Origin: Cyanobacteria bacterium M_surface_10_m1_298
GTDB lineage: Bacteria > Cyanobacteriota > Cyanobacteriia > PCC-6307 > Cyanobiaceae
Direction of reading: 5' to 3'
Length of the DNA: 64,000 nucleotides
Assembly: GCA_016882485.1 (NCBI GenBank)
Contig: VGPT01000003.1
Span: forward strand, 1 to 64,000
Within the stretch, counting starts at the first letter, position 1, and every line of letters starts with the position of its first letter. Shown here piece by piece: positions 1 to 64,000 of this stretch. The notes below the pieces were generated by a model. It did no database searches. It had not been told where the DNA came from and saw only the letters and a list, made by a program, of their open reading frames with translations. A program made the position numbers and the translations under genes.

Positions 1-2
1 GT

Positions 3-779
3 TGTTTCGAGAACGACGACGTGATCCATGTGAGCGGCTCGGTGGGGCCGGCTCGCGATGCCGAAGTGATCAATCTGGAGCTCGGCCTGGCGGATCTGAG
101 CCAGGTCGAAAAACGGCGCGAACGGCTGAAGAAACAGGTGCGCACTAGCAAGGAAGCGCAACTGGAAGATGCTGCACTCGAGCGCATTCAGGCCGAGCTG
201 GAGCAGGGTGGGGCCGCCCGCAGCGTGGAGCTGAGTGAGGAGGAGGCGGTTCTGGTGAAGCCTCTGGGGCTGCTGACGGCCAAGCCGATCATCTATGCGA
301 CCAATGTGAGCGAAGACGATCTCGCCAGCGGCAATGCCTACTGCGAGGAAGTGGCGGCTCTGGCCGAGAAGGAGGGTGCCGGCACGGTGCGGATTTCAGC
401 GCAGGTGGAAGCAGAACTGATCGAGCTCCCCGAAGACGATCGCGCTGAATTCCTCGCCGGTCTGGGTGTCGAGGAAGGCGGTCTGCAGAGCCTGATCCGA
501 GCCACCTACAGCTTGCTGGGCTTGCGCACCTATTTCACCACTGGCGAGAAGGAGACCCGTGCCTGGACGATCAAAGCCGGCATGACGGCTCCCCAGGCTG
601 CAGGGGTCATTCACACCGACTTTGAGCGCGGTTTCATTCGCGCCCAAACCATTGGCTACAAGCAACTGCTTGAGGCGGGTTCACTTGCTGAAGCCCGCAA
701 CAAGGGCTGGCTGCGAGCAGAAGGCAAGGAGTACATCGTCGAAGAAGGCGATGTGATGGAATTTCTGTTTAACGTCTGA
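3..779 (+). CDS. ychF: Redox-regulated ATPase YchF, C-terminal part (gene starts upstream of window)
   Basis: Frame is open from the window edge (CFENDDVIHVSGSVGPARDAEVINLELGLADLSQVEKR...); C-terminal TGS-type segment FTTGEKETRAWTIKAGMTAPQAAGVIHTDFERGFIRAQ...EGDVMEFLFNV. Confidence 0.95.
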   Translation, partial: CFENDDVIHVSGSVGPARDAEVINLELGLADLSQVEKRRERLKKQVRTSKEAQLEDAALERIQAELEQGGAARSVELSEEEAVLVKPLGLLTAKPIIYATNVSEDDLASGNAYCEEVAALAEKEGAGTVRISAQVEAELIELPEDDRAEFLAGLGVEEGGLQSLIRATYSLLGLRTYFTTGEKETRAWTIKAGMTAPQAAGVIHTDFERGFIRAQTIGYKQLLEAGSLAEARNKGWLRAEGKEYIVEEGDVMEFLFNV

Positions 780-783
780 TCGC

Positions 784-1428
784 TTAGGCCATCAGTTCTG
801 GGAAGAGCAGGGCTGCAAAGCATTTCTCGATGACAGTATCAATTTCACTGTGGGCGGGGAGTTCAACGCTCTCTGATCGGATCGAGTTGATTACCGTCAG
901 CACCTTTCGGATTGTCGAGAAAATGTGCTTGTTCAGGCTTTCATTGAGAAAGAATTGCTGAGGTTGCTGTAGGCGGGCCAGGGCGGTGACGAGCGATGCA
1001 TTGTTGGGGCCCATGGCAAGAACGCGTTTGGCGATGGCCGTGGCATTGGCCTGAATGATGACCGCCGACATGTCAGTGGTCTCATAGGTTCGATCAACGG
1101 GTGGGTAGAACAGCATCGACTCCGAGCCGTTCATGACCAGCTGTTTCCCCTGGGAGTGGAACGTGTGTGTGCCTTTGATGGGTACAAACAGAGAGACACG
1201 CTCCAGGCTGCTCATCGCATCTTGACGTTGCCGGTGTGATGAGGCGGACCCGGCGATGATAGTGACGTGGTTGGCAGATGCTGCTACCCATTCCGAGCGG
1301 TAGTGGTGACCTGGGAGGCAGGAAAATTCAGAAATGGGGGCCAGTTTGGAGAAGTCTCGGGCTTGTTCATCAATGTCGGTGTTGATGATGGCTTGATGGG
1401 CGTGAAAGGGAAGGTATCGGTAGTTCAC
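784..1428 (-). CDS. AraC-type ligand-binding/sensor domain protein lacking the C-terminal HTH
   Basis: 214 aa resembling the N-terminal AraC-binding-like domain of AraC regulators; ends FAALLFPELMA* about where the HTH would begin. Confidence 0.55.
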   Translation of the reverse strand: MNYRYLPFHAHQAIINTDIDEQARDFSKLAPISEFSCLPGHHYRSEWVAASANHVTIIAGSASSHRQRQDAMSSLERVSLFVPIKGTHTFHSQGKQLVMNGSESMLFYPPVDRTYETTDMSAVIIQANATAIAKRVLAMGPNNASLVTALARLQQPQQFFLNESLNKHIFSTIRKVLTVINSIRSESVELPAHSEIDTVIEKCFAALLFPELMA

Positions 1429-1432
1429 GGGG

Positions 1433-2311
1433 TCAAACGATGGTTAAGGTTGGAAACTGTTGCTTGGCACGCCGTAGGGCTGAGGAGATCTCGTCGCAGA
1501 GCTGTGCGGCGACCTCAGTATCGCAAGCTTCTTTGCGAATTGCGAGAGCCCACTCCCCTGTAAAACCAAGTTCAAGGTCCACTTTTTGCAGCTGTTGATG
1601 CAGGCTCAGGGGGATGACCTTGTCAAAACTGATGGCCTCTGTTTGTCTGGCTGATTGCTCCCAGTCACGCAAGAGATCTCGAGTGCTCATGGCGCGTGAG
1701 CCATTCCATAAGCCGTGCACTTGGAGATGCCTTTCAAAGCTTGGTAAGGCGCCCTCGGGCCAGCACTGAAGTAGATAGTGATGCAGCTGGTTGGGCTGCG
1801 TCAGCTTCATGCGCAAGGCTTCATGCTCTTGGTGCGCCATGGCACTGACCTGGAATTGGGCCAGGGCGATCACAGCGATGTCAGGGTCTTCGGCGCACAG
1901 CTCCCTTGAAGAGCTGCCAAAACGCGTGATGTAGGCATCGACCACCTTGTCTTTCAGAAGCTCGAGTGCTCGAGAAGGTCTTGCCTCTCCGCAGTAGCCG
2001 CTCTGCAGGTAAGGCAGCTGTTTGAGCTGCAATAGCTGACTGTCCCAAGGGTTGATTTCAGCGCGAATCTTCCTTTGCCCTCGTAATCGGGCCAGTTGAT
2101 GAACCGATCGCTCCAGCTCCAGCAGATAGGTGTTGCCTTCGGTGATCCAGTTGCGACCTTGCTTTTTAAGCTTGGTCCTGAAGGTGTGCGCGCAGTCTTT
2201 GGCTTGGCGTGAAATAGTTGGCTGTGACCGGTGGAGGATCTGAGCGGCACGCTCTCCACTACCCATCCAAACGAGAAGGTCGAGTGCCTCGAGTTGTTCA
2301 ATCGAGACCAA
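1433..2311 (-). CDS. LysR-like transcriptional regulator (divergent)
   Basis: N-terminal HTH-like segment IEQLEALDLLVWMGSGERAAQILHRSQPTISRQ; 292 aa overall, typical of LysR length. Confidence 0.6.
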   Translation of the reverse strand: MVSIEQLEALDLLVWMGSGERAAQILHRSQPTISRQAKDCAHTFRTKLKKQGRNWITEGNTYLLELERSVHQLARLRGQRKIRAEINPWDSQLLQLKQLPYLQSGYCGEARPSRALELLKDKVVDAYITRFGSSSRELCAEDPDIAVIALAQFQVSAMAHQEHEALRMKLTQPNQLHHYLLQCWPEGALPSFERHLQVHGLWNGSRAMSTRDLLRDWEQSARQTEAISFDKVIPLSLHQQLQKVDLELGFTGEWALAIRKEACDTEVAAQLCDEISSALRRAKQQFPTLTIV

Positions 2312-2431
2312 CTTGTCCTGCTACATCTGGAGCAAAGACTAGAGACTTCGCCGGTCTTCGGCTGGAGTGTTGCGCTTCGTTGGTTCGTTCGGCGGCTGCG
2401 GCGCGACCCTGGCGCTTAGTCTGGAGGGCTT

Positions 2432-2671
2432 GTGGCCCTCTGGGCGGTGAGCGAACAGCTGCAGCAGTTCCTGGCAAGGGTCCAGCGGGATTCGCGGCTG
2501 CGCCGGGCTGTTCAGAACGCCACAACCGCTGATGAAGTATCCCTGCTGGCACAACGCTTGGGCTATCGGGTGTCAGGCAGCGACCTGCTCCGTTTTTCGG
2601 GGCAGAGCAGTGCGGGAATCCGGGTCACCCGCGTCGACCATCCCGGTGAGTATCCAGGTCGTTATTACTGA
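2432..2671 (+). CDS. Nif11 domain-containing small protein
   Basis: SEQLQQFLARVQRDSRLRRAVQNATTADEVSLLAQRLGYRVSGSDLLRF matches the Nif11 pattern; start codon uncertain (GTG). Confidence 0.75.
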   Translation: MALWAVSEQLQQFLARVQRDSRLRRAVQNATTADEVSLLAQRLGYRVSGSDLLRFSGQSSAGIRVTRVDHPGEYPGRYY

Positions 2672-2690
2672 TTTCTCGGCCTGCTTGATG

Positions 2691-3125
2691 TTATGAATCC
2701 TCCAGGCGAGGCTTCTGTTGGCGGGCTTTTTTCACTTCACCGCGCTGTTTTTTGCTCTCCACCCTGCGTTGGCTTGAGGCCCGTGTGGGCTTGGTGGGTT
2801 GCCTCGGTTTCGGATCGGCTTGCAGCGCTGACCGCAGGAGCGCTGCCATCTTTTCAAGGGCAACCAGGCGGTTCCGGTATTGAGAGCGGTGTTCGCTGGC
2901 CGTGACTCGCACCAGGCTGGACCCATCACGCAGCCCCAACTTGAGGAGCAAACGTTCGCGTTGAGACGCGCTCAGGCTCTGTGAAGCCTCCAGATCCAGG
3001 CTGAGCTCCACCGCCGTTTCCAGCTTGTTCACGTTCTGCCCCCCCGGGCCGCTACTGCGGAGAAAGCTCCAACGCAGCTCCCCGGCAGGGATCAGCAACC
3101 GTCGGTTGACGACTAAATCGAACAT
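2691..3125 (-). CDS. arfB: Peptide chain release factor-like ribosome rescue protein (ArfB/YaeJ type)
   Basis: RSSGPGGQNVNKLETAVEL GGQ motif, short RF-1 domain only, basic C-terminal tail. Confidence 0.9.
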   Translation of the reverse strand: MFDLVVNRRLLIPAGELRWSFLRSSGPGGQNVNKLETAVELSLDLEASQSLSASQRERLLLKLGLRDGSSLVRVTASEHRSQYRNRLVALEKMAALLRSALQADPKPRQPTKPTRASSQRRVESKKQRGEVKKARQQKPRLEDS

Positions 3126-3154
3126 TTGGCCATGCTGATGCAGCCTCGGGGCGA

Positions 3155-3373
3155 TCAGCGCTGGGTGCCCATCACCATCGCCCTGATCCGCTGTGCCGGT
3201 CCGCTGAGTCGTAGGCGTTGCACGCTGTAGAACGCCACGCCGAAGGCCAAGGCTGCACGCACGCCGTACCAGCTCATGCTCCAGAGCAGGAAGCGTGCGA
3301 CCACCAGAAAGCCCAGTACCCAGGCCAGGCGCCAGAGTGCGCTGCGGGCGAACTGAGCTTGTGTGGGCGTCAT
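3155..3373 (-). CDS. Small membrane protein, unknown function
   Basis: 72 aa with hydrophobic stretch LWRLAWVLGFLVVARFLLW. Confidence 0.55.
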   Translation of the reverse strand: MTPTQAQFARSALWRLAWVLGFLVVARFLLWSMSWYGVRAALAFGVAFYSVQRLRLSGPAQRIRAMVMGTQR

Positions 3374-3378
3374 TCCCC

Positions 3379-3555
3379 TCAGGCCGCGCGCTGGGTGTCC
3401 TGCTCAGGCTTGTTGATGGATCTGCGCTTCAGGGGGACGACCCGCCGGCTGTGCCGTTGTTGATGCCGCCGGGTCTCTTCCACATACAGGGCCCAGCCCA
3501 GCGCGGCCGAGGCACCCAATACCGCGAGGGCGAGCAGGGTCCCAAAGCTCTCCAT
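3379..3555 (-). CDS. Small single-TM protein, unknown function
   Basis: MESFGTLLALAVLGASAALGWALYVEETRRHQQRH...; one N-terminal TM and basic tail; internal start chosen within the 3379..3642 ORF. Confidence 0.5.
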   Translation of the reverse strand: MESFGTLLALAVLGASAALGWALYVEETRRHQQRHSRRVVPLKRRSINKPEQDTQRAA

Positions 3556-3670
3556 GGGCCGGTCTCCAGCAGCGGTGGCGATCTCGTTGCTATTTAACGG
3601 CTCCTGAGTTGGTGTCAACGCTGACCGTTTGTCGCCAGCCATATCCAGCTGAACTGTTCAGCTGAACACC

Positions 3671-3826
3671 TCAGCTGGATTGTTGCCACTGCCGCTCCAG
3701 GGCCGCTCTGATCGACTCTGCGGAGCGGCGCTCCTGCCGAAAGGGTTGGGTGAGTCTCCAAAATTTGATCCCCGCTGCCAGGGCAAACACACACCAGGGC
3801 ACCAACAGCCAGAGTTGCGAGGTCAT
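3671..3826 (-). CDS. Small single-TM protein (51 aa), unknown function; not in supplied ORF track
   Basis: Manual translation: MTSQLWLLVPWCVFALAAGIKFWRLTQPFRQERRSAESIRAALERQWQQSS*; one TM then basic/amphipathic tail. Confidence 0.45.
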   Translation of the reverse strand: MTSQLWLLVPWCVFALAAGIKFWRLTQPFRQERRSAESIRAALERQWQQSS

Positions 3827-3907
3827 CGGAGGATCACGTCAGGCGCTGCGCCGGGTGGCATCGCCCACGATCATGCACGGTCTCAACGCTCACGGCTGCC
3901 TTCGGTG

Positions 3908-4018
3908 ATGGATGAAGAGTTGCGCTTTGTGCTGACGCTGCTGGTCTTGGCGATCGCCCCTGTGGCCTTGCTGTTTTGGGCCTGGATCCGTTTGTTGCCT
4001 CAACGGCGCCCCCACTGA
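3908..4018 (+). CDS. Small single-TM protein (36 aa), unknown function
   Basis: MDEELRFVLTLLVLAIAPVALLFWAWIRLLPQRRPH*; TM followed by basic end. Confidence 0.4.
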   Translation: MDEELRFVLTLLVLAIAPVALLFWAWIRLLPQRRPH

Positions 4019-4069
4019 GCCTCCAAAGCGCATGGGCTGCTTCAGAATGGCCTCAGCCTCCGCCCATCC

Positions 4070-4246
4070 ATGACGGCTCAGCCTGCCCCTGCCACCAACG
4101 GAGACGAGCGGCAACCCCACGATTTCGACACTCAGAAGGAGCTGCATCAGCAGATTCGCAACGACCCGGACTACGACGACTGGGAGTACGGAACCGAACC
4201 CTTGCCCCATGAGGCCTGGGTGGAGCGTGCCAGCGAACGCCGTTGA
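4070..4246 (+). CDS. Small soluble acidic protein (58 aa), unknown function; not in supplied ORF track
   Basis: Manual translation: MTAQPAPATNGDERQPHDFDTQKELHQQIRNDPDYDDWEYGTEPLPHEAWVERASERR*. Confidence 0.45.
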   Translation: MTAQPAPATNGDERQPHDFDTQKELHQQIRNDPDYDDWEYGTEPLPHEAWVERASERR

Positions 4247-5436
4247 ATCGGTCTGATTAGCAGCAGGCAGAGGCTGCAGAAGAGGGCGGTGAGCAGCCAC
4301 ACGCTCACCCCATGGCCATCCCCATCCAGCAGAACCCCAGCGAGGAGAGGGGCGGCAAAGGAGCTCAGGGCGAAGCACTGCGAGAACAGCGCCATGGCCA
4401 ACCCTCCGTGGCCTTGGGGGCTCAGTTCCACCACCGCTTCCGTGGCGGTGGGCAGAAAGGCTGCTTCGCCAAGAGCCACCAGCGTCAGCGCGATGGCAAC
4501 GAGGGCAACGCCCTGGGAGCTCAGGGCCGAGAGGGCCAGCAAGAGCGTGCCTCCGCTGAAGCTGAGCAGGCTGAGGGCGAGGCCGTGGGCCACAGGTCGC
4601 TTGGCCAGATGCTGGCCGACGGGCCACTGGATCAGCATCAGGAGACCCAGCTGCAGTCCGATCAGTAAGGCGCTGAGGCTTTCTGGCTGCGCTTCTCTCT
4701 GCAGGCCGCCGCGCACCAGATCCAAGGGCAAAGCGCTCTGCATCAGGGCTGGGATCGACGTAGCCACCACCGCCAACCCCAGCATCGGCAACAGATCCGG
4801 CAGCCAGCGCCGCAGGGGTATCGCTCCGAGACCGCTCTCTCGGCTGTTCACCGCTCTCGGCAAGGGCCGATGCAGCAGCAGGGCAGCCAACACTCCAATG
4901 GAGGCGATGTCGATCCAGTAGACCCCCCGCAAGATCCCCGCGGCCGCCAGCAGGGATCCGCAGAGTGTTCCGGCTGCCACGCCACAGGCATCGGCGCTGC
5001 GCACCAGGGCGTAGCCCCGGGCCGAAGGCAGTGGATCCGAGCAGAGTGGAACAGCTAGCTCCACCGCCGGCCAGTAGAGCCCACCCGCCAGGCCGAGGAA
5101 CAGCTGGCCAATGATGTAGCCCTGCAGCTCGTGGGCAGCCAGCAGGCAGCTGTCACCGATGCAGCCACTGAGGGCGGCCAGCAGCACAGGCACGCCACAG
5201 CTCCGGCCTTGATCCAGCAAGGCCCCGCTGACAAAGCGACCGATGGTCCCCGCCAGGGCGGCCAGAGCGAGGCCGAGACCCACGGCCGAGGCGCTGAAGT
5301 CCACCTGGTGAAAGACCATGGGGGTCAGGTAAAGAACACCCCCTGCCCCAAAGCTCGCCACCAAACGCACACTGGCCAGCTCCCGCAATGGCACGGGAAA
5401 CTGGTGCCACCAGGCCTCGATCCGTGGTTGTGCCAA
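4171..5436 (-). CDS. MFS transporter
   Basis: 421 aa with about 12 hydrophobic segments and MFS-like loops (GRFVSGALLDQGRSCG). Confidence 0.8.
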   Translation of the reverse strand: MAQPRIEAWWHQFPVPLRELASVRLVASFGAGGVLYLTPMVFHQVDFSASAVGLGLALAALAGTIGRFVSGALLDQGRSCGVPVLLAALSGCIGDSCLLAAHELQGYIIGQLFLGLAGGLYWPAVELAVPLCSDPLPSARGYALVRSADACGVAAGTLCGSLLAAAGILRGVYWIDIASIGVLAALLLHRPLPRAVNSRESGLGAIPLRRWLPDLLPMLGLAVVATSIPALMQSALPLDLVRGGLQREAQPESLSALLIGLQLGLLMLIQWPVGQHLAKRPVAHGLALSLLSFSGGTLLLALSALSSQGVALVAIALTLVALGEAAFLPTATEAVVELSPQGHGGLAMALFSQCFALSSFAAPLLAGVLLDGDGHGVSVWLLTALFCSLCLLLIRPIQRRSLARSTQASWGKGSVPYSQSS

Positions 5437-7109
5437 ACCGCTTGCGTCGCCGGGGAGCCGTTTTGGCCCGTCTGCTGCCCAGTCTGCTGGCCGGGCTGAT
5501 CGGTGTGGGATCGCTGCCCCTGGCCCCGCTGCAGGCGGCGGAGCAGTTGCAGATCCGCTTTGACGGTTTAGATCTCCCCCTGAACCTTCAGGAACTGGAG
5601 CGCTGGAGCGAGAACCCGGAGCGGGCCAGCGGTGAGCTCGCGAGCTGGTTGTCCCTGCTCGATCCAGCCAGTCAGCGGGAGTTGCGTCAGCTGTTGCAGG
5701 CCCCGTTGGTGCGGGAGCGCTCCTTCACGCAGCAACTGCTCCGCAGTTGGGCTGGCCGGCGGGTGGTCGAAGAGTTGGGGGTGTTGCTCAGCGCCGACAA
5801 CGGCAATGCGGGGCCGGTGCTGTTGAGCACGCTCAATGGCCTGCTGAAACAGCAGCAGCAGGTCACCACCCTGGATCTGCTGCGGGCGGTGCCGGCTGAA
5901 CGCCTGACCCTCAATCTCGATGGATTGCAGCGGTTGGCGAGCCGCTGGCGTCAGCAGTTGGATGAGCAGAAGCAGGCGCTGCTGGCGCTTCAGGGCTTAC
6001 CGCTCACGGCCCGCACTCCACTGCTTCCTCTCTCCGATGGCCTGTTGCTTGAGCAATCGGGCTCGCCAGCTGTGGATCGCGCCCCCGTTCCCCCGAGCGT
6101 GCGGCGGTTGCGGGTCGGTCACCGCCTTGAGCCACTGGATCTCGAGATCTGGCCCGTGCAGGGCTCCCACCCCTGGGTCTTGCTGATGCCGGGTCTGGGC
6201 GGCAGCACGTCGCAGTTGCGCTGGTTGGCCGAGGCCCTCCACCGACGCGGTTGGCCAGTGTTGCTGCTCGATCATCCCGGCAGCAATGAGCAGGCGGTGC
6301 GCGAGCTGCTGCAGGGCCGCCGTCTTCCCCCAGGAGCGGAGACCCTGCGCGGGCGGGTGCTTGATGTTCAGGCGGTGGTGGCCGCTGTGGACAACGGCTC
6401 CCTCCCTCGTTTGGGTGATCAGGTGGTGTTAATGGGGCACTCCCTCGGCGGCCTGACCGGTTTGTTGGCCGCGGGCTTGCGACCTGAACCTGGACTGGTG
6501 CGGCGCTGCAAGCGGGCCTTGGCGGATCTGCCCCTGATCAACCTCTCCCGCTTGCTGCAGTGCCAGCTGCCGGAGGTGCCTCTACCTCCGGTGCAACCCC
6601 TCGCGCAGCCTGTAGCGGCGCTTGTGAACTTCAACGGCTTCGGCAGCCTGCTCTGGCCGAATCGGGGTCTGCGGGGATTGGAGGCTCCCGCCTTGCTGGT
6701 GGGCGGCAGCCTCGATCTGATCACGCCTCCGGTCAGCGAACAGTTGCGCCTGTTTCTGCCGGAATCCAACCCCTCTAGCCGCTTGGTGCTTCTGGAGGGC
6801 GCCAGTCACTTCTCGCCGGTGCGCATCGCGAACCGAGATCAGCAGCCCCTGTTCAAGCTCGGCGACGATCTGGTGGGGGTGGATCCGGCTCGGGTTCAGG
6901 GGCTGATCCTCAGTCTCACCAGTGAGTTCCTGCTGGGACTGGTGCAGCCCGGAGGCCCCCGCGAGCTGCCTCCCCAGCGGCGACGCCTCGGTGGGGTGAC
7001 GGCCTATGTGCTTGATCGGCCCCAGGCTCGACAGTGGCAGCGGGAGATCTCCGCTAGAAGTTCACCCGTGGATCAAGAAGTGCCACCAGCAGATCCACCA
7101 GCACGCTGA
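5388..7109 (+). CDS. Alpha/beta hydrolase with N-terminal DUF1400-like region, secreted
   Basis: Signal-like N-terminus, lipase-type GHSLGG motif (LMGHSLGGLTGLLAAG); GTG starts near 5424-5430 are also possible. Confidence 0.8.
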   Translation: MARETGATRPRSVVVPNRLRRRGAVLARLLPSLLAGLIGVGSLPLAPLQAAEQLQIRFDGLDLPLNLQELERWSENPERASGELASWLSLLDPASQRELRQLLQAPLVRERSFTQQLLRSWAGRRVVEELGVLLSADNGNAGPVLLSTLNGLLKQQQQVTTLDLLRAVPAERLTLNLDGLQRLASRWRQQLDEQKQALLALQGLPLTARTPLLPLSDGLLLEQSGSPAVDRAPVPPSVRRLRVGHRLEPLDLEIWPVQGSHPWVLLMPGLGGSTSQLRWLAEALHRRGWPVLLLDHPGSNEQAVRELLQGRRLPPGAETLRGRVLDVQAVVAAVDNGSLPRLGDQVVLMGHSLGGLTGLLAAGLRPEPGLVRRCKRALADLPLINLSRLLQCQLPEVPLPPVQPLAQPVAALVNFNGFGSLLWPNRGLRGLEAPALLVGGSLDLITPPVSEQLRLFLPESNPSSRLVLLEGASHFSPVRIANRDQQPLFKLGDDLVGVDPARVQGLILSLTSEFLLGLVQPGGPRELPPQRRRLGGVTAYVLDRPQARQWQREISARSSPVDQEVPPADPPAR

Positions 7110-8073
7110 CCGCCACCACCAGGGCAGCCACCACCACCACAATGCCTTGCACGACCGGGTAATCCCGTTGGCTGATCGCTTCCTGCAGCCGGAAGGCGAT
7201 GCCCGGCCAGGAGTAGGTCACCTCAATCAAGAGTGCTCCTCCGATCAGGGAGGCGACCGTGATCCCGGCAATGGTCAGCACCGGTAACAGGGCATTCGGC
7301 AAGGCGTGGCGCAGCACCACCCGACGCTCCGAGAGACCACGGGATCGCGCCGCCTCGACGTAATCGGAATCGAGGGCGCGCCGCAGGTTGAGGCGCAGGG
7401 CGTTGGCGAAGATGCCGCTGAGCAGAAAGCCGAGGGTGCTGGCCGGCAGCACGAGATGCCGCACAGCGCCCCAGAACTGCGTACTGTCGCCGTTCCGCAG
7501 GCTGTCGAGGAGATAGAACCCGCTTCCCTCCGGAGGGATCAATGTGGCCGGGAAGCGCCCGCCCACGGGAAGCCAGCCAAGCCAGACCGCAAACACCAGT
7601 TGCACCAACATCGCGGCCCAGAACGGGGGCATGGCGTAGGTGCCGATCCCGAACAGACGCGCTGAGAGATCGAGTTTGCCCTCCGGCCTCGCGATGCCAC
7701 TGAAGCCCACCGCCAATCCCAGCCCAGCAGCCAGAAGCAGGGCCGTGAGGCCAAGCTCCAGGCTGGCGGGGAGGCTGCGGGCGATCACGGCGGACACCGG
7801 TTCCTGATTCGTCAGGGAGATCCCGAGTTGACCCTGCAGCAGGTCGCTGAGGTAGTGCCCGTACTGGGCCAGGAGGGATTGGTCCAGCCCGAGCTGTTGG
7901 CGCAAGGCATCCCGGGCAGCCTGGGGGGCCCGGGTCCCCAGCAGCGCATCGATCGGATCACCGGGTGCAACCCGCAACAGCAGAAACACCAGGCTGGCGA
8001 TCAGCCAGAGCATCACCGGTACCAGAGCCAGGCGACTGGCGATGTAGCCGATCAGATGGCGACGACGACTCAT
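7054..8073 (-). CDS. ABC transporter permease, dipeptide/oligopeptide type (DppB-like)
   Basis: LVFLLLRVAPGDPIDALLG...; EAARSRGLSERRVVLRHALPNALLPVLTI permease EAA motif. Confidence 0.88.
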   Translation of the reverse strand: MSRRRHLIGYIASRLALVPVMLWLIASLVFLLLRVAPGDPIDALLGTRAPQAARDALRQQLGLDQSLLAQYGHYLSDLLQGQLGISLTNQEPVSAVIARSLPASLELGLTALLLAAGLGLAVGFSGIARPEGKLDLSARLFGIGTYAMPPFWAAMLVQLVFAVWLGWLPVGGRFPATLIPPEGSGFYLLDSLRNGDSTQFWGAVRHLVLPASTLGFLLSGIFANALRLNLRRALDSDYVEAARSRGLSERRVVLRHALPNALLPVLTIAGITVASLIGGALLIEVTYSWPGIAFRLQEAISQRDYPVVQGIVVVVAALVVAVSVLVDLLVALLDPRVNF

Positions 8074-9662
8074 CGGTGTCGACTCTCCAGATCCTGCAGC
8101 AACAGTCGACCCGATCCATCAAAACGTGGTGGCTTGAGATGAGCCTGGGCCCAGGCTCGTGGTGTCACCTGCCAGATGGGGATGTAAGCCGCCCCTTCGG
8201 CCGCCAGCTGTTGCACCCGGCGCAGGCTGTCCCGGCGTGCTGCCCCGCTGCTCGCCTCACTCTCGCGCAGCAGAGCCTGCACGCCTGGCCCATCCCAGAA
8301 GCTGCCGAAGGCCACGCTGCTTCCCTCGAGGCAGTGGTCTCCGCTGCTGCGGCTGCAGGAGAGCATTGGAGAGAGGTAGACGTCGGGATCCGGATAGTCC
8401 CCCACCCAGTCAAGAACGATCATCGGGTAGACGCCCTGCTCGAGTTGGCGATAGGCGGTCGTCGACTCAACGCCAGTCACCTCTAGTTCAACGCAGTCAC
8501 CGAGATCTTTCTGCAGTTGGGCCTGCCATGTGAGGGCGAAGAGGCGATCCGAGGGCACATTGGATCGGAAGGTGAGGGGCAGTTTGAGGCGTTGTCCACT
8601 GCAGTAGCCCGCCTGCCGGTAGAGGGCCCGAGCGGCTTTGGGGTTGTAGCGAGGCCAGGCGGGTGGCTCGGCTCCCTCCAGCGGTGGGGGAACCAGGGAG
8701 CGCAGCGGTGGCCGCAGCCCGAAACTCACCCGTTGGCTGATCAAGGGCCTGTTCACGCTCAAGGCAACCGCCTGGCGCACGACCGCTTGATTAAACGGGG
8801 GCTGCTGACTCATCAACGTGAGGTAGCCGATTTCAGCGGCAGGTCCCTCACCCAGGGCCAGCTGGCCGCGTCGCGCCCGTGCGTTGAGGGCCTCCTGCTG
8901 ATCGCTTTCCAGGCCACTGGAGATCAACACATCCACCTCGCCGCTGAGCAAGGAGCCATAGAGAGCCGTGGAGTTGCTCAGCGTGATCAAATGAATGCCC
9001 TTGTTCTTGGGCTGAGGCCCCCAGTAGTTCTCAAACGGCAGCAGCTGCTGTTTCTGCGGGCTGAAGCTCGCCAGTCGGTAGGGGCCAGTCCCCACAAAGC
9101 GATTGGAGAGGGATCGCTTCGCAAAGTTTCGATAGGCGCTCGGTGACACCGGGGCCAGGTTGATCGAGCTGAGCAGAGAGGCCAGGGCGCGATAGGGGCG
9201 CTGAAGGCTCAGCTCCAGTTCGTAGGGGCCGCTAGCGCGAACGGCACGGATCCGGTCATCCAGCAGGTAGCTGAGCTTGCCGAGTTGGCGGAATCGCTCC
9301 AGGTTGAACACCATCGCCTCGGCGTCAAAGGGCGTTCCGTCGTGGAAGCGCACATCGCGGCGCAGGGGGATCCGGGCGGTCAGTCCATCGGCACTGAACT
9401 GGGGCAGCGCCGTCGCCAGACGCGGTTGCAATTGACCGCGGTGATCGGCGGCATACAGGGGGTCGCCGACGGCACTGAGAAGCTGGGTGCCGGCAAAACT
9501 GAACACGTCGACCGGGTCGACCGACTCCAGGGAGCTTTTGTTCGCCACCACCAGTTGCCCCTGCGGGTGGGGCGGCTGACAACCCATCAGCAGCTGCAGC
9601 GCTGGCAGCAGGGCGAGAAGACGGGATGCAGCGGTGAAGCGAGAAATGGATGCTGCAGCCAA
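8070..9662 (-). CDS. ABC transporter substrate-binding protein, family 5 (DppA-like)
   Basis: 530 aa lipoprotein-like N-terminus; SBP_bac_5 hallmarks (DVRFHDGTPFDAEAMVFNLER, NQAVVRQAVALSVNRPLI). Confidence 0.88.
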   Translation of the reverse strand: MAAASISRFTAASRLLALLPALQLLMGCQPPHPQGQLVVANKSSLESVDPVDVFSFAGTQLLSAVGDPLYAADHRGQLQPRLATALPQFSADGLTARIPLRRDVRFHDGTPFDAEAMVFNLERFRQLGKLSYLLDDRIRAVRASGPYELELSLQRPYRALASLLSSINLAPVSPSAYRNFAKRSLSNRFVGTGPYRLASFSPQKQQLLPFENYWGPQPKNKGIHLITLSNSTALYGSLLSGEVDVLISSGLESDQQEALNARARRGQLALGEGPAAEIGYLTLMSQQPPFNQAVVRQAVALSVNRPLISQRVSFGLRPPLRSLVPPPLEGAEPPAWPRYNPKAARALYRQAGYCSGQRLKLPLTFRSNVPSDRLFALTWQAQLQKDLGDCVELEVTGVESTTAYRQLEQGVYPMIVLDWVGDYPDPDVYLSPMLSCSRSSGDHCLEGSSVAFGSFWDGPGVQALLRESEASSGAARRDSLRRVQQLAAEGAAYIPIWQVTPRAWAQAHLKPPRFDGSGRLLLQDLESRHR

Positions 9663-9672
9663 GCTGCGCTAT

Positions 9673-9927
9673 TCAAGCGTTCTTGATCCGTTCGAGCAGT
9701 GCTTCTTGGTCGTTGCTCTCGACCTGTTGCAGTGAAATTTCAAACACTGGGGAGCCATGGCGCTCGAGGGGCCAGCGCCGCACCCAGCAGCGGTCACGGG
9801 AGTCGTCGATCCCGATTACCTGATAAATCGTTTCGTCGCTGTCGAGGGTGACGCAGTCGCCTTGGTGAAGGGTGTGGGGTGGGCTTGCTCGAAATGAGCT
9901 CGAGCTACTCAGAGGAGTCATGGCCAT
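9673..9927 (-). CDS. Conserved hypothetical protein
   Basis: MAMTPLSS...TLHQGDCVTLDSDETIYQVIGIDDSRDRCWVRRWPLERHGSPVFEISLQQVES; compact beta-rich small protein. Confidence 0.55.
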   Translation of the reverse strand: MAMTPLSSSSSFRASPPHTLHQGDCVTLDSDETIYQVIGIDDSRDRCWVRRWPLERHGSPVFEISLQQVESNDQEALLERIKNA

Positions 9928-10066
9928 GAATGCATGTGCCGTCGGGCTGAGCGTTCCGCATCGACGCCGGCGCATATGTCCGCAGCGATACAAATCAAGG
10001 CTTGGGTCAGCGGAGCCGGACGTGGTCGTTCCCTCAGCCTGGCCCAGGCTGTTGCCTGCCTGCCAG

Positions 10067-11377
10067 TCAGAGGGTGGGAAGGCAGGCGGAGACAGCGTTC
10101 ACATCCGGCAGAGCTTTGATCGCCGCAAGGGCCTGACGGAAGTTGCGTTCCTGCACCTCATGGGTGATTACCACGATCTCCGCGTCAGCCGGATCAGCGC
10201 TGGTCTCGAACTGCACGATGGAGCGGATCGAGACCCCCTGATCGCCAAAGCAGGTGCCGATTCGTCCGATCACCCCGGCCTGGTCACCGGTTTGTAGGCG
10301 CACATAGTTGCGTTGCAGGGTCTCCCCGGGATCCACCAGCTGACAGGAGCGCCAGCGGTTCGCGGCCAGCAGCGGATCGAGTTGTCCGCTCGCCCCCGTG
10401 GCCGCGCGGATCCCGGCGATATTGAGGATGTCGGCGACCACCGCGGAGGCGGTGGGGCCCGCCCCTGCTCCAGGCCCGTAGAACATCACGCGGCCCACTG
10501 GGTCGCCCTCCACAAGGATGGCGTTGTTCACGCCATGCACGCCGGCCAGGGGGTGCTCCTTGGGCAGCAGGGTGGGGCTGACGCGAACATCAAGCTGCAC
10601 GCAACCCTGTGCATCAAGCCCTTGGTATTGGGCCTTGGCCACCAGTTTCACCACGTAGCCGAGTTGGGCTGCGTAGTTCACATCGCGGGCGTCGAGGTTG
10701 TTGATGCCCTGCGTGGGGATCGCCGTGCGCTCAATCGATCCACCGAAGGCCAGCCCCGTGAGAATCGCGATCTTGTCGGCGGCATCGCCCCCTTCCACGT
10801 CTGCCGCGGGATCGGCTTCGGCGTAGCCCAGGCGCTGGGCATCGGCCAGCACGTCGTCGTAGGCGGCGCCCTCATCCGCCATGCGGCTGAGGATGTAATT
10901 GGTCGTGCCGTTGATGATGCCGCTCACCCGCTGGATGCGGTTGCCACCCAACGACTGCTTCAGCGGTTCGATGATCGGGATGCCACCGCCGACGGCGGCC
11001 TCGATCAGCACATAGACCCCGCTCTGGGCCGCGGCCTCAGCGATTTCCTCGCCGTAGCGCGCAATCACCGCCTTGTTGGCGGTGACCACAGGCTTGCCGG
11101 CGGCGATGGCCGCGAGGATCAGGCTGCGGGCGGGCTCCAGGCCTCCCATGACCTCAACCACGATGTCGACGGCTGGATCGTTCACCACCGCCAGGGGATC
11201 CGTGCAGAGGATGTCAGCGGGCAGATCCACGGGCCGTGCCCGGTTCAGGTCGCGCACGGCCACGCGCGTGAGGGCCAGATCGGCTACCAGGGGATGCCGT
11301 CCCTGGGGGGTCTGCAGGATCTCGGCAACGCCTGCTCCCACTGTGCCAAGCCCGAGCAAGCCGATGCCGATGGTCAT
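10067..11377 (-). CDS. hom: Homoserine dehydrogenase
   Basis: IGLLGLGTVGAGVAEIL; GIINGTTNYILSRM; C-terminal ACT domain. Confidence 0.97.
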   Translation of the reverse strand: MTIGIGLLGLGTVGAGVAEILQTPQGRHPLVADLALTRVAVRDLNRARPVDLPADILCTDPLAVVNDPAVDIVVEVMGGLEPARSLILAAIAAGKPVVTANKAVIARYGEEIAEAAAQSGVYVLIEAAVGGGIPIIEPLKQSLGGNRIQRVSGIINGTTNYILSRMADEGAAYDDVLADAQRLGYAEADPAADVEGGDAADKIAILTGLAFGGSIERTAIPTQGINNLDARDVNYAAQLGYVVKLVAKAQYQGLDAQGCVQLDVRVSPTLLPKEHPLAGVHGVNNAILVEGDPVGRVMFYGPGAGAGPTASAVVADILNIAGIRAATGASGQLDPLLAANRWRSCQLVDPGETLQRNYVRLQTGDQAGVIGRIGTCFGDQGVSIRSIVQFETSADPADAEIVVITHEVQERNFRQALAAIKALPDVNAVSACLPTL

Positions 11378-11419
11378 GCCGCCACTGCGCGAAAGGCTGA
11401 TCCTAGAAATCGACCCGGA

Positions 11420-11839
11420 TTAACCCGCCGCCAGGGCCTGAGCCTGGGCTTGCATCATTTTCAGGATGTTGAGAAAGCCATTGGCCCGTGAGGGGGTCAG
11501 GCTGGCCTGCAGGCCTGTTTCGCTGAGGAAGCCTGGATCGATGCTGGCGGCGGTGGCGGGCTCCAGCCCCTCCAGGCCCTCGATCAGCAGGGCCAACAGC
11601 CCCTTGGTGATGGCGGCATCGGAGTCGCCCTGCCAGTGCAGTTTCCCATCCACGAGCTGTCCCACCACATACACCTGGGAGACACAGCCCTTCACCTTGA
11701 AGGCGTCGTTGCGATAGTCATCTGGCAGAGGCTCGAGCTTTTTTGCCAGCCAGAGCACGTATTCGTAGCGGCGTTTGGGATCCGCGGTGCCCTTGAGGCG
11801 TTCAACGATTTGATCGAGCTTCTCGCTGCCGGTGGCCAT
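11420..11839 (-). CDS. sufE: SufE family Fe-S cluster protein
   Basis: KRRYEYVLWLAKKLEPLPDDYRNDAFKVKGCVSQVYVVGQLVDGKLHWQGDSDAAITKGLLALLIEGLEG. Confidence 0.92.
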   Translation of the reverse strand: MATGSEKLDQIVERLKGTADPKRRYEYVLWLAKKLEPLPDDYRNDAFKVKGCVSQVYVVGQLVDGKLHWQGDSDAAITKGLLALLIEGLEGLEPATAASIDPGFLSETGLQASLTPSRANGFLNILKMMQAQAQALAAG

Positions 11840-12321
11840 CAACGGGGGCGACGGATGCGCTGGAGTCCCAGCAGCATGGCAGTTGCCCCGACCGCACTGA
11901 GCCAGGCCCATGGATGGCTTGGGCGGCGATGTTCGCTGATCTGATCCAACTGGGCCTGGCCGCTCTTCACGGGCATCTCCAGGTAGTCGCGGTGGCCCGG
12001 CCCCCCATCCACCTGCAGCTCCCACTCCCCCGTGGCCTGCTTCGGCAGAGCGAAGCTCAGCTGCCCTTTGGCATCGGTGCGGCCCAACTCCTGAGCCTTG
12101 CCATCAGGAGACACGAGGCGCACGATGGCGTCCGAGGTGGGTTCCCCGTTCGAGAACTGGCTTTGCAGCATCAGTTGGGAGCTCAGGGCCTCCAGCCGGG
12201 TAATGCTGCTTTCGATGCCATGGGCGCTGGCAGGGCTGCCACTGAGGGCCATCAGGGCCGAGGCCAGAAGGCCTGCAGACGTCCAGCTTCTCCAAGGCCG
12301 TTGGCGACTGCCCTGTTGCAT
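11839..12321 (-). CDS. Secreted/membrane protein with Ig-like (NikL/CbiL-accessory-like) region
   Basis: Signal peptide (ASAHGIESS), beta-sandwich-like repeat, C-terminal TM; ATGA overlap with sufE. Confidence 0.45.
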   Translation of the reverse strand: MQQGSRQRPWRSWTSAGLLASALMALSGSPASAHGIESSITRLEALSSQLMLQSQFSNGEPTSDAIVRLVSPDGKAQELGRTDAKGQLSFALPKQATGEWELQVDGGPGHRDYLEMPVKSGQAQLDQISEHRRPSHPWAWLSAVGATAMLLGLQRIRRPR

Positions 12322-12379
12322 GGCGGTGGTGCTGAGCTCAGCAGTTAGTGAAGCGCGGCTGTTGCCTCTGTCCAGCGGA

Positions 12380-12622
12380 TCAGGCTGACCAGCGGCTGGA
12401 GGCTTTGGTCTTGCCGGCTTGCACCATGTGCACCATCGAGCTGACCATCATCGACAGGGCACTGCTGGAGTCATCCCGGCCCTGCAGCTCGGAGGCCAGC
12501 ACCTGTTCTGCGGCCGTGCCCCGGCTGAGGGACAAGCTGGGGCCGCGGCGGGTCAGTTCAGCGTCGTGCTGATGGCCGGCGTTGATCGCTGAGAGGAACG
12601 CGTCGTTGACCTCGAGATCCAC
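12380..12622 (-). CDS. Conserved hypothetical protein (80 aa)
   Basis: GTG start chosen; VDLEVNDAFLSAINAGHQHDAELTRRGPSLSLSRGTAAEQVLASELQGRDD... Confidence 0.45.
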   Translation of the reverse strand: MDLEVNDAFLSAINAGHQHDAELTRRGPSLSLSRGTAAEQVLASELQGRDDSSSALSMMVSSMVHMVQAGKTKASSRWSA

Positions 12623-12703
12623 CGTGCCCTGATGTAGTGCCCCAATCCTGCCAAATGCCAACGAACTCTGCGCTCGATCCCACCAGCACTCAACAGCTTG
12701 CAA

Positions 12704-13273
12704 TCAAGATCGGATCCAGTGCAGACCGTGCTCATCGATCCAGCCGCTGAAGGGCACATCCCAGGGATCAGCCGGCAGCGCTTCCACCAGGCAGGCCGAG
12801 GGCAGCACCGCCAGGGCCGGCACGGCTCGCCAAGTGGGGTCGGCCCGCAGGCGGTCAAACCAGCCGCCGCCGTAGCCCAGGCGGATTCCTTGGTGGTCGA
12901 GGGCCAGAGCAGGCACCAGCAGCAGGCTCATCTGCTCGGCACTGAGCACCGTCTGGCCCTGCGGTGCGGGGATGCCGGTTTCATCTGGATCCAGAGGAGC
13001 CTGCGGGCTCCAAGGGCAGTACTCAAGGGCACCTCCCCGCACCCTCGGTAGAGCCAGGCGCGCATCCCAGAGTGTTTCTGAGGCGACAGGCCGCAGATCC
13101 GCTTCCCCCTGCAGGGGCCAGTAAAGACCGATGCGGCCGGGCGCAGCTGCGGCAGAGGGCAGTTGCTGCTGGGCGATCTGCAGCAGTGAGGCGCTCACGT
13201 CGGTCAGAGCGACGCGGCGCTGCTGTTGGAACCGAAGCCGAAGCTCTCGCTTTGTGGTGCCAGAGAAGGACAT
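12704..13273 (-). CDS. 5-formyltetrahydrofolate cyclo-ligase
   Basis: LALDHQGIRLGYGGGWFDRLRAD motif and overall length. Confidence 0.9.
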   Translation of the reverse strand: MSFSGTTKRELRLRFQQQRRVALTDVSASLLQIAQQQLPSAAAAPGRIGLYWPLQGEADLRPVASETLWDARLALPRVRGGALEYCPWSPQAPLDPDETGIPAPQGQTVLSAEQMSLLLVPALALDHQGIRLGYGGGWFDRLRADPTWRAVPALAVLPSACLVEALPADPWDVPFSGWIDEHGLHWIRS

Positions 13274-13287
13274 CGCGAGTGATCGCC

Positions 13288-13761
13288 TCAGCGCTGAAAC
13301 CAGCCCGTCAGGGCCACGGCGAGGGCATCGGCTGCGTCATCGGGGCGCGGCGGGCTGTCGAGCTGCAGTTCGCGCATGACGGCATCCAGCACGTCGTCTT
13401 TGTCGGCATGGCCGTGACCAGCGAGGGCCAGCTTGATCTGCATCGGTGGAAATTCCACCACCGGGATCTTGAAGCGGGCGAGGGTCATCATCAACACACC
13501 CCGCGCCTGAACCACGGAGATCGTGGTGCTTGAGCGGTAGAAGAAAAATTTCTCCACCGCCGCCAGTTGGGGTTGCCAGGTGCGGATCAGCAGGCGTAGA
13601 TCCCGGGCAATCTCCACCATCCGCTCGCCGTCACTGCGGCCGGGATCGGTGCGGATGATGCCGCAGTCGAGCATGCGCTGAGCGCCCCCGGGCCCCTCCT
13701 CCACATCGATCACGCCGTAGCCCACGCGGGCCAGGCCTGGATCGATGCCGAGGATGCGCAT
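13288..13761 (-). CDS. ruvC: Crossover junction endodeoxyribonuclease RuvC
   Basis: [33 protein letters not shown]...[11 protein letters not shown]. Confidence 0.97.
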
Positions 13762-14849
13762 CAGGCAGCCAGGGCCAGTTCGAAGGCGCCGCGGTCGCTG
13801 GTTTCGGGGCGTTCGAACACTTTGCAGAACACCTTCACTACGCGGTCGCCGGAGTCGATCTGCTCGAGGGGGTCCTTGCGCAGGCGGTGGCGCAGGCAGC
13901 AGGCGGCCACGCGGGCCACGTCGTCTTCGGTGACTTCGGTGCGGCCCTCGAAGGCAGCCAGGGCGCGGGCGGCGCGGTTGGTCACGATGTCGCCCCGTAG
14001 GCCATCCACATCCAGCTCACCGCAGATGGCGGAGATGCGGATGCGCAGGTCGTCGTCAATCTGGACTTGTGGAAGGCGGTTTTGGGCCTCCACCACCCGG
14101 GCTTGCAGCCCGTCTTGGGTGGTTTGCACCGCGTTGTTGAAGCCGTCGGGATCGTTGTCGAAGGCGGTGCGCTGATCCACCACCTGCACGCGTAGCTCAG
14201 GATCACGCACGGTGCGCACCTCCACGCTCATGCCAAAGCGATCGAGCAGCTGGGGGCGCAGCTCACCCTCTTCCGGGTTGCCGGAGCCAATCAGCACGAA
14301 ACGGGCGGGGTGGCGCACGCTCACGCCTTCACGCTCCACCGTGTTCCAACCGGAGGCGGCCGAATCGAGCAGCACGTCCACCAGGTGGTCGTCGAGCAGG
14401 TTCACCTCATCCACATAGAGCAGGCCGCGGTTGGCCTTGGCCAGCAAGCCCGGCTCAAACGCGCGCACGCCCTCGCTCAGGGCCTTCTCGATGTCGATGG
14501 TGCCGCAGAGGCGATCTTCGGTGGCGCCCAGGGGCAGGTCCACCATCGGCACCTGGCGCTTTTCGGTGGGCAGTTGCTCGCCGTGCTCGGCCCGTTGACG
14601 CACCTCAGCGCTCTGCAGGTCGGGATCGGTGGCGGAGCTGTTGTAGGGATCTCCCGCCACCACATCGATCTCGGGCAGCAGATCGGCCAGGGCGCGGATC
14701 GTAGTGCTCTTGCCGGTGCCCCGGTCCCCCATGATCATCACCCCGCCAATGCGGGGGTCGATCACGTTCAGCAGCAGGGCGAGTTTCATCTCCTCCTGGC
14801 CCACGATGGCGGTGAAGGGAAAGACCCTGCGCTTGCGGGCTTGCGTCAC
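13761..14849 (-). CDS. chlI: Magnesium chelatase ATPase subunit I
   Basis: [50 protein letters not shown]. Confidence 0.97.
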
Positions 14850-16231
14850 GGCTGGAGGCTGGCTGGCGGTGCTGGCGATTGTTTCACAGGCGCCTCGGGA
14901 GCCTGCGGTAGCAGGCTCAGCACCTGGGGAGGGGTCGCGTCGGCCGGGTAGATCAACCGCACCCGCAGCTGCCGCTGGCCCCCTGGAGCCAGGCTGATGC
15001 TGCCGAGGTTGGGCCCCTGCTGACCGGAGCGCTGCACCAGGTGAAAGCTCTGGCGGCCAGGGCTGCCATCGAGGCCGCTCAGCTCCACCGTTCCGCGGAA
15101 CATCACCGCCGCACCCGGTTTGGTGTTGAAGCGCAATCCGCCGATAGGCAGATCGGTTTTCAAGGGGGTTTCCAGGGCCACGTTTAGGGCCACCGGCTGC
15201 TTGGAGCGGTTGCAGAGGGGGATGGAGATGTCATAGGCAACGCCGTAGTTGCCATGGGCGGCCCAGGCGGTGCCTGGGTAGTAGGCCTTGAGCTCGGCGG
15301 TTTGCACCTGGCCGGTGCCCAGACGACCGCGTTCGAGCGCAGCGATCGGCCAGGAGATGGGCGCGCGGCTGGTGGAGAGGCAGCCGCTCTTGGGGTCGGT
15401 GATGGTGCTGCTCCAGGTGCTGCCGAGTTGCACACCACTGACCCGGGAATACACCATCCGACCGCTGGCGCCCCTGGGGGTGGGTTCGTGTTCCTTCGGG
15501 CTGAGGACCCCCGACCGCAGCATGGCTTGCAGCGCTGCGGCGTTGGGCGGCTGATCGTTCTCCCCAAAGGCGGCGAGCGTGGCCAGGCTCACGGGGCCAT
15601 CACTCTGAAGGCGCAACTGCAGGTTGCGTCCATTGAGCAGGGGATCGAGACCGCGAACCGGCAAGGGCAACAGCACCAGCGTTGAGGCCTCTCCGGGTTG
15701 GAGTGTCCAGCGGTTTGGAAGCACCGGGTTGCGTTGCCTGAGCAAGAGCTCTGTGGCCACGCGGCTGCCGGGGCCTGCATAGGTGGAACCGTCTTGCCGC
15801 ATCAGCTCCGGAAGCGGCAGGAATGGAGCCTGGGGTTGGATGGAATCCGTGGCCTGGGAGAGGGCGGTCGAGCCCGCCAGCAGGGTCAGCGTGACCGGTT
15901 GCGGGCCGCGCGGTTCCGCCAGAACGGCGAGCCAGAGCGTGGAATCGAGACTCTCGGGCTTGCCGGCATACACGTGGTGGCTGAACAGATCAAAGCGTCC
16001 GTTCAGGGCGACATCGAGATGGGCTGAACCGCTGGCGCTTGTCCCCTTGGGGAAAGTGGAAAGCAGGATCCCCGGGCCGCTGATCAATTCAGGGTTGTTG
16101 TCGTTGACCAGCAGCACCCCGTCGAGCTGGCCCGGGAGTGCTTCAACCGCCTGGGGGCGAAGAACGGGTTCGGGCTTTTTGGCGGGGGGGGCGGCCGCGG
16201 GAGTGGCCGCCAGCAACAGGGGCAGGATCAT
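14846..16231 (-). CDS. DUF3370 domain-containing secreted protein
   Basis: LRPQAVEALPGQLDGVLLVNDNNPELISGPGILLSTFP... typical of the cyanobacterial DUF3370 family. Confidence 0.75.
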   Translation of the reverse strand: MILPLLLAATPAAAPPAKKPEPVLRPQAVEALPGQLDGVLLVNDNNPELISGPGILLSTFPKGTSASGSAHLDVALNGRFDLFSHHVYAGKPESLDSTLWLAVLAEPRGPQPVTLTLLAGSTALSQATDSIQPQAPFLPLPELMRQDGSTYAGPGSRVATELLLRQRNPVLPNRWTLQPGEASTLVLLPLPVRGLDPLLNGRNLQLRLQSDGPVSLATLAAFGENDQPPNAAALQAMLRSGVLSPKEHEPTPRGASGRMVYSRVSGVQLGSTWSSTITDPKSGCLSTSRAPISWPIAALERGRLGTGQVQTAELKAYYPGTAWAAHGNYGVAYDISIPLCNRSKQPVALNVALETPLKTDLPIGGLRFNTKPGAAVMFRGTVELSGLDGSPGRQSFHLVQRSGQQGPNLGSISLAPGGQRQLRVRLIYPADATPPQVLSLLPQAPEAPVKQSPAPPASLQP

Positions 16232-17328
16232 GGCGCTGCAGGGGCAGGTTTGGCGGCAGCGGCAGGTTTGATCAGGGTCTTGGCGATTTCGCCGGCCATG
16301 GCCCGGATCAAGTTGGTGGAACGAGGGTCATTGAACGGGCCTTTGACCATGAACGCCGCCACGGCTCGCTTGCCGTCGGGCAGCTCAATCAGGCCGGCAT
16401 CGGCGTAGGCGATACCGATGTCTCCGGTTTTGTTGAGCACGGTCACCCCACGCGCTAGAAGCTCACTGTCGGGGTCAGCGGAATCACCCCCAAGGCCCAT
16501 CAGCAGACCCAGGGGCAGGAGGGTGTTGGTGCGGGACTTGCCCATCACCTCGCGGAAGAGGTCGCGGGCCCGCGGGCTCAATTTCTCTCCGGTGTCCACC
16601 AGGGCGATCGAGCGGGCCAGGTCATAGGAGCTGGTGGTGTTGGTGCCATCGAGATCCGGTAGCCAGTTGTTCACCACGGTGCTGGTGAGCCCCAGGGCCT
16701 GAAAACGGGCATTCAGAGCGGTTTTGCCCCCCAGTCGCTTGATCAGGAGATTGGTCGCACTGTTGTCGCTCACCCGGATCATTTCCATGGCGGCCTCCCA
16801 GAAGGGGAAACGGGTGCCGATCGGCTTGTTGGCCATCCAGCCGGCGCCGCCGCCCACCACCTCTTTGGTTAGGGGCAGGGGTTCGTTCCAGCGCAACTTG
16901 CCGGCATCGAGATCTTCAAGGCCCGCCAACAGGATCGGGGTTTTGATTGAGCTGGCCGCCGGTTGAGGGCGTTGTGCGGCCAGCTCGGCGTAGCGGCCGT
17001 CATCGAGCACCAGCAGATAGCCGCTCACCTGCAGATCCTTTTGGGTGGCGGCCAGTTGTGCCCATCTCTGGCTGAGGGCCTTCAGTTCCAGCTTCGGCTC
17101 AAACCGCCCCAGAGGGAGCCCCGCCGGCAGCGTGGGGGCCGGTCCGCTGAGCAGCGACTTCGGTTTGCTGGCTTCGGTGGCGGTCTCACTGAACTTGGGT
17201 GCCAGCAGTTTCAAGCTGGTGCCGGCGATCACCCCAAGACCCAGGCCCATCACCAGCAGGCGCAGCACCAGGCGCATTGGGGCTGCCAGGCCATTGCTGC
17301 TGGATCGTGGAGGGCGGCTGGCGCTCAC
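16228..17328 (-). CDS. Membrane-anchored serine hydrolase, class A beta-lactamase-like
   Basis: SxxK (ASSIKTP), SDN (VSDNSATN) and KTG (LNKTGDIG) motifs in order; N-terminal TM. Confidence 0.85.
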   Translation of the reverse strand: MSASRPPRSSSNGLAAPMRLVLRLLVMGLGLGVIAGTSLKLLAPKFSETATEASKPKSLLSGPAPTLPAGLPLGRFEPKLELKALSQRWAQLAATQKDLQVSGYLLVLDDGRYAELAAQRPQPAASSIKTPILLAGLEDLDAGKLRWNEPLPLTKEVVGGGAGWMANKPIGTRFPFWEAAMEMIRVSDNSATNLLIKRLGGKTALNARFQALGLTSTVVNNWLPDLDGTNTTSSYDLARSIALVDTGEKLSPRARDLFREVMGKSRTNTLLPLGLLMGLGGDSADPDSELLARGVTVLNKTGDIGIAYADAGLIELPDGKRAVAAFMVKGPFNDPRSTNLIRAMAGEIAKTLIKPAAAAKPAPAAP

Positions 17329-17355
17329 GGGCTGTTGGAAGGCTGGGCCCAGACG

Positions 17356-18081
17356 TTAAGGGCAGTGCCGCTGTGCTGCCCAGCGCAGTTGCCGCACCAT
17401 CCCCCGCAGCAGGGCCACTTCCTCGTCGCGCACCTGCCCCCTCTGCAACAGGGCCCGCAGTTTGGCCATCCGAGCCTCTGCGGTGTGGGGGTAGAGAAAG
17501 CCCACCTCCAGCAGCAGATCTTCCGCATCGCTGAGGGCTGCCTCCAGGTTGCCGCGCGCGCAGGGCTCGGCGCTGGCGTTGGTGGGCGCTGCCTCTGCGG
17601 ATGTTCTGCTCTGTTGCAGCTCATGCAGGCAGATCCCCACGGCATGGGAGAGGTTGAGGGAGGCATAGCTCTCGCTGGTGGAGAGCCGCAGCAGGCGTCC
17701 CGCCTGGAGGAGCTCCTGATTGCTCAGGCCGCGATCTTCTCGGCCAAACACCAGCGCGGCCTGGTGCTCGGGGGGGGTGGCGGCCAGCCAGCTCAGGCAG
17801 TCTTGAGCACTGCTCAGGGGTAGGGCTTCTTCTTCGGTGCGGCCACTGGTGGCTACCACCCGCCGGCAGTCCGCCAGGGCTGCGGGGAGGTCGGGGAACA
17901 GTTGGGCTTGCTCGAGCAGCGCTTCGGCGTGCACGGCCATGCGCCTGGCTTCCTCGCCCAGGTGGTCACAACGGGGGGCCACCAGGCGCAGGTTGGAAAG
18001 GCCGAAATTGGCGCACAGGCGCGCCACGCTTCCCACATTCAGCGGGCCTGCCGGCTCTACCAGAACAACCGCAAGGCTCAC
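17356..18081 (-). CDS. TrmH/SpoU-family RNA methyltransferase (TrmJ-like)
   Basis: VVLVEPAGPLNVGSVARLCANFGLSNLRLV; ALVFGREDRGLSNQEL; SESYASLNLSHAVGICLHEL. Confidence 0.88.
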   Translation of the reverse strand: MSLAVVLVEPAGPLNVGSVARLCANFGLSNLRLVAPRCDHLGEEARRMAVHAEALLEQAQLFPDLPAALADCRRVVATSGRTEEEALPLSSAQDCLSWLAATPPEHQAALVFGREDRGLSNQELLQAGRLLRLSTSESYASLNLSHAVGICLHELQQSRTSAEAAPTNASAEPCARGNLEAALSDAEDLLLEVGFLYPHTAEARMAKLRALLQRGQVRDEEVALLRGMVRQLRWAAQRHCP

Positions 18082-18536
18082 GTGAGGGTGTGGAGATAGG
18101 CGAGCAGATCGGCCATCGCCTGGGGTTCCGGTTGGAACCGGGGCATGGGGGGAGTGCGGCCGCTCACCACTTGCTGAATCAGCTGGCGCTCGGATTTGCG
18201 CGAATCGACGCGATGCAGATTCGGGCCCACCAGACCCTGGGCGGCAATGCCATGGCAGCCGGCGCAGTTGATCAGAAACAACTGCTCGCCCTGTTCCACC
18301 GAGCCCGAGAGCTGCAGGGTGCTGCGGGTGTAGGGATCGCTGCGGGCCGCCGGCAGGAAGACGGCCCCCACCACCACAGCCACACAGAGCAGGGCTGCCA
18401 GCACCAGAGCTGAGATCAGGCCGCGCTGCTGGCCGGCAGCCGTTGCCGGCGCTTCAACGGATGGAGGCTGGGCAGTCACAGTTGGTAGAGATCGATCACG
18501 GCGACCGCCAGGCACGTGGGAGAATTGTGCAACCAA
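18078..18536 (-). CDS. Membrane-anchored class I c-type cytochrome (CytM-like)
   Basis: N-terminal TM, heme motif CAGCHG, distal Met (TPPMPRFQ); sits beside petG. Confidence 0.85.
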
Positions 18537-18553
18537 AGCTGGCAGCTCTATCC

Positions 18554-18667
18554 ATGATCGAACCCCTGCTCTGCGGCATCGTGCTCGGTCTGATTCCCGT
18601 GACCCTGGCGGGTCTGTTCGTTGCCGCCTGGAACCAATACCGCCGTGGCAGCGCCCTGGGCGGCTGA
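18554..18667 (+). CDS. petG: Cytochrome b6-f complex subunit PetG
   Basis: [37 protein letters not shown], 37 aa, matches PetG across its length. Confidence 0.97.
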
Positions 18668-18669
18668 GT

Positions 18670-19218
18670 TCAGCCTTGGCTGAGCAGCATCAGGCTGCTG
18701 CCTCCATAGTTTTTCTGCTTCACAAGAGTCCAACCCGCCGGTCGCTCCGGCGGTTTTTTTGTGGCGTACTCGAGCAGTACTAAACCCTCGGGCTGGAGCC
18801 AACCGCGCTCGCTGATCACCTGGAGCACGGGGCCGTAGAGCTCAGCCGCATAAGGCGGGTCGGCATAGATCAGATCGAAGGGGGTCACCGCTGCTGTTCT
18901 GAGCCAATGCCGCACCTCCTGGTTGACCACGCTCACCTCAGGATCCGAGGCCAGGCCGGAACACACCAGCTGCAGGTTGCTGCGGGCCACCTGACTGATC
19001 GCTCGGTCTTCCTCCACGGCCACCACCCGTGCCGCCCCCCGCTGGAGGGCTTCGCAGCCCATGACCCCGCTGCCGCAGAACAACTCCAGCCAGGAGGCCT
19101 GAGGAATCTCGGCGGCCAGCATGTTCATCACCGCCAACCGAACCCGTGAGGCGGTGGGTCTGGCCTTGTCACCCGGTGGGCTCTGCAGCTTGCGGCCGCC
19201 GCTGAGGCGAAGGCTCAT
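18670..19218 (-). CDS. rsmD: 16S rRNA (guanine(966)-N(2))-methyltransferase
   Basis: ASWLELFCGSGVMGCEALQRGAARVVAVEED; DLIYADPPYAAELYG. Confidence 0.92.
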   Translation of the reverse strand: MSLRLSGGRKLQSPPGDKARPTASRVRLAVMNMLAAEIPQASWLELFCGSGVMGCEALQRGAARVVAVEEDRAISQVARSNLQLVCSGLASDPEVSVVNQEVRHWLRTAAVTPFDLIYADPPYAAELYGPVLQVISERGWLQPEGLVLLEYATKKPPERPAGWTLVKQKNYGGSSLMLLSQG

Positions 19219-19841
19219 GGGCGCTGTTCAACCCAGCGCAGCCAGCGCCGCAGGATCTGCTCTCCGGCCAGTCCTGATTTCTCCGGGTGAAACTGACAGG
19301 CCCCCACGCTCCCGCTCCAGACCGCCGCCGTGACCTGGCGATCGGCGAAGCGCACCGAGGTGGTGATGCAGCGTGGATCCTTGGGTTCGGCGGCAAAGGA
19401 GTGCACGAAATAGACCCAACTTGCGTCCCCATCGGCGGGGAATAACGGCGAGGGGTTGACCCGCTGCAGGGGTTCCCAGCCCATATGGGGAATGGGATGT
19501 CCGCTGACCCGCGGCAGGGCAGCAATGTGCCCGCTCAGCAGTCCGAGCCCGCGCGCTTGACCCTCATCGCTGCTGTCAAAGAGCAGTTGCAGGCCCAGGC
19601 AGATGCCCAGCAGAGGGCGATCGGCGCGGCACCAGCTTTTGATCGCGGGCACCATCCCCGAGGCCTCGAGCCGCTCCATCGCTGGATCGAAGGCTCCCAC
19701 TCCCGGAAGCACGAGCGCCTGGCAACCCTGCATCTGCTCCGGGCTCTGCACGCTGATCACCGTGCAGCCCAGACGCTCGAGGGCCCGCTGCACGGAATGA
19801 AGGTTCCCCATGCCGTAGTCGATCAGGCCGATGCAGGTCAT
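19215..19841 (-). CDS. hisH: Imidazole glycerol phosphate synthase subunit HisH
   Basis: IGLIDYGMGNLHSVQRALERLG; LLGICLGLQLLFDSSDEG. Confidence 0.97.
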   Translation of the reverse strand: MTCIGLIDYGMGNLHSVQRALERLGCTVISVQSPEQMQGCQALVLPGVGAFDPAMERLEASGMVPAIKSWCRADRPLLGICLGLQLLFDSSDEGQARGLGLLSGHIAALPRVSGHPIPHMGWEPLQRVNPSPLFPADGDASWVYFVHSFAAEPKDPRCITTSVRFADRQVTAAVWSGSVGACQFHPEKSGLAGEQILRRWLRWVEQRP

Positions 19842-20905
19842 GGGCAGGGGGGCAGGCTGCAGACACGTTGGCCAGGTTGCTCGATCGCGGGGGCCACCTC
19901 CACGGGCAGGTCATTGAGGCGATCAATCAGGCGATAAAGCAGGCCGATGCGGCGTCGATCCAGGTGAAAGCGTAGGCAGGGCCGCAGGATCCCATTGCTG
20001 TCGCAGCTCTCTCCCTGACTGATGTTGCCTTCATCCACTAGATCATCGAACTCCCGATTGAGGGTGTTCAGGATGTCGCTGGGAATGGGGCTGTGCAGCA
20101 ACAGCTCCATGCGGTCTTCCGCGAACTGGGCGATGTGAAACACCCGATAGAAATGGCAGATATGCTCCATCGCCTCGGCGGCTGTGCTGGCCTGCTTGAG
20201 CAGGCTGGTGTCCTCCGGTGAGATCAGGCCGCGGCTGGCGAGGTCCTGCTGAATGTCCTGTAGCCAGTCCGGCCAGAAGCGATCACCGCTGGGGGCGAGC
20301 ATCACCAGGGGGATCGGCGGGGTCCGACCGGTCTGGATCAGGGTGAGGGATTCGAACAGTTCATCAAAGGTGCCGAAGCCCCCCGGCATGACCACCAGGG
20401 CGTCGCTCTCCCGCAGGAAGAACAGTTTTCGGGTGAAGAAGTAGCGGAAGTGCAGCAGCCTGCCGTCGCACGCGTTCACATAGCGATTGGCGTGTTGCTC
20501 GAAGGGAAGATCCACATTGAGGCCAATGCTGTTTTCGCATCCGGCTCCACGATTGGCGGCTTCCATGATTCCGCCGCCGGCTCCGGTCATCACCTCGAAG
20601 CCACGCGACACGGCCTCCACCGCCAGCTCCTGAGCCAGGCGGTAGGCGGCCTCTTCAGGAGCCGTGCGGGCGGAACCAAACACCGTCACCTTGCGGGTCT
20701 GGCGGTGGGGGGCAAACACGCTGAGGCCGTCTCGGATGTCGGCGAGCGCCCCATTGATCAGACGCCATTCATCGGCATCCCCGCTGTTGCGGGCGATCTC
20801 CAGCAGGCTCACGACGCTGCGCTCGATCGCCCGACGCTGGGGGTGATCCTGCAGGGCAGCGGCCAGGGCCTGTAGGGGGCTTTGCTCCATTGGCAGAGGA
20901 TGCAC
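19838..20905 (-). CDS. LOG family protein (lysine decarboxylase-like)
   Basis: VMTGAGGGIMEAANRGA; VVMPGGFGTFDELFESLTLIQTGR (PGGxGTxxE). Confidence 0.9.
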   Translation of the reverse strand: MHPLPMEQSPLQALAAALQDHPQRRAIERSVVSLLEIARNSGDADEWRLINGALADIRDGLSVFAPHRQTRKVTVFGSARTAPEEAAYRLAQELAVEAVSRGFEVMTGAGGGIMEAANRGAGCENSIGLNVDLPFEQHANRYVNACDGRLLHFRYFFTRKLFFLRESDALVVMPGGFGTFDELFESLTLIQTGRTPPIPLVMLAPSGDRFWPDWLQDIQQDLASRGLISPEDTSLLKQASTAAEAMEHICHFYRVFHIAQFAEDRMELLLHSPIPSDILNTLNREFDDLVDEGNISQGESCDSNGILRPCLRFHLDRRRIGLLYRLIDRLNDLPVEVAPAIEQPGQRVCSLPPCP

Positions 20906-20924
20906 GGCCAGCGTGGATGGCCAA

Positions 20925-20950
20925 TAAAAAGCCCGGCATCAGCCGGGCTT
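20925..20950 (-). terminator. Rho-independent terminator of trxA
   Basis: On minus strand: AAGCCCGGC-TGAT-GCCGGGCTT followed by TTTATT. Confidence 0.75.
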
Positions 20951-20972
20951 GGAGACTACCGGGCGGTTGTGC

Positions 20973-21296
20973 TCAGAGGTATTTAGAGATGGTGCCGGAG
21001 AGGGTGGTCTTGGGCACGGCTCCCACGACGGTGTCGACCTTCTGGCCGTCTTTGAACACCATCAGGGTGGGGATGCTGCGGATCCCGTACTGGCTGGCCA
21101 CGTTGGGATTCTCGTCGGTGTTCAGTTTGAACACCTTGATTTTGCCCTCGAATTCCTTGGCGATCTCGTCAACGATCGGGGCCACCATGCGGCAGGGGCC
21201 GCACCAAGGGGCCCAGAAATCAACCAGCACGGGCACATCGCTCTTGAGCACGTCTTGCTCGAAGGAAGCGTCGGTGACGGCTGCAGCGCTGGACAT
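20973..21296 (-). CDS. trxA: Thioredoxin
   Basis: [22 protein letters not shown]; 107 aa. Confidence 0.97.
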
Positions 21297-21399
21297 CCGG
21301 TAGAGGATCAGGGTTTTTGGAATGTAGCAACGAGTTTTGGCGTTGGCCCAGGCCTGCCGAAACTCGTTACCGGCCCGGTGGGCCGGAATCTGGATAAGT

Positions 21400-21455
21400 G
21401 AAAGCCCGGACGCGCCGGGCCAGGGGGTGTGAGGAGTGTGAGGGCCGAAGCCCGC
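21400..21455 (-). ncRNA. yfr1: Yfr1 small RNA
   Basis: Minus strand reads GCGGGC-UUCG-GCCCUCACACUCCUCACACCCCCUGGCCCGG-CGCGU-CCGGGCUUUC: 5' hairpin, exposed ACUCCUCACAC core, 3' terminator hairpin, in the guaB-trxA intergenic position known for Yfr1. Confidence 0.9.
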
Positions 21456-21479
21456 ACATCCGGAGGCTAACGCGGTCGC

Positions 21480-22679
21480 CTACTTGCCCATACCCAATTG
21501 CTGGGCCTTCTGATAAACCTTGCCCTCGGTGAGCAGAGAGGGGGCCACCACCACCTCGACCTGCTGCATCTCTTTGAGGGTGCGGGCGCCAAGGGTTCCC
21601 ATGGAGGTCTTGATGCAGCCCAGCAGGTTCTGGGTGCCGTCATCAAGGGAGGCGGGGCCCCGCAGGATCTTCTCGAGGCTGCCGGTGGTGCCCACCTTGA
21701 TGCGGGTGCCACGGGGCAGCACGGGGCTGGGGGTGGCCATGCCCCAGTGGAATCCGCGGCCGGGAGCTTCGGAGGCGCGGGCGATGGGTGAGCCGATCAT
21801 CACGGCGTCGGCGCCGCAGGCGAGGCACTTGCAGATGTCACCGCCGGTGACGATGCCGCCGTCGGCCACGATCGGCACGTAGCGGCCGCTCTCCTTCATG
21901 TAGTCGTCGCGGGCGGCGGCGCAGTCGGCCACGGAGGTGGCCTGGGGGATGCCGATGCCCAGCACGCCGCGGCTGGTGCAGGCGGCGCCAGGCCCGATGC
22001 CGACCATCACACCGGCTGCACCGGCACGCATCAGCTTGAGAGACACGTCATAGGTGACGCAGTTGCCGATGATCACCGGCACGCCGAAATCGCGGCAGAG
22101 GGCTTCGAGATCAAGGCTTTCCTGACCCTCGGGCCCCACATGCTCGGTGCTCACCACCGTGGCCTGCACGAAGAACAGATCGGCGCCGGCTTCGGCGATG
22201 GCCTTGCCGAACTTGAGGGCCGCCACAGGGGTTGCGCTCACGGCAGCGATGCCGCCGCGCTCCTTGATTTCAGCGATCCGCTTGCGGATCAGGTCTTCCC
22301 GAACCGGCTGGCTGTAGAGCTCCTGCATCAGGGGCACGAACTCGTCCTTGCCTACCGAGGCGATGCGATCCAGAGCGGGGTTGGGGTCGTCGTAGCGGCA
22401 CTGAACCCCCTCCAGGTTGAGCACGCCGAGGGCCCCTTGCTTGGCCAGCTCGACGCACATCCCGACATCCACCACGCCATCCATGGCGCTGGCGATGATC
22501 GGGATCTCACGGCTGATGCCGCCCAGGGTCCAGCTGCTGTCCGTCACGGCCGGATCGACCGTGCGACCACCGGGCACTAGGGCGATTTCGTCAATGCCGT
22601 AGGCGCGGCGCACAGTACGGGAACGGCCGAGCTGAATGTCCACCTGAGACTTTTTGACGCAATCGAGACAAGCTATCAA
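21480..22679 (-). CDS. GuaB3 family IMP dehydrogenase-related protein (no CBS domains)
   Basis: IGPGAACTSRGVLGIGIPQATS catalytic loop; about 390 aa with no CBS insertion. Confidence 0.9.
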   Translation of the reverse strand: MIACLDCVKKSQVDIQLGRSRTVRRAYGIDEIALVPGGRTVDPAVTDSSWTLGGISREIPIIASAMDGVVDVGMCVELAKQGALGVLNLEGVQCRYDDPNPALDRIASVGKDEFVPLMQELYSQPVREDLIRKRIAEIKERGGIAAVSATPVAALKFGKAIAEAGADLFFVQATVVSTEHVGPEGQESLDLEALCRDFGVPVIIGNCVTYDVSLKLMRAGAAGVMVGIGPGAACTSRGVLGIGIPQATSVADCAAARDDYMKESGRYVPIVADGGIVTGGDICKCLACGADAVMIGSPIARASEAPGRGFHWGMATPSPVLPRGTRIKVGTTGSLEKILRGPASLDDGTQNLLGCIKTSMGTLGARTLKEMQQVEVVVAPSLLTEGKVYQKAQQLGMGK

Positions 22680-22712
22680 CCGGTCGGTTGTGGCCTGGCT
22701 CGTCGGCTGGCC

Positions 22713-23336
22713 TCAGCGTTGGCCCCGGAAGCTCTTCCAGCGCTGCTTGAGGCTGCTGATCACCTGATGGCGGTCATCGCTGCGCACCAGTCGAGTCAGG
22801 CTGAACTGCACCACAGCGATCACACCGGCCAGCTCCAGCAGGCCAGGCAGCAGGGGGATGCTGTCCAGCACGCCCAGCAGCGCCGAGTAAATCCGCAGCA
22901 CCAAGAGCACGGCGATCAGACCGGCCCCCCAGGTGATCGGGGTGCGGGCTGACTGCCATTGCTGTTGCAGTTGGCCACTGCCCAGCCAGTCTTTGATTTT
23001 CTGAACCAGCAACTCCCACTCCCCGCCTTCGCCACTGTCTTCAAGGCTCGTGGTGGGGGTGAGGCTGGCGGGCACCTCAGTGGTGCTGGCCACACTGGGC
23101 ACGCTGCTGCTGATCGCCGTGGGCTCCGGCTCTGCGGCTGGAGCGATGGTGGTGCTGAAACTCACGGCCGTTTCAGGGGCCTGAGGCTCCTCTGTTTGAG
23201 GTTCTTCGGCTTCTGCGGGTGGGGCGTCGGCTGGAGCGCTGCTGGCTTCCTCGTTCACAACCTCTGGCGCCACCTCTTGCGCAACCTCGGCAGGCTGCTG
23301 CTCGGCATCCGGCTGGGGGGCAGGAGCATCAGCCAT
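22713..23336 (-). CDS. CAAD domain-containing membrane protein
   Basis: Pro/Ala/Glu-rich N-terminus, two TMs and C-terminal amphipathic helices (KDWLGSGQLQQQW...RLVRSDDRHQVISSLKQRWKSF). Confidence 0.8.
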   Translation of the reverse strand: MADAPAPQPDAEQQPAEVAQEVAPEVVNEEASSAPADAPPAEAEEPQTEEPQAPETAVSFSTTIAPAAEPEPTAISSSVPSVASTTEVPASLTPTTSLEDSGEGGEWELLVQKIKDWLGSGQLQQQWQSARTPITWGAGLIAVLLVLRIYSALLGVLDSIPLLPGLLELAGVIAVVQFSLTRLVRSDDRHQVISSLKQRWKSFRGQR

Positions 23337-23410
23337 GGGTCTGTCTTAAAGCGTGAAAACGGGAGCTTACGGCCGTTTCCACCGGTCTGCAGGCCCCAGT
23401 TTCCGTGTTC

Positions 23411-24562
23411 TCAGGGTCGTTCGTTCAGCCCGCGCGGGCTACTGCGCTCCGGCAAGGCTGCAAACGGCAGGCGCAGGGGAAAGGCTCCGCTGCGCAGCTG
23501 ATGGCTCAAGCACTCGGCGATCTCGGCAGCCAGTCTCGGACTGTGGGCTGGAGCCACCAGTAGCTGCTGCTCACCCCAGCGGATCGAGCCCTTGGAGAGT
23601 TCGCCGTAGCTGACGCTGGTGGGGCTGGGTCGTACGCGCCGGGGTACGCCGTAATCGATCAACGGCACCTCCAGCTCGTCCGGGTTGACCGCCAGCTGTT
23701 CGGCCTGCTGCAGGGTCAACAGGAGCACGGGGGCGGCCATCGCCACCATCAGCCCGGTGCTGCCGTCCGGCAGTCGGGTCGCGCGCAGCCACTGGGGTTG
23801 CAGGTCGTGCAGGTTCACATCCACGGCACAGCAGGCTCCAGGGCTGAGGGCATGGCCAAGTGCTGAGCGTTTGGGATTGGGTTGATGGCCACTGCCGGCG
23901 CCACTGACCCAGCCGATCGCACCGGCCACCATCACCGGAGAGCCAAGACCCAGTTGCTGGAGGCCCGGCATCGACAGGCCGATGCTCCCCGGACCTGGAG
24001 AGCTGACCAAGCCACTCCCCCAGGGTCCGAGCACCGGCCCCCAGGGGGTTGGGGTGATGCCTTCTCGGCTGCTGAAGGCCACCACTCCGTTTTCATTGAT
24101 GCCCCGGTGCAGCAGCAGGCGTCCGCCGTCGATCTGATCGAGGCGCAATTCTGTTTCCAGCTCAAGCCTCGGTTGCTGCCTGGAGGGGTTCCCGCTGAGG
24201 ACAAGGGGGAGTGCGCGGCCGGCCAACAGATCGCCTAAGGCGGTGGCGCCCCCCTGGTTGATCGGTACCACCAGGTCGGTGTTGCCATGGCCTCCGCTGC
24301 CTTCAGCGCTGCCGAGCCGAAACTGACGCACGCGAATCGGCGGATCGCTCGGGCCGAGGTGCAGGATCAGGGTCGCTTGGTGGGTGAGACAGGCTTCGCT
24401 GGCCACCACCACGTGCGTGCTGCGAAAGGCTGCCTCCAAGCCTTTGGAGCGCACTTGCTCCCGGAACTCGGCTGCAGGAAGCACCTGCAGGTCGCCGCTG
24501 CGTTGCAGCTGATGCAGCTCGGCCTCACTCCGGTTGGGTGGTTTCCCGCGGGAGGAGGACAT
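23411..24562 (-). CDS. Homocysteine biosynthesis (HcyBio/DUF39)-like protein
   Basis: GAIGWVSGAGSGHQP resembles the DUF39 GGGIGYxxxxGTQHxP motif; C-terminal AEIAECLSHQLRSGAFPLRLPFAALP resembles the DUF39 end. Confidence 0.6.
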   Translation of the reverse strand: MSSSRGKPPNRSEAELHQLQRSGDLQVLPAAEFREQVRSKGLEAAFRSTHVVVASEACLTHQATLILHLGPSDPPIRVRQFRLGSAEGSGGHGNTDLVVPINQGGATALGDLLAGRALPLVLSGNPSRQQPRLELETELRLDQIDGGRLLLHRGINENGVVAFSSREGITPTPWGPVLGPWGSGLVSSPGPGSIGLSMPGLQQLGLGSPVMVAGAIGWVSGAGSGHQPNPKRSALGHALSPGACCAVDVNLHDLQPQWLRATRLPDGSTGLMVAMAAPVLLLTLQQAEQLAVNPDELEVPLIDYGVPRRVRPSPTSVSYGELSKGSIRWGEQQLLVAPAHSPRLAAEIAECLSHQLRSGAFPLRLPFAALPERSSPRGLNERP

Positions 24563-24607
24563 AGGCGCAACTACCGATAAAATGGTTTCTAATCAAAGCT
24601 GTCACGA

Positions 24608-27226
24608 ATGGCGGATCCAACCGAACCCCGTGAGTTGCCCTCGGGGGACGGAGAAGGACCTGGCGGATCCGACGGCCGAATTATTCAGGCTGATCTTCGC
24701 AACGAGATGTCGCGCTCCTATCTGGAGTACGCGATGAGTGTGATCGTGGGACGGGCGCTGCCCGATGCCCGCGACGGTCTCAAACCGGTGCATCGCCGCA
24801 TCCTCTATGCGATGTACGAACTGGGGCTCACCAGTGACCGCCCTTACCGCAAATGCGCCCGTGTGGTGGGTGAGGTGCTGGGTAAGTACCACCCCCATGG
24901 CGACACCGCGGTGTATGACGCCCTAGTGCGGATGGCGCAGGACTTTTCCATGCGCATGCCGTTGATCGACGGCCACGGGAATTTCGGGTCTGTGGATAAC
25001 GATCCACCGGCCGCCATGCGATACACCGAGTCGCGGCTTCAGGCGCTCACAACCGACAGTCTTCTTGAAGACATCGAGAGCGAAACCGTCGATTTCATCG
25101 ACAACTTCGACGGGTCTCAGCAAGAGCCCACGGTGATGCCGGCGCGCGTCCCGCAGTTGTTGCTCAACGGCTCCACCGGGATCGCCGTGGGGATGGCGAC
25201 CAACATCCCCCCCCACAACCTCACGGAGCTAATCGACGGACTGCTGGCCCTGATCGCCAATCCTGAGCTGAGCGATCGGGAGTTGATGGGAATCATCCCC
25301 GGTCCCGACTTCCCCACCGGTGGCCAGATTCTGGGTCGACGCGGGATCCGGGAGATGTACGAAACCGGCCGCGGTTCCGTGACGATGCGCGGCGTCGCTT
25401 CGATTGAAACGATCGAGGCCAAGGGACGGCCCGATCGTGATGCGGTGATTATCACCGAGCTTCCTTATCAGACCAACAAGGCGGCGCTGATCGAGCGCAT
25501 CGCTGAATTAGTCAACGACAAGAAGCTCGAGGGGATCGCCGATATTCGCGATGAATCCGATCGCGATGGCATGCGCATCGTGATCGAGTTGCGCCGTGAT
25601 GCCTACCCCCAGGTTGTGCTCAACAACCTGTTCAAGCTCACGCCGCTGCAGAGCAACTTCAGCGCCTACATGTTGGCGTTGGTCAAGGGAGAGCCGATCC
25701 TGCTCACCTTGCGCAAGATGCTTGAGGTGTTCCTCGACTTCCGGGTCGAGACGATCGAGCGGCGCACCCGCTACCTGCTGCGCAAGGCGGAAGAACGCGA
25801 CCACATCCTGCTGGGCCTGCTGATTGCGCTCGACAATCTCGACGCGATCATCGCCTTGATCCGCGGCGCAGCTGACACCGCTTCGGCGCGGGCTGAGTTG
25901 GTCAGTCAGTTCGGTCTGAGCGAGATCCAGGCTGACGCCATCCTGCAGATGCAGCTGCGTCGTCTCACCGCGCTTGAGGCCGACAAGATCCGGCTCGAGC
26001 ACGAGGATCTGCTGGCCAAGATCACCGACTACAACGACATCCTGGCCCGCAAGGAGCGGGTCTTCGGCTTGATCACCGAGGAGCTCGGTGTGATCCGTTC
26101 GCGCTACGACTCGCCCAGGCGCACCGAAATTCTCGACGTTGAAGGCGGCCTCGAGGACATCGATCTGATCGCCAATGAGCGCTCAGTGGTGCTCCTCACC
26201 GAGAACGGCTATCTCAAGCGGATGCCGGTGAGCGAGTTCGAAGCCACCAGTCGCGGCACCCGTGGCAAGGCCGGCACCAAAACCCAGGGCGAGGAGGCCG
26301 TGCGCCTCTTCATCAGCTGCAACGACCACGATTCGTTGTTGCTTTTCTCGGATCGTGGTGTCGTTTACACGGTGCCTGCCTATCGCGTGCCGATCTGCAG
26401 CCGCGCCGCCAAGGGAACGCCGATCGTGCAGTTGCTGCCCATCCCCCGCGAGGAGCAGATCACCTCGCTGCTTGCGGTGAGTGAGTTTGCAGAGGATGCC
26501 GTGCTGGTGATGCTCACCAGTGGGGGCTTCATTAAACGCACCCGACTCTCGGCCTTCGCCAACATCCGCTCCAACGGTCTGATCGCCATCTCCCTTGAGG
26601 AGGGTGATGCCCTCACCTGGGTTCGCTTGGCCCAGCCCGGCGACAGCGTGTTGATCGGATCGCGCAATGGCATGACCATCCACTTCCGCCTCAGCGACGA
26701 GGAGCTGCGTCCGCTGGGCCGCACCGCCCGCGGGGTGCGCGCGATGAACCTTCGCCCTGGTGATCAGCTCGTGAGCATGGATGTGCTCCCGGTTGAACTG
26801 GCGGATCGTGTCGAAGGCAGTGCGGCCGCCGGTGATGACGACGACGCGGAAGAGGTGGCTCCGAGCGATGGTCCCTGGGTGCTGGTGGCTTCGGCCAGCG
26901 GCTTGGGCAAACGGGTGCCTGTCGATCAGTTCCGTCTGCAGAAGCGGGCTGGGATGGGCCTGCGCTGCATGAAGTTCCGCCGGGATGGCGATGTGCTCGT
27001 GGGCCTCAAGGTGCTTGGCACTGGTGAGGAGTTGCTGCTCGTCAGCGAGCGTGGCGTGATTGTGCGGATGCAGGCCGACGCGGTGCCCCAACAGTCCCGC
27101 GCCGCCACCGGTGTTCGTCTCCAGCGCCTGGATGCCGGCGATCGCCTCTCGGAGGTGGTGTTGGTGCCCCCTGCTCCTGAGGAGGACGAGGAAGACGCCT
27201 CGGCCGATGCCGCCGCCGATGCCTGA
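24608..27226 (+). CDS. gyrA: DNA gyrase subunit A
   Basis: [64 protein letters not shown]-terminal beta-pinwheel repeats. Confidence 0.97.
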
Positions 27227-28352
27227 TCACCGCGGCGATCTTTGGATCGCCAACACGGTGTCAGATCTGATCGAGGGAGATGTGCAGGAGCACCTCCCGC
27301 TGGAGGCCATTCCTCTTGCAGGTGATGTGCTCGGCCTTGGCACCACCACCAGCATCGACAATGGGGAGCTCACCTTTTTACCCAACGAAACGGGTAACAC
27401 CACCATCTGGAAGTGCCAGGCCTCCGATGGAGGCATTCGCCGATTGATGTCAGGCGATGGGGGCTCTCACTTCCCCTATGTCTGCTTCAGTGCCGATGTC
27501 TCGGGTTTAAAGGTCAACGTTGATCTTGAGCAACTGCGGCCAGAGCCCGGCGCTCCGTTGCAGGCCGTGGTGGCTGAGGCCATTGATTGGCTGCGCCATC
27601 AGAACCGACTGCCGGAAGCCCCGATCTATGGCCTGCGGGCTGAGTTGGAGTGGGACAGTTTGATCATCACCGTGGCCTCGAAGTTGTGCATGGGGCAGCA
27701 GCGCCGCAATGTTCGGCTGGCCACGAGTGAAAGCAGTGGCTCCTTGGCCGCCCTCAGCATTTACCAACTGCTTCAGCACTACCGCTTGGCGCCCACCGAT
27801 CCTGGTGATGCCAGTGATCCGATTCGCTACCTCGGGGCCTCGTTGCACTGGGATTGCTGCGGTTTCTATGACACCCAACCTGAGTTGGGCCGGGTCACCG
27901 TTCCTCAGCCCAATGCCCATTTGCATCTGCATGGCTGCAGTCAGGACCTGCGCTTTGGCGGCCATCTCCACCACGAACACCCCGGCACCCGCCTGCGGCG
28001 CGTGAAGCGATTGGCGATCTATCCCCTGCAGCAGCTCCATACCCTGGCCAGTGATCTGGCCATTGAGCAGGTCAGCTTCGCGAATGGATCGCTTCAGTTC
28101 CGCGTCGTGAACCACGGGGCGATGGATGTCAGCTCTGTGGGGGTCGCCATTGTTGTCGATGACAGCTACACCACCCATCGCTATCTGCGTTTGCCATGGC
28201 TCTCTGCTGGAGGCAGTGAACAATTCAGCGTGCCTCTGGAGTTGGCCAAGGGAGAGCACCGCCTTGAGGTGATCGCTGATCCCCAGAGGCAGATTCTGGA
28301 GACAGCTGATCTTCAGGCCAACAACCGTGCTGTGTTGGCGGTCAGGATCTAA
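27219..28352 (+). CDS. Alpha-acetolactate decarboxylase-like domain with CARDB-like C-terminal domain
   Basis: N-terminal [20 protein letters not shown] resembles ALDC hGDFGLGTFxxLDGEM; [14 protein letters not shown] keeps the HxH-x10-H spacing; C-terminal [21 protein letters not shown]...[12 protein letters not shown] resembles CARDB. Confidence 0.6.
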
Positions 28353-28374
28353 AAGTTCTCCAGCCAACCGGCGC

Positions 28375-29388
28375 TCAGCGCGACGCCAGAGCCCAGCACA
28401 ACAGCGTGCTGTAGCCGGCGATGCTCGCTAACTGGAGCACATTTTCCAGCCGATCAATCTGACGTCCAACCTGTTGCGGGAGCGCATCACCCGATCGGCT
28501 GATCAAGTTGGCGCACCAGATGAACTCGCAGAAAAACACCAGAGTGACCAAGTACGAGAAGGCGTAGAGCCCATCGATCTCCGTGAGATAAGGCAGTGAT
28601 GGCAGGGACTCGCGATAGGCCTGTTGCATGAACACCAGCGTCAGCAGGATGACCGGCGGAATGGCAAGACGTTCTGAGCTGAAGCTGCTGCGCAGATTCG
28701 AGCTCAGCAGCATGACTGACATGGTGATGGCCAGAGGTAAAAGCCATTTCACCAGCGCCGACCAGACAATCGGCCGGTAGATCAGCTCCATTTCCAGACC
28801 GGAAGCGGTGCTGAATAGGCGCCACTGGAGAAGTCTGTAGCCATTCATGTTGCTTCGGGTGCTGACGCCAGAGTGCTTGGCATCGGGGCGGAGAACGATG
28901 CTCGGCGGCGGCGTTAGCTCGGCCTGAACACTGGGACTGGGCTGGAGTGTGAGTTGGAGTGGGAGTGGATCGAACGGGTAGCCGCGAAAGTCAATTTCGT
29001 CGGAATAAAAGGTGCCATGAAAGCGGTAGCTCCGCTCCAGACGCGGGCCATGGCGGATCGGGCTGCGGATCGCTTCGAGCTGGGCATCCCATGGTGTGAC
29101 CTGGTTCTGAAACCGAATCAAGCTGACTGGATCGATGCCGGCTTCAAGCCAAGTCCGCATTACGGGTTCTGGGGCTGACAGGTGCAGGATCCCTTCGATG
29201 TTGTAGGTCTTGCTCTGAGAGGAGAAGCCGTAGACGTTGTCCACATTGAGAGCAACCTCTACCGGCACCGCTGGAGCCGATGGGTTGGAAGCCTCTGCTG
29301 GCCATCCCACCAGCAATGCAGTGCTGAGGACGAGGCAGAGAAGAAGCCGCTGCACTGCCTGAAGCCAGCGCCTCGATCCCATCTCCAT
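28375..29388 (-). CDS. Pentameric ligand-gated ion channel-like membrane protein
   Basis: Signal peptide, beta-rich extracellular domain with YPFDPLPLQLTL, then four TMs; M1 has LLPLAITMSVMLLSS and M2-M3 link reads ESLPSLPYLTEIDGLY. Confidence 0.8.
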   Translation of the reverse strand: MEMGSRRWLQAVQRLLLCLVLSTALLVGWPAEASNPSAPAVPVEVALNVDNVYGFSSQSKTYNIEGILHLSAPEPVMRTWLEAGIDPVSLIRFQNQVTPWDAQLEAIRSPIRHGPRLERSYRFHGTFYSDEIDFRGYPFDPLPLQLTLQPSPSVQAELTPPPSIVLRPDAKHSGVSTRSNMNGYRLLQWRLFSTASGLEMELIYRPIVWSALVKWLLPLAITMSVMLLSSNLRSSFSSERLAIPPVILLTLVFMQQAYRESLPSLPYLTEIDGLYAFSYLVTLVFFCEFIWCANLISRSGDALPQQVGRQIDRLENVLQLASIAGYSTLLCWALASR

Positions 29389-29425
29389 GGAAGTGGTGCA
29401 GGATGAGCCCAAACCTAGAGGCGGT

Positions 29426-30685
29426 ATGTCGATTGAGGTGCTGGTGATCGGGGCAGGCCCCGCTGCCCTCTGCCTTGCCGCTGCCCTGGCTGAGCGTGGT
29501 GTTCAGGTTCAGGGTCTTGCACCCGATGATCCCGCTGCGCTCTGGCCCAACACCTATGGCATTTGGGGCCCAGAGGTGGATGACCTTGGTTTGGGGCATT
29601 TGCTGGGCCATCGCTGGAGTGACACCCGCAGCTACTTCGGTGATGGCCTCAGCACGGCCGCCGTTACCCATGGCATCGACTACGGCCTTTTCGACAAAAC
29701 AGCGCTGCAGCAGCACTGGTGGCGTATCTGCCAGGCGGCTGGGGTGACCTGGGAGCGAGGTCGGGCAGACGCCATCGAGCACAACGCCGATGGCTCCATC
29801 GTGATCACTGAGGCAGGCGAGCGCCTTCAGGCTCGCTTGGTGATCGATGCCAGCGGTCATCACTCTCGCTTTGTTAAGCGCCCCGATGAGGGCCCTGTGG
29901 CGGGTCAGGCGGCCTATGGCATCGTTGGCCGTTTTTCAGCACCGCCGGTGGACCCGGGCCAATTCGTGCTGATGGATTACCGCAGTGATCACCTCAGCGA
30001 GGCCGAACGGCGCTGTGGACCAGCCACCTTCCTTTACGCCATGGATTTCGGCGAAGGGGTGTTTTTTGTGGAAGAGACCTCCCTCGCCCTCGCCCCAGCG
30101 GTGCCCTATGAGGTGCTCAAAGATCGATTGTTGCGCCGCTTGCACCATCGCGGCATTGAGGTTGAAACGATTGAACATGAGGAGTTGTGCCTGTTTCCGA
30201 TGAACCTTCCTCTGCCAGATTTGCAGCAGAGAGTTGTGGCGTTTGGTGGATCCGCCTCCATGGTTCATCCCGCCTCCGGCTACATGGTGGGTGGCCTGTT
30301 GCGCCGTGCTCCTGCATTGGCTGCAGCGGTCGCACGCGGTTTGCAGATGCAAGCCATGGATGGAGAGCAGTTATCGCGTCTCGCCTGGGATTCCCTTTGG
30401 CCTCTTGAGCTGCAGCGCAAACGTGCTCTCTACTGCTTTGGATTGGAGAAGTTGATGCGCTTTTCTGAGCCTCAACTTCGTGCTCACTTCACGACCTTTT
30501 TTAGCCTCCCGCAACCGGATTGGTATGGCTTTCTCACCAATACCCTCACGCTCTCTGAATTGGTGATGGCCATGGTGCGTTTGTTTGTGCAAGCCCCCTG
30601 GGCTGTGAAATTCGGTTTGATGGGCATGCAGGGCCGCGAGCTCCAGCTCGGGCTGAGGTTGGTGTGGCCTGGGGCTGGCCGATAG
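29426..30685 (+). CDS. crtL: Lycopene cyclase (CrtL type)
   Basis: VLVIGAGPAALCLAAALAERGVQV; WPNTYGIWGPEVDDLGL; plant/cyanobacterial lycopene cyclase architecture. Confidence 0.92.
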   Translation: MSIEVLVIGAGPAALCLAAALAERGVQVQGLAPDDPAALWPNTYGIWGPEVDDLGLGHLLGHRWSDTRSYFGDGLSTAAVTHGIDYGLFDKTALQQHWWRICQAAGVTWERGRADAIEHNADGSIVITEAGERLQARLVIDASGHHSRFVKRPDEGPVAGQAAYGIVGRFSAPPVDPGQFVLMDYRSDHLSEAERRCGPATFLYAMDFGEGVFFVEETSLALAPAVPYEVLKDRLLRRLHHRGIEVETIEHEELCLFPMNLPLPDLQQRVVAFGGSASMVHPASGYMVGGLLRRAPALAAAVARGLQMQAMDGEQLSRLAWDSLWPLELQRKRALYCFGLEKLMRFSEPQLRAHFTTFFSLPQPDWYGFLTNTLTLSELVMAMVRLFVQAPWAVKFGLMGMQGRELQLGLRLVWPGAGR

Positions 30686-30697
30686 AGGCCAATGCTC

Positions 30698-32848
30698 TCA
30701 ACCTTGCCGTTGCGGGCTGCGCATTTCGATCCAGTAGCGTTCAAGCGCGTCCAGCGCTCCACTGGAGCGAGTGCGCGCCAGCCATGTGTTGAGATACAGC
30801 AGTAGTGAAGAGTCATTCCCTCCGACGAGGATCACCATCTGCCCCGCTAGATCGCCTCGGAATGGAGTAATCAAGGTTGTCTGCGGATAAAGCACCGACC
30901 AGGCGGCGCCTCCCTCAGCTGTGGTGAGTAGGGCATCAACCTGTTTGAAGCCATCCTCAGCAAAGAAGCGACGTTTGTCGCTGATGGGCTCTAACACCAA
31001 CGGAGCTGGTTTTCCCGGTGCCCCCAAACGCTCGGCGAGTTGTTCCTGCAGCAGACGGTTGATCAGTTGCGGGTCGCTAACAGCAATGCGCAGCGGCCGT
31101 GCCAGAGGCTTTCCCGGCAAGGTCTGGATCATTGACACCTTTTGATCAGGCACCACCAGGGCGAGATGCACGGTTTGGTAGCCGTTGCTCACTTGATGAC
31201 GAGCTGCCCGCACTGGACTGTCTTGGATTCCTCCAACGGCCAGGTCGATCTCCTGCCGATCCAACAGGAGCTCCAATGCGCTGAAGCTAGCGGGATGAAG
31301 GCTGACGCGTACCCCAAGGCTCTCCGCCAGTTCTTCCATCAGATCCACATCCAGACCAATCCAGCGGCCGCTGCGATTGCGGTAGGCCCAGGGCAGTCCG
31401 TCGCTGCGGATTCCCACCCTCAGTACGCCCCGTTGACGAATCGCCGCCAGCGTCACCGCCTGGGACGTGCCTTCGCTCTCCACGTTTTGGATAGAGCGGC
31501 TCCAAAGGGGTTGACGGGTCAACACCACATCGTCGTTGCTGTAGCGCCCAGCTAACGATTGGCTCAGCAGATGCCGGCTCCCCTGCCCCAGCGACAGAGA
31601 GGCAGCTGCCGTCAGGCCCGCGGTCGCCACGATGCGCAGGGGACGGATTCTTAGACAGTGGCTGCTGGCGCAGAAGCTGCCGACCGCCAGCACGATCAAG
31701 CCCTCGAGGGTGAGAACTTTTTCAAACCGGTAGAGCCACTCGCCGCTGAGGTGCACCAGTTGCAGGAGGTCTAGAGGCAGCCCTGCCTGAAGCAGGCCCG
31801 CACGGGCTGCAGTTTTGATCCCCCCCACCACAGTCGGGATTCCAGTGCCGAGTAACCCCGCTACCGCGGTGGTGCTCAGAGGTTGTCCAACAAACCAAGC
31901 AGCAAAGGGCAAAAAACTGAGGGCCATGATTTGGCCAAGGCCCGGTAAGGCAAAGCCCACCGACAGGCTGGGCACCAGTTCATCAAAGGCCTCCTGAGGA
32001 GCATCTGGGCACGCCGCCGCCAGCTCTTCGCGCAGATTGGAGGCGAGCACAGGAAGGGTGATCAAGACATTGGCACTGCTGGCCGTCAGGGCCAGAGGGC
32101 CACGGCAGATACGCCACAGCTGCCGTGCATTCAAGGGGGTGCAGCTGAGGATCAGGCCGGCCAGAGCAATGGTCATGGCCAACAGACCGACGAGTCCCAT
32201 CAGGAAGAAGCCCTGAACGCGGATCAATTGCTCCAGCTGAAAGCTGGCCGCATTGCGTGCACTCAGCGCAAGGATTCCCAGTGGAATGATGCGTGCCACC
32301 AGTCGGTTCAGACGACTGAACAACGTGCGAAGAACACTGAGAGGCTCCAGCAGCTGTCTGCGTTCTGGCAATTGCTGCAGCAGAACTCCGCAGATCCCAC
32401 TGAACAGAACAACTGCTGGAAAGTTGTCCGCGGCAAGAGCTGAAAAAATATTGTCTGGGATGTAGGTGTTGATCAGGTTGACCGGTTCAACGGGTTGGAG
32501 AAGATCCCGGCTAAAGAAGGCTGAGTAGACAACAGGTGGCAAGACGCCAGGCATCATCACGACCGCCAGGCATCCCAGCAGCCAGAGGCCGCTGAGAAGG
32601 GCGAGTCCACTGCGCAGAAGGATGCGTAAGCCTCGTTCTTCGAGGCTCCCCAAGGCGACAACCAGCTCGCAGATGATGAAGGGCATCACCACGATCTGAG
32701 AGGTTTGGAGAAAGATCGCTCCGAGGGGTTGAAGAATCTGGGTGAATCCGGGTGCCAGCCGACCGATCAGGCATCCGAGCACGAGTGCAGCTAGGCATTG
32801 ATTCCCCAGGTGCTGCAGGCCTGCCCGCTGGATCAGCCGCCAGACCAT
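30698..32848 (-). CDS. Fusion: N-terminal SDF/DAACS symporter-like domain plus C-terminal family 3 solute-binding domain
   Basis: N-terminal about 400 aa multi-TM with LTASSANVLITLPVL (SDF SSxxTLP-like); C-terminal RGVLRVGIRSDGLPWAYRNRSGRWIGLDVDLMEELAESLGVRV is a classic SBP_bac_3 start. Confidence 0.88.
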   Translation of the reverse strand: MVWRLIQRAGLQHLGNQCLAALVLGCLIGRLAPGFTQILQPLGAIFLQTSQIVVMPFIICELVVALGSLEERGLRILLRSGLALLSGLWLLGCLAVVMMPGVLPPVVYSAFFSRDLLQPVEPVNLINTYIPDNIFSALAADNFPAVVLFSGICGVLLQQLPERRQLLEPLSVLRTLFSRLNRLVARIIPLGILALSARNAASFQLEQLIRVQGFFLMGLVGLLAMTIALAGLILSCTPLNARQLWRICRGPLALTASSANVLITLPVLASNLREELAAACPDAPQEAFDELVPSLSVGFALPGLGQIMALSFLPFAAWFVGQPLSTTAVAGLLGTGIPTVVGGIKTAARAGLLQAGLPLDLLQLVHLSGEWLYRFEKVLTLEGLIVLAVGSFCASSHCLRIRPLRIVATAGLTAAASLSLGQGSRHLLSQSLAGRYSNDDVVLTRQPLWSRSIQNVESEGTSQAVTLAAIRQRGVLRVGIRSDGLPWAYRNRSGRWIGLDVDLMEELAESLGVRVSLHPASFSALELLLDRQEIDLAVGGIQDSPVRAARHQVSNGYQTVHLALVVPDQKVSMIQTLPGKPLARPLRIAVSDPQLINRLLQEQLAERLGAPGKPAPLVLEPISDKRRFFAEDGFKQVDALLTTAEGGAAWSVLYPQTTLITPFRGDLAGQMVILVGGNDSSLLLYLNTWLARTRSSGALDALERYWIEMRSPQRQG

Positions 32849-33918
32849 TAGGCCGTCGCTCCAGCGCAGGAGCTGCCCTGGCCAGCGGTGCAGCCGAAAC
32901 AGTGATTGCCCCAGTGAATGGCTCGCCCCTGGAGCTGTTCGCGAGTGATTGTCTCAATCGTGGGAGGTGTCTTCTGCACTGATGCCTCCTCCAGAGAGTC
33001 ATGCCCTAAAGGCAGAGCCAGCATCTGGTTGAAGTCGCAGTCATAAAGGGATCCATCGGCCGCAACTGAGAGGGTGTCCCGGCACATCAGCCCGCTGAGG
33101 GCCGCTGGGTTGAAGGCTCCCTGCAGCAACTTGAGGTAGCAATTCACGTGTCCATCACGCTGCAGCTGCTCAAGGAATCGGGCGATCGGCATGTTGTTGA
33201 GGCCGATCAGTCGATCGAAGCGCACCCCGGCCTGCTCCATCAAGCGTGTTTTCCAGGCCTGCTCATCGCAGGGCGTGAGCTGTTGCAGCCGGGTGCCGGC
33301 GGGGTTGCTCATCAAGGTCAGCTGCCGCTGGGGATCACCATGGCCGTAGCCCAGCTGGTTGAGCCGCTGCAGCGCTTGGATCGAAGCGTCCCAGGTGCCA
33401 GTGCCGCGCTGGGCATCGGTGCTCCCGGCTTCTGGTTGGGGCAGGCTCGCGACGATTTCCACCTGCTGCTCGGCCAGGAAACCCGTCAGATCCGCCAGCG
33501 GTGGCAGCAGCAGCACGGTGAGGTTGCAGCGATCGATCACATGGCAGCCCTGCTGTCGTGCCGCGATCACCAGATCGCGGAACCGGTGGTGCAGCTCCGG
33601 AGCACCGCCGGTGAGATCCACGACCTCGGGTTGCAACCGTTCGATCGCTGCGATGCAGGCCTCCACCACCCGATCGCTCATCTGGCTGTGGCCCTGATGG
33701 GGGCCCGCATCCACATGGCAGTGGGAGCACTGCATGTTGCAGAGCTTGCCCAGGTTGAGTTGCAACACACGCAACGCGCTGCGTCGCGGTGGCACCAGGC
33801 CGGCGGCAGTGAGGCTGGCGCTGAACGCATGCTCGTCGCCAAGGGCGGCGTTCAGGAGTTGTTGCTGCGCTGCGGGCTCCAGCAGGGGGGAGCGGGGATC
33901 GGCGGCGCTCAGGCTCAT
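32848..33918 (-). CDS. arsS: Arsenosugar biosynthesis radical SAM protein ArsS
   Basis: Radical SAM motif CNMQCSHCHVDAGP; LTGGAPELHHRFRDLV; C-terminal HCFGCTAGQGSSC Cys-rich segment. Confidence 0.92.
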   Translation of the reverse strand: MSLSAADPRSPLLEPAAQQQLLNAALGDEHAFSASLTAAGLVPPRRSALRVLQLNLGKLCNMQCSHCHVDAGPHQGHSQMSDRVVEACIAAIERLQPEVVDLTGGAPELHHRFRDLVIAARQQGCHVIDRCNLTVLLLPPLADLTGFLAEQQVEIVASLPQPEAGSTDAQRGTGTWDASIQALQRLNQLGYGHGDPQRQLTLMSNPAGTRLQQLTPCDEQAWKTRLMEQAGVRFDRLIGLNNMPIARFLEQLQRDGHVNCYLKLLQGAFNPAALSGLMCRDTLSVAADGSLYDCDFNQMLALPLGHDSLEEASVQKTPPTIETITREQLQGRAIHWGNHCFGCTAGQGSSCAGATA

Positions 33919-35540
33919 CTCTGGCTGGAGGAGGCGGGGATCGCTGCTGGCATCCGGGCCCAATCCGCCGCGTTGATCCGAGGGAAGAGACCATCTTCTC
34001 GCTGCACCTCCTCAAGCCAGTCGGCCGGTAGGGGTTCCTGCTGGTTGATGGCCTCGAGCAGTGTCCAGAAACGCTCGAGATGGCGATGGATGCGTTCCTT
34101 GGCCAGTTCGGTGGTGGTGCCGGCCCGCAGGATGAAGCTCCAGTCCGAGCTCTGCGCCAGCAGCAGCTCGCGGCCCGCCTGATTCAGCAAGGTCCGATCC
34201 TGTTCACTGCCCACACCTCGGCTGACCCGTTCAACCATGGCCCTGGAGGCCCGATTCCACTCGGGGATCACCCAGGAATTGCTGTCGTTTAACCAATAGG
34301 TGTGGTAACCGCCCTGTCCCCAGCTCGAGGGGGAGGGTTGGCAGAGCTGCAGGGCATCGCCGCGGCTGAGGGTGTCCCGCAGGGTGGCGAGCCCCACCCC
34401 TTGCTGAGGTGCCTGACGGAACAACTCCGCCAGGAACTGCGGCCCCTCATACCACCAGTGTCCGAATAGTTCCGCATCAAACGGTGCCACCAGCAGAGGG
34501 CGGCGCTGCATCGATCCGCTCAGCTCCTCCAGTTGCTGAGCGCGGCCCTGGAGGTAGTGCAATACATCGCGATGGATTGCTTCGGAAGCGGCTGCAGGGT
34601 CGTAGGGCTGTTTCTCCTCAAGGCTGCTCTGCCTGCCGCTGACCCTGTGGAGCTTGAGGCCCAGGGGCCGGGCGCAACCAATCCCCTTCCGTTCCAGCTC
34701 GGCTGCTGGCAGATCCCAGCCCAGATCCCGATGAAATTCTCGGTAGCGGGCATCGCCGGGATAGCCATCGCGGGCGCTCCACACCGGCAGGGTGGCTTCG
34801 CTATCGCGGGCGAAGAAGGCCATCCCCCCCGGGCTGCAGATGGGGGCATAAACCCCATAGCGGGGTCTTGGCTGGCCGTGCAGCAAGCCGTGGGCATCAA
34901 GGATGGCGTAGCGCAACCCGCAGGCCACCAGCTGGCGATCGAGCCCTTCGTAGTAGGCGCATTCCGGCAGCCAGATGCCCTGGGGGCGCACCCCGAGCAG
35001 GCGTTCATGCTCCCGAACCGCCGTGAGCAACTGCGCGCGCACCGCCTCCGGGCAGTCCCGCAGCAGGGGCAGGTAGCCGTGGGTGGCTGCGCAGGTCAGC
35101 AGATCGAGAACCCCGCGCTGCTGCAGGGCCTGGAAGCGGGGCAGCAGATTGCCCTCGCAGCGTTGCCAGGCCTTGAGGGCCCCGCCCAGTTGCTGGGCCA
35201 GGTCAGCGGCAGCGGCCTCGTAACCCTTGGGAGCCTGCTGCAGCAGAGACTGCCGCACTTTCAGCCAGGGAATGAAGCGCCGGCTGAGCTCCGCGTTGCT
35301 CAGGAGCGAGAGCAGGGTGGGCGAGAGCCCCATGCTCAGACGCGGCCTTTGGCTGGGATCGGCCGCGGCGGCCTCCAGCACATCCAGGAGTGGCAGATAG
35401 CACTCCAGCAGGGCCTGGAAATACCAGTCTTCTTCCAGCGAGCCGGGCGCACTGGAGTGCACGTACGGCAGATGGGCGTGCAGAACGAGCGCTAGGTCAC
35501 CCGAGGGCAGGGTTCCAGAGGCCAGATCTCCCGCGGCCAA
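33915..35540 (-). CDS. GH57 family glycoside hydrolase (1,4-alpha-glucan branching enzyme-like)
   Basis: LALVLHAHLPYVHS; IWLPECAYYEGLDRQL; LLVAPFDAELFGHWWYEGPQFL. Confidence 0.92.
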   Translation of the reverse strand: MAAGDLASGTLPSGDLALVLHAHLPYVHSSAPGSLEEDWYFQALLECYLPLLDVLEAAAADPSQRPRLSMGLSPTLLSLLSNAELSRRFIPWLKVRQSLLQQAPKGYEAAAADLAQQLGGALKAWQRCEGNLLPRFQALQQRGVLDLLTCAATHGYLPLLRDCPEAVRAQLLTAVREHERLLGVRPQGIWLPECAYYEGLDRQLVACGLRYAILDAHGLLHGQPRPRYGVYAPICSPGGMAFFARDSEATLPVWSARDGYPGDARYREFHRDLGWDLPAAELERKGIGCARPLGLKLHRVSGRQSSLEEKQPYDPAAASEAIHRDVLHYLQGRAQQLEELSGSMQRRPLLVAPFDAELFGHWWYEGPQFLAELFRQAPQQGVGLATLRDTLSRGDALQLCQPSPSSWGQGGYHTYWLNDSNSWVIPEWNRASRAMVERVSRGVGSEQDRTLLNQAGRELLLAQSSDWSFILRAGTTTELAKERIHRHLERFWTLLEAINQQEPLPADWLEEVQREDGLFPRINAADWARMPAAIPASSSQR

Positions 35541-35607
35541 GGTCCCTGCTCAGAGTCCGGCAACTTTAGGTGCAACTTCTAGGCTCGAAGCAGAGAGGTG
35601 GTGGTTG

Positions 35608-36135
35608 ATGCAGCTCGCTCTGGCGGTCGATGGCCACAGCATGTTCTACGTGCAGCAAAAGCTGGGCTGGTTTTTCGACCCCCGCCGTCTGCTCGAGTTC
35701 GCCACCGCGGCTCCTGGCAGGGAGGTGGCCTCTGCCTTCTGGTACACGGGTCTGAAGGACGCCACCGATCAGAGGCCCTTCCGTGATGCCCTCACCAGCC
35801 TTGGCTTTACCGTGCGTACCAAGCCGTTGCGGGAATTCGGACAGGATCCGGATCAGAGGCAATACGGCCGGGCCAACCTCGATGTGGAGATCGCCATTGA
35901 TCTGATGGCCGTGGCCCACCGCATTGATGAGGTTTGGCTGTTGAGCGGCAGCCGTGATCTGGAGCGGCTGGCGGAGGTACTCCGGATTCGTGGCCTGAAG
36001 GTGGTGGTGATGAGCACCGACGGCATGGTGCCGAGGGAACTGCGCAATGCCGCCGATCGCTTCGTCGATCTCTCTGATCTCAGGCCACAGCTGGAGAAAA
36101 GCGAGGCACCTCTGGCCAGCGTTGGTCGCAGCTGA
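35608..36135 (+). CDS. NYN (PIN-like) domain protein, LabA/DUF88 type
   Basis: LALAVDGHSMFYVQQKLGW; ANLDVEIAIDLMAVAHRIDEVWLLSGSRDLERLAEVLRIRGLKVVVMS. Confidence 0.85.
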   Translation: MQLALAVDGHSMFYVQQKLGWFFDPRRLLEFATAAPGREVASAFWYTGLKDATDQRPFRDALTSLGFTVRTKPLREFGQDPDQRQYGRANLDVEIAIDLMAVAHRIDEVWLLSGSRDLERLAEVLRIRGLKVVVMSTDGMVPRELRNAADRFVDLSDLRPQLEKSEAPLASVGRS

Positions 36136-36188
36136 GGCCTCACCCCTAGGATGGGGCTAACTCATAACCATTCCGACTTGTAGCCGTC

Positions 36189-37829
36189 ATGGCCCGCGAT
36201 CCCGGCCGGGTATTGATTTTCGATACCACCCTGCGCGATGGGGAGCAGTCCCCTGGCGCCAGCCTCAATCTCGAGGAAAAGCTGGCGATCGCTCAGCAGC
36301 TGGCTCGCCTGGGTGTTGACATCATTGAAGCCGGCTTCCCCTTCGCCAGCCCTGGCGACTTCAACGCCGTTCAGCGCATTGCCTCCACCGTTGGCACCAC
36401 CGATGGACCGGTGATTTGCGGCCTGGCCCGCGCGGCCAAGGGCGACATCAAGGCCTGCGCCGATGCCGTGGCTCCGGCCGCCCATAAACGCATCCATACC
36501 TTCATCGCCACCAGCGACATCCATCTCGAGCACAAGCTGCGCAAAAGCCGCTCAGAGGTGTTGCAGATCGCCGGAGAGATGGTGGCCTATGCCCGCTCCC
36601 TCGTCGACGACGTGGAGTTCTCCTGCGAAGACGCCGGTCGCTCCGATCCGGAGTTCATGTATCAGGTGATCGAAGCGGCGATCGCTGCCGGTGCCACCAC
36701 GATCAACATCCCCGACACCGTTGGCTACGCCACGCCAACTGAATTCGGTGCCTTGATCGATGGCATCAACCGCCACGTGCCCAACATCGATCAGGCCGTG
36801 ATCTCCGTGCACGGCCACAACGACCTGGGGTTGGCCGTGGCCAACTTCCTTGAGGCGGTGAAAAACGGTGCGCGTCAGCTTGAGTGCACGATCAATGGCA
36901 TCGGCGAGCGGGCGGGCAACGCCTCGCTTGAAGAGCTGGTGATGGCGCTGCATGTGCGGCGCAGTTACTACAACCCCTTCCTGGGTCGGCCGGCGGAGAG
37001 CACCGAGTCGTTGACAGGGGTGCGCACCGAGGAGATCTACAAAACCTCCCGTCTGGTGAGCAAGCTCACCGGCATGGCGGTGCAGCCCAACAAGGCGATC
37101 GTGGGAGCCAACGCCTTCGCCCATGAGAGCGGCATCCACCAGGACGGCGTGCTCAAGAACCGCCTCACCTACGAAATCATTGATGCCCGCACCATCGGCC
37201 TGGCCGATAACCGCATCTCCCTGGGCAAGCTGAGCGGCCGCAGCGCCTTCCGAGCCCGCCTCGAAGAGCTCGGCTACCACCTCGAGCGCGACGATCTCGA
37301 CGATGCCTTCGCCCGCTTCAAGGAGCTGGCTGATCGCAAGCGGGAGATCACCGATCGCGATCTCGAAGCGATCGTGAGCGAGCAGGTGCGTCTGCAGGAT
37401 GAGGCCCGCTACAGCCTCAAGCTGGTGCAGGTCAGCACCGGTACCAATCTGCAGCCCACTGCCACCGTCACCTTGGTGAACAGCGATGGTGCAGAGCTCA
37501 CCGAGGCCGCCATTGGCACCGGACCTGTGGATGCGGTGTGTCAGGCCCTCAATCAGTTGGCCCGCGTGCCGAATGAGTTGGTGGAGTTCTCGGTGAAGTC
37601 GGTCACGGAGGGCATCGATGCCATGGGTGAAGTCACGATTCGCCTGCGGGCCGATGGCGTGCTCTATTCCGGTCATGCCGCCGACACCGACATCGTGGTG
37701 GCGGCAGCCCAGGCCTTCGTGAATGCCCTCAACCGCTTGGTGGTTGGCACGCACCTCGCGCCGTTGCACCCCCAGAAGGCTCCTCTGCCCGTGGGCGACC
37801 TGGCTCCCTCTGATCGTCCGAGGCTCTGA
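36189..37829 (+). CDS. leuA: 2-isopropylmalate synthase
   Basis: [44 protein letters not shown]. Confidence 0.98.
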
Positions 37830-38677
37830 TGGCACAACCCATCAGTGGCCGTCGGCGTTCGTTGTTGGCCTCCGCTTTGCAGCTGACCCTGCTGGTGCTG
37901 GTGGCCATCGCCATGCTCATTCCGCTGCTCTGGCTGGTGAGCACCTCCCTGAAGGGCCCCACCGAGGACATCTTCACCAGTCCCCCGGCACTCTTCCCGA
38001 GCCAACCGAGCCTGGATGCCTACCTGCGCCTGTTTGAGGACAACCCGATGTGGGGTTACATCCTCAACAGCTCGATCGTCAGCGGCCTGGCGGTGCTGGC
38101 CAACCTGTTGTTCTGCTCCCTGGCGGCCTATCCGCTAGCGCGACTGCGCTTCGCCGGTCGCGGTCTGGTGCTGGCTCTCGTGGTGGCGACGATCCTGATC
38201 CCCTTCCAGGTGGTGATGATTCCGCTCTACCTGTTGATGGTGCAGCTGGGTTTGCGCAACACCCTCTGGGCCCTGATCATTCCCCAGGCCGCCACGGCGT
38301 TTGGCATCTTCCTGCTGCGTCAGAGCTTTGCGGGCGTTCCGGTGGAGTTGGAGGAGGCGGCCCGCATCGATGGCTGCAGTCGCCTCGGGGAGTGGTGGAA
38401 CGTGATGATTCCCGCCGCCCGGGCTGACCTGATCACCCTGGCGATGTTCGTGTTCATCGGCACCTGGAGCGACTTCCTCTGGCCGCTGGTAATCCTTGAC
38501 GACCGCAACCTCTACACCCTGCCGCTCGGTTTGCAGCAGCTCGCCAGCAGCTTCTCGCTGGATTGGCGCCTGGTGGCCGCAGGGGCGGTGGTGTCGATTC
38601 TGCCGGTGCTCGCCTTGTTCATCGGCCTGCAGCGTTACATCCTCCCCAGCGCCACCGGTGATGCCGTGAAGGGCTGA
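37829..38677 (+). CDS. Carbohydrate ABC transporter permease (MalG-like)
   Basis: VPVELEEAARIDGCSRLGEWWNVMIPAARADLITLAMFVFIGTWSDFLWPL EAA loop. Confidence 0.93.
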   Translation: MAQPISGRRRSLLASALQLTLLVLVAIAMLIPLLWLVSTSLKGPTEDIFTSPPALFPSQPSLDAYLRLFEDNPMWGYILNSSIVSGLAVLANLLFCSLAAYPLARLRFAGRGLVLALVVATILIPFQVVMIPLYLLMVQLGLRNTLWALIIPQAATAFGIFLLRQSFAGVPVELEEAARIDGCSRLGEWWNVMIPAARADLITLAMFVFIGTWSDFLWPLVILDDRNLYTLPLGLQQLASSFSLDWRLVAAGAVVSILPVLALFIGLQRYILPSATGDAVKG

Positions 38678-38678
38678 G

Positions 38679-39854
38679 CTACAGCTCCGCTGCCGCCATC
38701 AGACCCTCTTCCAAGCGCCGCAGGGCTTCCTCGAGGTCGCTGCGATCGAGCATGCCGTAGCTCAGTCTTAGGCAGCTGCGCTCCTGAAGACCAAAGCTCG
38801 AACCGCTCGCCAACGCCACACCGTGCTGGCGGATCAGACGCTCCATCAGCGCATCCGAGCTCAGCGCCGAGCTGAGTTCGATCAGGGCATAAAAGGCTCC
38901 ATCGGCCGGTCCGATCAGACGCCAGGGGGCGCCGGGTACATCCAGGGCGCTGAGCACCTGCTGCCGCTGCTCCCCCAGTGCGTGGATCCGGATGCGGCAC
39001 CACTCTGGCCCGGCCGCCAGTGCCCCCAGAGCAGCCCGTTGATTCAGCCGGGGCGGGCAGATCAGAACCGTGTCTTGCACCTTGGTCAGGGCCGGCAGAA
39101 GCGCCTGCGGGATCACGGCCCAGCCCACTCTCCAGCCCGCCATGCCATGGCTTTTGGAGAGCGACCCCAGGGTGATCGTGTGGCTCCCGCTGCCCGGGGC
39201 TGCCCCTGGACTCCAGGGTCGCTCGTCCCCGTAGTGGAAGAGGGCATAGGCCTCATCGCTGATGTGGATCAGTCCCCGTTTGGCGCAGCAGTGGTTGATG
39301 GCTTCCAGCACCGAGCGCGGGATGACGGCACCGCTCGGATTGTTCGGAGAGACGGTGACAATCGCCCGGGTGCGCGGGGTGATGGCCGCAGTCAGGCGAT
39401 CGGGATCGGGGATCACGCCCGCTTCAACGGCGATCGGGCGACCACCGGCGAGTCGGACCGCCATCTCATGGTTGAAGTAGTAGGGAACCGGCAGGATGAC
39501 CTCATCGCCCGGGTCGCAGAGGCTCTGAATCACCGCGTGGAAGGCCATGTTGCTGCCGGCGGTGACCACCAGCTCAGACCCGCATTGATCGAGCTGATGC
39601 TCCGCAGCCAGCCAAGTGCCCAGAGCGGCTTGCAACTCCGGGTCTCCGCCCATCGGTCCGTAGCTGTTCAGATCGACACCGCTCTGGAGTGCCGCAGCAA
39701 CGGCCTCGAGGGCCTCTGCAGGAGGTCCCCATCGCGCCATGCCTTGGCCGAGGGAGAGGGTGCCGGGGGTCTGCCGGATCAACTGCGCCATCACCGGAAT
39801 CACCGGTGTCTGGATCTGCTCAAAGCGCTGGGCGGGTGCTGGCAGCGGGAGCAT
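38679..39854 (-). CDS. Pyridoxal phosphate-dependent aminotransferase, class I/II
   Basis: TVSPNNPSGAVIPRSVLEAI; SLSKSHGMAGWRVGW PLP-lysine region. Confidence 0.93.
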   Translation of the reverse strand: MLPLPAPAQRFEQIQTPVIPVMAQLIRQTPGTLSLGQGMARWGPPAEALEAVAAALQSGVDLNSYGPMGGDPELQAALGTWLAAEHQLDQCGSELVVTAGSNMAFHAVIQSLCDPGDEVILPVPYYFNHEMAVRLAGGRPIAVEAGVIPDPDRLTAAITPRTRAIVTVSPNNPSGAVIPRSVLEAINHCCAKRGLIHISDEAYALFHYGDERPWSPGAAPGSGSHTITLGSLSKSHGMAGWRVGWAVIPQALLPALTKVQDTVLICPPRLNQRAALGALAAGPEWCRIRIHALGEQRQQVLSALDVPGAPWRLIGPADGAFYALIELSSALSSDALMERLIRQHGVALASGSSFGLQERSCLRLSYGMLDRSDLEEALRRLEEGLMAAAEL

Positions 39855-40267
39855 CAGCGACTGCCCGGGAGTCTCGGCAGGGCGGGGGGACGACTGGGCG
39901 GCGTTGGTGTTGGTTCGAGATCGGGCTCAACCGGGAAGAAACTGGATGGGCGAGAACGCAGCTGACGCAGGCTCTGCACTTCGCTGCTCAGGCTCTGCAC
40001 CTGCTGCTCCACCCCTTCGAGGGCCTGCAGACGCTCCACCGTGGAGCGCAACTGATCCTCCAGGGCGTTGGTGCGCTCCAGATCGTTGGCGTTCTCCAGG
40101 GTCTGCACCTTGTCCTGCAGTTGCTGCAGCCGCTGACCTTGGTCACGGGTTTGCAGAAGCACCACCACGAACAGCACCGCCAGGCAGCCCGTCAGCCCTG
40201 CCCCCAGCAGACGCATCGAGCGGGGCAATGGCCGGACCCCGTCACGGTTTGAGGCTGATTGGGCCAT
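39854..40267 (-). CDS. Coiled-coil membrane protein, unknown function
   Basis: One TM (GCLAVLFVVVLLQT) followed by Gln/Leu-rich coiled coil and Pro-rich tail. Confidence 0.6.
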   Translation of the reverse strand: MAQSASNRDGVRPLPRSMRLLGAGLTGCLAVLFVVVLLQTRDQGQRLQQLQDKVQTLENANDLERTNALEDQLRSTVERLQALEGVEQQVQSLSSEVQSLRQLRSRPSSFFPVEPDLEPTPTPPSRPPALPRLPGSR

Positions 40268-40384
40268 GTCTGCCTGTTGCGCTTCAGCAAGTCTGATTGG
40301 CGATGCGCGCTTTGACGAGTGGCCGCCACCCTCCCCTGCTCAGCCGATGGATCTTTAGACCTGGGGGCACGTTGGGTTTTGCTT

Positions 40385-40630
40385 GTGTCGCTGCAACAGC
40401 TGGATGCGTTCCTGGCCTTTGCCCGCGGGGATGCAGACCTGTCTGTACGTCTCCAGCAACCGATGGATCTGGCGGATCTGCTCAGCCTGGCGGCCCAGAC
40501 CGGCTATGCGGTGGAGGAGGCTGACGTGATCGCCGCGATGGTGCGCGAAGACGACAAATTGAGCGATCGGGATCTGCAGCGCCGGGCGGGTGAAGAAGCT
40601 CGGAAGCTGCGCAATTTCATCCCGGGTTAA
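40385..40630 (+). CDS. Nif11 domain-containing small protein
   Basis: SLQQLDAFLAFARGDADLSVRLQQPMDLADLLSLAAQTGYAVEEADVIAAM matches the Nif11 pattern. Confidence 0.75.
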   Translation: MSLQQLDAFLAFARGDADLSVRLQQPMDLADLLSLAAQTGYAVEEADVIAAMVREDDKLSDRDLQRRAGEEARKLRNFIPG

Positions 40631-40632
40631 CG

Positions 40633-41109
40633 ATGGCGCAGCCGATCGAAAGGGTCTGCGACTACCCCAGACCCCCAGCCCTGGTTGCCAGTGCAGATCA
40701 CATCCTGATCCGTGCCGGCGGTGCTCTGTTGGCGGAATCGCGGCGAAGTTATCGGGTTCTTGAAACCTTTCATCCCCCCACCTACTACCTGCCTCCTGAC
40801 GCCTTTTGTGAGCGGCGCCTGCGGGTGGCGCAGGGCCGCAGTTTCTGTGAATGGAAGGGGATCGCGGCGTATTACGACGTGGTGTGCGAGCACAGCAGCA
40901 TTGCTCGGGCCGCCTGGAGCTACCCCCAACCCACCGCCGCGTTTGCGGTGATTGCCGGATGGGTGGCGGTGTATCCGGCTTTGATGGATGGCTGCTGGAT
41001 TGATGGTGAGCGCGTGCAGCCACAGCCAGGTGGCTTTTATGGCGGTTGGATCACTTCCGCAGTGCAGGGCCCCTTTAAGGGAGACCCCGCGCATCCTCAA
41101 CTGATCTGA
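40633..41109 (+). CDS. DUF427 domain-containing protein
   Basis: LAESRRSYRVLETFHPPTYYLPPDA...CEWKGIAAYYDV...AAWSYPQP typical of DUF427. Confidence 0.9.
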   Translation: MAQPIERVCDYPRPPALVASADHILIRAGGALLAESRRSYRVLETFHPPTYYLPPDAFCERRLRVAQGRSFCEWKGIAAYYDVVCEHSSIARAAWSYPQPTAAFAVIAGWVAVYPALMDGCWIDGERVQPQPGGFYGGWITSAVQGPFKGDPAHPQLI

Positions 41110-41119
41110 GGGGGGCGCC

Positions 41120-41302
41120 TCAGCCCCCGAGGAGCCGACAGCCGATTTGAATCACCCCTTCATCGAGCAGACGGCCCAGCTTGAGTACCATCGCTTCTTC
41201 CTGCCGATCGAACTGGATCTGCTTGCTGGTGATCCAGTCAATTTCTTCGGCAGTGATCACGCCAGTCGAGACACTCTCGAGAAAGACTTCGCCAACGATC
41301 AT
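41120..41302 (-). CDS. Conserved small protein, unknown function
   Basis: MIVGEVFLESVSTGVITAEEIDWITSKQIQFDRQEEAMVLKLGRLLDEGVIQIGCRLLGG, 60 aa. Confidence 0.65.
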   Translation of the reverse strand: MIVGEVFLESVSTGVITAEEIDWITSKQIQFDRQEEAMVLKLGRLLDEGVIQIGCRLLGG

Positions 41303-41439
41303 GGTGGGCTTGTGTTTCTGAAGGAACAGTAGGGAGCTCGCCCGGGTTGTCTGGAGTGTGCAATGTCTCTTCATGCACACCTGGGGGTGGATTGGAGGAG
41401 GTCTGGAGAGCTATCTTTTGAAGTAGCAAATTTCCTTCA

Positions 41440-41799
41440 ATGCTCACCGGATCTGATCTCCTCGCCAAAGTCAAAGAACTGGGCGATGTCAGCAAGTCTG
41501 ACCTTGTTCGCTCCTGCGGGTATGTGAGCACCAAAAAGGATGGCTCTGAGCGCCTGAACTTCACAGCCTTCTACGAGGCTCTGCTGGAAGCCAAGGGCCT
41601 GAATCTCGGTGGCGGTGGTGCCGGCACTGGCAAAGGTGGTCGCAAGCTGAGCTATGTGGCGACTGTGCAGGGCAATGGCAACCTGCTGGTGGGCAAGGCT
41701 TATACCGCCCTCCTCGGTTTGCAGCCTGGCGATGAGTTCGAAATCAAACTCGGTCGCAAGCAGATCAAGCTGATTCCCGCCGGCGCCGAAGAAGAGTGA
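41440..41799 (+). CDS. Cyanobacterial AbrB-like transcriptional regulator (cyAbrB)
   Basis: MLTGSDLLAKVKELGDVSKSDLVRSCGY...KGGRKLSYVATVQGNGNLLVGKAYTALLGLQPGDEFEIKLGRKQIKL. Confidence 0.92.
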   Translation: MLTGSDLLAKVKELGDVSKSDLVRSCGYVSTKKDGSERLNFTAFYEALLEAKGLNLGGGGAGTGKGGRKLSYVATVQGNGNLLVGKAYTALLGLQPGDEFEIKLGRKQIKLIPAGAEEE

Positions 41800-41835
41800 G
41801 TCTGGTCTGAACGAGATCAATTGATCTGGATTTTT

Positions 41836-41863
41836 GGGCAGTGCTAGCAGCACTGCCCTTTTT
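41836..41863 (+). terminator. Rho-independent terminator after cyAbrB gene
   Basis: GGGCAGTGCT-AGC-AGCACTGCCC followed by TTTTT. Confidence 0.85.
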
Positions 41864-41926
41864 CATGCTCAGCTTGCTGTCGTGTGTGGGGTTCCTCCTA
41901 GGGTGAGGGGTCACTGGCAGGGCGGC

Positions 41927-42229
41927 GTGACTTTCTACGAGTTGTTGTGGCAGGGAGAGAACTGCGGGGATGCGGCTGATCTGGAGGAAGCACTGACCAC
42001 CTTCCAGGAGATGCGCCCGCAAGGGATGAGCTGGGAGGAGGTTTGCAGTGATGCTCAGTACAGCCCCACGATCTGCAGATACCGCTCCTTTGAGGCCTTC
42101 CTCGACAACGAAGATGCCATCGAAACGATCGAACCCACTGCCGAACTGTTGCAGCGTTTTCAGCCGGAGGAGGAGTCTGACGCTCAGGGCGATGCCGCTG
42201 ATGATCCAGAGCTGGCATCAGAGCGTTAA
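41927..42229 (+). CDS. Conserved hypothetical acidic protein
   Basis: GTG start; VTFYELLWQGENCGDAADLEEALTTFQEMRPQGMSWEEVCSDAQYSP...; start placed after the terminator at 41836. Confidence 0.6.
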   Translation: MTFYELLWQGENCGDAADLEEALTTFQEMRPQGMSWEEVCSDAQYSPTICRYRSFEAFLDNEDAIETIEPTAELLQRFQPEEESDAQGDAADDPELASER

Positions 42230-42231
42230 CG

Positions 42232-42257
42232 CTCCGCACCAGGGCTCTGGTGCGGAG
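42232..42257. other. Strong intergenic hairpin without T-tract
   Basis: Perfect 11-bp stem CTCCGCACCAG/CTGGTGCGGAG with GGCT loop between two plus-strand genes. Confidence 0.75.
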
Positions 42258-42282
42258 ACCAGATTCTCGTCAGGCTGGTGTC

Positions 42283-42570
42283 ATGGAACCGTTCTCCCCT
42301 AGCCCTGGTCTTGAGCCGAATTCCTCCGCTTGGGGGGCGGAAATGGTGGTGCTCCACCCCAGGGATTTTGAGGCGGTTCAGGAGGCTGTGGCTTCCCTCA
42401 GGGATCAGGCCACGGTGCTGCTCAATGTCAGTGCTCTTCCTGAGCATCAGTTGCAGAGGGCCGTTGATTTCATGGCCGGTGCGGCCTTCGCCCTCGACAG
42501 CCAGCAGGTGCGCTTGGGAGAGCATGTGTTGCTCTATGCCCCGCACTATGTGCAGCTGAATCAGGCTTAA
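42283..42570 (+). CDS. Short SepF-like protein
   Basis: EMVVLHPRDFEAVQEAVASLRDQATVLLNVSALPEHQLQRAVDFMAGAAFALDSQQVRLGEHVLLYAPHYVQL resembles the SepF (DUF552) core. Confidence 0.75.
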   Translation: MEPFSPSPGLEPNSSAWGAEMVVLHPRDFEAVQEAVASLRDQATVLLNVSALPEHQLQRAVDFMAGAAFALDSQQVRLGEHVLLYAPHYVQLNQA

Positions 42571-42594
42571 GCCCAGCGGGAGCAGAGTGCAGGG

Positions 42595-42912
42595 ATGGAC
42601 GTGTTCGATCTGGATCTGGCCGCCTGTGAGCCGGTGAACCATCTCTGGCCCGACTTGGTCGAGCGCCTCGGTCTGGAGCGCAGTGCCCAGGCCATCCGTC
42701 AGGCCCTTGATCTGGCGGCCATGCGCGGCAGATCGGATCAGCTGCCGGCGCTCCTGATGGAAACCTGCGGCGTGGCTCTGGTGGATCGTGATCAACTGCG
42801 CAGAGCCACCGCCTTGCCCGTGCCGCAGGACTGTGCCTTGGTGCTGTTGCTCAGTCGGCGCTCGAACGCCATTCAGCTTCTGGTTTGGCAGCAGAGCACC
42901 GCTGATACCTAA
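42595..42912 (+). CDS. Conserved hypothetical protein
   Basis: 105 aa; MDVFDLDLAACEPVNHLWPDLVERLGLERSAQAIRQAL... Confidence 0.55.
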   Translation: MDVFDLDLAACEPVNHLWPDLVERLGLERSAQAIRQALDLAAMRGRSDQLPALLMETCGVALVDRDQLRRATALPVPQDCALVLLLSRRSNAIQLLVWQQSTADT

Positions 42913-43283
42913 TCAAAACGGCAGGTGGGAGTCAGGCCTGGAACGCTGAACTCCATGAACCAGAGGTATTCCCGGCTGCGCCAGCCCAAGTCAAACGGTT
43001 CGGTGGCCTGCCATTCCTCGGGGCTGAGGCCAAAGGCTTCTTCCAGGAATCCCGGCACCAGGGCTTCCACCGCCTCCTGGCCGGGCTCCCCTTCTTCAAA
43101 GAGACGATCGGTGTAGATCGCTGCGAAGATTTCGTTCTCCTCGTCGCAGATCACCACTTCAAAGCCACAGCCTCCCCCTGTGGGCAAGGTGTTGAGCTCA
43201 AAGAATTCATCACGCTCCAGAGGATCGCTTGGGGCGCGATCGAGAAGCGAGGCCAGAGCCTGTTTGAAACGGTCGAGAGCCAT
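42909..43283 (-). CDS. Conserved hypothetical acidic protein
   Basis: 124 aa; GGGCGFEVVICDEENEIFAAIYTDRLFEEGEPGQEAVEALVPGFLEEAFGLSPEEW. Confidence 0.65.
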   Translation of the reverse strand: MALDRFKQALASLLDRAPSDPLERDEFFELNTLPTGGGCGFEVVICDEENEIFAAIYTDRLFEEGEPGQEAVEALVPGFLEEAFGLSPEEWQATEPFDLGWRSREYLWFMEFSVPGLTPTCRFD

Positions 43284-43318
43284 GGCCCGGCTAGTACTGG
43301 AGTCAGTGTGGCCAGGTT

Positions 43319-43963
43319 TTGTCTCTCGTGCCCGAGCTGTTCGATGCGCGTTGGCTCGTTCATTCGGATGCGGAGCTGCTGGTGCTCGACAAGCCCTCGG
43401 GATTGCTGTGCCAGCCGGGTCTGGGGGCGGAGCTCTCGGATTCGCTGATCACGCGGGTGCAGGGGATCTGGCCTGAGGCACGCTTGGTGCATCGCCTCGA
43501 TCGAGATACCTCCGGCTTGATGCTTCTGGCCCTCAGCGCGGAGTGTCATCGCGCCCTGAGTCAGCTGTTCGCCGCGCGTCAGGTGCAGAAGCACTATCTG
43601 GCTGATGTGGAGGGGGTGCCGGATCGCGGCGAGGGGGTGATTGCCTTGCCGATCGCCAAGCGTCAGCATCGCCCGCCCCTCTATGGCGTGGATCCTGTGG
43701 GGAAACCCTGTTTCACGGCCTGGCGCTTGCTGCATCAGAGCGCTGCCTTCAGCCGCCTCGAGCTGGAGCCCCGCACGGGTCGCTCCCACCAGCTGCGGGT
43801 GCATCTGCAAGCGATCGGGCATCCGATCGTCGGCGATCCTCTCTACGGGCAGGTCGCTGATCGCTTGCATCTCCATGCAGCGGCCCTGGGCTTCAGGCAC
43901 CCTGGCAGTGGGCAGGAGCTGATGTTTCAGAGACCCTGCCCGTTCGATCTCCCCATGCCATGA
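43319..43963 (+). CDS. RluA family pseudouridine synthase
   Basis: LLVLDKPSGLLCQPG; LVHRLDRDTSGLMLLAL; LEPRTGRSHQLRVHLQAIGHPIVGDPLYG. Confidence 0.95.
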   Translation: MSLVPELFDARWLVHSDAELLVLDKPSGLLCQPGLGAELSDSLITRVQGIWPEARLVHRLDRDTSGLMLLALSAECHRALSQLFAARQVQKHYLADVEGVPDRGEGVIALPIAKRQHRPPLYGVDPVGKPCFTAWRLLHQSAAFSRLELEPRTGRSHQLRVHLQAIGHPIVGDPLYGQVADRLHLHAAALGFRHPGSGQELMFQRPCPFDLPMP

Positions 43964-44277
43964 GCGCTCATCCCCCCGCTATTGCAGCCCTCGGCTACAC
44001 CGCTGCGAGCCTCACCACCTTGAGCTTCATCCCCCAGGCGATCAAAACGCTGCGCACCGGCGACACCCGTGGCATCTCCCTGCGCATGTATGCCCTGTTT
44101 ACGGCCGGCATTGCCCTCTGGGGCCTCTATGGGCTGCTCACCGGCGACGGCCCGCTGATCGCTGCCAATGCCATCACCTTGGTGGCAGCAGGTTTCATCC
44201 TCGATCGCAAATGGCGAGCCTGGTGGGGGGAGCGCCAGGCGGCTCAGCGGTTGCGCGGAGGTCGGCCGCTTCCGTAA
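43960..44277 (+). CDS. SemiSWEET-type sugar transporter
   Basis: About 100 aa with three TMs and PQ-loop signature TTLSFIPQAIKTLRTGDTRGISLRMY. Confidence 0.85.
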   Translation: MSAHPPAIAALGYTAASLTTLSFIPQAIKTLRTGDTRGISLRMYALFTAGIALWGLYGLLTGDGPLIAANAITLVAAGFILDRKWRAWWGERQAAQRLRGGRPLP

Positions 44278-45542
44278 CGGAGCAGCTCCAGCCAGCTGCC
44301 GATGCGCAGCCCGGCGGCTGTGGCCGCCAGCGCCAGCAGCAGAGCCAGAGCGCCCCAGGCTCCAGGCCCGAGCCAAGCCGCGCTCACCAGCGCAATGCCA
44401 ACGACGGCCCAACTGATGGGTTGCAGCTTCCGCAGCCGGCGATCGGCGCCAGAGCAACTGTGGCAATGGCGGGTGTGGGCCTCGTAGCGCTCCATCAGCG
44501 CCTGGCGGGTTTGGCGCTCTGGTAGCGGTTGTCCGGCGAATGGCTCTCCGCCGTAGCGGTTCACCCAGTCGTGCAGCGCTCGGATGTAGAGATCCGCCTT
44601 GGTGGGAAGGTGATAGCTCCGCAACGCGCCATGGCGGCCTCCACGCTCGGCTACCACCCGCTCCTGCCAGTGCAGGAAGAGTTGATCGTCCTCCAGCACC
44701 ACGTGGTTGCCGATGTGTTGCAACCACTGGGGCCGCAGCCGCAGCAAACGAGCGGGCCAGGGGGAGGCGAACTGGAACGGGAAGCGGGCGATCAAGCGGC
44801 ATTCCCCGGCTCGGATGGGCGTGGCATAAACCACCGTGAGGATCCGCGCAAAGCCCTTGGCGCTGAGGTCGTGCCACATCAGGCCAGGGGCGACATAGGT
44901 GGTGAACTGGCTGCCCAGCTTTCCTCGGCGCGGCCCTTCCTTCCACAGGCCTGTGAATCCTTCGGGCCCGAAGCTGCTCAGTTCCAGCTCCACCGGCCCG
45001 GCGTTCTCGCGGCGGCCCACGGTGGCGTGGTGGGTGAAGGGCACATGGCTCACATCGAGCACGTTCTCCAGCAGGGTCAGGGCATCCATCGGCAGGTCCC
45101 GGAAGGTGTCCTGCACCACCCAGCCCGGCTCTTCCAGCTGCGGGACCAGGGGTAAGGGATGCTCCTCCGCTGAGGCGGGGTCGCCGCTGAAGACAAACAG
45201 CAGGCCCTGGCCGCTGGCGGTGGCGTAGCTGCGGCATTGGCTGCGCTGAGAGAGGCTGCTGCCCTCCGGGGCCTGGGGGATGGCGGTGCACTGACCGTTG
45301 CCCGCAAAACTCCAGCCGTGATACGGGCACTCCAGCTCGCCGGCTTCATTGAGGCGGCCATCGGAGAGCGGCACCAAACGGTGCGGGCAGACATCGGCAA
45401 AGGCCCGCCACTGCTGGGCTGCGCGATCGAACCACAGCACCAGGTCTTGCCCCATCAGGGTGAAGGGGGTCGGTCGCGCGGGATCGAGATCCTGCAGAAA
45501 GGCCACGGGGTACCAGGCCTGGTGCCAGCGCTGACGCTCCAT
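44244..45542 (-). CDS. Rieske 2Fe-2S oxygenase, PaO/Tic55-like
   Basis: Rieske motifs CPHR...CPYHGW; mononuclear iron region ENVLDVSHVPFTHH; C-terminal HCHSC and two TMs. Confidence 0.88.
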   Translation of the reverse strand: MERQRWHQAWYPVAFLQDLDPARPTPFTLMGQDLVLWFDRAAQQWRAFADVCPHRLVPLSDGRLNEAGELECPYHGWSFAGNGQCTAIPQAPEGSSLSQRSQCRSYATASGQGLLFVFSGDPASAEEHPLPLVPQLEEPGWVVQDTFRDLPMDALTLLENVLDVSHVPFTHHATVGRRENAGPVELELSSFGPEGFTGLWKEGPRRGKLGSQFTTYVAPGLMWHDLSAKGFARILTVVYATPIRAGECRLIARFPFQFASPWPARLLRLRPQWLQHIGNHVVLEDDQLFLHWQERVVAERGGRHGALRSYHLPTKADLYIRALHDWVNRYGGEPFAGQPLPERQTRQALMERYEAHTRHCHSCSGADRRLRKLQPISWAVVGIALVSAAWLGPGAWGALALLLALAATAAGLRIGSWLELLRYGSGRPPRNR

Positions 45543-47671
45543 CAGGCGCTGTAGCCCTTTCGGGCTGGGATCGGGTAGGGGATGCGGCGATGGCGCATGC
45601 GACGCCACACCCGCACGAAGGCTCGCACCAGCAGCTCCAGCTCCGCCAGGCTCAGACCGCTGTCGCTCAGTTGTCCATCGCGCCAGCGGGCCTCCACGAT
45701 GCTGCGGACCACATCCCGAGCCTGGTGTTCGCTGGTGTCTGGGGGTAGTGAGCGCAGGGCCGCCTCGCAGCCATCAGCCAGCATCAACACGGCTGTTTCA
45801 CGGCTGCGGGGGGTGGGCCCGCGGTAGCGGAAGTCCGCTTCCCGCACAGCTGGATCGCGGCGCCGGGCTTCATGCAGGAAGTAGCCCATCTTCAACGTGC
45901 CTTGATGCTCCGGGATGAAATCCGAGAGGGGTTTCGGCAGCCGGTAACGCCGGGCCAGTTTCAAGCCTTCATCCACGTGCGCTTGGAGGATGCCGGCACT
46001 GAGATGGGGATCGTCGAGCTTGTCGTGGGGGTTGTCTCCACGGTCTTGATTCTCGATGAACCACTGGGGCCCATGGAGTTTGCCCACATCGTGATAGAGG
46101 GCTCCGGTGCGGATCAGATCCACATCGGCTTCGATCGCTCGCGCCCCTTCTTCGGCTAAGCCGCAGATCATCAGGGTGTGCTCAAAGGTGCCCGGGGCTT
46201 CGCAGGAGAGGCGCCTCAGCAGGGGCCGCTCCAGGTCGGCCAGCTCCATCAGGCGGGTGCGGGTGAGCAGGTCAAAGAAGCTCTCGACCATCGGACTCAG
46301 CAGCAACACCCCCAACAGCAGGCCCCCCAGCACGAGAGCCTCGCCGGAGAGATCGGCTCCGATCGGGAGACGTGCATCCGCTTCTCCGCGATACAGGGTG
46401 AGCTGAAGCAGCAACCATTCCGCCGCCAGGGCCGCCAGGGGCACCAGCAGGGCGAGCTGCAGCAATTGGGCTCGGTTGCGCTGCCGGTCTGCCAGCACCG
46501 CGGTGATGGCCGCCACGATGGCGGCAATCAGGATGCGCTGGTCGAAAAAGGCGGAGACCGGCATGGGCCAAAGCAGCGAGGCGATGGCCAGCCAGGACAG
46601 GCCAGCTGTGGTGCCGAGTCCCTGGGCCAGCAGCAGCGTGGGAGGCACCAGCAGAGCCAGGGGGCTGGCCGCTGCCCCCAGCCACAACTTCAGGCTTTGC
46701 ACCAACGCCAACAAGCCCAGGGCCAGCAGAGCCTGCCGGGCTTCGAGGCTGACCCGGCGACTGCGGATCACCAGCAGCATCACCATCGCCCCTGCCAAAG
46801 CCTCGGCGAAATGCTGCAGCCAGGCACCAATCAGGGGGCGGCGGTTCACCAGACCGAAGTAATCGAGCACCGCATAGGACTGCGTGCTGATCGGTTCGCC
46901 CTGCCTTGTGATCAATTCCCCTTTGCTCACTGCGATCGTTGGGATCCCCTGTTGGGTGAGGAGGTCTTCAAGCATCCGCTGACTCAGGGCCGCGTCGATG
47001 CGCAGATTGCTGTGGCCCTGCAGGGAGCTGGCCACCACCCGGGCCCCGAGATCGCGGCCTTGCTCGGGGGTTCCCTCGAGCTGGAACGCAGCTGCTTTCA
47101 CCAGCTGCAGTCGGGCCACGCTGCCCACCACGCCCTGCTGCAACATCCGCTTTTGGGCTAGCCGCAGGTCGTCTTCCCATCGCTGCAGCGCGCGTGGGCT
47201 GAGGCTGCTCAACCAGTTGCGCTCATCGGGGCTCACATTGATCGGAGCCACCTGCACTTGATCACTGTCCGCCAGACGGGTGATGGCCTTGAGCTGGCGT
47301 TCGAGGCGTTGCTCGAGATCGCGGCTCAGCCGTTCATCCACCACCTGCACATGGGTGCGCAAACCAAGCTGGGAGCGACGCTGCTCGAGGGCTTCGGAAT
47401 CCACCACCGTGGCGGCCTTCGGGGCCGTGACGGTGAAGGGTGCTGGGATGCCCGGCCTGAGGCTCGGCTCCACCAGCCAGGGCCAGCTGGAGATCAGGGC
47501 CACCAGCAGACAAAGCAGGACCACAGCGGTTGTGCCCGAGGCTTTCCAGCTGGTGAGCGCTTGCCGCGGCATCTCCAGCCGAAGCAGCTGCTGCCAGAGG
47601 CGCTTTAGCAGTCGCCAGAGCTCTTGCGCTTGGCTCGGGCGACCCACCGCAGCTTCATGTCGGACTACCAC
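45542..47671 (-). CDS. 7TM-HD (PgpH-like) HDIG domain phosphohydrolase
   Basis: LIRTGALYHDVGKLHGPQWFIENQ HD motif after 7TM region; N-terminal extracellular domain. Confidence 0.9.
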   Translation of the reverse strand: MVVRHEAAVGRPSQAQELWRLLKRLWQQLLRLEMPRQALTSWKASGTTAVVLLCLLVALISSWPWLVEPSLRPGIPAPFTVTAPKAATVVDSEALEQRRSQLGLRTHVQVVDERLSRDLEQRLERQLKAITRLADSDQVQVAPINVSPDERNWLSSLSPRALQRWEDDLRLAQKRMLQQGVVGSVARLQLVKAAAFQLEGTPEQGRDLGARVVASSLQGHSNLRIDAALSQRMLEDLLTQQGIPTIAVSKGELITRQGEPISTQSYAVLDYFGLVNRRPLIGAWLQHFAEALAGAMVMLLVIRSRRVSLEARQALLALGLLALVQSLKLWLGAAASPLALLVPPTLLLAQGLGTTAGLSWLAIASLLWPMPVSAFFDQRILIAAIVAAITAVLADRQRNRAQLLQLALLVPLAALAAEWLLLQLTLYRGEADARLPIGADLSGEALVLGGLLLGVLLLSPMVESFFDLLTRTRLMELADLERPLLRRLSCEAPGTFEHTLMICGLAEEGARAIEADVDLIRTGALYHDVGKLHGPQWFIENQDRGDNPHDKLDDPHLSAGILQAHVDEGLKLARRYRLPKPLSDFIPEHQGTLKMGYFLHEARRRDPAVREADFRYRGPTPRSRETAVLMLADGCEAALRSLPPDTSEHQARDVVRSIVEARWRDGQLSDSGLSLAELELLVRAFVRVWRRMRHRRIPYPIPARKGYSA

Positions 47672-47718
47672 GCTAGCCCTGCCGTTGCATGCTGAGGGGG
47701 AGATGGTTTGCCTCAGCC

Positions 47719-48615
47719 ATGGCTACGCGCCTGGACGGTCGTCAACTGGCTTCCGAGCTGGAAGCGCGTTTGCAAGCGGTGGTGTCGGAGCGCTTGAGCC
47801 GGGCCGGCCGCCCGCCGGGGCTGGCGGTGCTGCGGGTGGGCGATGACCCCGCCAGTGGGGTGTATGTGGCCAATAAAGAGAAGGCCTGTAGCCGCATCGG
47901 CATCACCAACCTTGGGGCCCACCTTCCCGCAGATACCCCTGCGGCCGAGGTGCTGGCCACCATCCAACGCTTGAACGCCGATCCTGCGGTTGATGGCATC
48001 CTCTTGCAGTTGCCCCTGCCGGCGGGTCTCGATGAGCGCCCTTTGCTGGCGGTGATTGATCCAGAGAAGGATGCCGATGGCTTGCACACCCTCAACCTGG
48101 GTCGGTTGCTGAAGGGCGAGCCCGGGCCCCGCAGCTGTACGCCCGCCGGGGTGATGGCGTTGCTGGCTTCCGCTGGTGTCGAGCTGGCCGGGAAGCGAGC
48201 GGTGGTGGTGGGGCGCAGCATCCTGGTGGGGCAGCCCATGGCCCTGATGCTGCAGGCGGCGAATGCGACGGTGACCATCGCCCATTCCCGCACGTCCAAC
48301 CTGCCTGAGCTCACCCGACAGGCGGATGTGCTGGTGGTGGCGGCGGGCAAGCCGCTGATGATCGGAGCGGAGCACGTCAAGCCCGGTGCGGTGGTGGTGG
48401 ATGTGGGCATTCACCGCCTCGAGGCCGAGCCCGGTGCCAAGGCCAAGCTCTGCGGGGATGTGCGCTTTGACGAGGTGGAACCCCTGGCCAGCGCCATCAG
48501 CCCGGTGCCCGGTGGTGTGGGCCCGATGACGGTCACCCTGCTGCTGGTGAATACGGTGGCCAGCTGGTGTCAGCGCTGCGGCCTCGATCAGCCGTTGGCG
48601 GATCTGCTCCCCTAA
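47719..48615 (+). CDS. folD: Bifunctional methylenetetrahydrofolate dehydrogenase/cyclohydrolase
   Basis: [58 protein letters not shown]. Confidence 0.97.
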
Positions 48616-48627
48616 GGAGGCCCTGGC
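48601..48627 (+). repeat. 27-bp direct repeat, copy 1 (folD 3' end)
   Basis: gatctgctcccctaaggaggccctggc, identical to copy 2 at 49074..49100. Confidence 0.97.
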
Positions 48628-48667
48628 TGCTGTTTCTATCTAGCCTGGTCGAAACAAAACAGGGTCG

Positions 48668-48886
48668 ATGAAGGGCGAGTTGACGGCGGTGATTGAACCT
48701 GCTGAGGAGGGGGGCTTTTGGGCGATTTGCATCGAGGTCCCCGGCGCCAATGGTCAGGGTGAAACCCGTGATGAAGCCAAGGCCAATCTGCTCGAGGCTG
48801 TTCAGCTGATCCTTCAGGACCGCCAGGACGACATCCTGCGCAGCTTGCCAAGCGATGCGGTCTGTGAACCCCTGCTGGTCGGTTAG
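48668..48886 (+). CDS. hicB: HicB-like antitoxin (type II TA)
   Basis: LTAVIEPAEEGGFWAICIEVPGANGQGETRDEAKANLLEAVQLIL matches the HicB core. Confidence 0.9.
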   Translation: MKGELTAVIEPAEEGGFWAICIEVPGANGQGETRDEAKANLLEAVQLILQDRQDDILRSLPSDAVCEPLLVG

Positions 48887-48895
48887 GTCGTTCCC

Positions 48896-49075
48896 GTGAA
48901 GCGGAGAGACCTGGAGCGTCAATTGCGCCGTGGTGGCTGCTTGCTCAAGCGGGAAGGGGCTAGTCATGCGCTTTGGATCAATCCCGCCACCGGCATCCAA
49001 GAAGCGATCCCCCGCCATGTGGAGATTAAGGAGCAGCTGGCGCGCAAGATCCTGCGTTCCCTGCTGGGATCTTGA
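48896..49075 (+). CDS. hicA: HicA-like toxin (59 aa); not in supplied ORF track
   Basis: Manual translation: VKRRDLERQLRRGGCLLKREGASHALWINPATGIQEAIPRHVEIKEQLARKILRSLLGS*; carries HicA GC...REGxSH...IPRHxEI pattern. Confidence 0.9.
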   Translation: MKRRDLERQLRRGGCLLKREGASHALWINPATGIQEAIPRHVEIKEQLARKILRSLLGS

Positions 49076-49100
49076 TCTGCTCCCCTAAGGAGGCCCTGGC
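49074..49100 (+). repeat. 27-bp direct repeat, copy 2 (hicA stop / upstream of crtE)
   Basis: gatctgctcccctaaggaggccctggc, identical to copy 1 at 48601..48627. Confidence 0.97.
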
Positions 49101-49142
49101 CTGAGAGAATCCGGCTCAGCGATGGCCCCTGGCCCTGCCCCC

Positions 49143-50081
49143 ATGACCGCGGCCGTCACAAGTACCGACAGTCCCTCCACTGGTGACGCGCCCGGGTTTG
49201 ACTTCGCGGCCTACCTCGAACAGGCACGCCTGAGCGTGGAGAGAGCCCTCGATGGCTCCCTCGGGCCGGAGCGTCCCGAGAGCCTGAGGGAAGCGATGCG
49301 TTACTCCCTGCTGGCGGGCGGTAAGCGCTTGCGCCCGATCCTCTGCCTGGCCGCCTGCGAACTGGCCGGTGGCGACAGCGCTCTGGCGATGCCCACAGCG
49401 GTGGCGTTGGAGATGATCCACACCATGTCGCTGATCCATGACGATCTCCCCGCCATGGACAACGACGATCTGCGCCGTGGCATGCCCACCAATCACAAGG
49501 TGTATGGAGAGGCCAACGCGATCCTGGCCGGCGATGCCCTGCTCACCCGCGCCTTCGAGATGGTGGCGCTGCGCAGCCCCGGCGTTCCGGCGGAGCAGCT
49601 GCTGAAAGTGGTTGGAGAGCTTTCCCTGGCCTCCGGTGCCCCGGGCCTGGTGGGCGGTCAGGTGGTGGATCTGGAGTGCGAGGGGAAGGATGTGGATCTC
49701 GACACGCTCGAGTACATCCACCTCCACAAAACCGGAGCACTGCTGCGCTCCTGCGTGCTCACCGGTGCCCTGATCGCCGGTGCCCCTGAGGCTCTGCTGG
49801 AGGCTCTGCGCACCTATGCCCGCGGCATCGGCCTGGCTTTCCAGATCATCGACGACATCCTCGATGTGACCGCCAGCAGCGAGGTGCTCGGCAAAACTGC
49901 TGGCAAGGACCTCACCGCCGACAAGACCACCTATCCCAAGCTTCTGGGCCTGGAGGAATCCCGCCAGCGCGCCGATGCCCTGGTAGCTGAGGCCAAGGCG
50001 GCCCTGGAGCCCTTCAACGGTGGCGGCAAAGCAGCTCCACTGCTGGCCCTAGCGGACTACATCACCAGTCGCGACCGATGA
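49143..50081 (+). CDS. crtE: Geranylgeranyl/farnesyl diphosphate synthase
   Basis: [42 protein letters not shown]. Confidence 0.93.
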
Positions 50082-50593
50082 GTGAAGCGGTTCTGACCGG
50101 TCTGTTGGACAACGGGCCTCTCTGGTGGGGCCTGGCGGCCTGCGGCAGCGCCCAGCTCTCCAAGTTGTTGATTGAACTGGTGGTCCATCGCCGCTGGAAC
50201 CCCAAGGTGCTGGTGGAAACCGGTGGAATGCCCTCCAGTCATTCAGCCCTGCTGACTGGCACCGCAGCGGCTCTCGGCTGGCAGCAGGGATTTGATTCGC
50301 CGGTTTTCGCCCTGGCGGCCACCTTGTGTTTTGTGGTGCTCTACGACGCCTCCGGTGTGCGTCGTGCGGCCGGCATCACCGCCCAGCGGGTGAATGCCCT
50401 GCCCGATGCCCTTTGGAGCAGCGGGGCCGAGACGGCCGATCCGCTCAAGCCCCTCAAGGAGAACCTTGGACACACCCGCCTTGAGGTGCTGGTGGGCAGC
50501 CTGATGGGCCCGCTGGTGGCCCTGCCCGGGCTGGTCTGGCTCGGATCCCCCTGGGTGTTGGCGCAGCACTGGGGCTGGGTAGCGGTTGGCTGA
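50078..50593 (+). CDS. Divergent PAP2 family protein (DUF212)
   Basis: [56 protein letters not shown]. Confidence 0.92.
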
Positions 50594-52040
50594 GGAGCTC
50601 ACCGCCGGGCAGGCGCAGGCGGCTGAGTCGTTCGCGGCCTGGCTGAAGGCCCCTTACGACGGCACCCCGTTTGTGCTCAGTGGCTATGCGGGCACGGGCA
50701 AGACCTACCTCTCGCGCCATCTGCTCCAGCAGGTGGAGCAACGCGATCTCTGCTGGACCGTGGTCGCCCCCACCCACAAGGCGGTGGGGGTGCTGCGGCA
50801 GCATCTGGCCTGGGCTGGCCTGCAGCCCACCTGGTACCCCAGCACGATTCACCGCCTGCTGCGCCTGAAGCTCAAGCGTCAGGGGGATCTCGAGCGCTGT
50901 GAGGAGACCGAGCAGACGGCGGGATCGCTCGAAAACCTCGCCCTGGTGCTGGTGGATGAGGCCTCGATGGTTGACAGCAGCCTGCTGGAGATCGCCCTGC
51001 GCTGCGCCCATCCCTTCAAGACCCGTCTGGTGTTTGTCGGCGATCCGGCCCAGTTGCCCCCGGTGGGAGAAGAGCGCAGCCCCGTGTTCGCGATGGGGCG
51101 TTCCATGCGTGCAGCCCTCACGGAAGTGGTGCGTCATCAGGGGCCCGTGCTGCAGCTCGCCACTGGCCTGCGCCATGGCGATCTTCCCTGCCGCCAGCCT
51201 CCGGCCCTTGGTCCGGTGCGCGATGAGCAGGGCCAAGTGGCGGTACTTCCCCGCAACGATTGGCTTGCCGCCGCTCAGGCGGCCCTGCGACGCGGCGCGG
51301 AGCTCGACAATCCCGACCACGCCCGCATCCTTTGCTACACCAACCGAGCCCTTGAGCAGCTGGTGCCCCTGGCGCGGCGGGCCATTCATGGCGAGATGGC
51401 CGATCAGGTGCCGGTGTTGCCCGGGGAGGTGTTGATCACCCGTGCGGCGGTGATGGCCCCGGCCTGCCGCGCGGGAGAAGAAGCCGCCGAAGAGCCCGAC
51501 ATGGTGCTTGGCTCCAACCGGGAATTGGTGGTGCGCGATGTCACTCCAGAGCGCATCGATCTGGCCGACTTCGGGGTCGGCAGTGACGATGGACTCACGC
51601 CCGCGGTGATCGACACCCTTTGCGCGGATGTCGAGGCCGGTGAGACCCGGCTCAGCCTGCGCCTGCTGCCACCGGCGGGTAGTGCCCCACGCCAGGAACT
51701 CGATGCTGTGTTGAACCGTCTGCGCCTGCAGGCCAGGGAGGCTGGTAAGCAGCAGGGGCGCAGCCTCTGGCGGCGCTACTTTCTGGTGCGCGACGCCTTC
51801 GCCTCCCTCGGGCCTGCCGCGGTGCTCACCGTGCACCGAAGTCAGGGCAGCACGTTTGGGGAGGTGTTTGTCGCCGGTGATGTGTTCTGGCCCAGCGACG
51901 AAACCCTGCGGCGGCAACTGGTCTACGTGGCGGTCAGCCGAGCCAGTCAGGCGGTCTGGCTCTCTGCGGATCAACGCCTCTCTGGGGAGGCCGCCCAGCG
52001 GGATCGCCAGGCCTGGATGTCTTGGCTTTCGGCTAGCTGA
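50586..52040 (+). CDS. RecD-like ATP-dependent DNA helicase
   Basis: Walker A LSGYAGTGKTYLSRHL; LVLVDEASMVDSSLL; FVGDPAQLPPVGEERSPVF; LTVHRSQGSTFGEVFV; TTG start as called. Confidence 0.92.
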   Translation: MAEELTAGQAQAAESFAAWLKAPYDGTPFVLSGYAGTGKTYLSRHLLQQVEQRDLCWTVVAPTHKAVGVLRQHLAWAGLQPTWYPSTIHRLLRLKLKRQGDLERCEETEQTAGSLENLALVLVDEASMVDSSLLEIALRCAHPFKTRLVFVGDPAQLPPVGEERSPVFAMGRSMRAALTEVVRHQGPVLQLATGLRHGDLPCRQPPALGPVRDEQGQVAVLPRNDWLAAAQAALRRGAELDNPDHARILCYTNRALEQLVPLARRAIHGEMADQVPVLPGEVLITRAAVMAPACRAGEEAAEEPDMVLGSNRELVVRDVTPERIDLADFGVGSDDGLTPAVIDTLCADVEAGETRLSLRLLPPAGSAPRQELDAVLNRLRLQAREAGKQQGRSLWRRYFLVRDAFASLGPAAVLTVHRSQGSTFGEVFVAGDVFWPSDETLRRQLVYVAVSRASQAVWLSADQRLSGEAAQRDRQAWMSWLSAS

Positions 52041-52719
52041 GCTGAAGACCCTCGATGCCCTGCCAGCCCAGGTAACCCGCGAGCACGAGGCTCAGAGCCC
52101 CCACCAGTAGGTCCCCCTTGGCGAATAGCAGGGCTTTGCCGCGCTCCAGCAGCGGAAGTACCCGATCGCGGCCCACCAGCACCGCCAGGAAAGGCACCAG
52201 CAAGGCAGCGCTGCACGCCACGGTGAAGACACTGGTGTACAGCACTTCCTGCAGGCGGCTCAGACCGGAGGAGAGCAGCGCTGAGGCGGTCTTGGCAAAC
52301 AGGAACAGATCGTCGGGGCTGACCACCTCCAGGGCGCAACTGGCCCCTAACAGCAGGGGCAGGGGCATGGCGCAGAAGCGATCGAGGCTGTGGGTCCAGG
52401 CTGGTGGCTCATCCCCCTCCTCGCGGCGATCCAGCAGCTCCTTGAGCCCGAGCGCCAGCAGGCCGCCCGCCGCCAGCAGGTCGAGCCCGGTGCGATGGCT
52501 CGTGCCCTTCTCCATGGTCAGCAGCAGACCATGGCCCACGGTGAGCAGGAGCACCACCATCAGAGTGACGGTGACCATCCAGCTCAGCACGAACAGTCCG
52601 CCTCGCTGCAGGGGTTTCGGGCCCAGCAGCAGCAGGAACAGGAGGCCGATATGAATCGGGCTGATGGCGATCCCACTGCCGTAGGCCAGCAGTTCGGCCC
52701 AGAGGGTCCCGTTGAGCAT
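52033..52719 (-). CDS. GAP family membrane protein
   Basis: Six-TM protein with SPIHIGLLFLLLLGPKP and SPDDLFLFAKTA repeats. Confidence 0.6.
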   Translation of the reverse strand: MLNGTLWAELLAYGSGIAISPIHIGLLFLLLLGPKPLQRGGLFVLSWMVTVTLMVVLLLTVGHGLLLTMEKGTSHRTGLDLLAAGGLLALGLKELLDRREEGDEPPAWTHSLDRFCAMPLPLLLGASCALEVVSPDDLFLFAKTASALLSSGLSRLQEVLYTSVFTVACSAALLVPFLAVLVGRDRVLPLLERGKALLFAKGDLLVGALSLVLAGYLGWQGIEGLQLS

Positions 52720-52728
52720 CGCGGTGGC

Positions 52729-53139
52729 TCAGTGGCGAATTTCGAACCAGTCTTCCTTGAGAGGCGCCAGGTGGCCATGGCTCACCCCCAGCACCTCCGC
52801 GCCGCGGGGACCCCGCTCGCACCAGAGGCGCAGCTCCGTGAGCAGGTGGGCTGGTCCCTCAGCCTGCACCTCCACCGAGCCATCCCCCAGGTTGCGCACC
52901 CAGCCGCTCAGGCCAAGCTCCTTGGCTTTGCGACAGCAGCTGGCCCGGTAGCCCACGCCCTGCACGCGCCCGCGAATTAGCAGTTGCCAGCGTTCGTTGC
53001 GGGGTGGGTTCGCCTCAGATCGCTCTGATTTGATCCACTGCCGCACCTTGGTGGTGCGGTTGCCGCGTCCCAGGGGGCGGGTGTCAGCAATTAACCAGCG
53101 CGGTGCTGAGTGACGGTCCGAGCCATGGTCGTTTTCCAT
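52729..53139 (-). CDS. Acylphosphatase
   Basis: LLIRGRVQGVGYRASCCRKAKELGLSGWVRNLGDGSVEVQAEGP; true start likely downstream of the ORF start. Confidence 0.9.
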   Translation of the reverse strand: MENDHGSDRHSAPRWLIADTRPLGRGNRTTKVRQWIKSERSEANPPRNERWQLLIRGRVQGVGYRASCCRKAKELGLSGWVRNLGDGSVEVQAEGPAHLLTELRLWCERGPRGAEVLGVSHGHLAPLKEDWFEIRH

Positions 53140-53193
53140 TCATCCCTGGCGCAACTCTCCTGATCTCAAGCTGCCACGCTTCGCCCATTTCGG

Positions 53194-53775
53194 CTACGGG
53201 CGGCAGACCGGGGCATTCCAGTGCTGAATCACCCGCTGCTCCCGCTCGAATCCCAGCACGCAGTAGCTGCCGGTGGCCAGGGTCAGCAGGGCTCCTCCTT
53301 GGGCCCCCAGGCCGAGCCAGCAACCGGCTAGGCAGCGCAACAGATGCCCATGGGCAAACAAAGCCACGGCTCCCTCCAGATCCAGTAGCTCGGCGATCAA
53401 GGCCTCACAGCGGCTCTGCACCTGGAGCAGGGTTTCTCCACCAGGGCAGGGATGGCTGAACACGGTCCAATCCGGAACCGAGCGGCGGATTTCGGCGGTG
53501 GTAATGCCCTCGTAGTCGCCGTAATCCCATTCCAGCAGCCGTGGCTCCAGCTCTGCCAGTCCCCCAAGACCCGCCAGCTCGCAGGTGCGACGGGCGCGCT
53601 GCAGTGGGCTGGTGAGCACCCGTGTGAACTGCTGTTGCGCCAGCAGGGGAGCCAGGCGCCTGGCCTCCTCCTCGCCTTGGGGCAGCAGGGGCAGATCGGT
53701 GCGTCCGGTGTGACGTCCGTTCACGGCCCACTCCGTCGCACCGTGGCGCAGCAGCCAAAGTTGGGGGTGGGCCAT
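53194..53775 (-). CDS. Histidine phosphatase family protein
   Basis: LWLLRHGATEWAVNGRHTGRTDLPL RHG motif; VALFAHGHLLRCLAGCWLG. Confidence 0.93.
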   Translation of the reverse strand: MAHPQLWLLRHGATEWAVNGRHTGRTDLPLLPQGEEEARRLAPLLAQQQFTRVLTSPLQRARRTCELAGLGGLAELEPRLLEWDYGDYEGITTAEIRRSVPDWTVFSHPCPGGETLLQVQSRCEALIAELLDLEGAVALFAHGHLLRCLAGCWLGLGAQGGALLTLATGSYCVLGFEREQRVIQHWNAPVCRP

Positions 53776-53780
53776 GGGTG

Positions 53781-55133
53781 TCAGGGTGAAAGAGGGCGGC
53801 GGGCGGCGGCGGCCAGGCGTTGGGGAATCTGGGGGCACCCGCCCCAGTGCAAATGCAGCCAGCTGGCGTGGAGGCTTGCACCGCCCCAGCCCTCTGGGCG
53901 CCGGGGGCTTCCCCATCCTTCAAGCTGCCACAGGCTCTCCGCTTCGGCTGCGCTTGAGTCCAGCTGCCAGCGGTGGAACTCATGGCCGCAGACCACCTCA
54001 CCGGCCTTCAGCACCAGCGTGTTGCGGCTGACCTCGGCGTCGCGGTAGCCCAGGCTCAAGCTGCCCCTGCGGGCGTTGAAGGGAAGCACTCCGGCCATGG
54101 CATGAGCCTCTCCCTGCTGATCAAGCAGGCTGCGGCCCAGCAGCAGCAGACCTCCGCATTCGGCGTAGAGCGGCAGTCCATCGCGGGCTGCCATTCGCAA
54201 GGCACCCAGGCTCCGCTGGCTGCAGGCCAGTTGTTCGGCGTGCAGCTCCGGGTAGCCCCCGGGAAGGATCACCCCGCGGCAGTGCTGCGGCAGGTCTTCA
54301 TCGGCCAGGGGCGACCAGGGCACCACCTCCAGACCCTGCTCCTCCAGTAACTCTGTGGCCTCTGGATAGCGGAAGTGAAAGGCGGCATCGCTGGCGAGGG
54401 CGACCAGCGCGGCTTCCCCCGATGGCCTGGCTGCGCTGCTGGCGAGCGAGGTTGGGGCAGGGGCCTCCAGCAGGGGCCAGAGGGCCTCGATCGCCAGGTG
54501 GCGCTCCGCCAGGTCAGCCCAGGCGTCGAGACGCGCATTCAGGTCGGAGAGCTCGTGGGCCGGAAGCAGCCCCAGATGCCGCGATGGCAGCTCCAGGCAC
54601 GGATGGCGGGGCAGGGCTCCGAGCACCGGCATGGCGAGGCTGGCCAGGGCTTCCCGCAGCAGGGCTTCATGGCGTTCGCTCCCCACGCCATTGAGCACAA
54701 CCCCCGCCAGGGAGAGATCGCTCTGGTGGTCACGGAACCCCCGCACCAGGGCGGCTAGGGAGCCGGCCTGACGGCTCGCTTCCACCACCAGCACCACCGG
54801 AAGGTTGAGGAGCTGGGCCACATGGGCGGAGCTGCCCTCACTGCTGGGACCCTTGCCGTCGAAGAGGCCCATCACCCCCTCCACCAGGCACAGCTCGCTG
54901 GCCCCTCCGTGGAGCGAGAAGCTCCGTTTGACCCAGCTCTCCCCGCACAACAGGGGGTCGAGATTGCGGCAGGGTCTGCCGCTCGCGGCACTGAGCAGCT
55001 GGGGATCGAGGTAGTCAGGCCCCACCTTGAAGGTTTGGATGCTGCACTGGCGCCGCCGGGCGAGGGCACTCAGGGCAAGGGTCACCAGGGTTTTGCCGCT
55101 GCCGCTTGCGGGGGCCGCGATCAGGCAGGGCAT
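53781..55133 (-). CDS. cobB: Cobyrinate a,c-diamide synthase
   Basis: MPCLIAAPASGSGKTLVTLALSALARRR; KVGPDYLDPQL; EGVMGLFDG; LYAECGGLLLLGRSL. Confidence 0.95.
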   Translation of the reverse strand: MPCLIAAPASGSGKTLVTLALSALARRRQCSIQTFKVGPDYLDPQLLSAASGRPCRNLDPLLCGESWVKRSFSLHGGASELCLVEGVMGLFDGKGPSSEGSSAHVAQLLNLPVVLVVEASRQAGSLAALVRGFRDHQSDLSLAGVVLNGVGSERHEALLREALASLAMPVLGALPRHPCLELPSRHLGLLPAHELSDLNARLDAWADLAERHLAIEALWPLLEAPAPTSLASSAARPSGEAALVALASDAAFHFRYPEATELLEEQGLEVVPWSPLADEDLPQHCRGVILPGGYPELHAEQLACSQRSLGALRMAARDGLPLYAECGGLLLLGRSLLDQQGEAHAMAGVLPFNARRGSLSLGYRDAEVSRNTLVLKAGEVVCGHEFHRWQLDSSAAEAESLWQLEGWGSPRRPEGWGGASLHASWLHLHWGGCPQIPQRLAAAARRPLSP

Positions 55134-55141
55134 GGTGAGGC

Positions 55142-56449
55142 TCAGCTGGGCAGCAGCTTGGCAGCCAGGGCTGCGGCGGAGGCCATCAGGGGATTGGTGC
55201 TGTCGTGGCCGCCGCTGAGCAGTCGAGCCATCTCCATCTCTTCGCTTTCGTTGGGAAGCGGCACCACCTCCTCCACCAACTCCATGGAGGCCACGCCGCC
55301 GGCCTCCAGCCGCATGCAGCCGCCCGATTCCGAGCAGAGGATCACGCACAGGGGAGCGCGGCCCTCCGGGGCACAGATCATCCTCAGGCCCACCAGGGCT
55401 CCCGGGTGGATCTTGGAGACCCCCACCGGTACGGGCATCAGGCGCAATTGCACGCTCTGCCCGTCCTGGCGCTGGAACTCCGCTCCGACGCCCCGCCCCT
55501 CGTGCAGGGCATCGGCCTCGATCCAGTAGCTGTTCTGCAGATGCCAGCCGAGCCGATCGGCCACCCAGGCGGCCAGCAGCAGTCCCTTCACGGGATGGGC
55601 CCCCTCCACATCGATGTCCAGTTGCACCACCTGATCCAGGGCGACCTGACGGCTGGGGGGGTCAAACACCATCGCCAGGGATTGACGCCAGGTGCGCAGC
55701 CGCAGCCAGTTCAGGTCATTCACCGCCTGCCCCAGCTCGATGCGCTGCACCATCAGATCGAGGCAGCGGCGCGGATGGCCGATGGAGCTGTCCACCACCA
55801 GGCGTCTCGGTGGCACCGACAGGGCTTCCAGCAGTTCCGGTGATTCATCCAGGCTCCCGTTCCACCAGATCCAGCACGGCAACTCCGAGGGAATCAAGGC
55901 CTGAAGCATCGCCAGACCCTGCTGCATCGCTCCCATGCCCCCCCGCAGCACCACCACATCGCCGCAGGCATCGCTGTTCACCCCACGTTCTTCCGAGAGG
56001 GGGCAGTAGGCGGCCACCAGGGTCTCCAGGGGCTTGTCCGCCGCCAGGGTGGGGGCGAGGGTGATCAGGCGGCGGGGTTGGTGCACGCTGATCGCGCGAT
56101 CCACGAACTGCCCACGCAGATCCTCGGCTCCATGGCTTCCGCTCTGGTGACCGAGGGCCCAGGCCAGCTCGGGTGCGGTGGGCGCGGTGCTGCTGGGTAG
56201 TCCGAGTTCCCCCGCCGCCTGCCGCGCCGCCTGCAACAGAGTCTCGCTCAGCAGACCACTCAGGGGACCATCGACGCGGCCCGTGCGGATCAACTGCTGC
56301 TCCAGCCAGGAGGGCTCCCACACCAGCAGGGTGAAGGTGGCGGCGCTGTGGGAGTCCTGCAGGGTGTCCGACCAGAGCCGGTTCAGATAGGCGGGAACCT
56401 CATCCGGGGGCAGAGCCAGTGGTGCCTGCAGGGTGAGTTGGGGAGCCAT
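55142..56449 (-). CDS. opcA: Glucose-6-phosphate dehydrogenase assembly protein OpcA
   Basis: OpcA-type protein directly downstream of zwf in the same orientation. Confidence 0.92.
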   Translation of the reverse strand: MAPQLTLQAPLALPPDEVPAYLNRLWSDTLQDSHSAATFTLLVWEPSWLEQQLIRTGRVDGPLSGLLSETLLQAARQAAGELGLPSSTAPTAPELAWALGHQSGSHGAEDLRGQFVDRAISVHQPRRLITLAPTLAADKPLETLVAAYCPLSEERGVNSDACGDVVVLRGGMGAMQQGLAMLQALIPSELPCWIWWNGSLDESPELLEALSVPPRRLVVDSSIGHPRRCLDLMVQRIELGQAVNDLNWLRLRTWRQSLAMVFDPPSRQVALDQVVQLDIDVEGAHPVKGLLLAAWVADRLGWHLQNSYWIEADALHEGRGVGAEFQRQDGQSVQLRLMPVPVGVSKIHPGALVGLRMICAPEGRAPLCVILCSESGGCMRLEAGGVASMELVEEVVPLPNESEEMEMARLLSGGHDSTNPLMASAAALAAKLLPS

Positions 56450-56509
56450 GGCAGAGCAGACGGCGAAGAATCAGAGCGGATCAGCTGAAACAGGGAAGGC
56501 TGGGCGTGG

Positions 56510-58033
56510 TCAGGGGCGCCGCCACATCAGTCCGTCATCTGCCAGCAGGTTGTCGGCGGCACTGGGTCCCCAGGTGCCGGCTTCGTAGCTGTGGATGGGA
56601 AGTGGTGAGGTGGGATCCTCGATCATCTCCAGCAGGGGGGTGTAGACACGCCAGGCGGCTTCCACCTCATCGCTGCGGGTGAACAGGGTGGGATCGCCGA
56701 GCATGGCGTCGGCAAGCAGGCGCACATAGCCCTCATCCGAGGGTTCGCCAAAGCTTTCGTCGTAGCTGAAGTGCATGTCCACCGGCCTGCTGCGCATGCC
56801 TGAACCGGGGGCCTTCACATCGAACACAAAGCCCGCCCCTTCATCCGGCTGAATGCGCAGCACCAGTTGGTTCGCGGTCGGGCTGCCACCGGCGGCGTCA
56901 AACAGCTGCACCGGTGCCTTGCGGAAGGTGAGCACCACCTCCGAGAGGCGCTTGGGTAGGCGCTTGCCGGTGCGCAGATAGAAAGGCACCCCCTGCCAGC
57001 GCCAGTTGTCAATGAACAGCTTCATCGCCACATAGGTTTCGGTGGTGCTGTTGGGATTGACTCCCGGTTCTTCGCGGTAGCCCGCCATCGGCCGGGCTGG
57101 ACTGCCACCGCGGGAATACTGGCCCCTCACACAGCACTTCCAGGGCTCCTCCTCGTTGGCCAGGCGCGCCGCCTGCAACACCTTCGCTTTCTCGTTGCGG
57201 ATCGCTTCGGGGTCAAAGTGCCCCGGAGCCTCCATGGTGGTTAGGGCGAGCATCTGGGTCAGGTGGTTTTGCACCATGTCCCTCAGGGCTCCGCTGGTTT
57301 CGTAGTAGCCGGCTCGCTCCTCAACCCCCACCGTTTCGGCCGCGGTGATCTGCACGTTGGAGATGTAGTTCCGGTTCCAGATCGGTTCGAAGATGGCGTT
57401 GGCAAAACGCAGAACCAGGATGTTCTGCACCGTCTCCTTGCCGAGGTAGTGGTCGATCCGGAAGATCTGCTGCTCCTGGCCGCAGCTCTGCACAACCCGA
57501 TTGAGCTGCTGGGCACTGCTGTAGTCGGTGCCGAAGGGCTTCTCGATCACCAGGCGGCTGCGGTTGGGATCCGCCAGAAGCCCCGCGTTGGCCAGCGCCC
57601 GGGCACCGCTGCCATAGAAGGCCGGTGAAACCGACAGATAAAACGTGCGATTGCCGCGGGTGGCCTTGAGTCGATCGATGGCCTCCAGCCGGGTGCCGAG
57701 GCGCACCACGTCGGCCTCGCTTTGCAGATCGACGGGCTCGTAGAAGAGGCAGGCGGCGAATTGCTGCCAGGCGCTGGGGTGCTCTTTCACCTCATCGGCG
57801 AGGGCCTCCTCCATCCGTTGCCGGAAGTCCTCATCACTCCAGGGGCGCCGCGCACAGCCGAGCACGGCGAATTCACTGGGCAAGCGTCGTTGCCGGAACA
57901 GCTCAAACAGCGCTGGGATCAGTTTCCGGTGGGTGAGATCCCCGCTGGCTCCAAAGATCACCAGGCATTGCGGAGAGATCACGCGTTCCTGGCGCAGGCC
58001 CACGCGCAGGGGATTGGTGGCTGTGGCCGGCAT
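56510..58033 (-). CDS. zwf: Glucose-6-phosphate dehydrogenase
   Basis: VIFGASGDLTHRKLIPALFEL; RIDHYLGKETVQNILVLRFAN. Confidence 0.98.
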   Translation of the reverse strand: MPATATNPLRVGLRQERVISPQCLVIFGASGDLTHRKLIPALFELFRQRRLPSEFAVLGCARRPWSDEDFRQRMEEALADEVKEHPSAWQQFAACLFYEPVDLQSEADVVRLGTRLEAIDRLKATRGNRTFYLSVSPAFYGSGARALANAGLLADPNRSRLVIEKPFGTDYSSAQQLNRVVQSCGQEQQIFRIDHYLGKETVQNILVLRFANAIFEPIWNRNYISNVQITAAETVGVEERAGYYETSGALRDMVQNHLTQMLALTTMEAPGHFDPEAIRNEKAKVLQAARLANEEEPWKCCVRGQYSRGGSPARPMAGYREEPGVNPNSTTETYVAMKLFIDNWRWQGVPFYLRTGKRLPKRLSEVVLTFRKAPVQLFDAAGGSPTANQLVLRIQPDEGAGFVFDVKAPGSGMRSRPVDMHFSYDESFGEPSDEGYVRLLADAMLGDPTLFTRSDEVEAAWRVYTPLLEMIEDPTSPLPIHSYEAGTWGPSAADNLLADDGLMWRRP

Positions 58034-58093
58034 GGGCGATGGGCACCTGATCCTTGTTTACCGAGCCTGGTTGCCCCTGGCATGGGCTAGTCA

Positions 58094-58123
58094 CAAAAAA
58101 AGCTCGCCGCCGGCGAGCTTTTG
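58094..58123 (-). terminator. Rho-independent terminator downstream of petH
   Basis: Minus strand AGCTCGC-CGGCG-GCGAGCT followed by TTTTTT; symmetrical A/T tracts. Confidence 0.85.
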
Positions 58124-58160
58124 TGGATTTGCAAACCGGAGCTGATCCGATGCTGAGGCT

Positions 58161-59354
<1,194 letters not shown>

Positions 59355-59448
59355 TCATAGGTAATCCGAAGAGCAACAAGCTTTTCCGTCACATGCCCGG
59401 TGGCGTTAAGTTGTCCCCACGACCGCGCCTGAGTCAGCGGCTCAATCC

Positions 59449-59988
59449 GTGACGCAGCTTTCGGCACCACCGCTTAGCCAGGCCTGCCAGCTCGACACCA
59501 TCCAACAGGTGATGGAGCGTTTGCCCGGTGGCTGCAGGCGCCTGGCTGTTCAGTTGCGCCTGGATCTCGATCCCGAAGCGATCTGGGCGGTGCTCACGGA
59601 TTACGACCGACTCAGTTCCTTTATTCCCAACCTCCAGTCGTCGCGGCTGCTTTGGCGCCGTGATGCGGTGGTTGGCCTGGAGCAGGAGGGGGCGCAGCGG
59701 TTCATGGGCATGCAGTTCAAAGCCCGTGTGCAGCTGCAACTCACCGAGCAGCTCGACCAGTGGACCCTCAGCTTTGTGATGCTCAAGGGTGACTTCCGGC
59801 GCTTCGAAGGGGCCTGGAAGATCTGTCACAACGATTCCGGCACCAGCCTTCTCTATGAGCTCACCGTGCAGGGTTGCGTGGGCATGCCGATCGGTCTGAT
59901 CGAGCAGCGGCTGCAGGAAGATCTCGCCGCCAACCTGCGAGCTGTGCAGCAGGAAGTGCACCGCCGCCAGGGACAGGACCAGGGCTAG
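59449..59988 (+). CDS. SRPBCC (cyclase/dehydrase-like) family protein
   Basis: DPEAIWAVLTDYDRLSSFIPNLQSSRLL typical START/polyketide cyclase N-terminus. Confidence 0.88.
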   Translation: MTQLSAPPLSQACQLDTIQQVMERLPGGCRRLAVQLRLDLDPEAIWAVLTDYDRLSSFIPNLQSSRLLWRRDAVVGLEQEGAQRFMGMQFKARVQLQLTEQLDQWTLSFVMLKGDFRRFEGAWKICHNDSGTSLLYELTVQGCVGMPIGLIEQRLQEDLAANLRAVQQEVHRRQGQDQG

Positions 59989-60007
59989 ACCCAGGAGCTG
60001 CAAGCAC

Positions 60008-60035
60008 AAAAAAAGGGCGGCCTTGGCCACCCTGA
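60008..60035 (-). terminator. Terminator downstream of tRNA-Glu
   Basis: Minus strand AGGGTGGCC-AA-GGCCGCCCT followed by TTTTTT. Confidence 0.8.
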
Positions 60036-60039
60036 TCAA

Positions 60040-60112
60040 TACCCCCAAGGGGATTCGAACCCCTGTCGCCTCCGTGAAAGGGAGGTGTCCTAGGCCTCTA
60101 GACGATGGGGGC
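60040..60112 (-). tRNA. trnE: tRNA-Glu (UUC)
   Basis: Minus strand GCCCCCATCGTCTAGAGGCCTAGGACACCTCCCTTTCACGGAGGCGACAGGGGTTCGAATCCCCTTGGGGGTA; cloverleaf with anticodon TTC and GGTTCGAATCC T-arm. Confidence 0.97.
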
Positions 60113-60226
60113 TAGGACTCGGATCTCAGGAATCGAGAGCAAAGCTTCGCTTCCGTTGCAGCGCTTGGCCTTTCGCCTGCGCCTCCGATGCGTTTGAAAT
60201 TACGGGCCGGAGGGTCCCTTCGTCAA

Positions 60227-61426
60227 TCAACCGGCTCCCTGGCCGTCCCAGACCGGAACCGTGAAGTTGAAGCAGGCGCCCTCCCCGGGTTCCGAGACCA
60301 CCCAAATCCGTCCACCGTGCACGTCGGTGATCCGCCGGCAGACCGAGAGCCCCACGCCAAAGCCGGAGGTGGACGATGAGGTCTGGGGCAGCCTGACCCG
60401 CTCTTGAAAGATCCGCTCCTGCTCGTCGCGGGGGATGCCCGGCCCGGAATCACAAATGCTGACCTGAAGCCACTGATTGGTGCGGTGGAGGATCGAGAGG
60501 CTCACGGTGCCCCGATCGGGGGTGTATTTGAAGGCGTTTTCGAGCAGGTTGAGGAACACCTGCCGCATCCGCCTTCGATCGGCATACACATCCGGTAGGT
60601 CGGAGGGAATATCGGTGACGAGCTCGAGGCCGCGGCCCACCCAGAGCTTCTCCAGCTCGAGGATCGCCTCGGCGGCTACCGGTCCGAGGGCGAGGCGCTG
60701 CGGGTTGAACAGGGCTTCCCAGCGGGTGGTGCCCACCTCCAGCAGATCTTTCGAGAGCTGCTCGATGTCATCGAGGCGCCGGCCCAGCACATCGTGGAAG
60801 CGGGTCTCATCGATCTGGCCGAGGTTGAGGCTCTGCAGGGCGAGCTTGGAGGCGGTGAGCGGGGTGCGCAGCTCGTGGGCCACCATCCGCAACAGGCGCT
60901 CCTGGGCCCGCAGCCGTTCGATCAGGGCTTCGTTCTCCTGGCGCAGCACCAGCAGCTGATCTTCCAGCTGCAGCTCCCGCTGGGTGCGGCTGCCATCGCT
61001 TTCCGCTGGCCTCAGGCTCATCCCCAGACCGCTCACCACCGCCTGTTGCTGCCAGCGGGGCAGCCAGTTGCGCAGTTGCTGCAACAGGGTGTTGCCGGCA
61101 AACACCTGGCGTGGCGTGGGTTCCAGCTTGATCAGAGCCGGGGTTGCCACCAGGCGGTGTAGCTCCAGCAGTTCGGGGCGCTGGGCGGGGTCGGCCAGCT
61201 CCAGGCTCACATCGAACCCAAAATCCTCCTTCTCCAGAAAGGCCACCAGGCTGCGCACATCGGCGCTGGCGCGGTGGTGCGAGGCGGCCACCAGCAGCAA
61301 TTTCAGCTGACGCCGTTCGGTCGACTCAGCCAGTGGTGCTGCAGCGCGATCCCATTCCGTCAGGACATCACCTGGCGGACGCGTGGATGGGGTCTCGTCG
61401 GGGCCTGCATCCCCTGCGGACTGCAC
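60227..61426 (-). CDS. sasA: Adaptive-response sensory kinase SasA (KaiB-like sensor plus HK)
   Basis: N-terminal KaiB-like [59 protein letters not shown]; His[15 protein letters not shown]; HATPase. Confidence 0.92.
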
Positions 61427-61496
61427 CGGCGGGCTGAATCCTGGAGAAATTGTGGTTTCACCCTATGGGGTTTGTTCAGGGCTGTGTGCATTCGCT

Positions 61497-62120
61497 ATGA
61501 CGACTGTGACGAGTCGTTGTTCAGGTGATCCTGCTGTGATCCACCACCGAGAGCTATCGACTCGCGTGCATCCGGTCTCATCGAGCGGGGCCAGCCCCCG
61601 CGGCAACCGGATTCAGTTCGACACCACCTTGCGTCGTTGGTTCAACCGCAACCTGGGTTTGTGGCGCTCCCGCCGCCAGTACTTCTTCCCCGACGACGAG
61701 GTGCTGCGGGTCGACATGCTGCTGCGGGTGCAGACCTTTGAGGATCAGGCGGAAGCCGAGCCGCGCTATCGCTTCACGTGGTGGCCGGAGAAGGAATACG
61801 ACTTCTTTGAGCTCAAGCCCCGCTACGTCCGCGAAGGCACGATGGATGCCTCCCTCTGCGGCCATCAGCTGCGGCGCAGCCGGGGGTATCTGTGTGGATC
61901 GCCCACCAAGAGTCAGATCCGCCAGGCGGACGAGCACGAGGTGGTGTTTGAGTCTCACTACCAGCAATGGGACATCCTTGAGCACATCCGGCTCGTGGAT
62001 CAGGACCGCTTCCGGGCCCGCTCGATCTACTCCTGGTGTGACGGGAACCTCGAACTGGTGGAGATGCACCACGAGATCCGGCTGGAGGAAGCGGGCCCGC
62101 CATTGCCCGCCGATGCCTGA
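61497..62120 (+). CDS. Conserved cyanobacterial protein, possibly lipocalin/CpeS-like
   Basis: FDTTLRRWFNRNLGLWRSRRQYFFPDDEVLRVDMLLRV...; N-terminal pattern recalls S-type phycobiliprotein lyases but is not conclusive. Confidence 0.4.
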   Translation: MTTVTSRCSGDPAVIHHRELSTRVHPVSSSGASPRGNRIQFDTTLRRWFNRNLGLWRSRRQYFFPDDEVLRVDMLLRVQTFEDQAEAEPRYRFTWWPEKEYDFFELKPRYVREGTMDASLCGHQLRRSRGYLCGSPTKSQIRQADEHEVVFESHYQQWDILEHIRLVDQDRFRARSIYSWCDGNLELVEMHHEIRLEEAGPPLPADA

Positions 62121-62140
62121 TCGCCGTTTGTGCTGCAGGA

Positions 62141-62581
62141 TTGGTCAGACCTGACATCCGTTGTCGCGTGCGCCTGAACGCTGGCCGCCTGGGCCTGTTG
62201 CTGTTGCCTCTGGTGCTCTGGTTGGCGCCCCTCTCTGCTGAGGCGGCTCCGGCCTCGGAGGCCGACATGAGCCTCTACACCAGGATTGCGGCCCTCAACG
62301 TCTGCATCGCCCGGGCGGCGGGTACGGATTTCGATAAGGCCGTCGCCATTGCCGGAGAAACCATTGCTCAGGTGATTCAGGGGCAGCATGAAGGGCAGAT
62401 CGCCCAGGTGGGCCCGAAAGCGCTGTCGATGGATGAACTGCGCCGCGGTTCGATCAACTCGGCGGTGCTCGGGGCTGTTGAGGTCTGCCCGAAGGAGGTG
62501 CCTGACGATGTCCGCAAGAAAGTGGATGAGGCGATCAAAAACAGGGGAGCTCAGCCCTCTGCCCCTGCCAAGAAGCGCTGA
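62141..62581 (+). CDS. Conserved secreted cyanobacterial protein
   Basis: Signal peptide LLLLPLVLWLAPLSAEA followed by ADMSLYTRIAALNVCIARAAGTDFDKAVAIAGETIAQVIQGQHEG; start codon uncertain. Confidence 0.65.
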   Translation: MVRPDIRCRVRLNAGRLGLLLLPLVLWLAPLSAEAAPASEADMSLYTRIAALNVCIARAAGTDFDKAVAIAGETIAQVIQGQHEGQIAQVGPKALSMDELRRGSINSAVLGAVEVCPKEVPDDVRKKVDEAIKNRGAQPSAPAKKR

Positions 62582-62589
62582 GCCCCTTC

Positions 62590-64000
62590 ATGGCGACCGT
62601 GCGTCTCGCGGACTACCGTCCGAGCCCTGTCCTGATCGAGCACACCCAGCTGCTGTTTCAGCTGCAGGCCGATCACACCCTGGTGGAGGCCGAGCTTCAG
62701 CTCGCCCCGAACCCTGCCGCCACCGGTGCTGATCCGTGGCTGTTTCGAGGTGAGCACCTGGAGTTGCTGGAGCTGTCGCTTGATGGTCTGCCGGTGCCTC
62801 CTCAGGCCTACCGCCTCGATGAGACCGGCCTGACCCTGCTGGATCCCCCCCGCCAAGCCTGCGTGCTGCGCAGCCGCGTGAAGATTCAACCCCACAGCAA
62901 CACCAGCCTCGAGGGGTTGTATGTGAGCGGGGGGTTGTTCACCACCCAGTGCGAGGCCGAGGGGTTCCGCAGGATCACCTTCCATCCCGATCGCCCCGAT
63001 CTACTCAGCCGTTTTTGGGTGCGGATTGAGGCGGATCAGGGCCATTGCCCCGTGCTGCTCTCCAATGGCAATTGCCTCGAAACAGGTGAGCTGCCCGAGG
63101 GGCGCCACTACGCCGTGTGGGATGACCCCTTCCCCAAACCCTCCTATCTGTTTGCCCTGGTGGCGGGTCAGCTGGAGGAGGTTCGCGATCAGTTCGTGAC
63201 CGCCAGCGGCCGCACGGTGCAACTCCGCATTCATGTGGAGCCTGGCGATGGGCCCTACACCGCCCACGCGATGGAATCGCTCAAGCGCTCCATGGCCTGG
63301 GATGAGCAGCGCTACGGCCTCGAATACGACCTTGAGGAATTCAACCTGGTCGCTGTGCGCCACTTCAACATGGGGGCGATGGAGAACAAGAGCCTCAATA
63401 TCTTCAACTCCAAGCTAGTGCTCGCCGACGCCGAGACCGCAACCGATGCCGAGCTTGAACGCATCGAAAGTGTGATTGCCCACGAGTATTTCCACAATTG
63501 GACTGGTAACCGAATTACCTGCCGTGACTGGTTTCAGCTCTCTCTCAAAGAGGGGCTTACGGTGTTTCGCGATGCCAGTTTTACAGCCGATCTTCACTCC
63601 GCAGCGGTGAAGCGAATCGAGGATGTGTCTCTTCTGCGCAATACCCAGTTTCGGGAGGATGCCGGGCCGACAGCGCACCCGATTCAGCCGGATCACTATC
63701 AGGCGATTGATAACTTCTACACCACCACGATCTATGAAAAGGGCTCGGAGGTGATCCGCGTGCTCCACACCCTGCTGGGTGAGGAGACGTTCATGGCGGG
63801 AATGGCTCTCTACGTGAGTCGTCATGACGGCACGGCCGCCACCTGCAACGACTTTGTGCAGGCCATGCAGGATGCGGCGGAGCAGGCCTGGCAGCAGGGC
63901 GCAGCACGACCCCGCTTTGACTTCCAGCAATTCCGCCATTGGTATCACCAGGCGGGAACACCGGTGCTTGAGATCGAGCGGCACTGGGATGGAGAAGCCG
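62590..64000 (+). CDS. pepN: Aminopeptidase N (M1 family), 3'-truncated by window end
   Basis: Open to the window end: MATVRLADYRPSP...; GAMEN and HEYFHNWTGNRITCRDWFQLSLKEG motifs. Confidence 0.97.
   Translation, partial: MATVRLADYRPSPVLIEHTQLLFQLQADHTLVEAELQLAPNPAATGADPWLFRGEHLELLELSLDGLPVPPQAYRLDETGLTLLDPPRQACVLRSRVKIQPHSNTSLEGLYVSGGLFTTQCEAEGFRRITFHPDRPDLLSRFWVRIEADQGHCPVLLSNGNCLETGELPEGRHYAVWDDPFPKPSYLFALVAGQLEEVRDQFVTASGRTVQLRIHVEPGDGPYTAHAMESLKRSMAWDEQRYGLEYDLEEFNLVAVRHFNMGAMENKSLNIFNSKLVLADAETATDAELERIESVIAHEYFHNWTGNRITCRDWFQLSLKEGLTVFRDASFTADLHSAAVKRIEDVSLLRNTQFREDAGPTAHPIQPDHYQAIDNFYTTTIYEKGSEVIRVLHTLLGEETFMAGMALYVSRHDGTAATCNDFVQAMQDAAEQAWQQGAARPRFDFQQFRHWYHQAGTPVLEIERHWDGEA

Follow-up and report, generated by a model that had tools for sequence, protein, structure and literature searches.

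Gene and domain organization

The window, which is the whole 64,000-nucleotide stretch of DNA analysed here, carries at 30698..32848 on the minus strand a single open reading frame that starts with ATG and encodes a protein of 716 residues. Pfam matches and full-length homologous fusions show that this protein joins an SDF domain, a linker helix (TM9) and an SBP_bac_3 domain that is predicted to be periplasmic. The sequence-only reading had described one in-frame polypeptide made of these two domains, and the profile search bears this out. The N-terminal part is an SDF domain (PF00375, residues 16–364, 31757..32803, minus strand), with an E value of 5.6e-32 and a score of 111.7 bits against a curated cut-off of 27.9, and the C-terminal part is an SBP_bac_3 domain (PF00497, residues 476–708, 30725..31423, minus strand), with an E value of 3.2e-20 and 72.7 bits against a cut-off of 26.4. 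The fusion protein is the only SDF match in the source genome, which its relatives mark as that of a picocyanobacterium. A ParB_C match in the same protein scores below its cut-off and was set aside as chance.

The stop codon of an arsS-like radical SAM gene overlaps the start codon of the fusion gene by 1 bp (TAATG) at position 32848. A functional link between the two genes was rejected, since this arrangement is absent in relatives, where the gene often lies in the opposite orientation. Within positions 29387–35540 of the window, the fusion gene is inverted with respect to its counterparts at loci L006, L011, L013 and L122, which occupy the same place beside a lycopene cyclase gene with a GH57 gene nearby. 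At L004 and L014 it is found at a different nearby place.

Overall fold and topology

The AlphaFold model of residues 1–446 (pLDDT 71.7, pTM 0.72) contains the helices TM1–TM8 and both hairpins, followed by TM9 at residues 403–432. The full-length model has a pLDDT of 68, and confidence across the models is moderate (68–72); at this level, a GltPh-like fold with HP1 and HP2 is present. Foldseek searches with the SDF model return GltTk, ASCT2, EAAT and the uncoupled ancestral carrier AncInt, with an E value of 1e-8 and TMt values of 0.72–0.73. The full-length model also matches family-3 SBPs, and the nearest solved structures for this part are cyclohexadienyl dehydratases and the ancestral binding protein AncCDT-1.

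TM9 (31553..31642, minus strand) is preceded by an Arg-rich loop. The K+R fraction of this TM8–TM9 loop is 0.23 among the 27 fused members, compared with 0.13 for the segment after TM9. By the positive-inside rule, the loop would lie in the cytosol, which would place the SBP on the periplasmic side of the membrane.

Comparison of the transport site with standalone SDF carriers

The protein shares with GltPh, GltTk and the SLC1 carriers (DAACS/SDF, PF00375) the eight-TM, two-hairpin fold seen in the model, the scaffold residues and the Pfam score. It differs from them in having lost the Na+/aspartate motifs of TM7, HP1 and TM8, in a shorter HP2 tip, and in the addition of TM9 and the SBP. We counted motif residues in 27 fused members and 18 standalone SDFs using GltPh numbering. 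As far as TM7, the same register is obtained from profile–profile and from multiple alignment.

First, the break in TM7 (residues 302–306, 31931..31945, minus strand) reads P302-G303-L304-G305-Q306 in place of N310-M311-D312-G313-T314 of GltPh, so the replacement of NMDGT noticed in the sequence-only reading holds in register. The consensus of the fused members is P-x-x-G-[QRKT]. The Asn310 position is proline in all 27, compared with Asn, Asp or Ser in all 18 standalone proteins; the Asp312 position is non-acidic in every fused member (Leu, Met, Ile, Thr or Gly), and the Thr314 position is Gln, Arg or Lys in 25 and Thr in the other two.

The HP1 hairpin spans residues 241–279 (32012..32128, minus strand), with model helices at 241–258 and 261–279. 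The string SSANVLITLP had been read as a retained HP1 serine motif. This was a register error, as Ser257 and Ser258 lie two positions away from the functional register. When the sequences are aligned on the conserved LP, A259, N260 and V261 fall at the positions of R276, S277 and S278 of GltPh, so that the protein lacks the serine motif of HP1. The Ser278 position is non-serine in 27 of 27 fused members (hydrophobic or small, and nearly always hydrophobic), whereas it is serine in all 18 standalone SDFs.

TM8 (residues 369–395, GEWLYRFEKVL..., 31664..31744, minus strand) lacks the canonical D...D..RT..N, and the pattern D...D..R[TS]..N occurs in none of the 27 fused members but in all 18 standalone proteins. 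Lastly, HP2 (residues 326–355, 31784..31873, minus strand) is at least 5–6 residues shorter than in standalone SDFs: 37 residues separate the anchored columns in every fused member, compared with 42–47 in the standalone set.

The NMD(GT) motif of TM7 is described as the point where Na+ binding and substrate binding meet (PMC5110648 and PMC12668577). In the latter, the Na+-coupling signature is given as N310, M/S311 and D/E312, and the H+-coupling signature as L311 with N405 and a hydrophobic residue at 92. The Na+ signature in this form is absent from all 27 fused members, in which 310 is proline and 312 is non-acidic. By the criteria of these two sources, the protein is therefore not a classical Na+-coupled SDF symporter. 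Position 311 is never Leu in the fused members; positions 92 and 405 of the H+ signature are not safely alignable.

A Na+- or H+-coupled SDF symporter in disguise, for which the SBP merely raises affinity, would agree with the Pfam score well above the cut-off and with the retained overall fold. However, the changes at 310, 312 and 278 in 27 of 27 members, the missing TM8 motif and the shortened HP2 all speak against it, and residues of the N310/D312 type partly define Na+ coupling in PMC12668577. We regard this possibility as quite improbable. The suggestion that the protein is either a binding-protein-assisted symporter or a sensor with a changed substrate thus stands as a fair pair of hypotheses, built on a fusion and an altered site that are real and conserved, but the word symporter is not supported in its SDF sense, with the Na+ signature of TM7 absent and Leu never found at 311.

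Distribution and evolution of the fusion

We surveyed Cyanobacteriota and Pseudomonadota for the fusion. Relatives with 41–53% identity to the window protein have the same architecture, and their alignment runs across the junction without a stop. Full fusions are found in 35 of the 330 Cyanobiaceae genomes searched, with no stop at the junction in most of them and a few frameshifted copies; for high-quality genomes of the family, the count is 29 of 207, in 11 of 59 genera. Outside this family, among 386 cyanobacterial genomes, SDFs and SBPs occur only as separate proteins. A second clade, presumably marine judging by the type of genome, shares about 27% identity with the window protein. One Cyanobiaceae genome (G1102) has two distant copies (C1:447246-449348 and C1:2715422-2717488), which are perhaps a further subfamily.

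Full-length homologues with 25% identity are also present on replicons of Pseudoalteromonas xiamenensis and Halioglobus pacificus, and these matches rule out an invention specific to cyanobacteria. The fusion occurs in 5 of 399 Pseudomonadota genomes; for one order of this phylum the count is 21 of 296, and several of these genomes contain two or three paralogues. The joined protein is thus shared by picocyanobacteria and marine gammaproteobacteria.

These data also bear on the concern that an assembly or sequencing error has joined two genes, or that the gene is decaying. Broken copies in some relatives (L011, L013, G007, G1164 and G1183) would fit such an explanation, but dozens of intact in-frame fusions exist in two phyla, single-contig genomes included, and the junction is free of stops in the aligned relatives, in most of the 35 Cyanobiaceae and in Pseudomonadota. 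Two separate genes joined by error are thus ruled out by the intact homologues. Decay is contradicted by low dN/dS values: these are 0.04–0.16 for the SDF part in close pairs, so the membrane domain is maintained and is not a relic, and in marine pairs they are equal to or stricter than those of the SBP. Taken together, an artefact or a dying gene has a negligible probability. Broken copies were recorded at L014/L021 (HJ21-Hayes), G017:C429, L011, L013, G1164 and G1183; some are probably real pseudogenes and others are perhaps assembly frameshifts.

The two domains have diverged together. The SDF tree separates the 27 fused members from 18 standalone SDFs with an SH-aLRT support of 100, and the SBP tree separates them from 28 standalone SBPs with a support of 93, in trees whose root is not settled as the standalone sample is mostly cyanobacterial. 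Pairwise SDF and SBP distances are correlated with a Mantel r of 0.88, and none of 2000 permutations gave a value as high. The simplest reading of these trees and distances would be a single ancient fusion inherited as a unit. The fusion, with its altered transport site, is conserved and older than the source genome.

Ligand-binding site and gene neighbours

Arg547 (31208..31210, minus strand) occupies the position of the ligand-carboxylate arginine of amino-acid SBPs, a role that we take over from LAO/GlnH-type SBPs. It is kept in nearly all members of the freshwater clade and is variable in the others. The Asp position for the ligand amino group is mostly Ser or Thr in the freshwater clade, and the pocket residues (equivalents of Arg77 and Asp161) are not uniform over the fusion family. 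A carboxylate ligand, which need not be an α-amino acid, is plausible from these residues.

No neighbour is common to all clades at the loci examined, and none of the neighbours is informative for the cyanobacterial protein. In proteobacteria, a BshA-family glycosyltransferase, which uses L-malate, is encoded directly upstream on the same strand at seven loci (L110, L157, L158, L161, L165, L166 and L169); the L110 protein scores 448 bits to TIGR03999. PanP, an aspartate decarboxylase, follows the fusion after a gap of 2 bp at one locus, and a PanE-like reductase follows 1 bp downstream at three (L112, L153 and L154). All of these enzymes act on small acids. PanP or PanE-like genes are directly downstream at four proteobacterial loci but never at the cyanobacterial loci examined, and a link to pantothenate is a lead only. 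At L112 and L153, the PanE-like gene is followed by one for a large regulator-like protein (nSTAND1/Trans_reg_C at L153, a CadC-like N-terminus at L112). One paralogue group (L111, L114, L115 and L172) is followed immediately by RcsF-like and TrmO genes, which was set aside as housekeeping gene order.

The protein could also be a transporter-derived receptor (transceptor), in which the SBP would sense a ligand and a non-transporting SDF scaffold would signal its state to a partner in the cytoplasm. The tested Na+ and substrate motifs are lost in every fused member, yet purifying selection on the membrane domain is strong. SBP_bac_3 domains are common as sensor inputs, and GGDEF or GGDEF–EAL proteins adjoin the fusion at five proteobacterial loci (L163, L167, L168, L170 and L171). 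However, at three of these five loci the genes are convergent with the fusion, and only four genomes are represented. Pfam finds SDF and SBP domains only and no cytoplasmic output domain, and no conserved signalling or regulator partner appears among the neighbours at the loci examined, with none at all in cyanobacteria. The lack of both features would favour a carrier over a receptor, which we consider possible but doubtful.

Proposed mechanism and comparison with known systems

The best explanation, to which we give about an even chance, is an SBP-tethered elevator carrier without Na+ coupling of the SDF type. Counted in its favour are the two domains scoring above their cut-offs, the fold match, the co-divergence of the domains, the purifying selection and the adjoining small-acid enzymes. 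Counted against it are a substrate site changed to such a degree that the membrane domain may move no solute, gene neighbours that differ from clade to clade, the unevenness of the SBP pocket residues and the moderate confidence of the models. The C-terminal SBP would be held in the periplasm by TM9 and is predicted to capture a small organic acid or an amino-acid-like ligand. It would then hand the ligand to the SDF-fold domain, probably a trimer like GltPh, which would carry it inward. Since the Na+ and aspartate sites of the SDF are gone, substrate recognition would be taken over largely by the SBP. Coupling may be absent, giving facilitated uptake pulled by metabolism, or may use another ion or residue.

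A different use of the same parts would be a ligand-gated conductance, in which the SBP gates an anion or cation pathway at the interface of scaffold and transport domains. SLC1 transporters are known to conduct anions in their own right, and the positive or polar residue fixed at the Thr314 position (Gln, Arg or Lys in 25 of 27) would suit such a pathway. A parallel exists in GluR0, the ligand-gated K+ channel of Synechocystis, which likewise combines SBP_bac_3 with a membrane domain in one cyanobacterial polypeptide, although its SBP is split around the pore domain and its membrane part is a K+ channel. SBP_bac_3-gated channels are already present in cyanobacteria (PMC2950845 and PMC13099474). 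Against this, the sequence offers no pore motif by which to judge it, and we consider a conductance unlikely.

For the SBP-tethered carrier, the closest analogues are other elevator carriers with binding proteins. Until 2025, TRAP and TT were the only secondary carriers for which use of an SBP was known; TAXI-GltS fusions then showed that elevator carriers recruit SBPs (PMC12344293, 2025). TAXI-GltS likewise pairs an SBP with an elevator-type secondary carrier, and single-polypeptide versions exist; it differs in its GltS membrane family, in the N-terminal TAXI SBP and in being a Na+/glutamate carrier. TRAP systems (DctP or TAXI type) are also elevator carriers that depend on an SBP, and many transport organic acids, but they have a DASS-like membrane fold, the SBP is usually a separate protein, and the DctP type depends on Na+. 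In the present family, as in the TRAP, TT and TAXI-GltS systems, an SBP is joined to an elevator-fold carrier, here physically, in one polypeptide with an SDF fold. AncInt and the uncoupled SDF clade are likewise SDF proteins and work without ion coupling (PMC12668577). Genes of the uncoupled SDF relatives also adjoin those of metabolic enzymes; however, AncInt keeps the Na+-binding residues, and no SBP is mentioned in the available portion of that paper.

The domain pair IPR001638 and IPR001991 appears in the legend of figure 6 of a 2010 survey (PMC2950845), in one domain network of SBP-containing prokaryotic proteins, and it is possibly this family. The accessible text of that paper lists the pair without description, alignment or function. 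The fusion is otherwise undescribed in the open-licence literature searched, as far as its available text goes, and a subscription paper or TCDB entry could exist. The family has the look of a class of carriers linked to a binding protein that has drawn little notice. Whether it is the elevator mechanism that permits the use of an SBP could be tested with further classes (PMC12344293). Among elevators, the SDF family is one of the best understood, and a conserved SDF–SBP fusion without the ion-coupling motif offers a natural test both of that idea and of how coupling is lost. The family also includes proteins now labelled as cation:dicarboxylase symporters that probably do not fit the label; the Pseudoalteromonas xiamenensis homologue, for example, is annotated as a 'cation:dicarboxylase symporter family transporter'.
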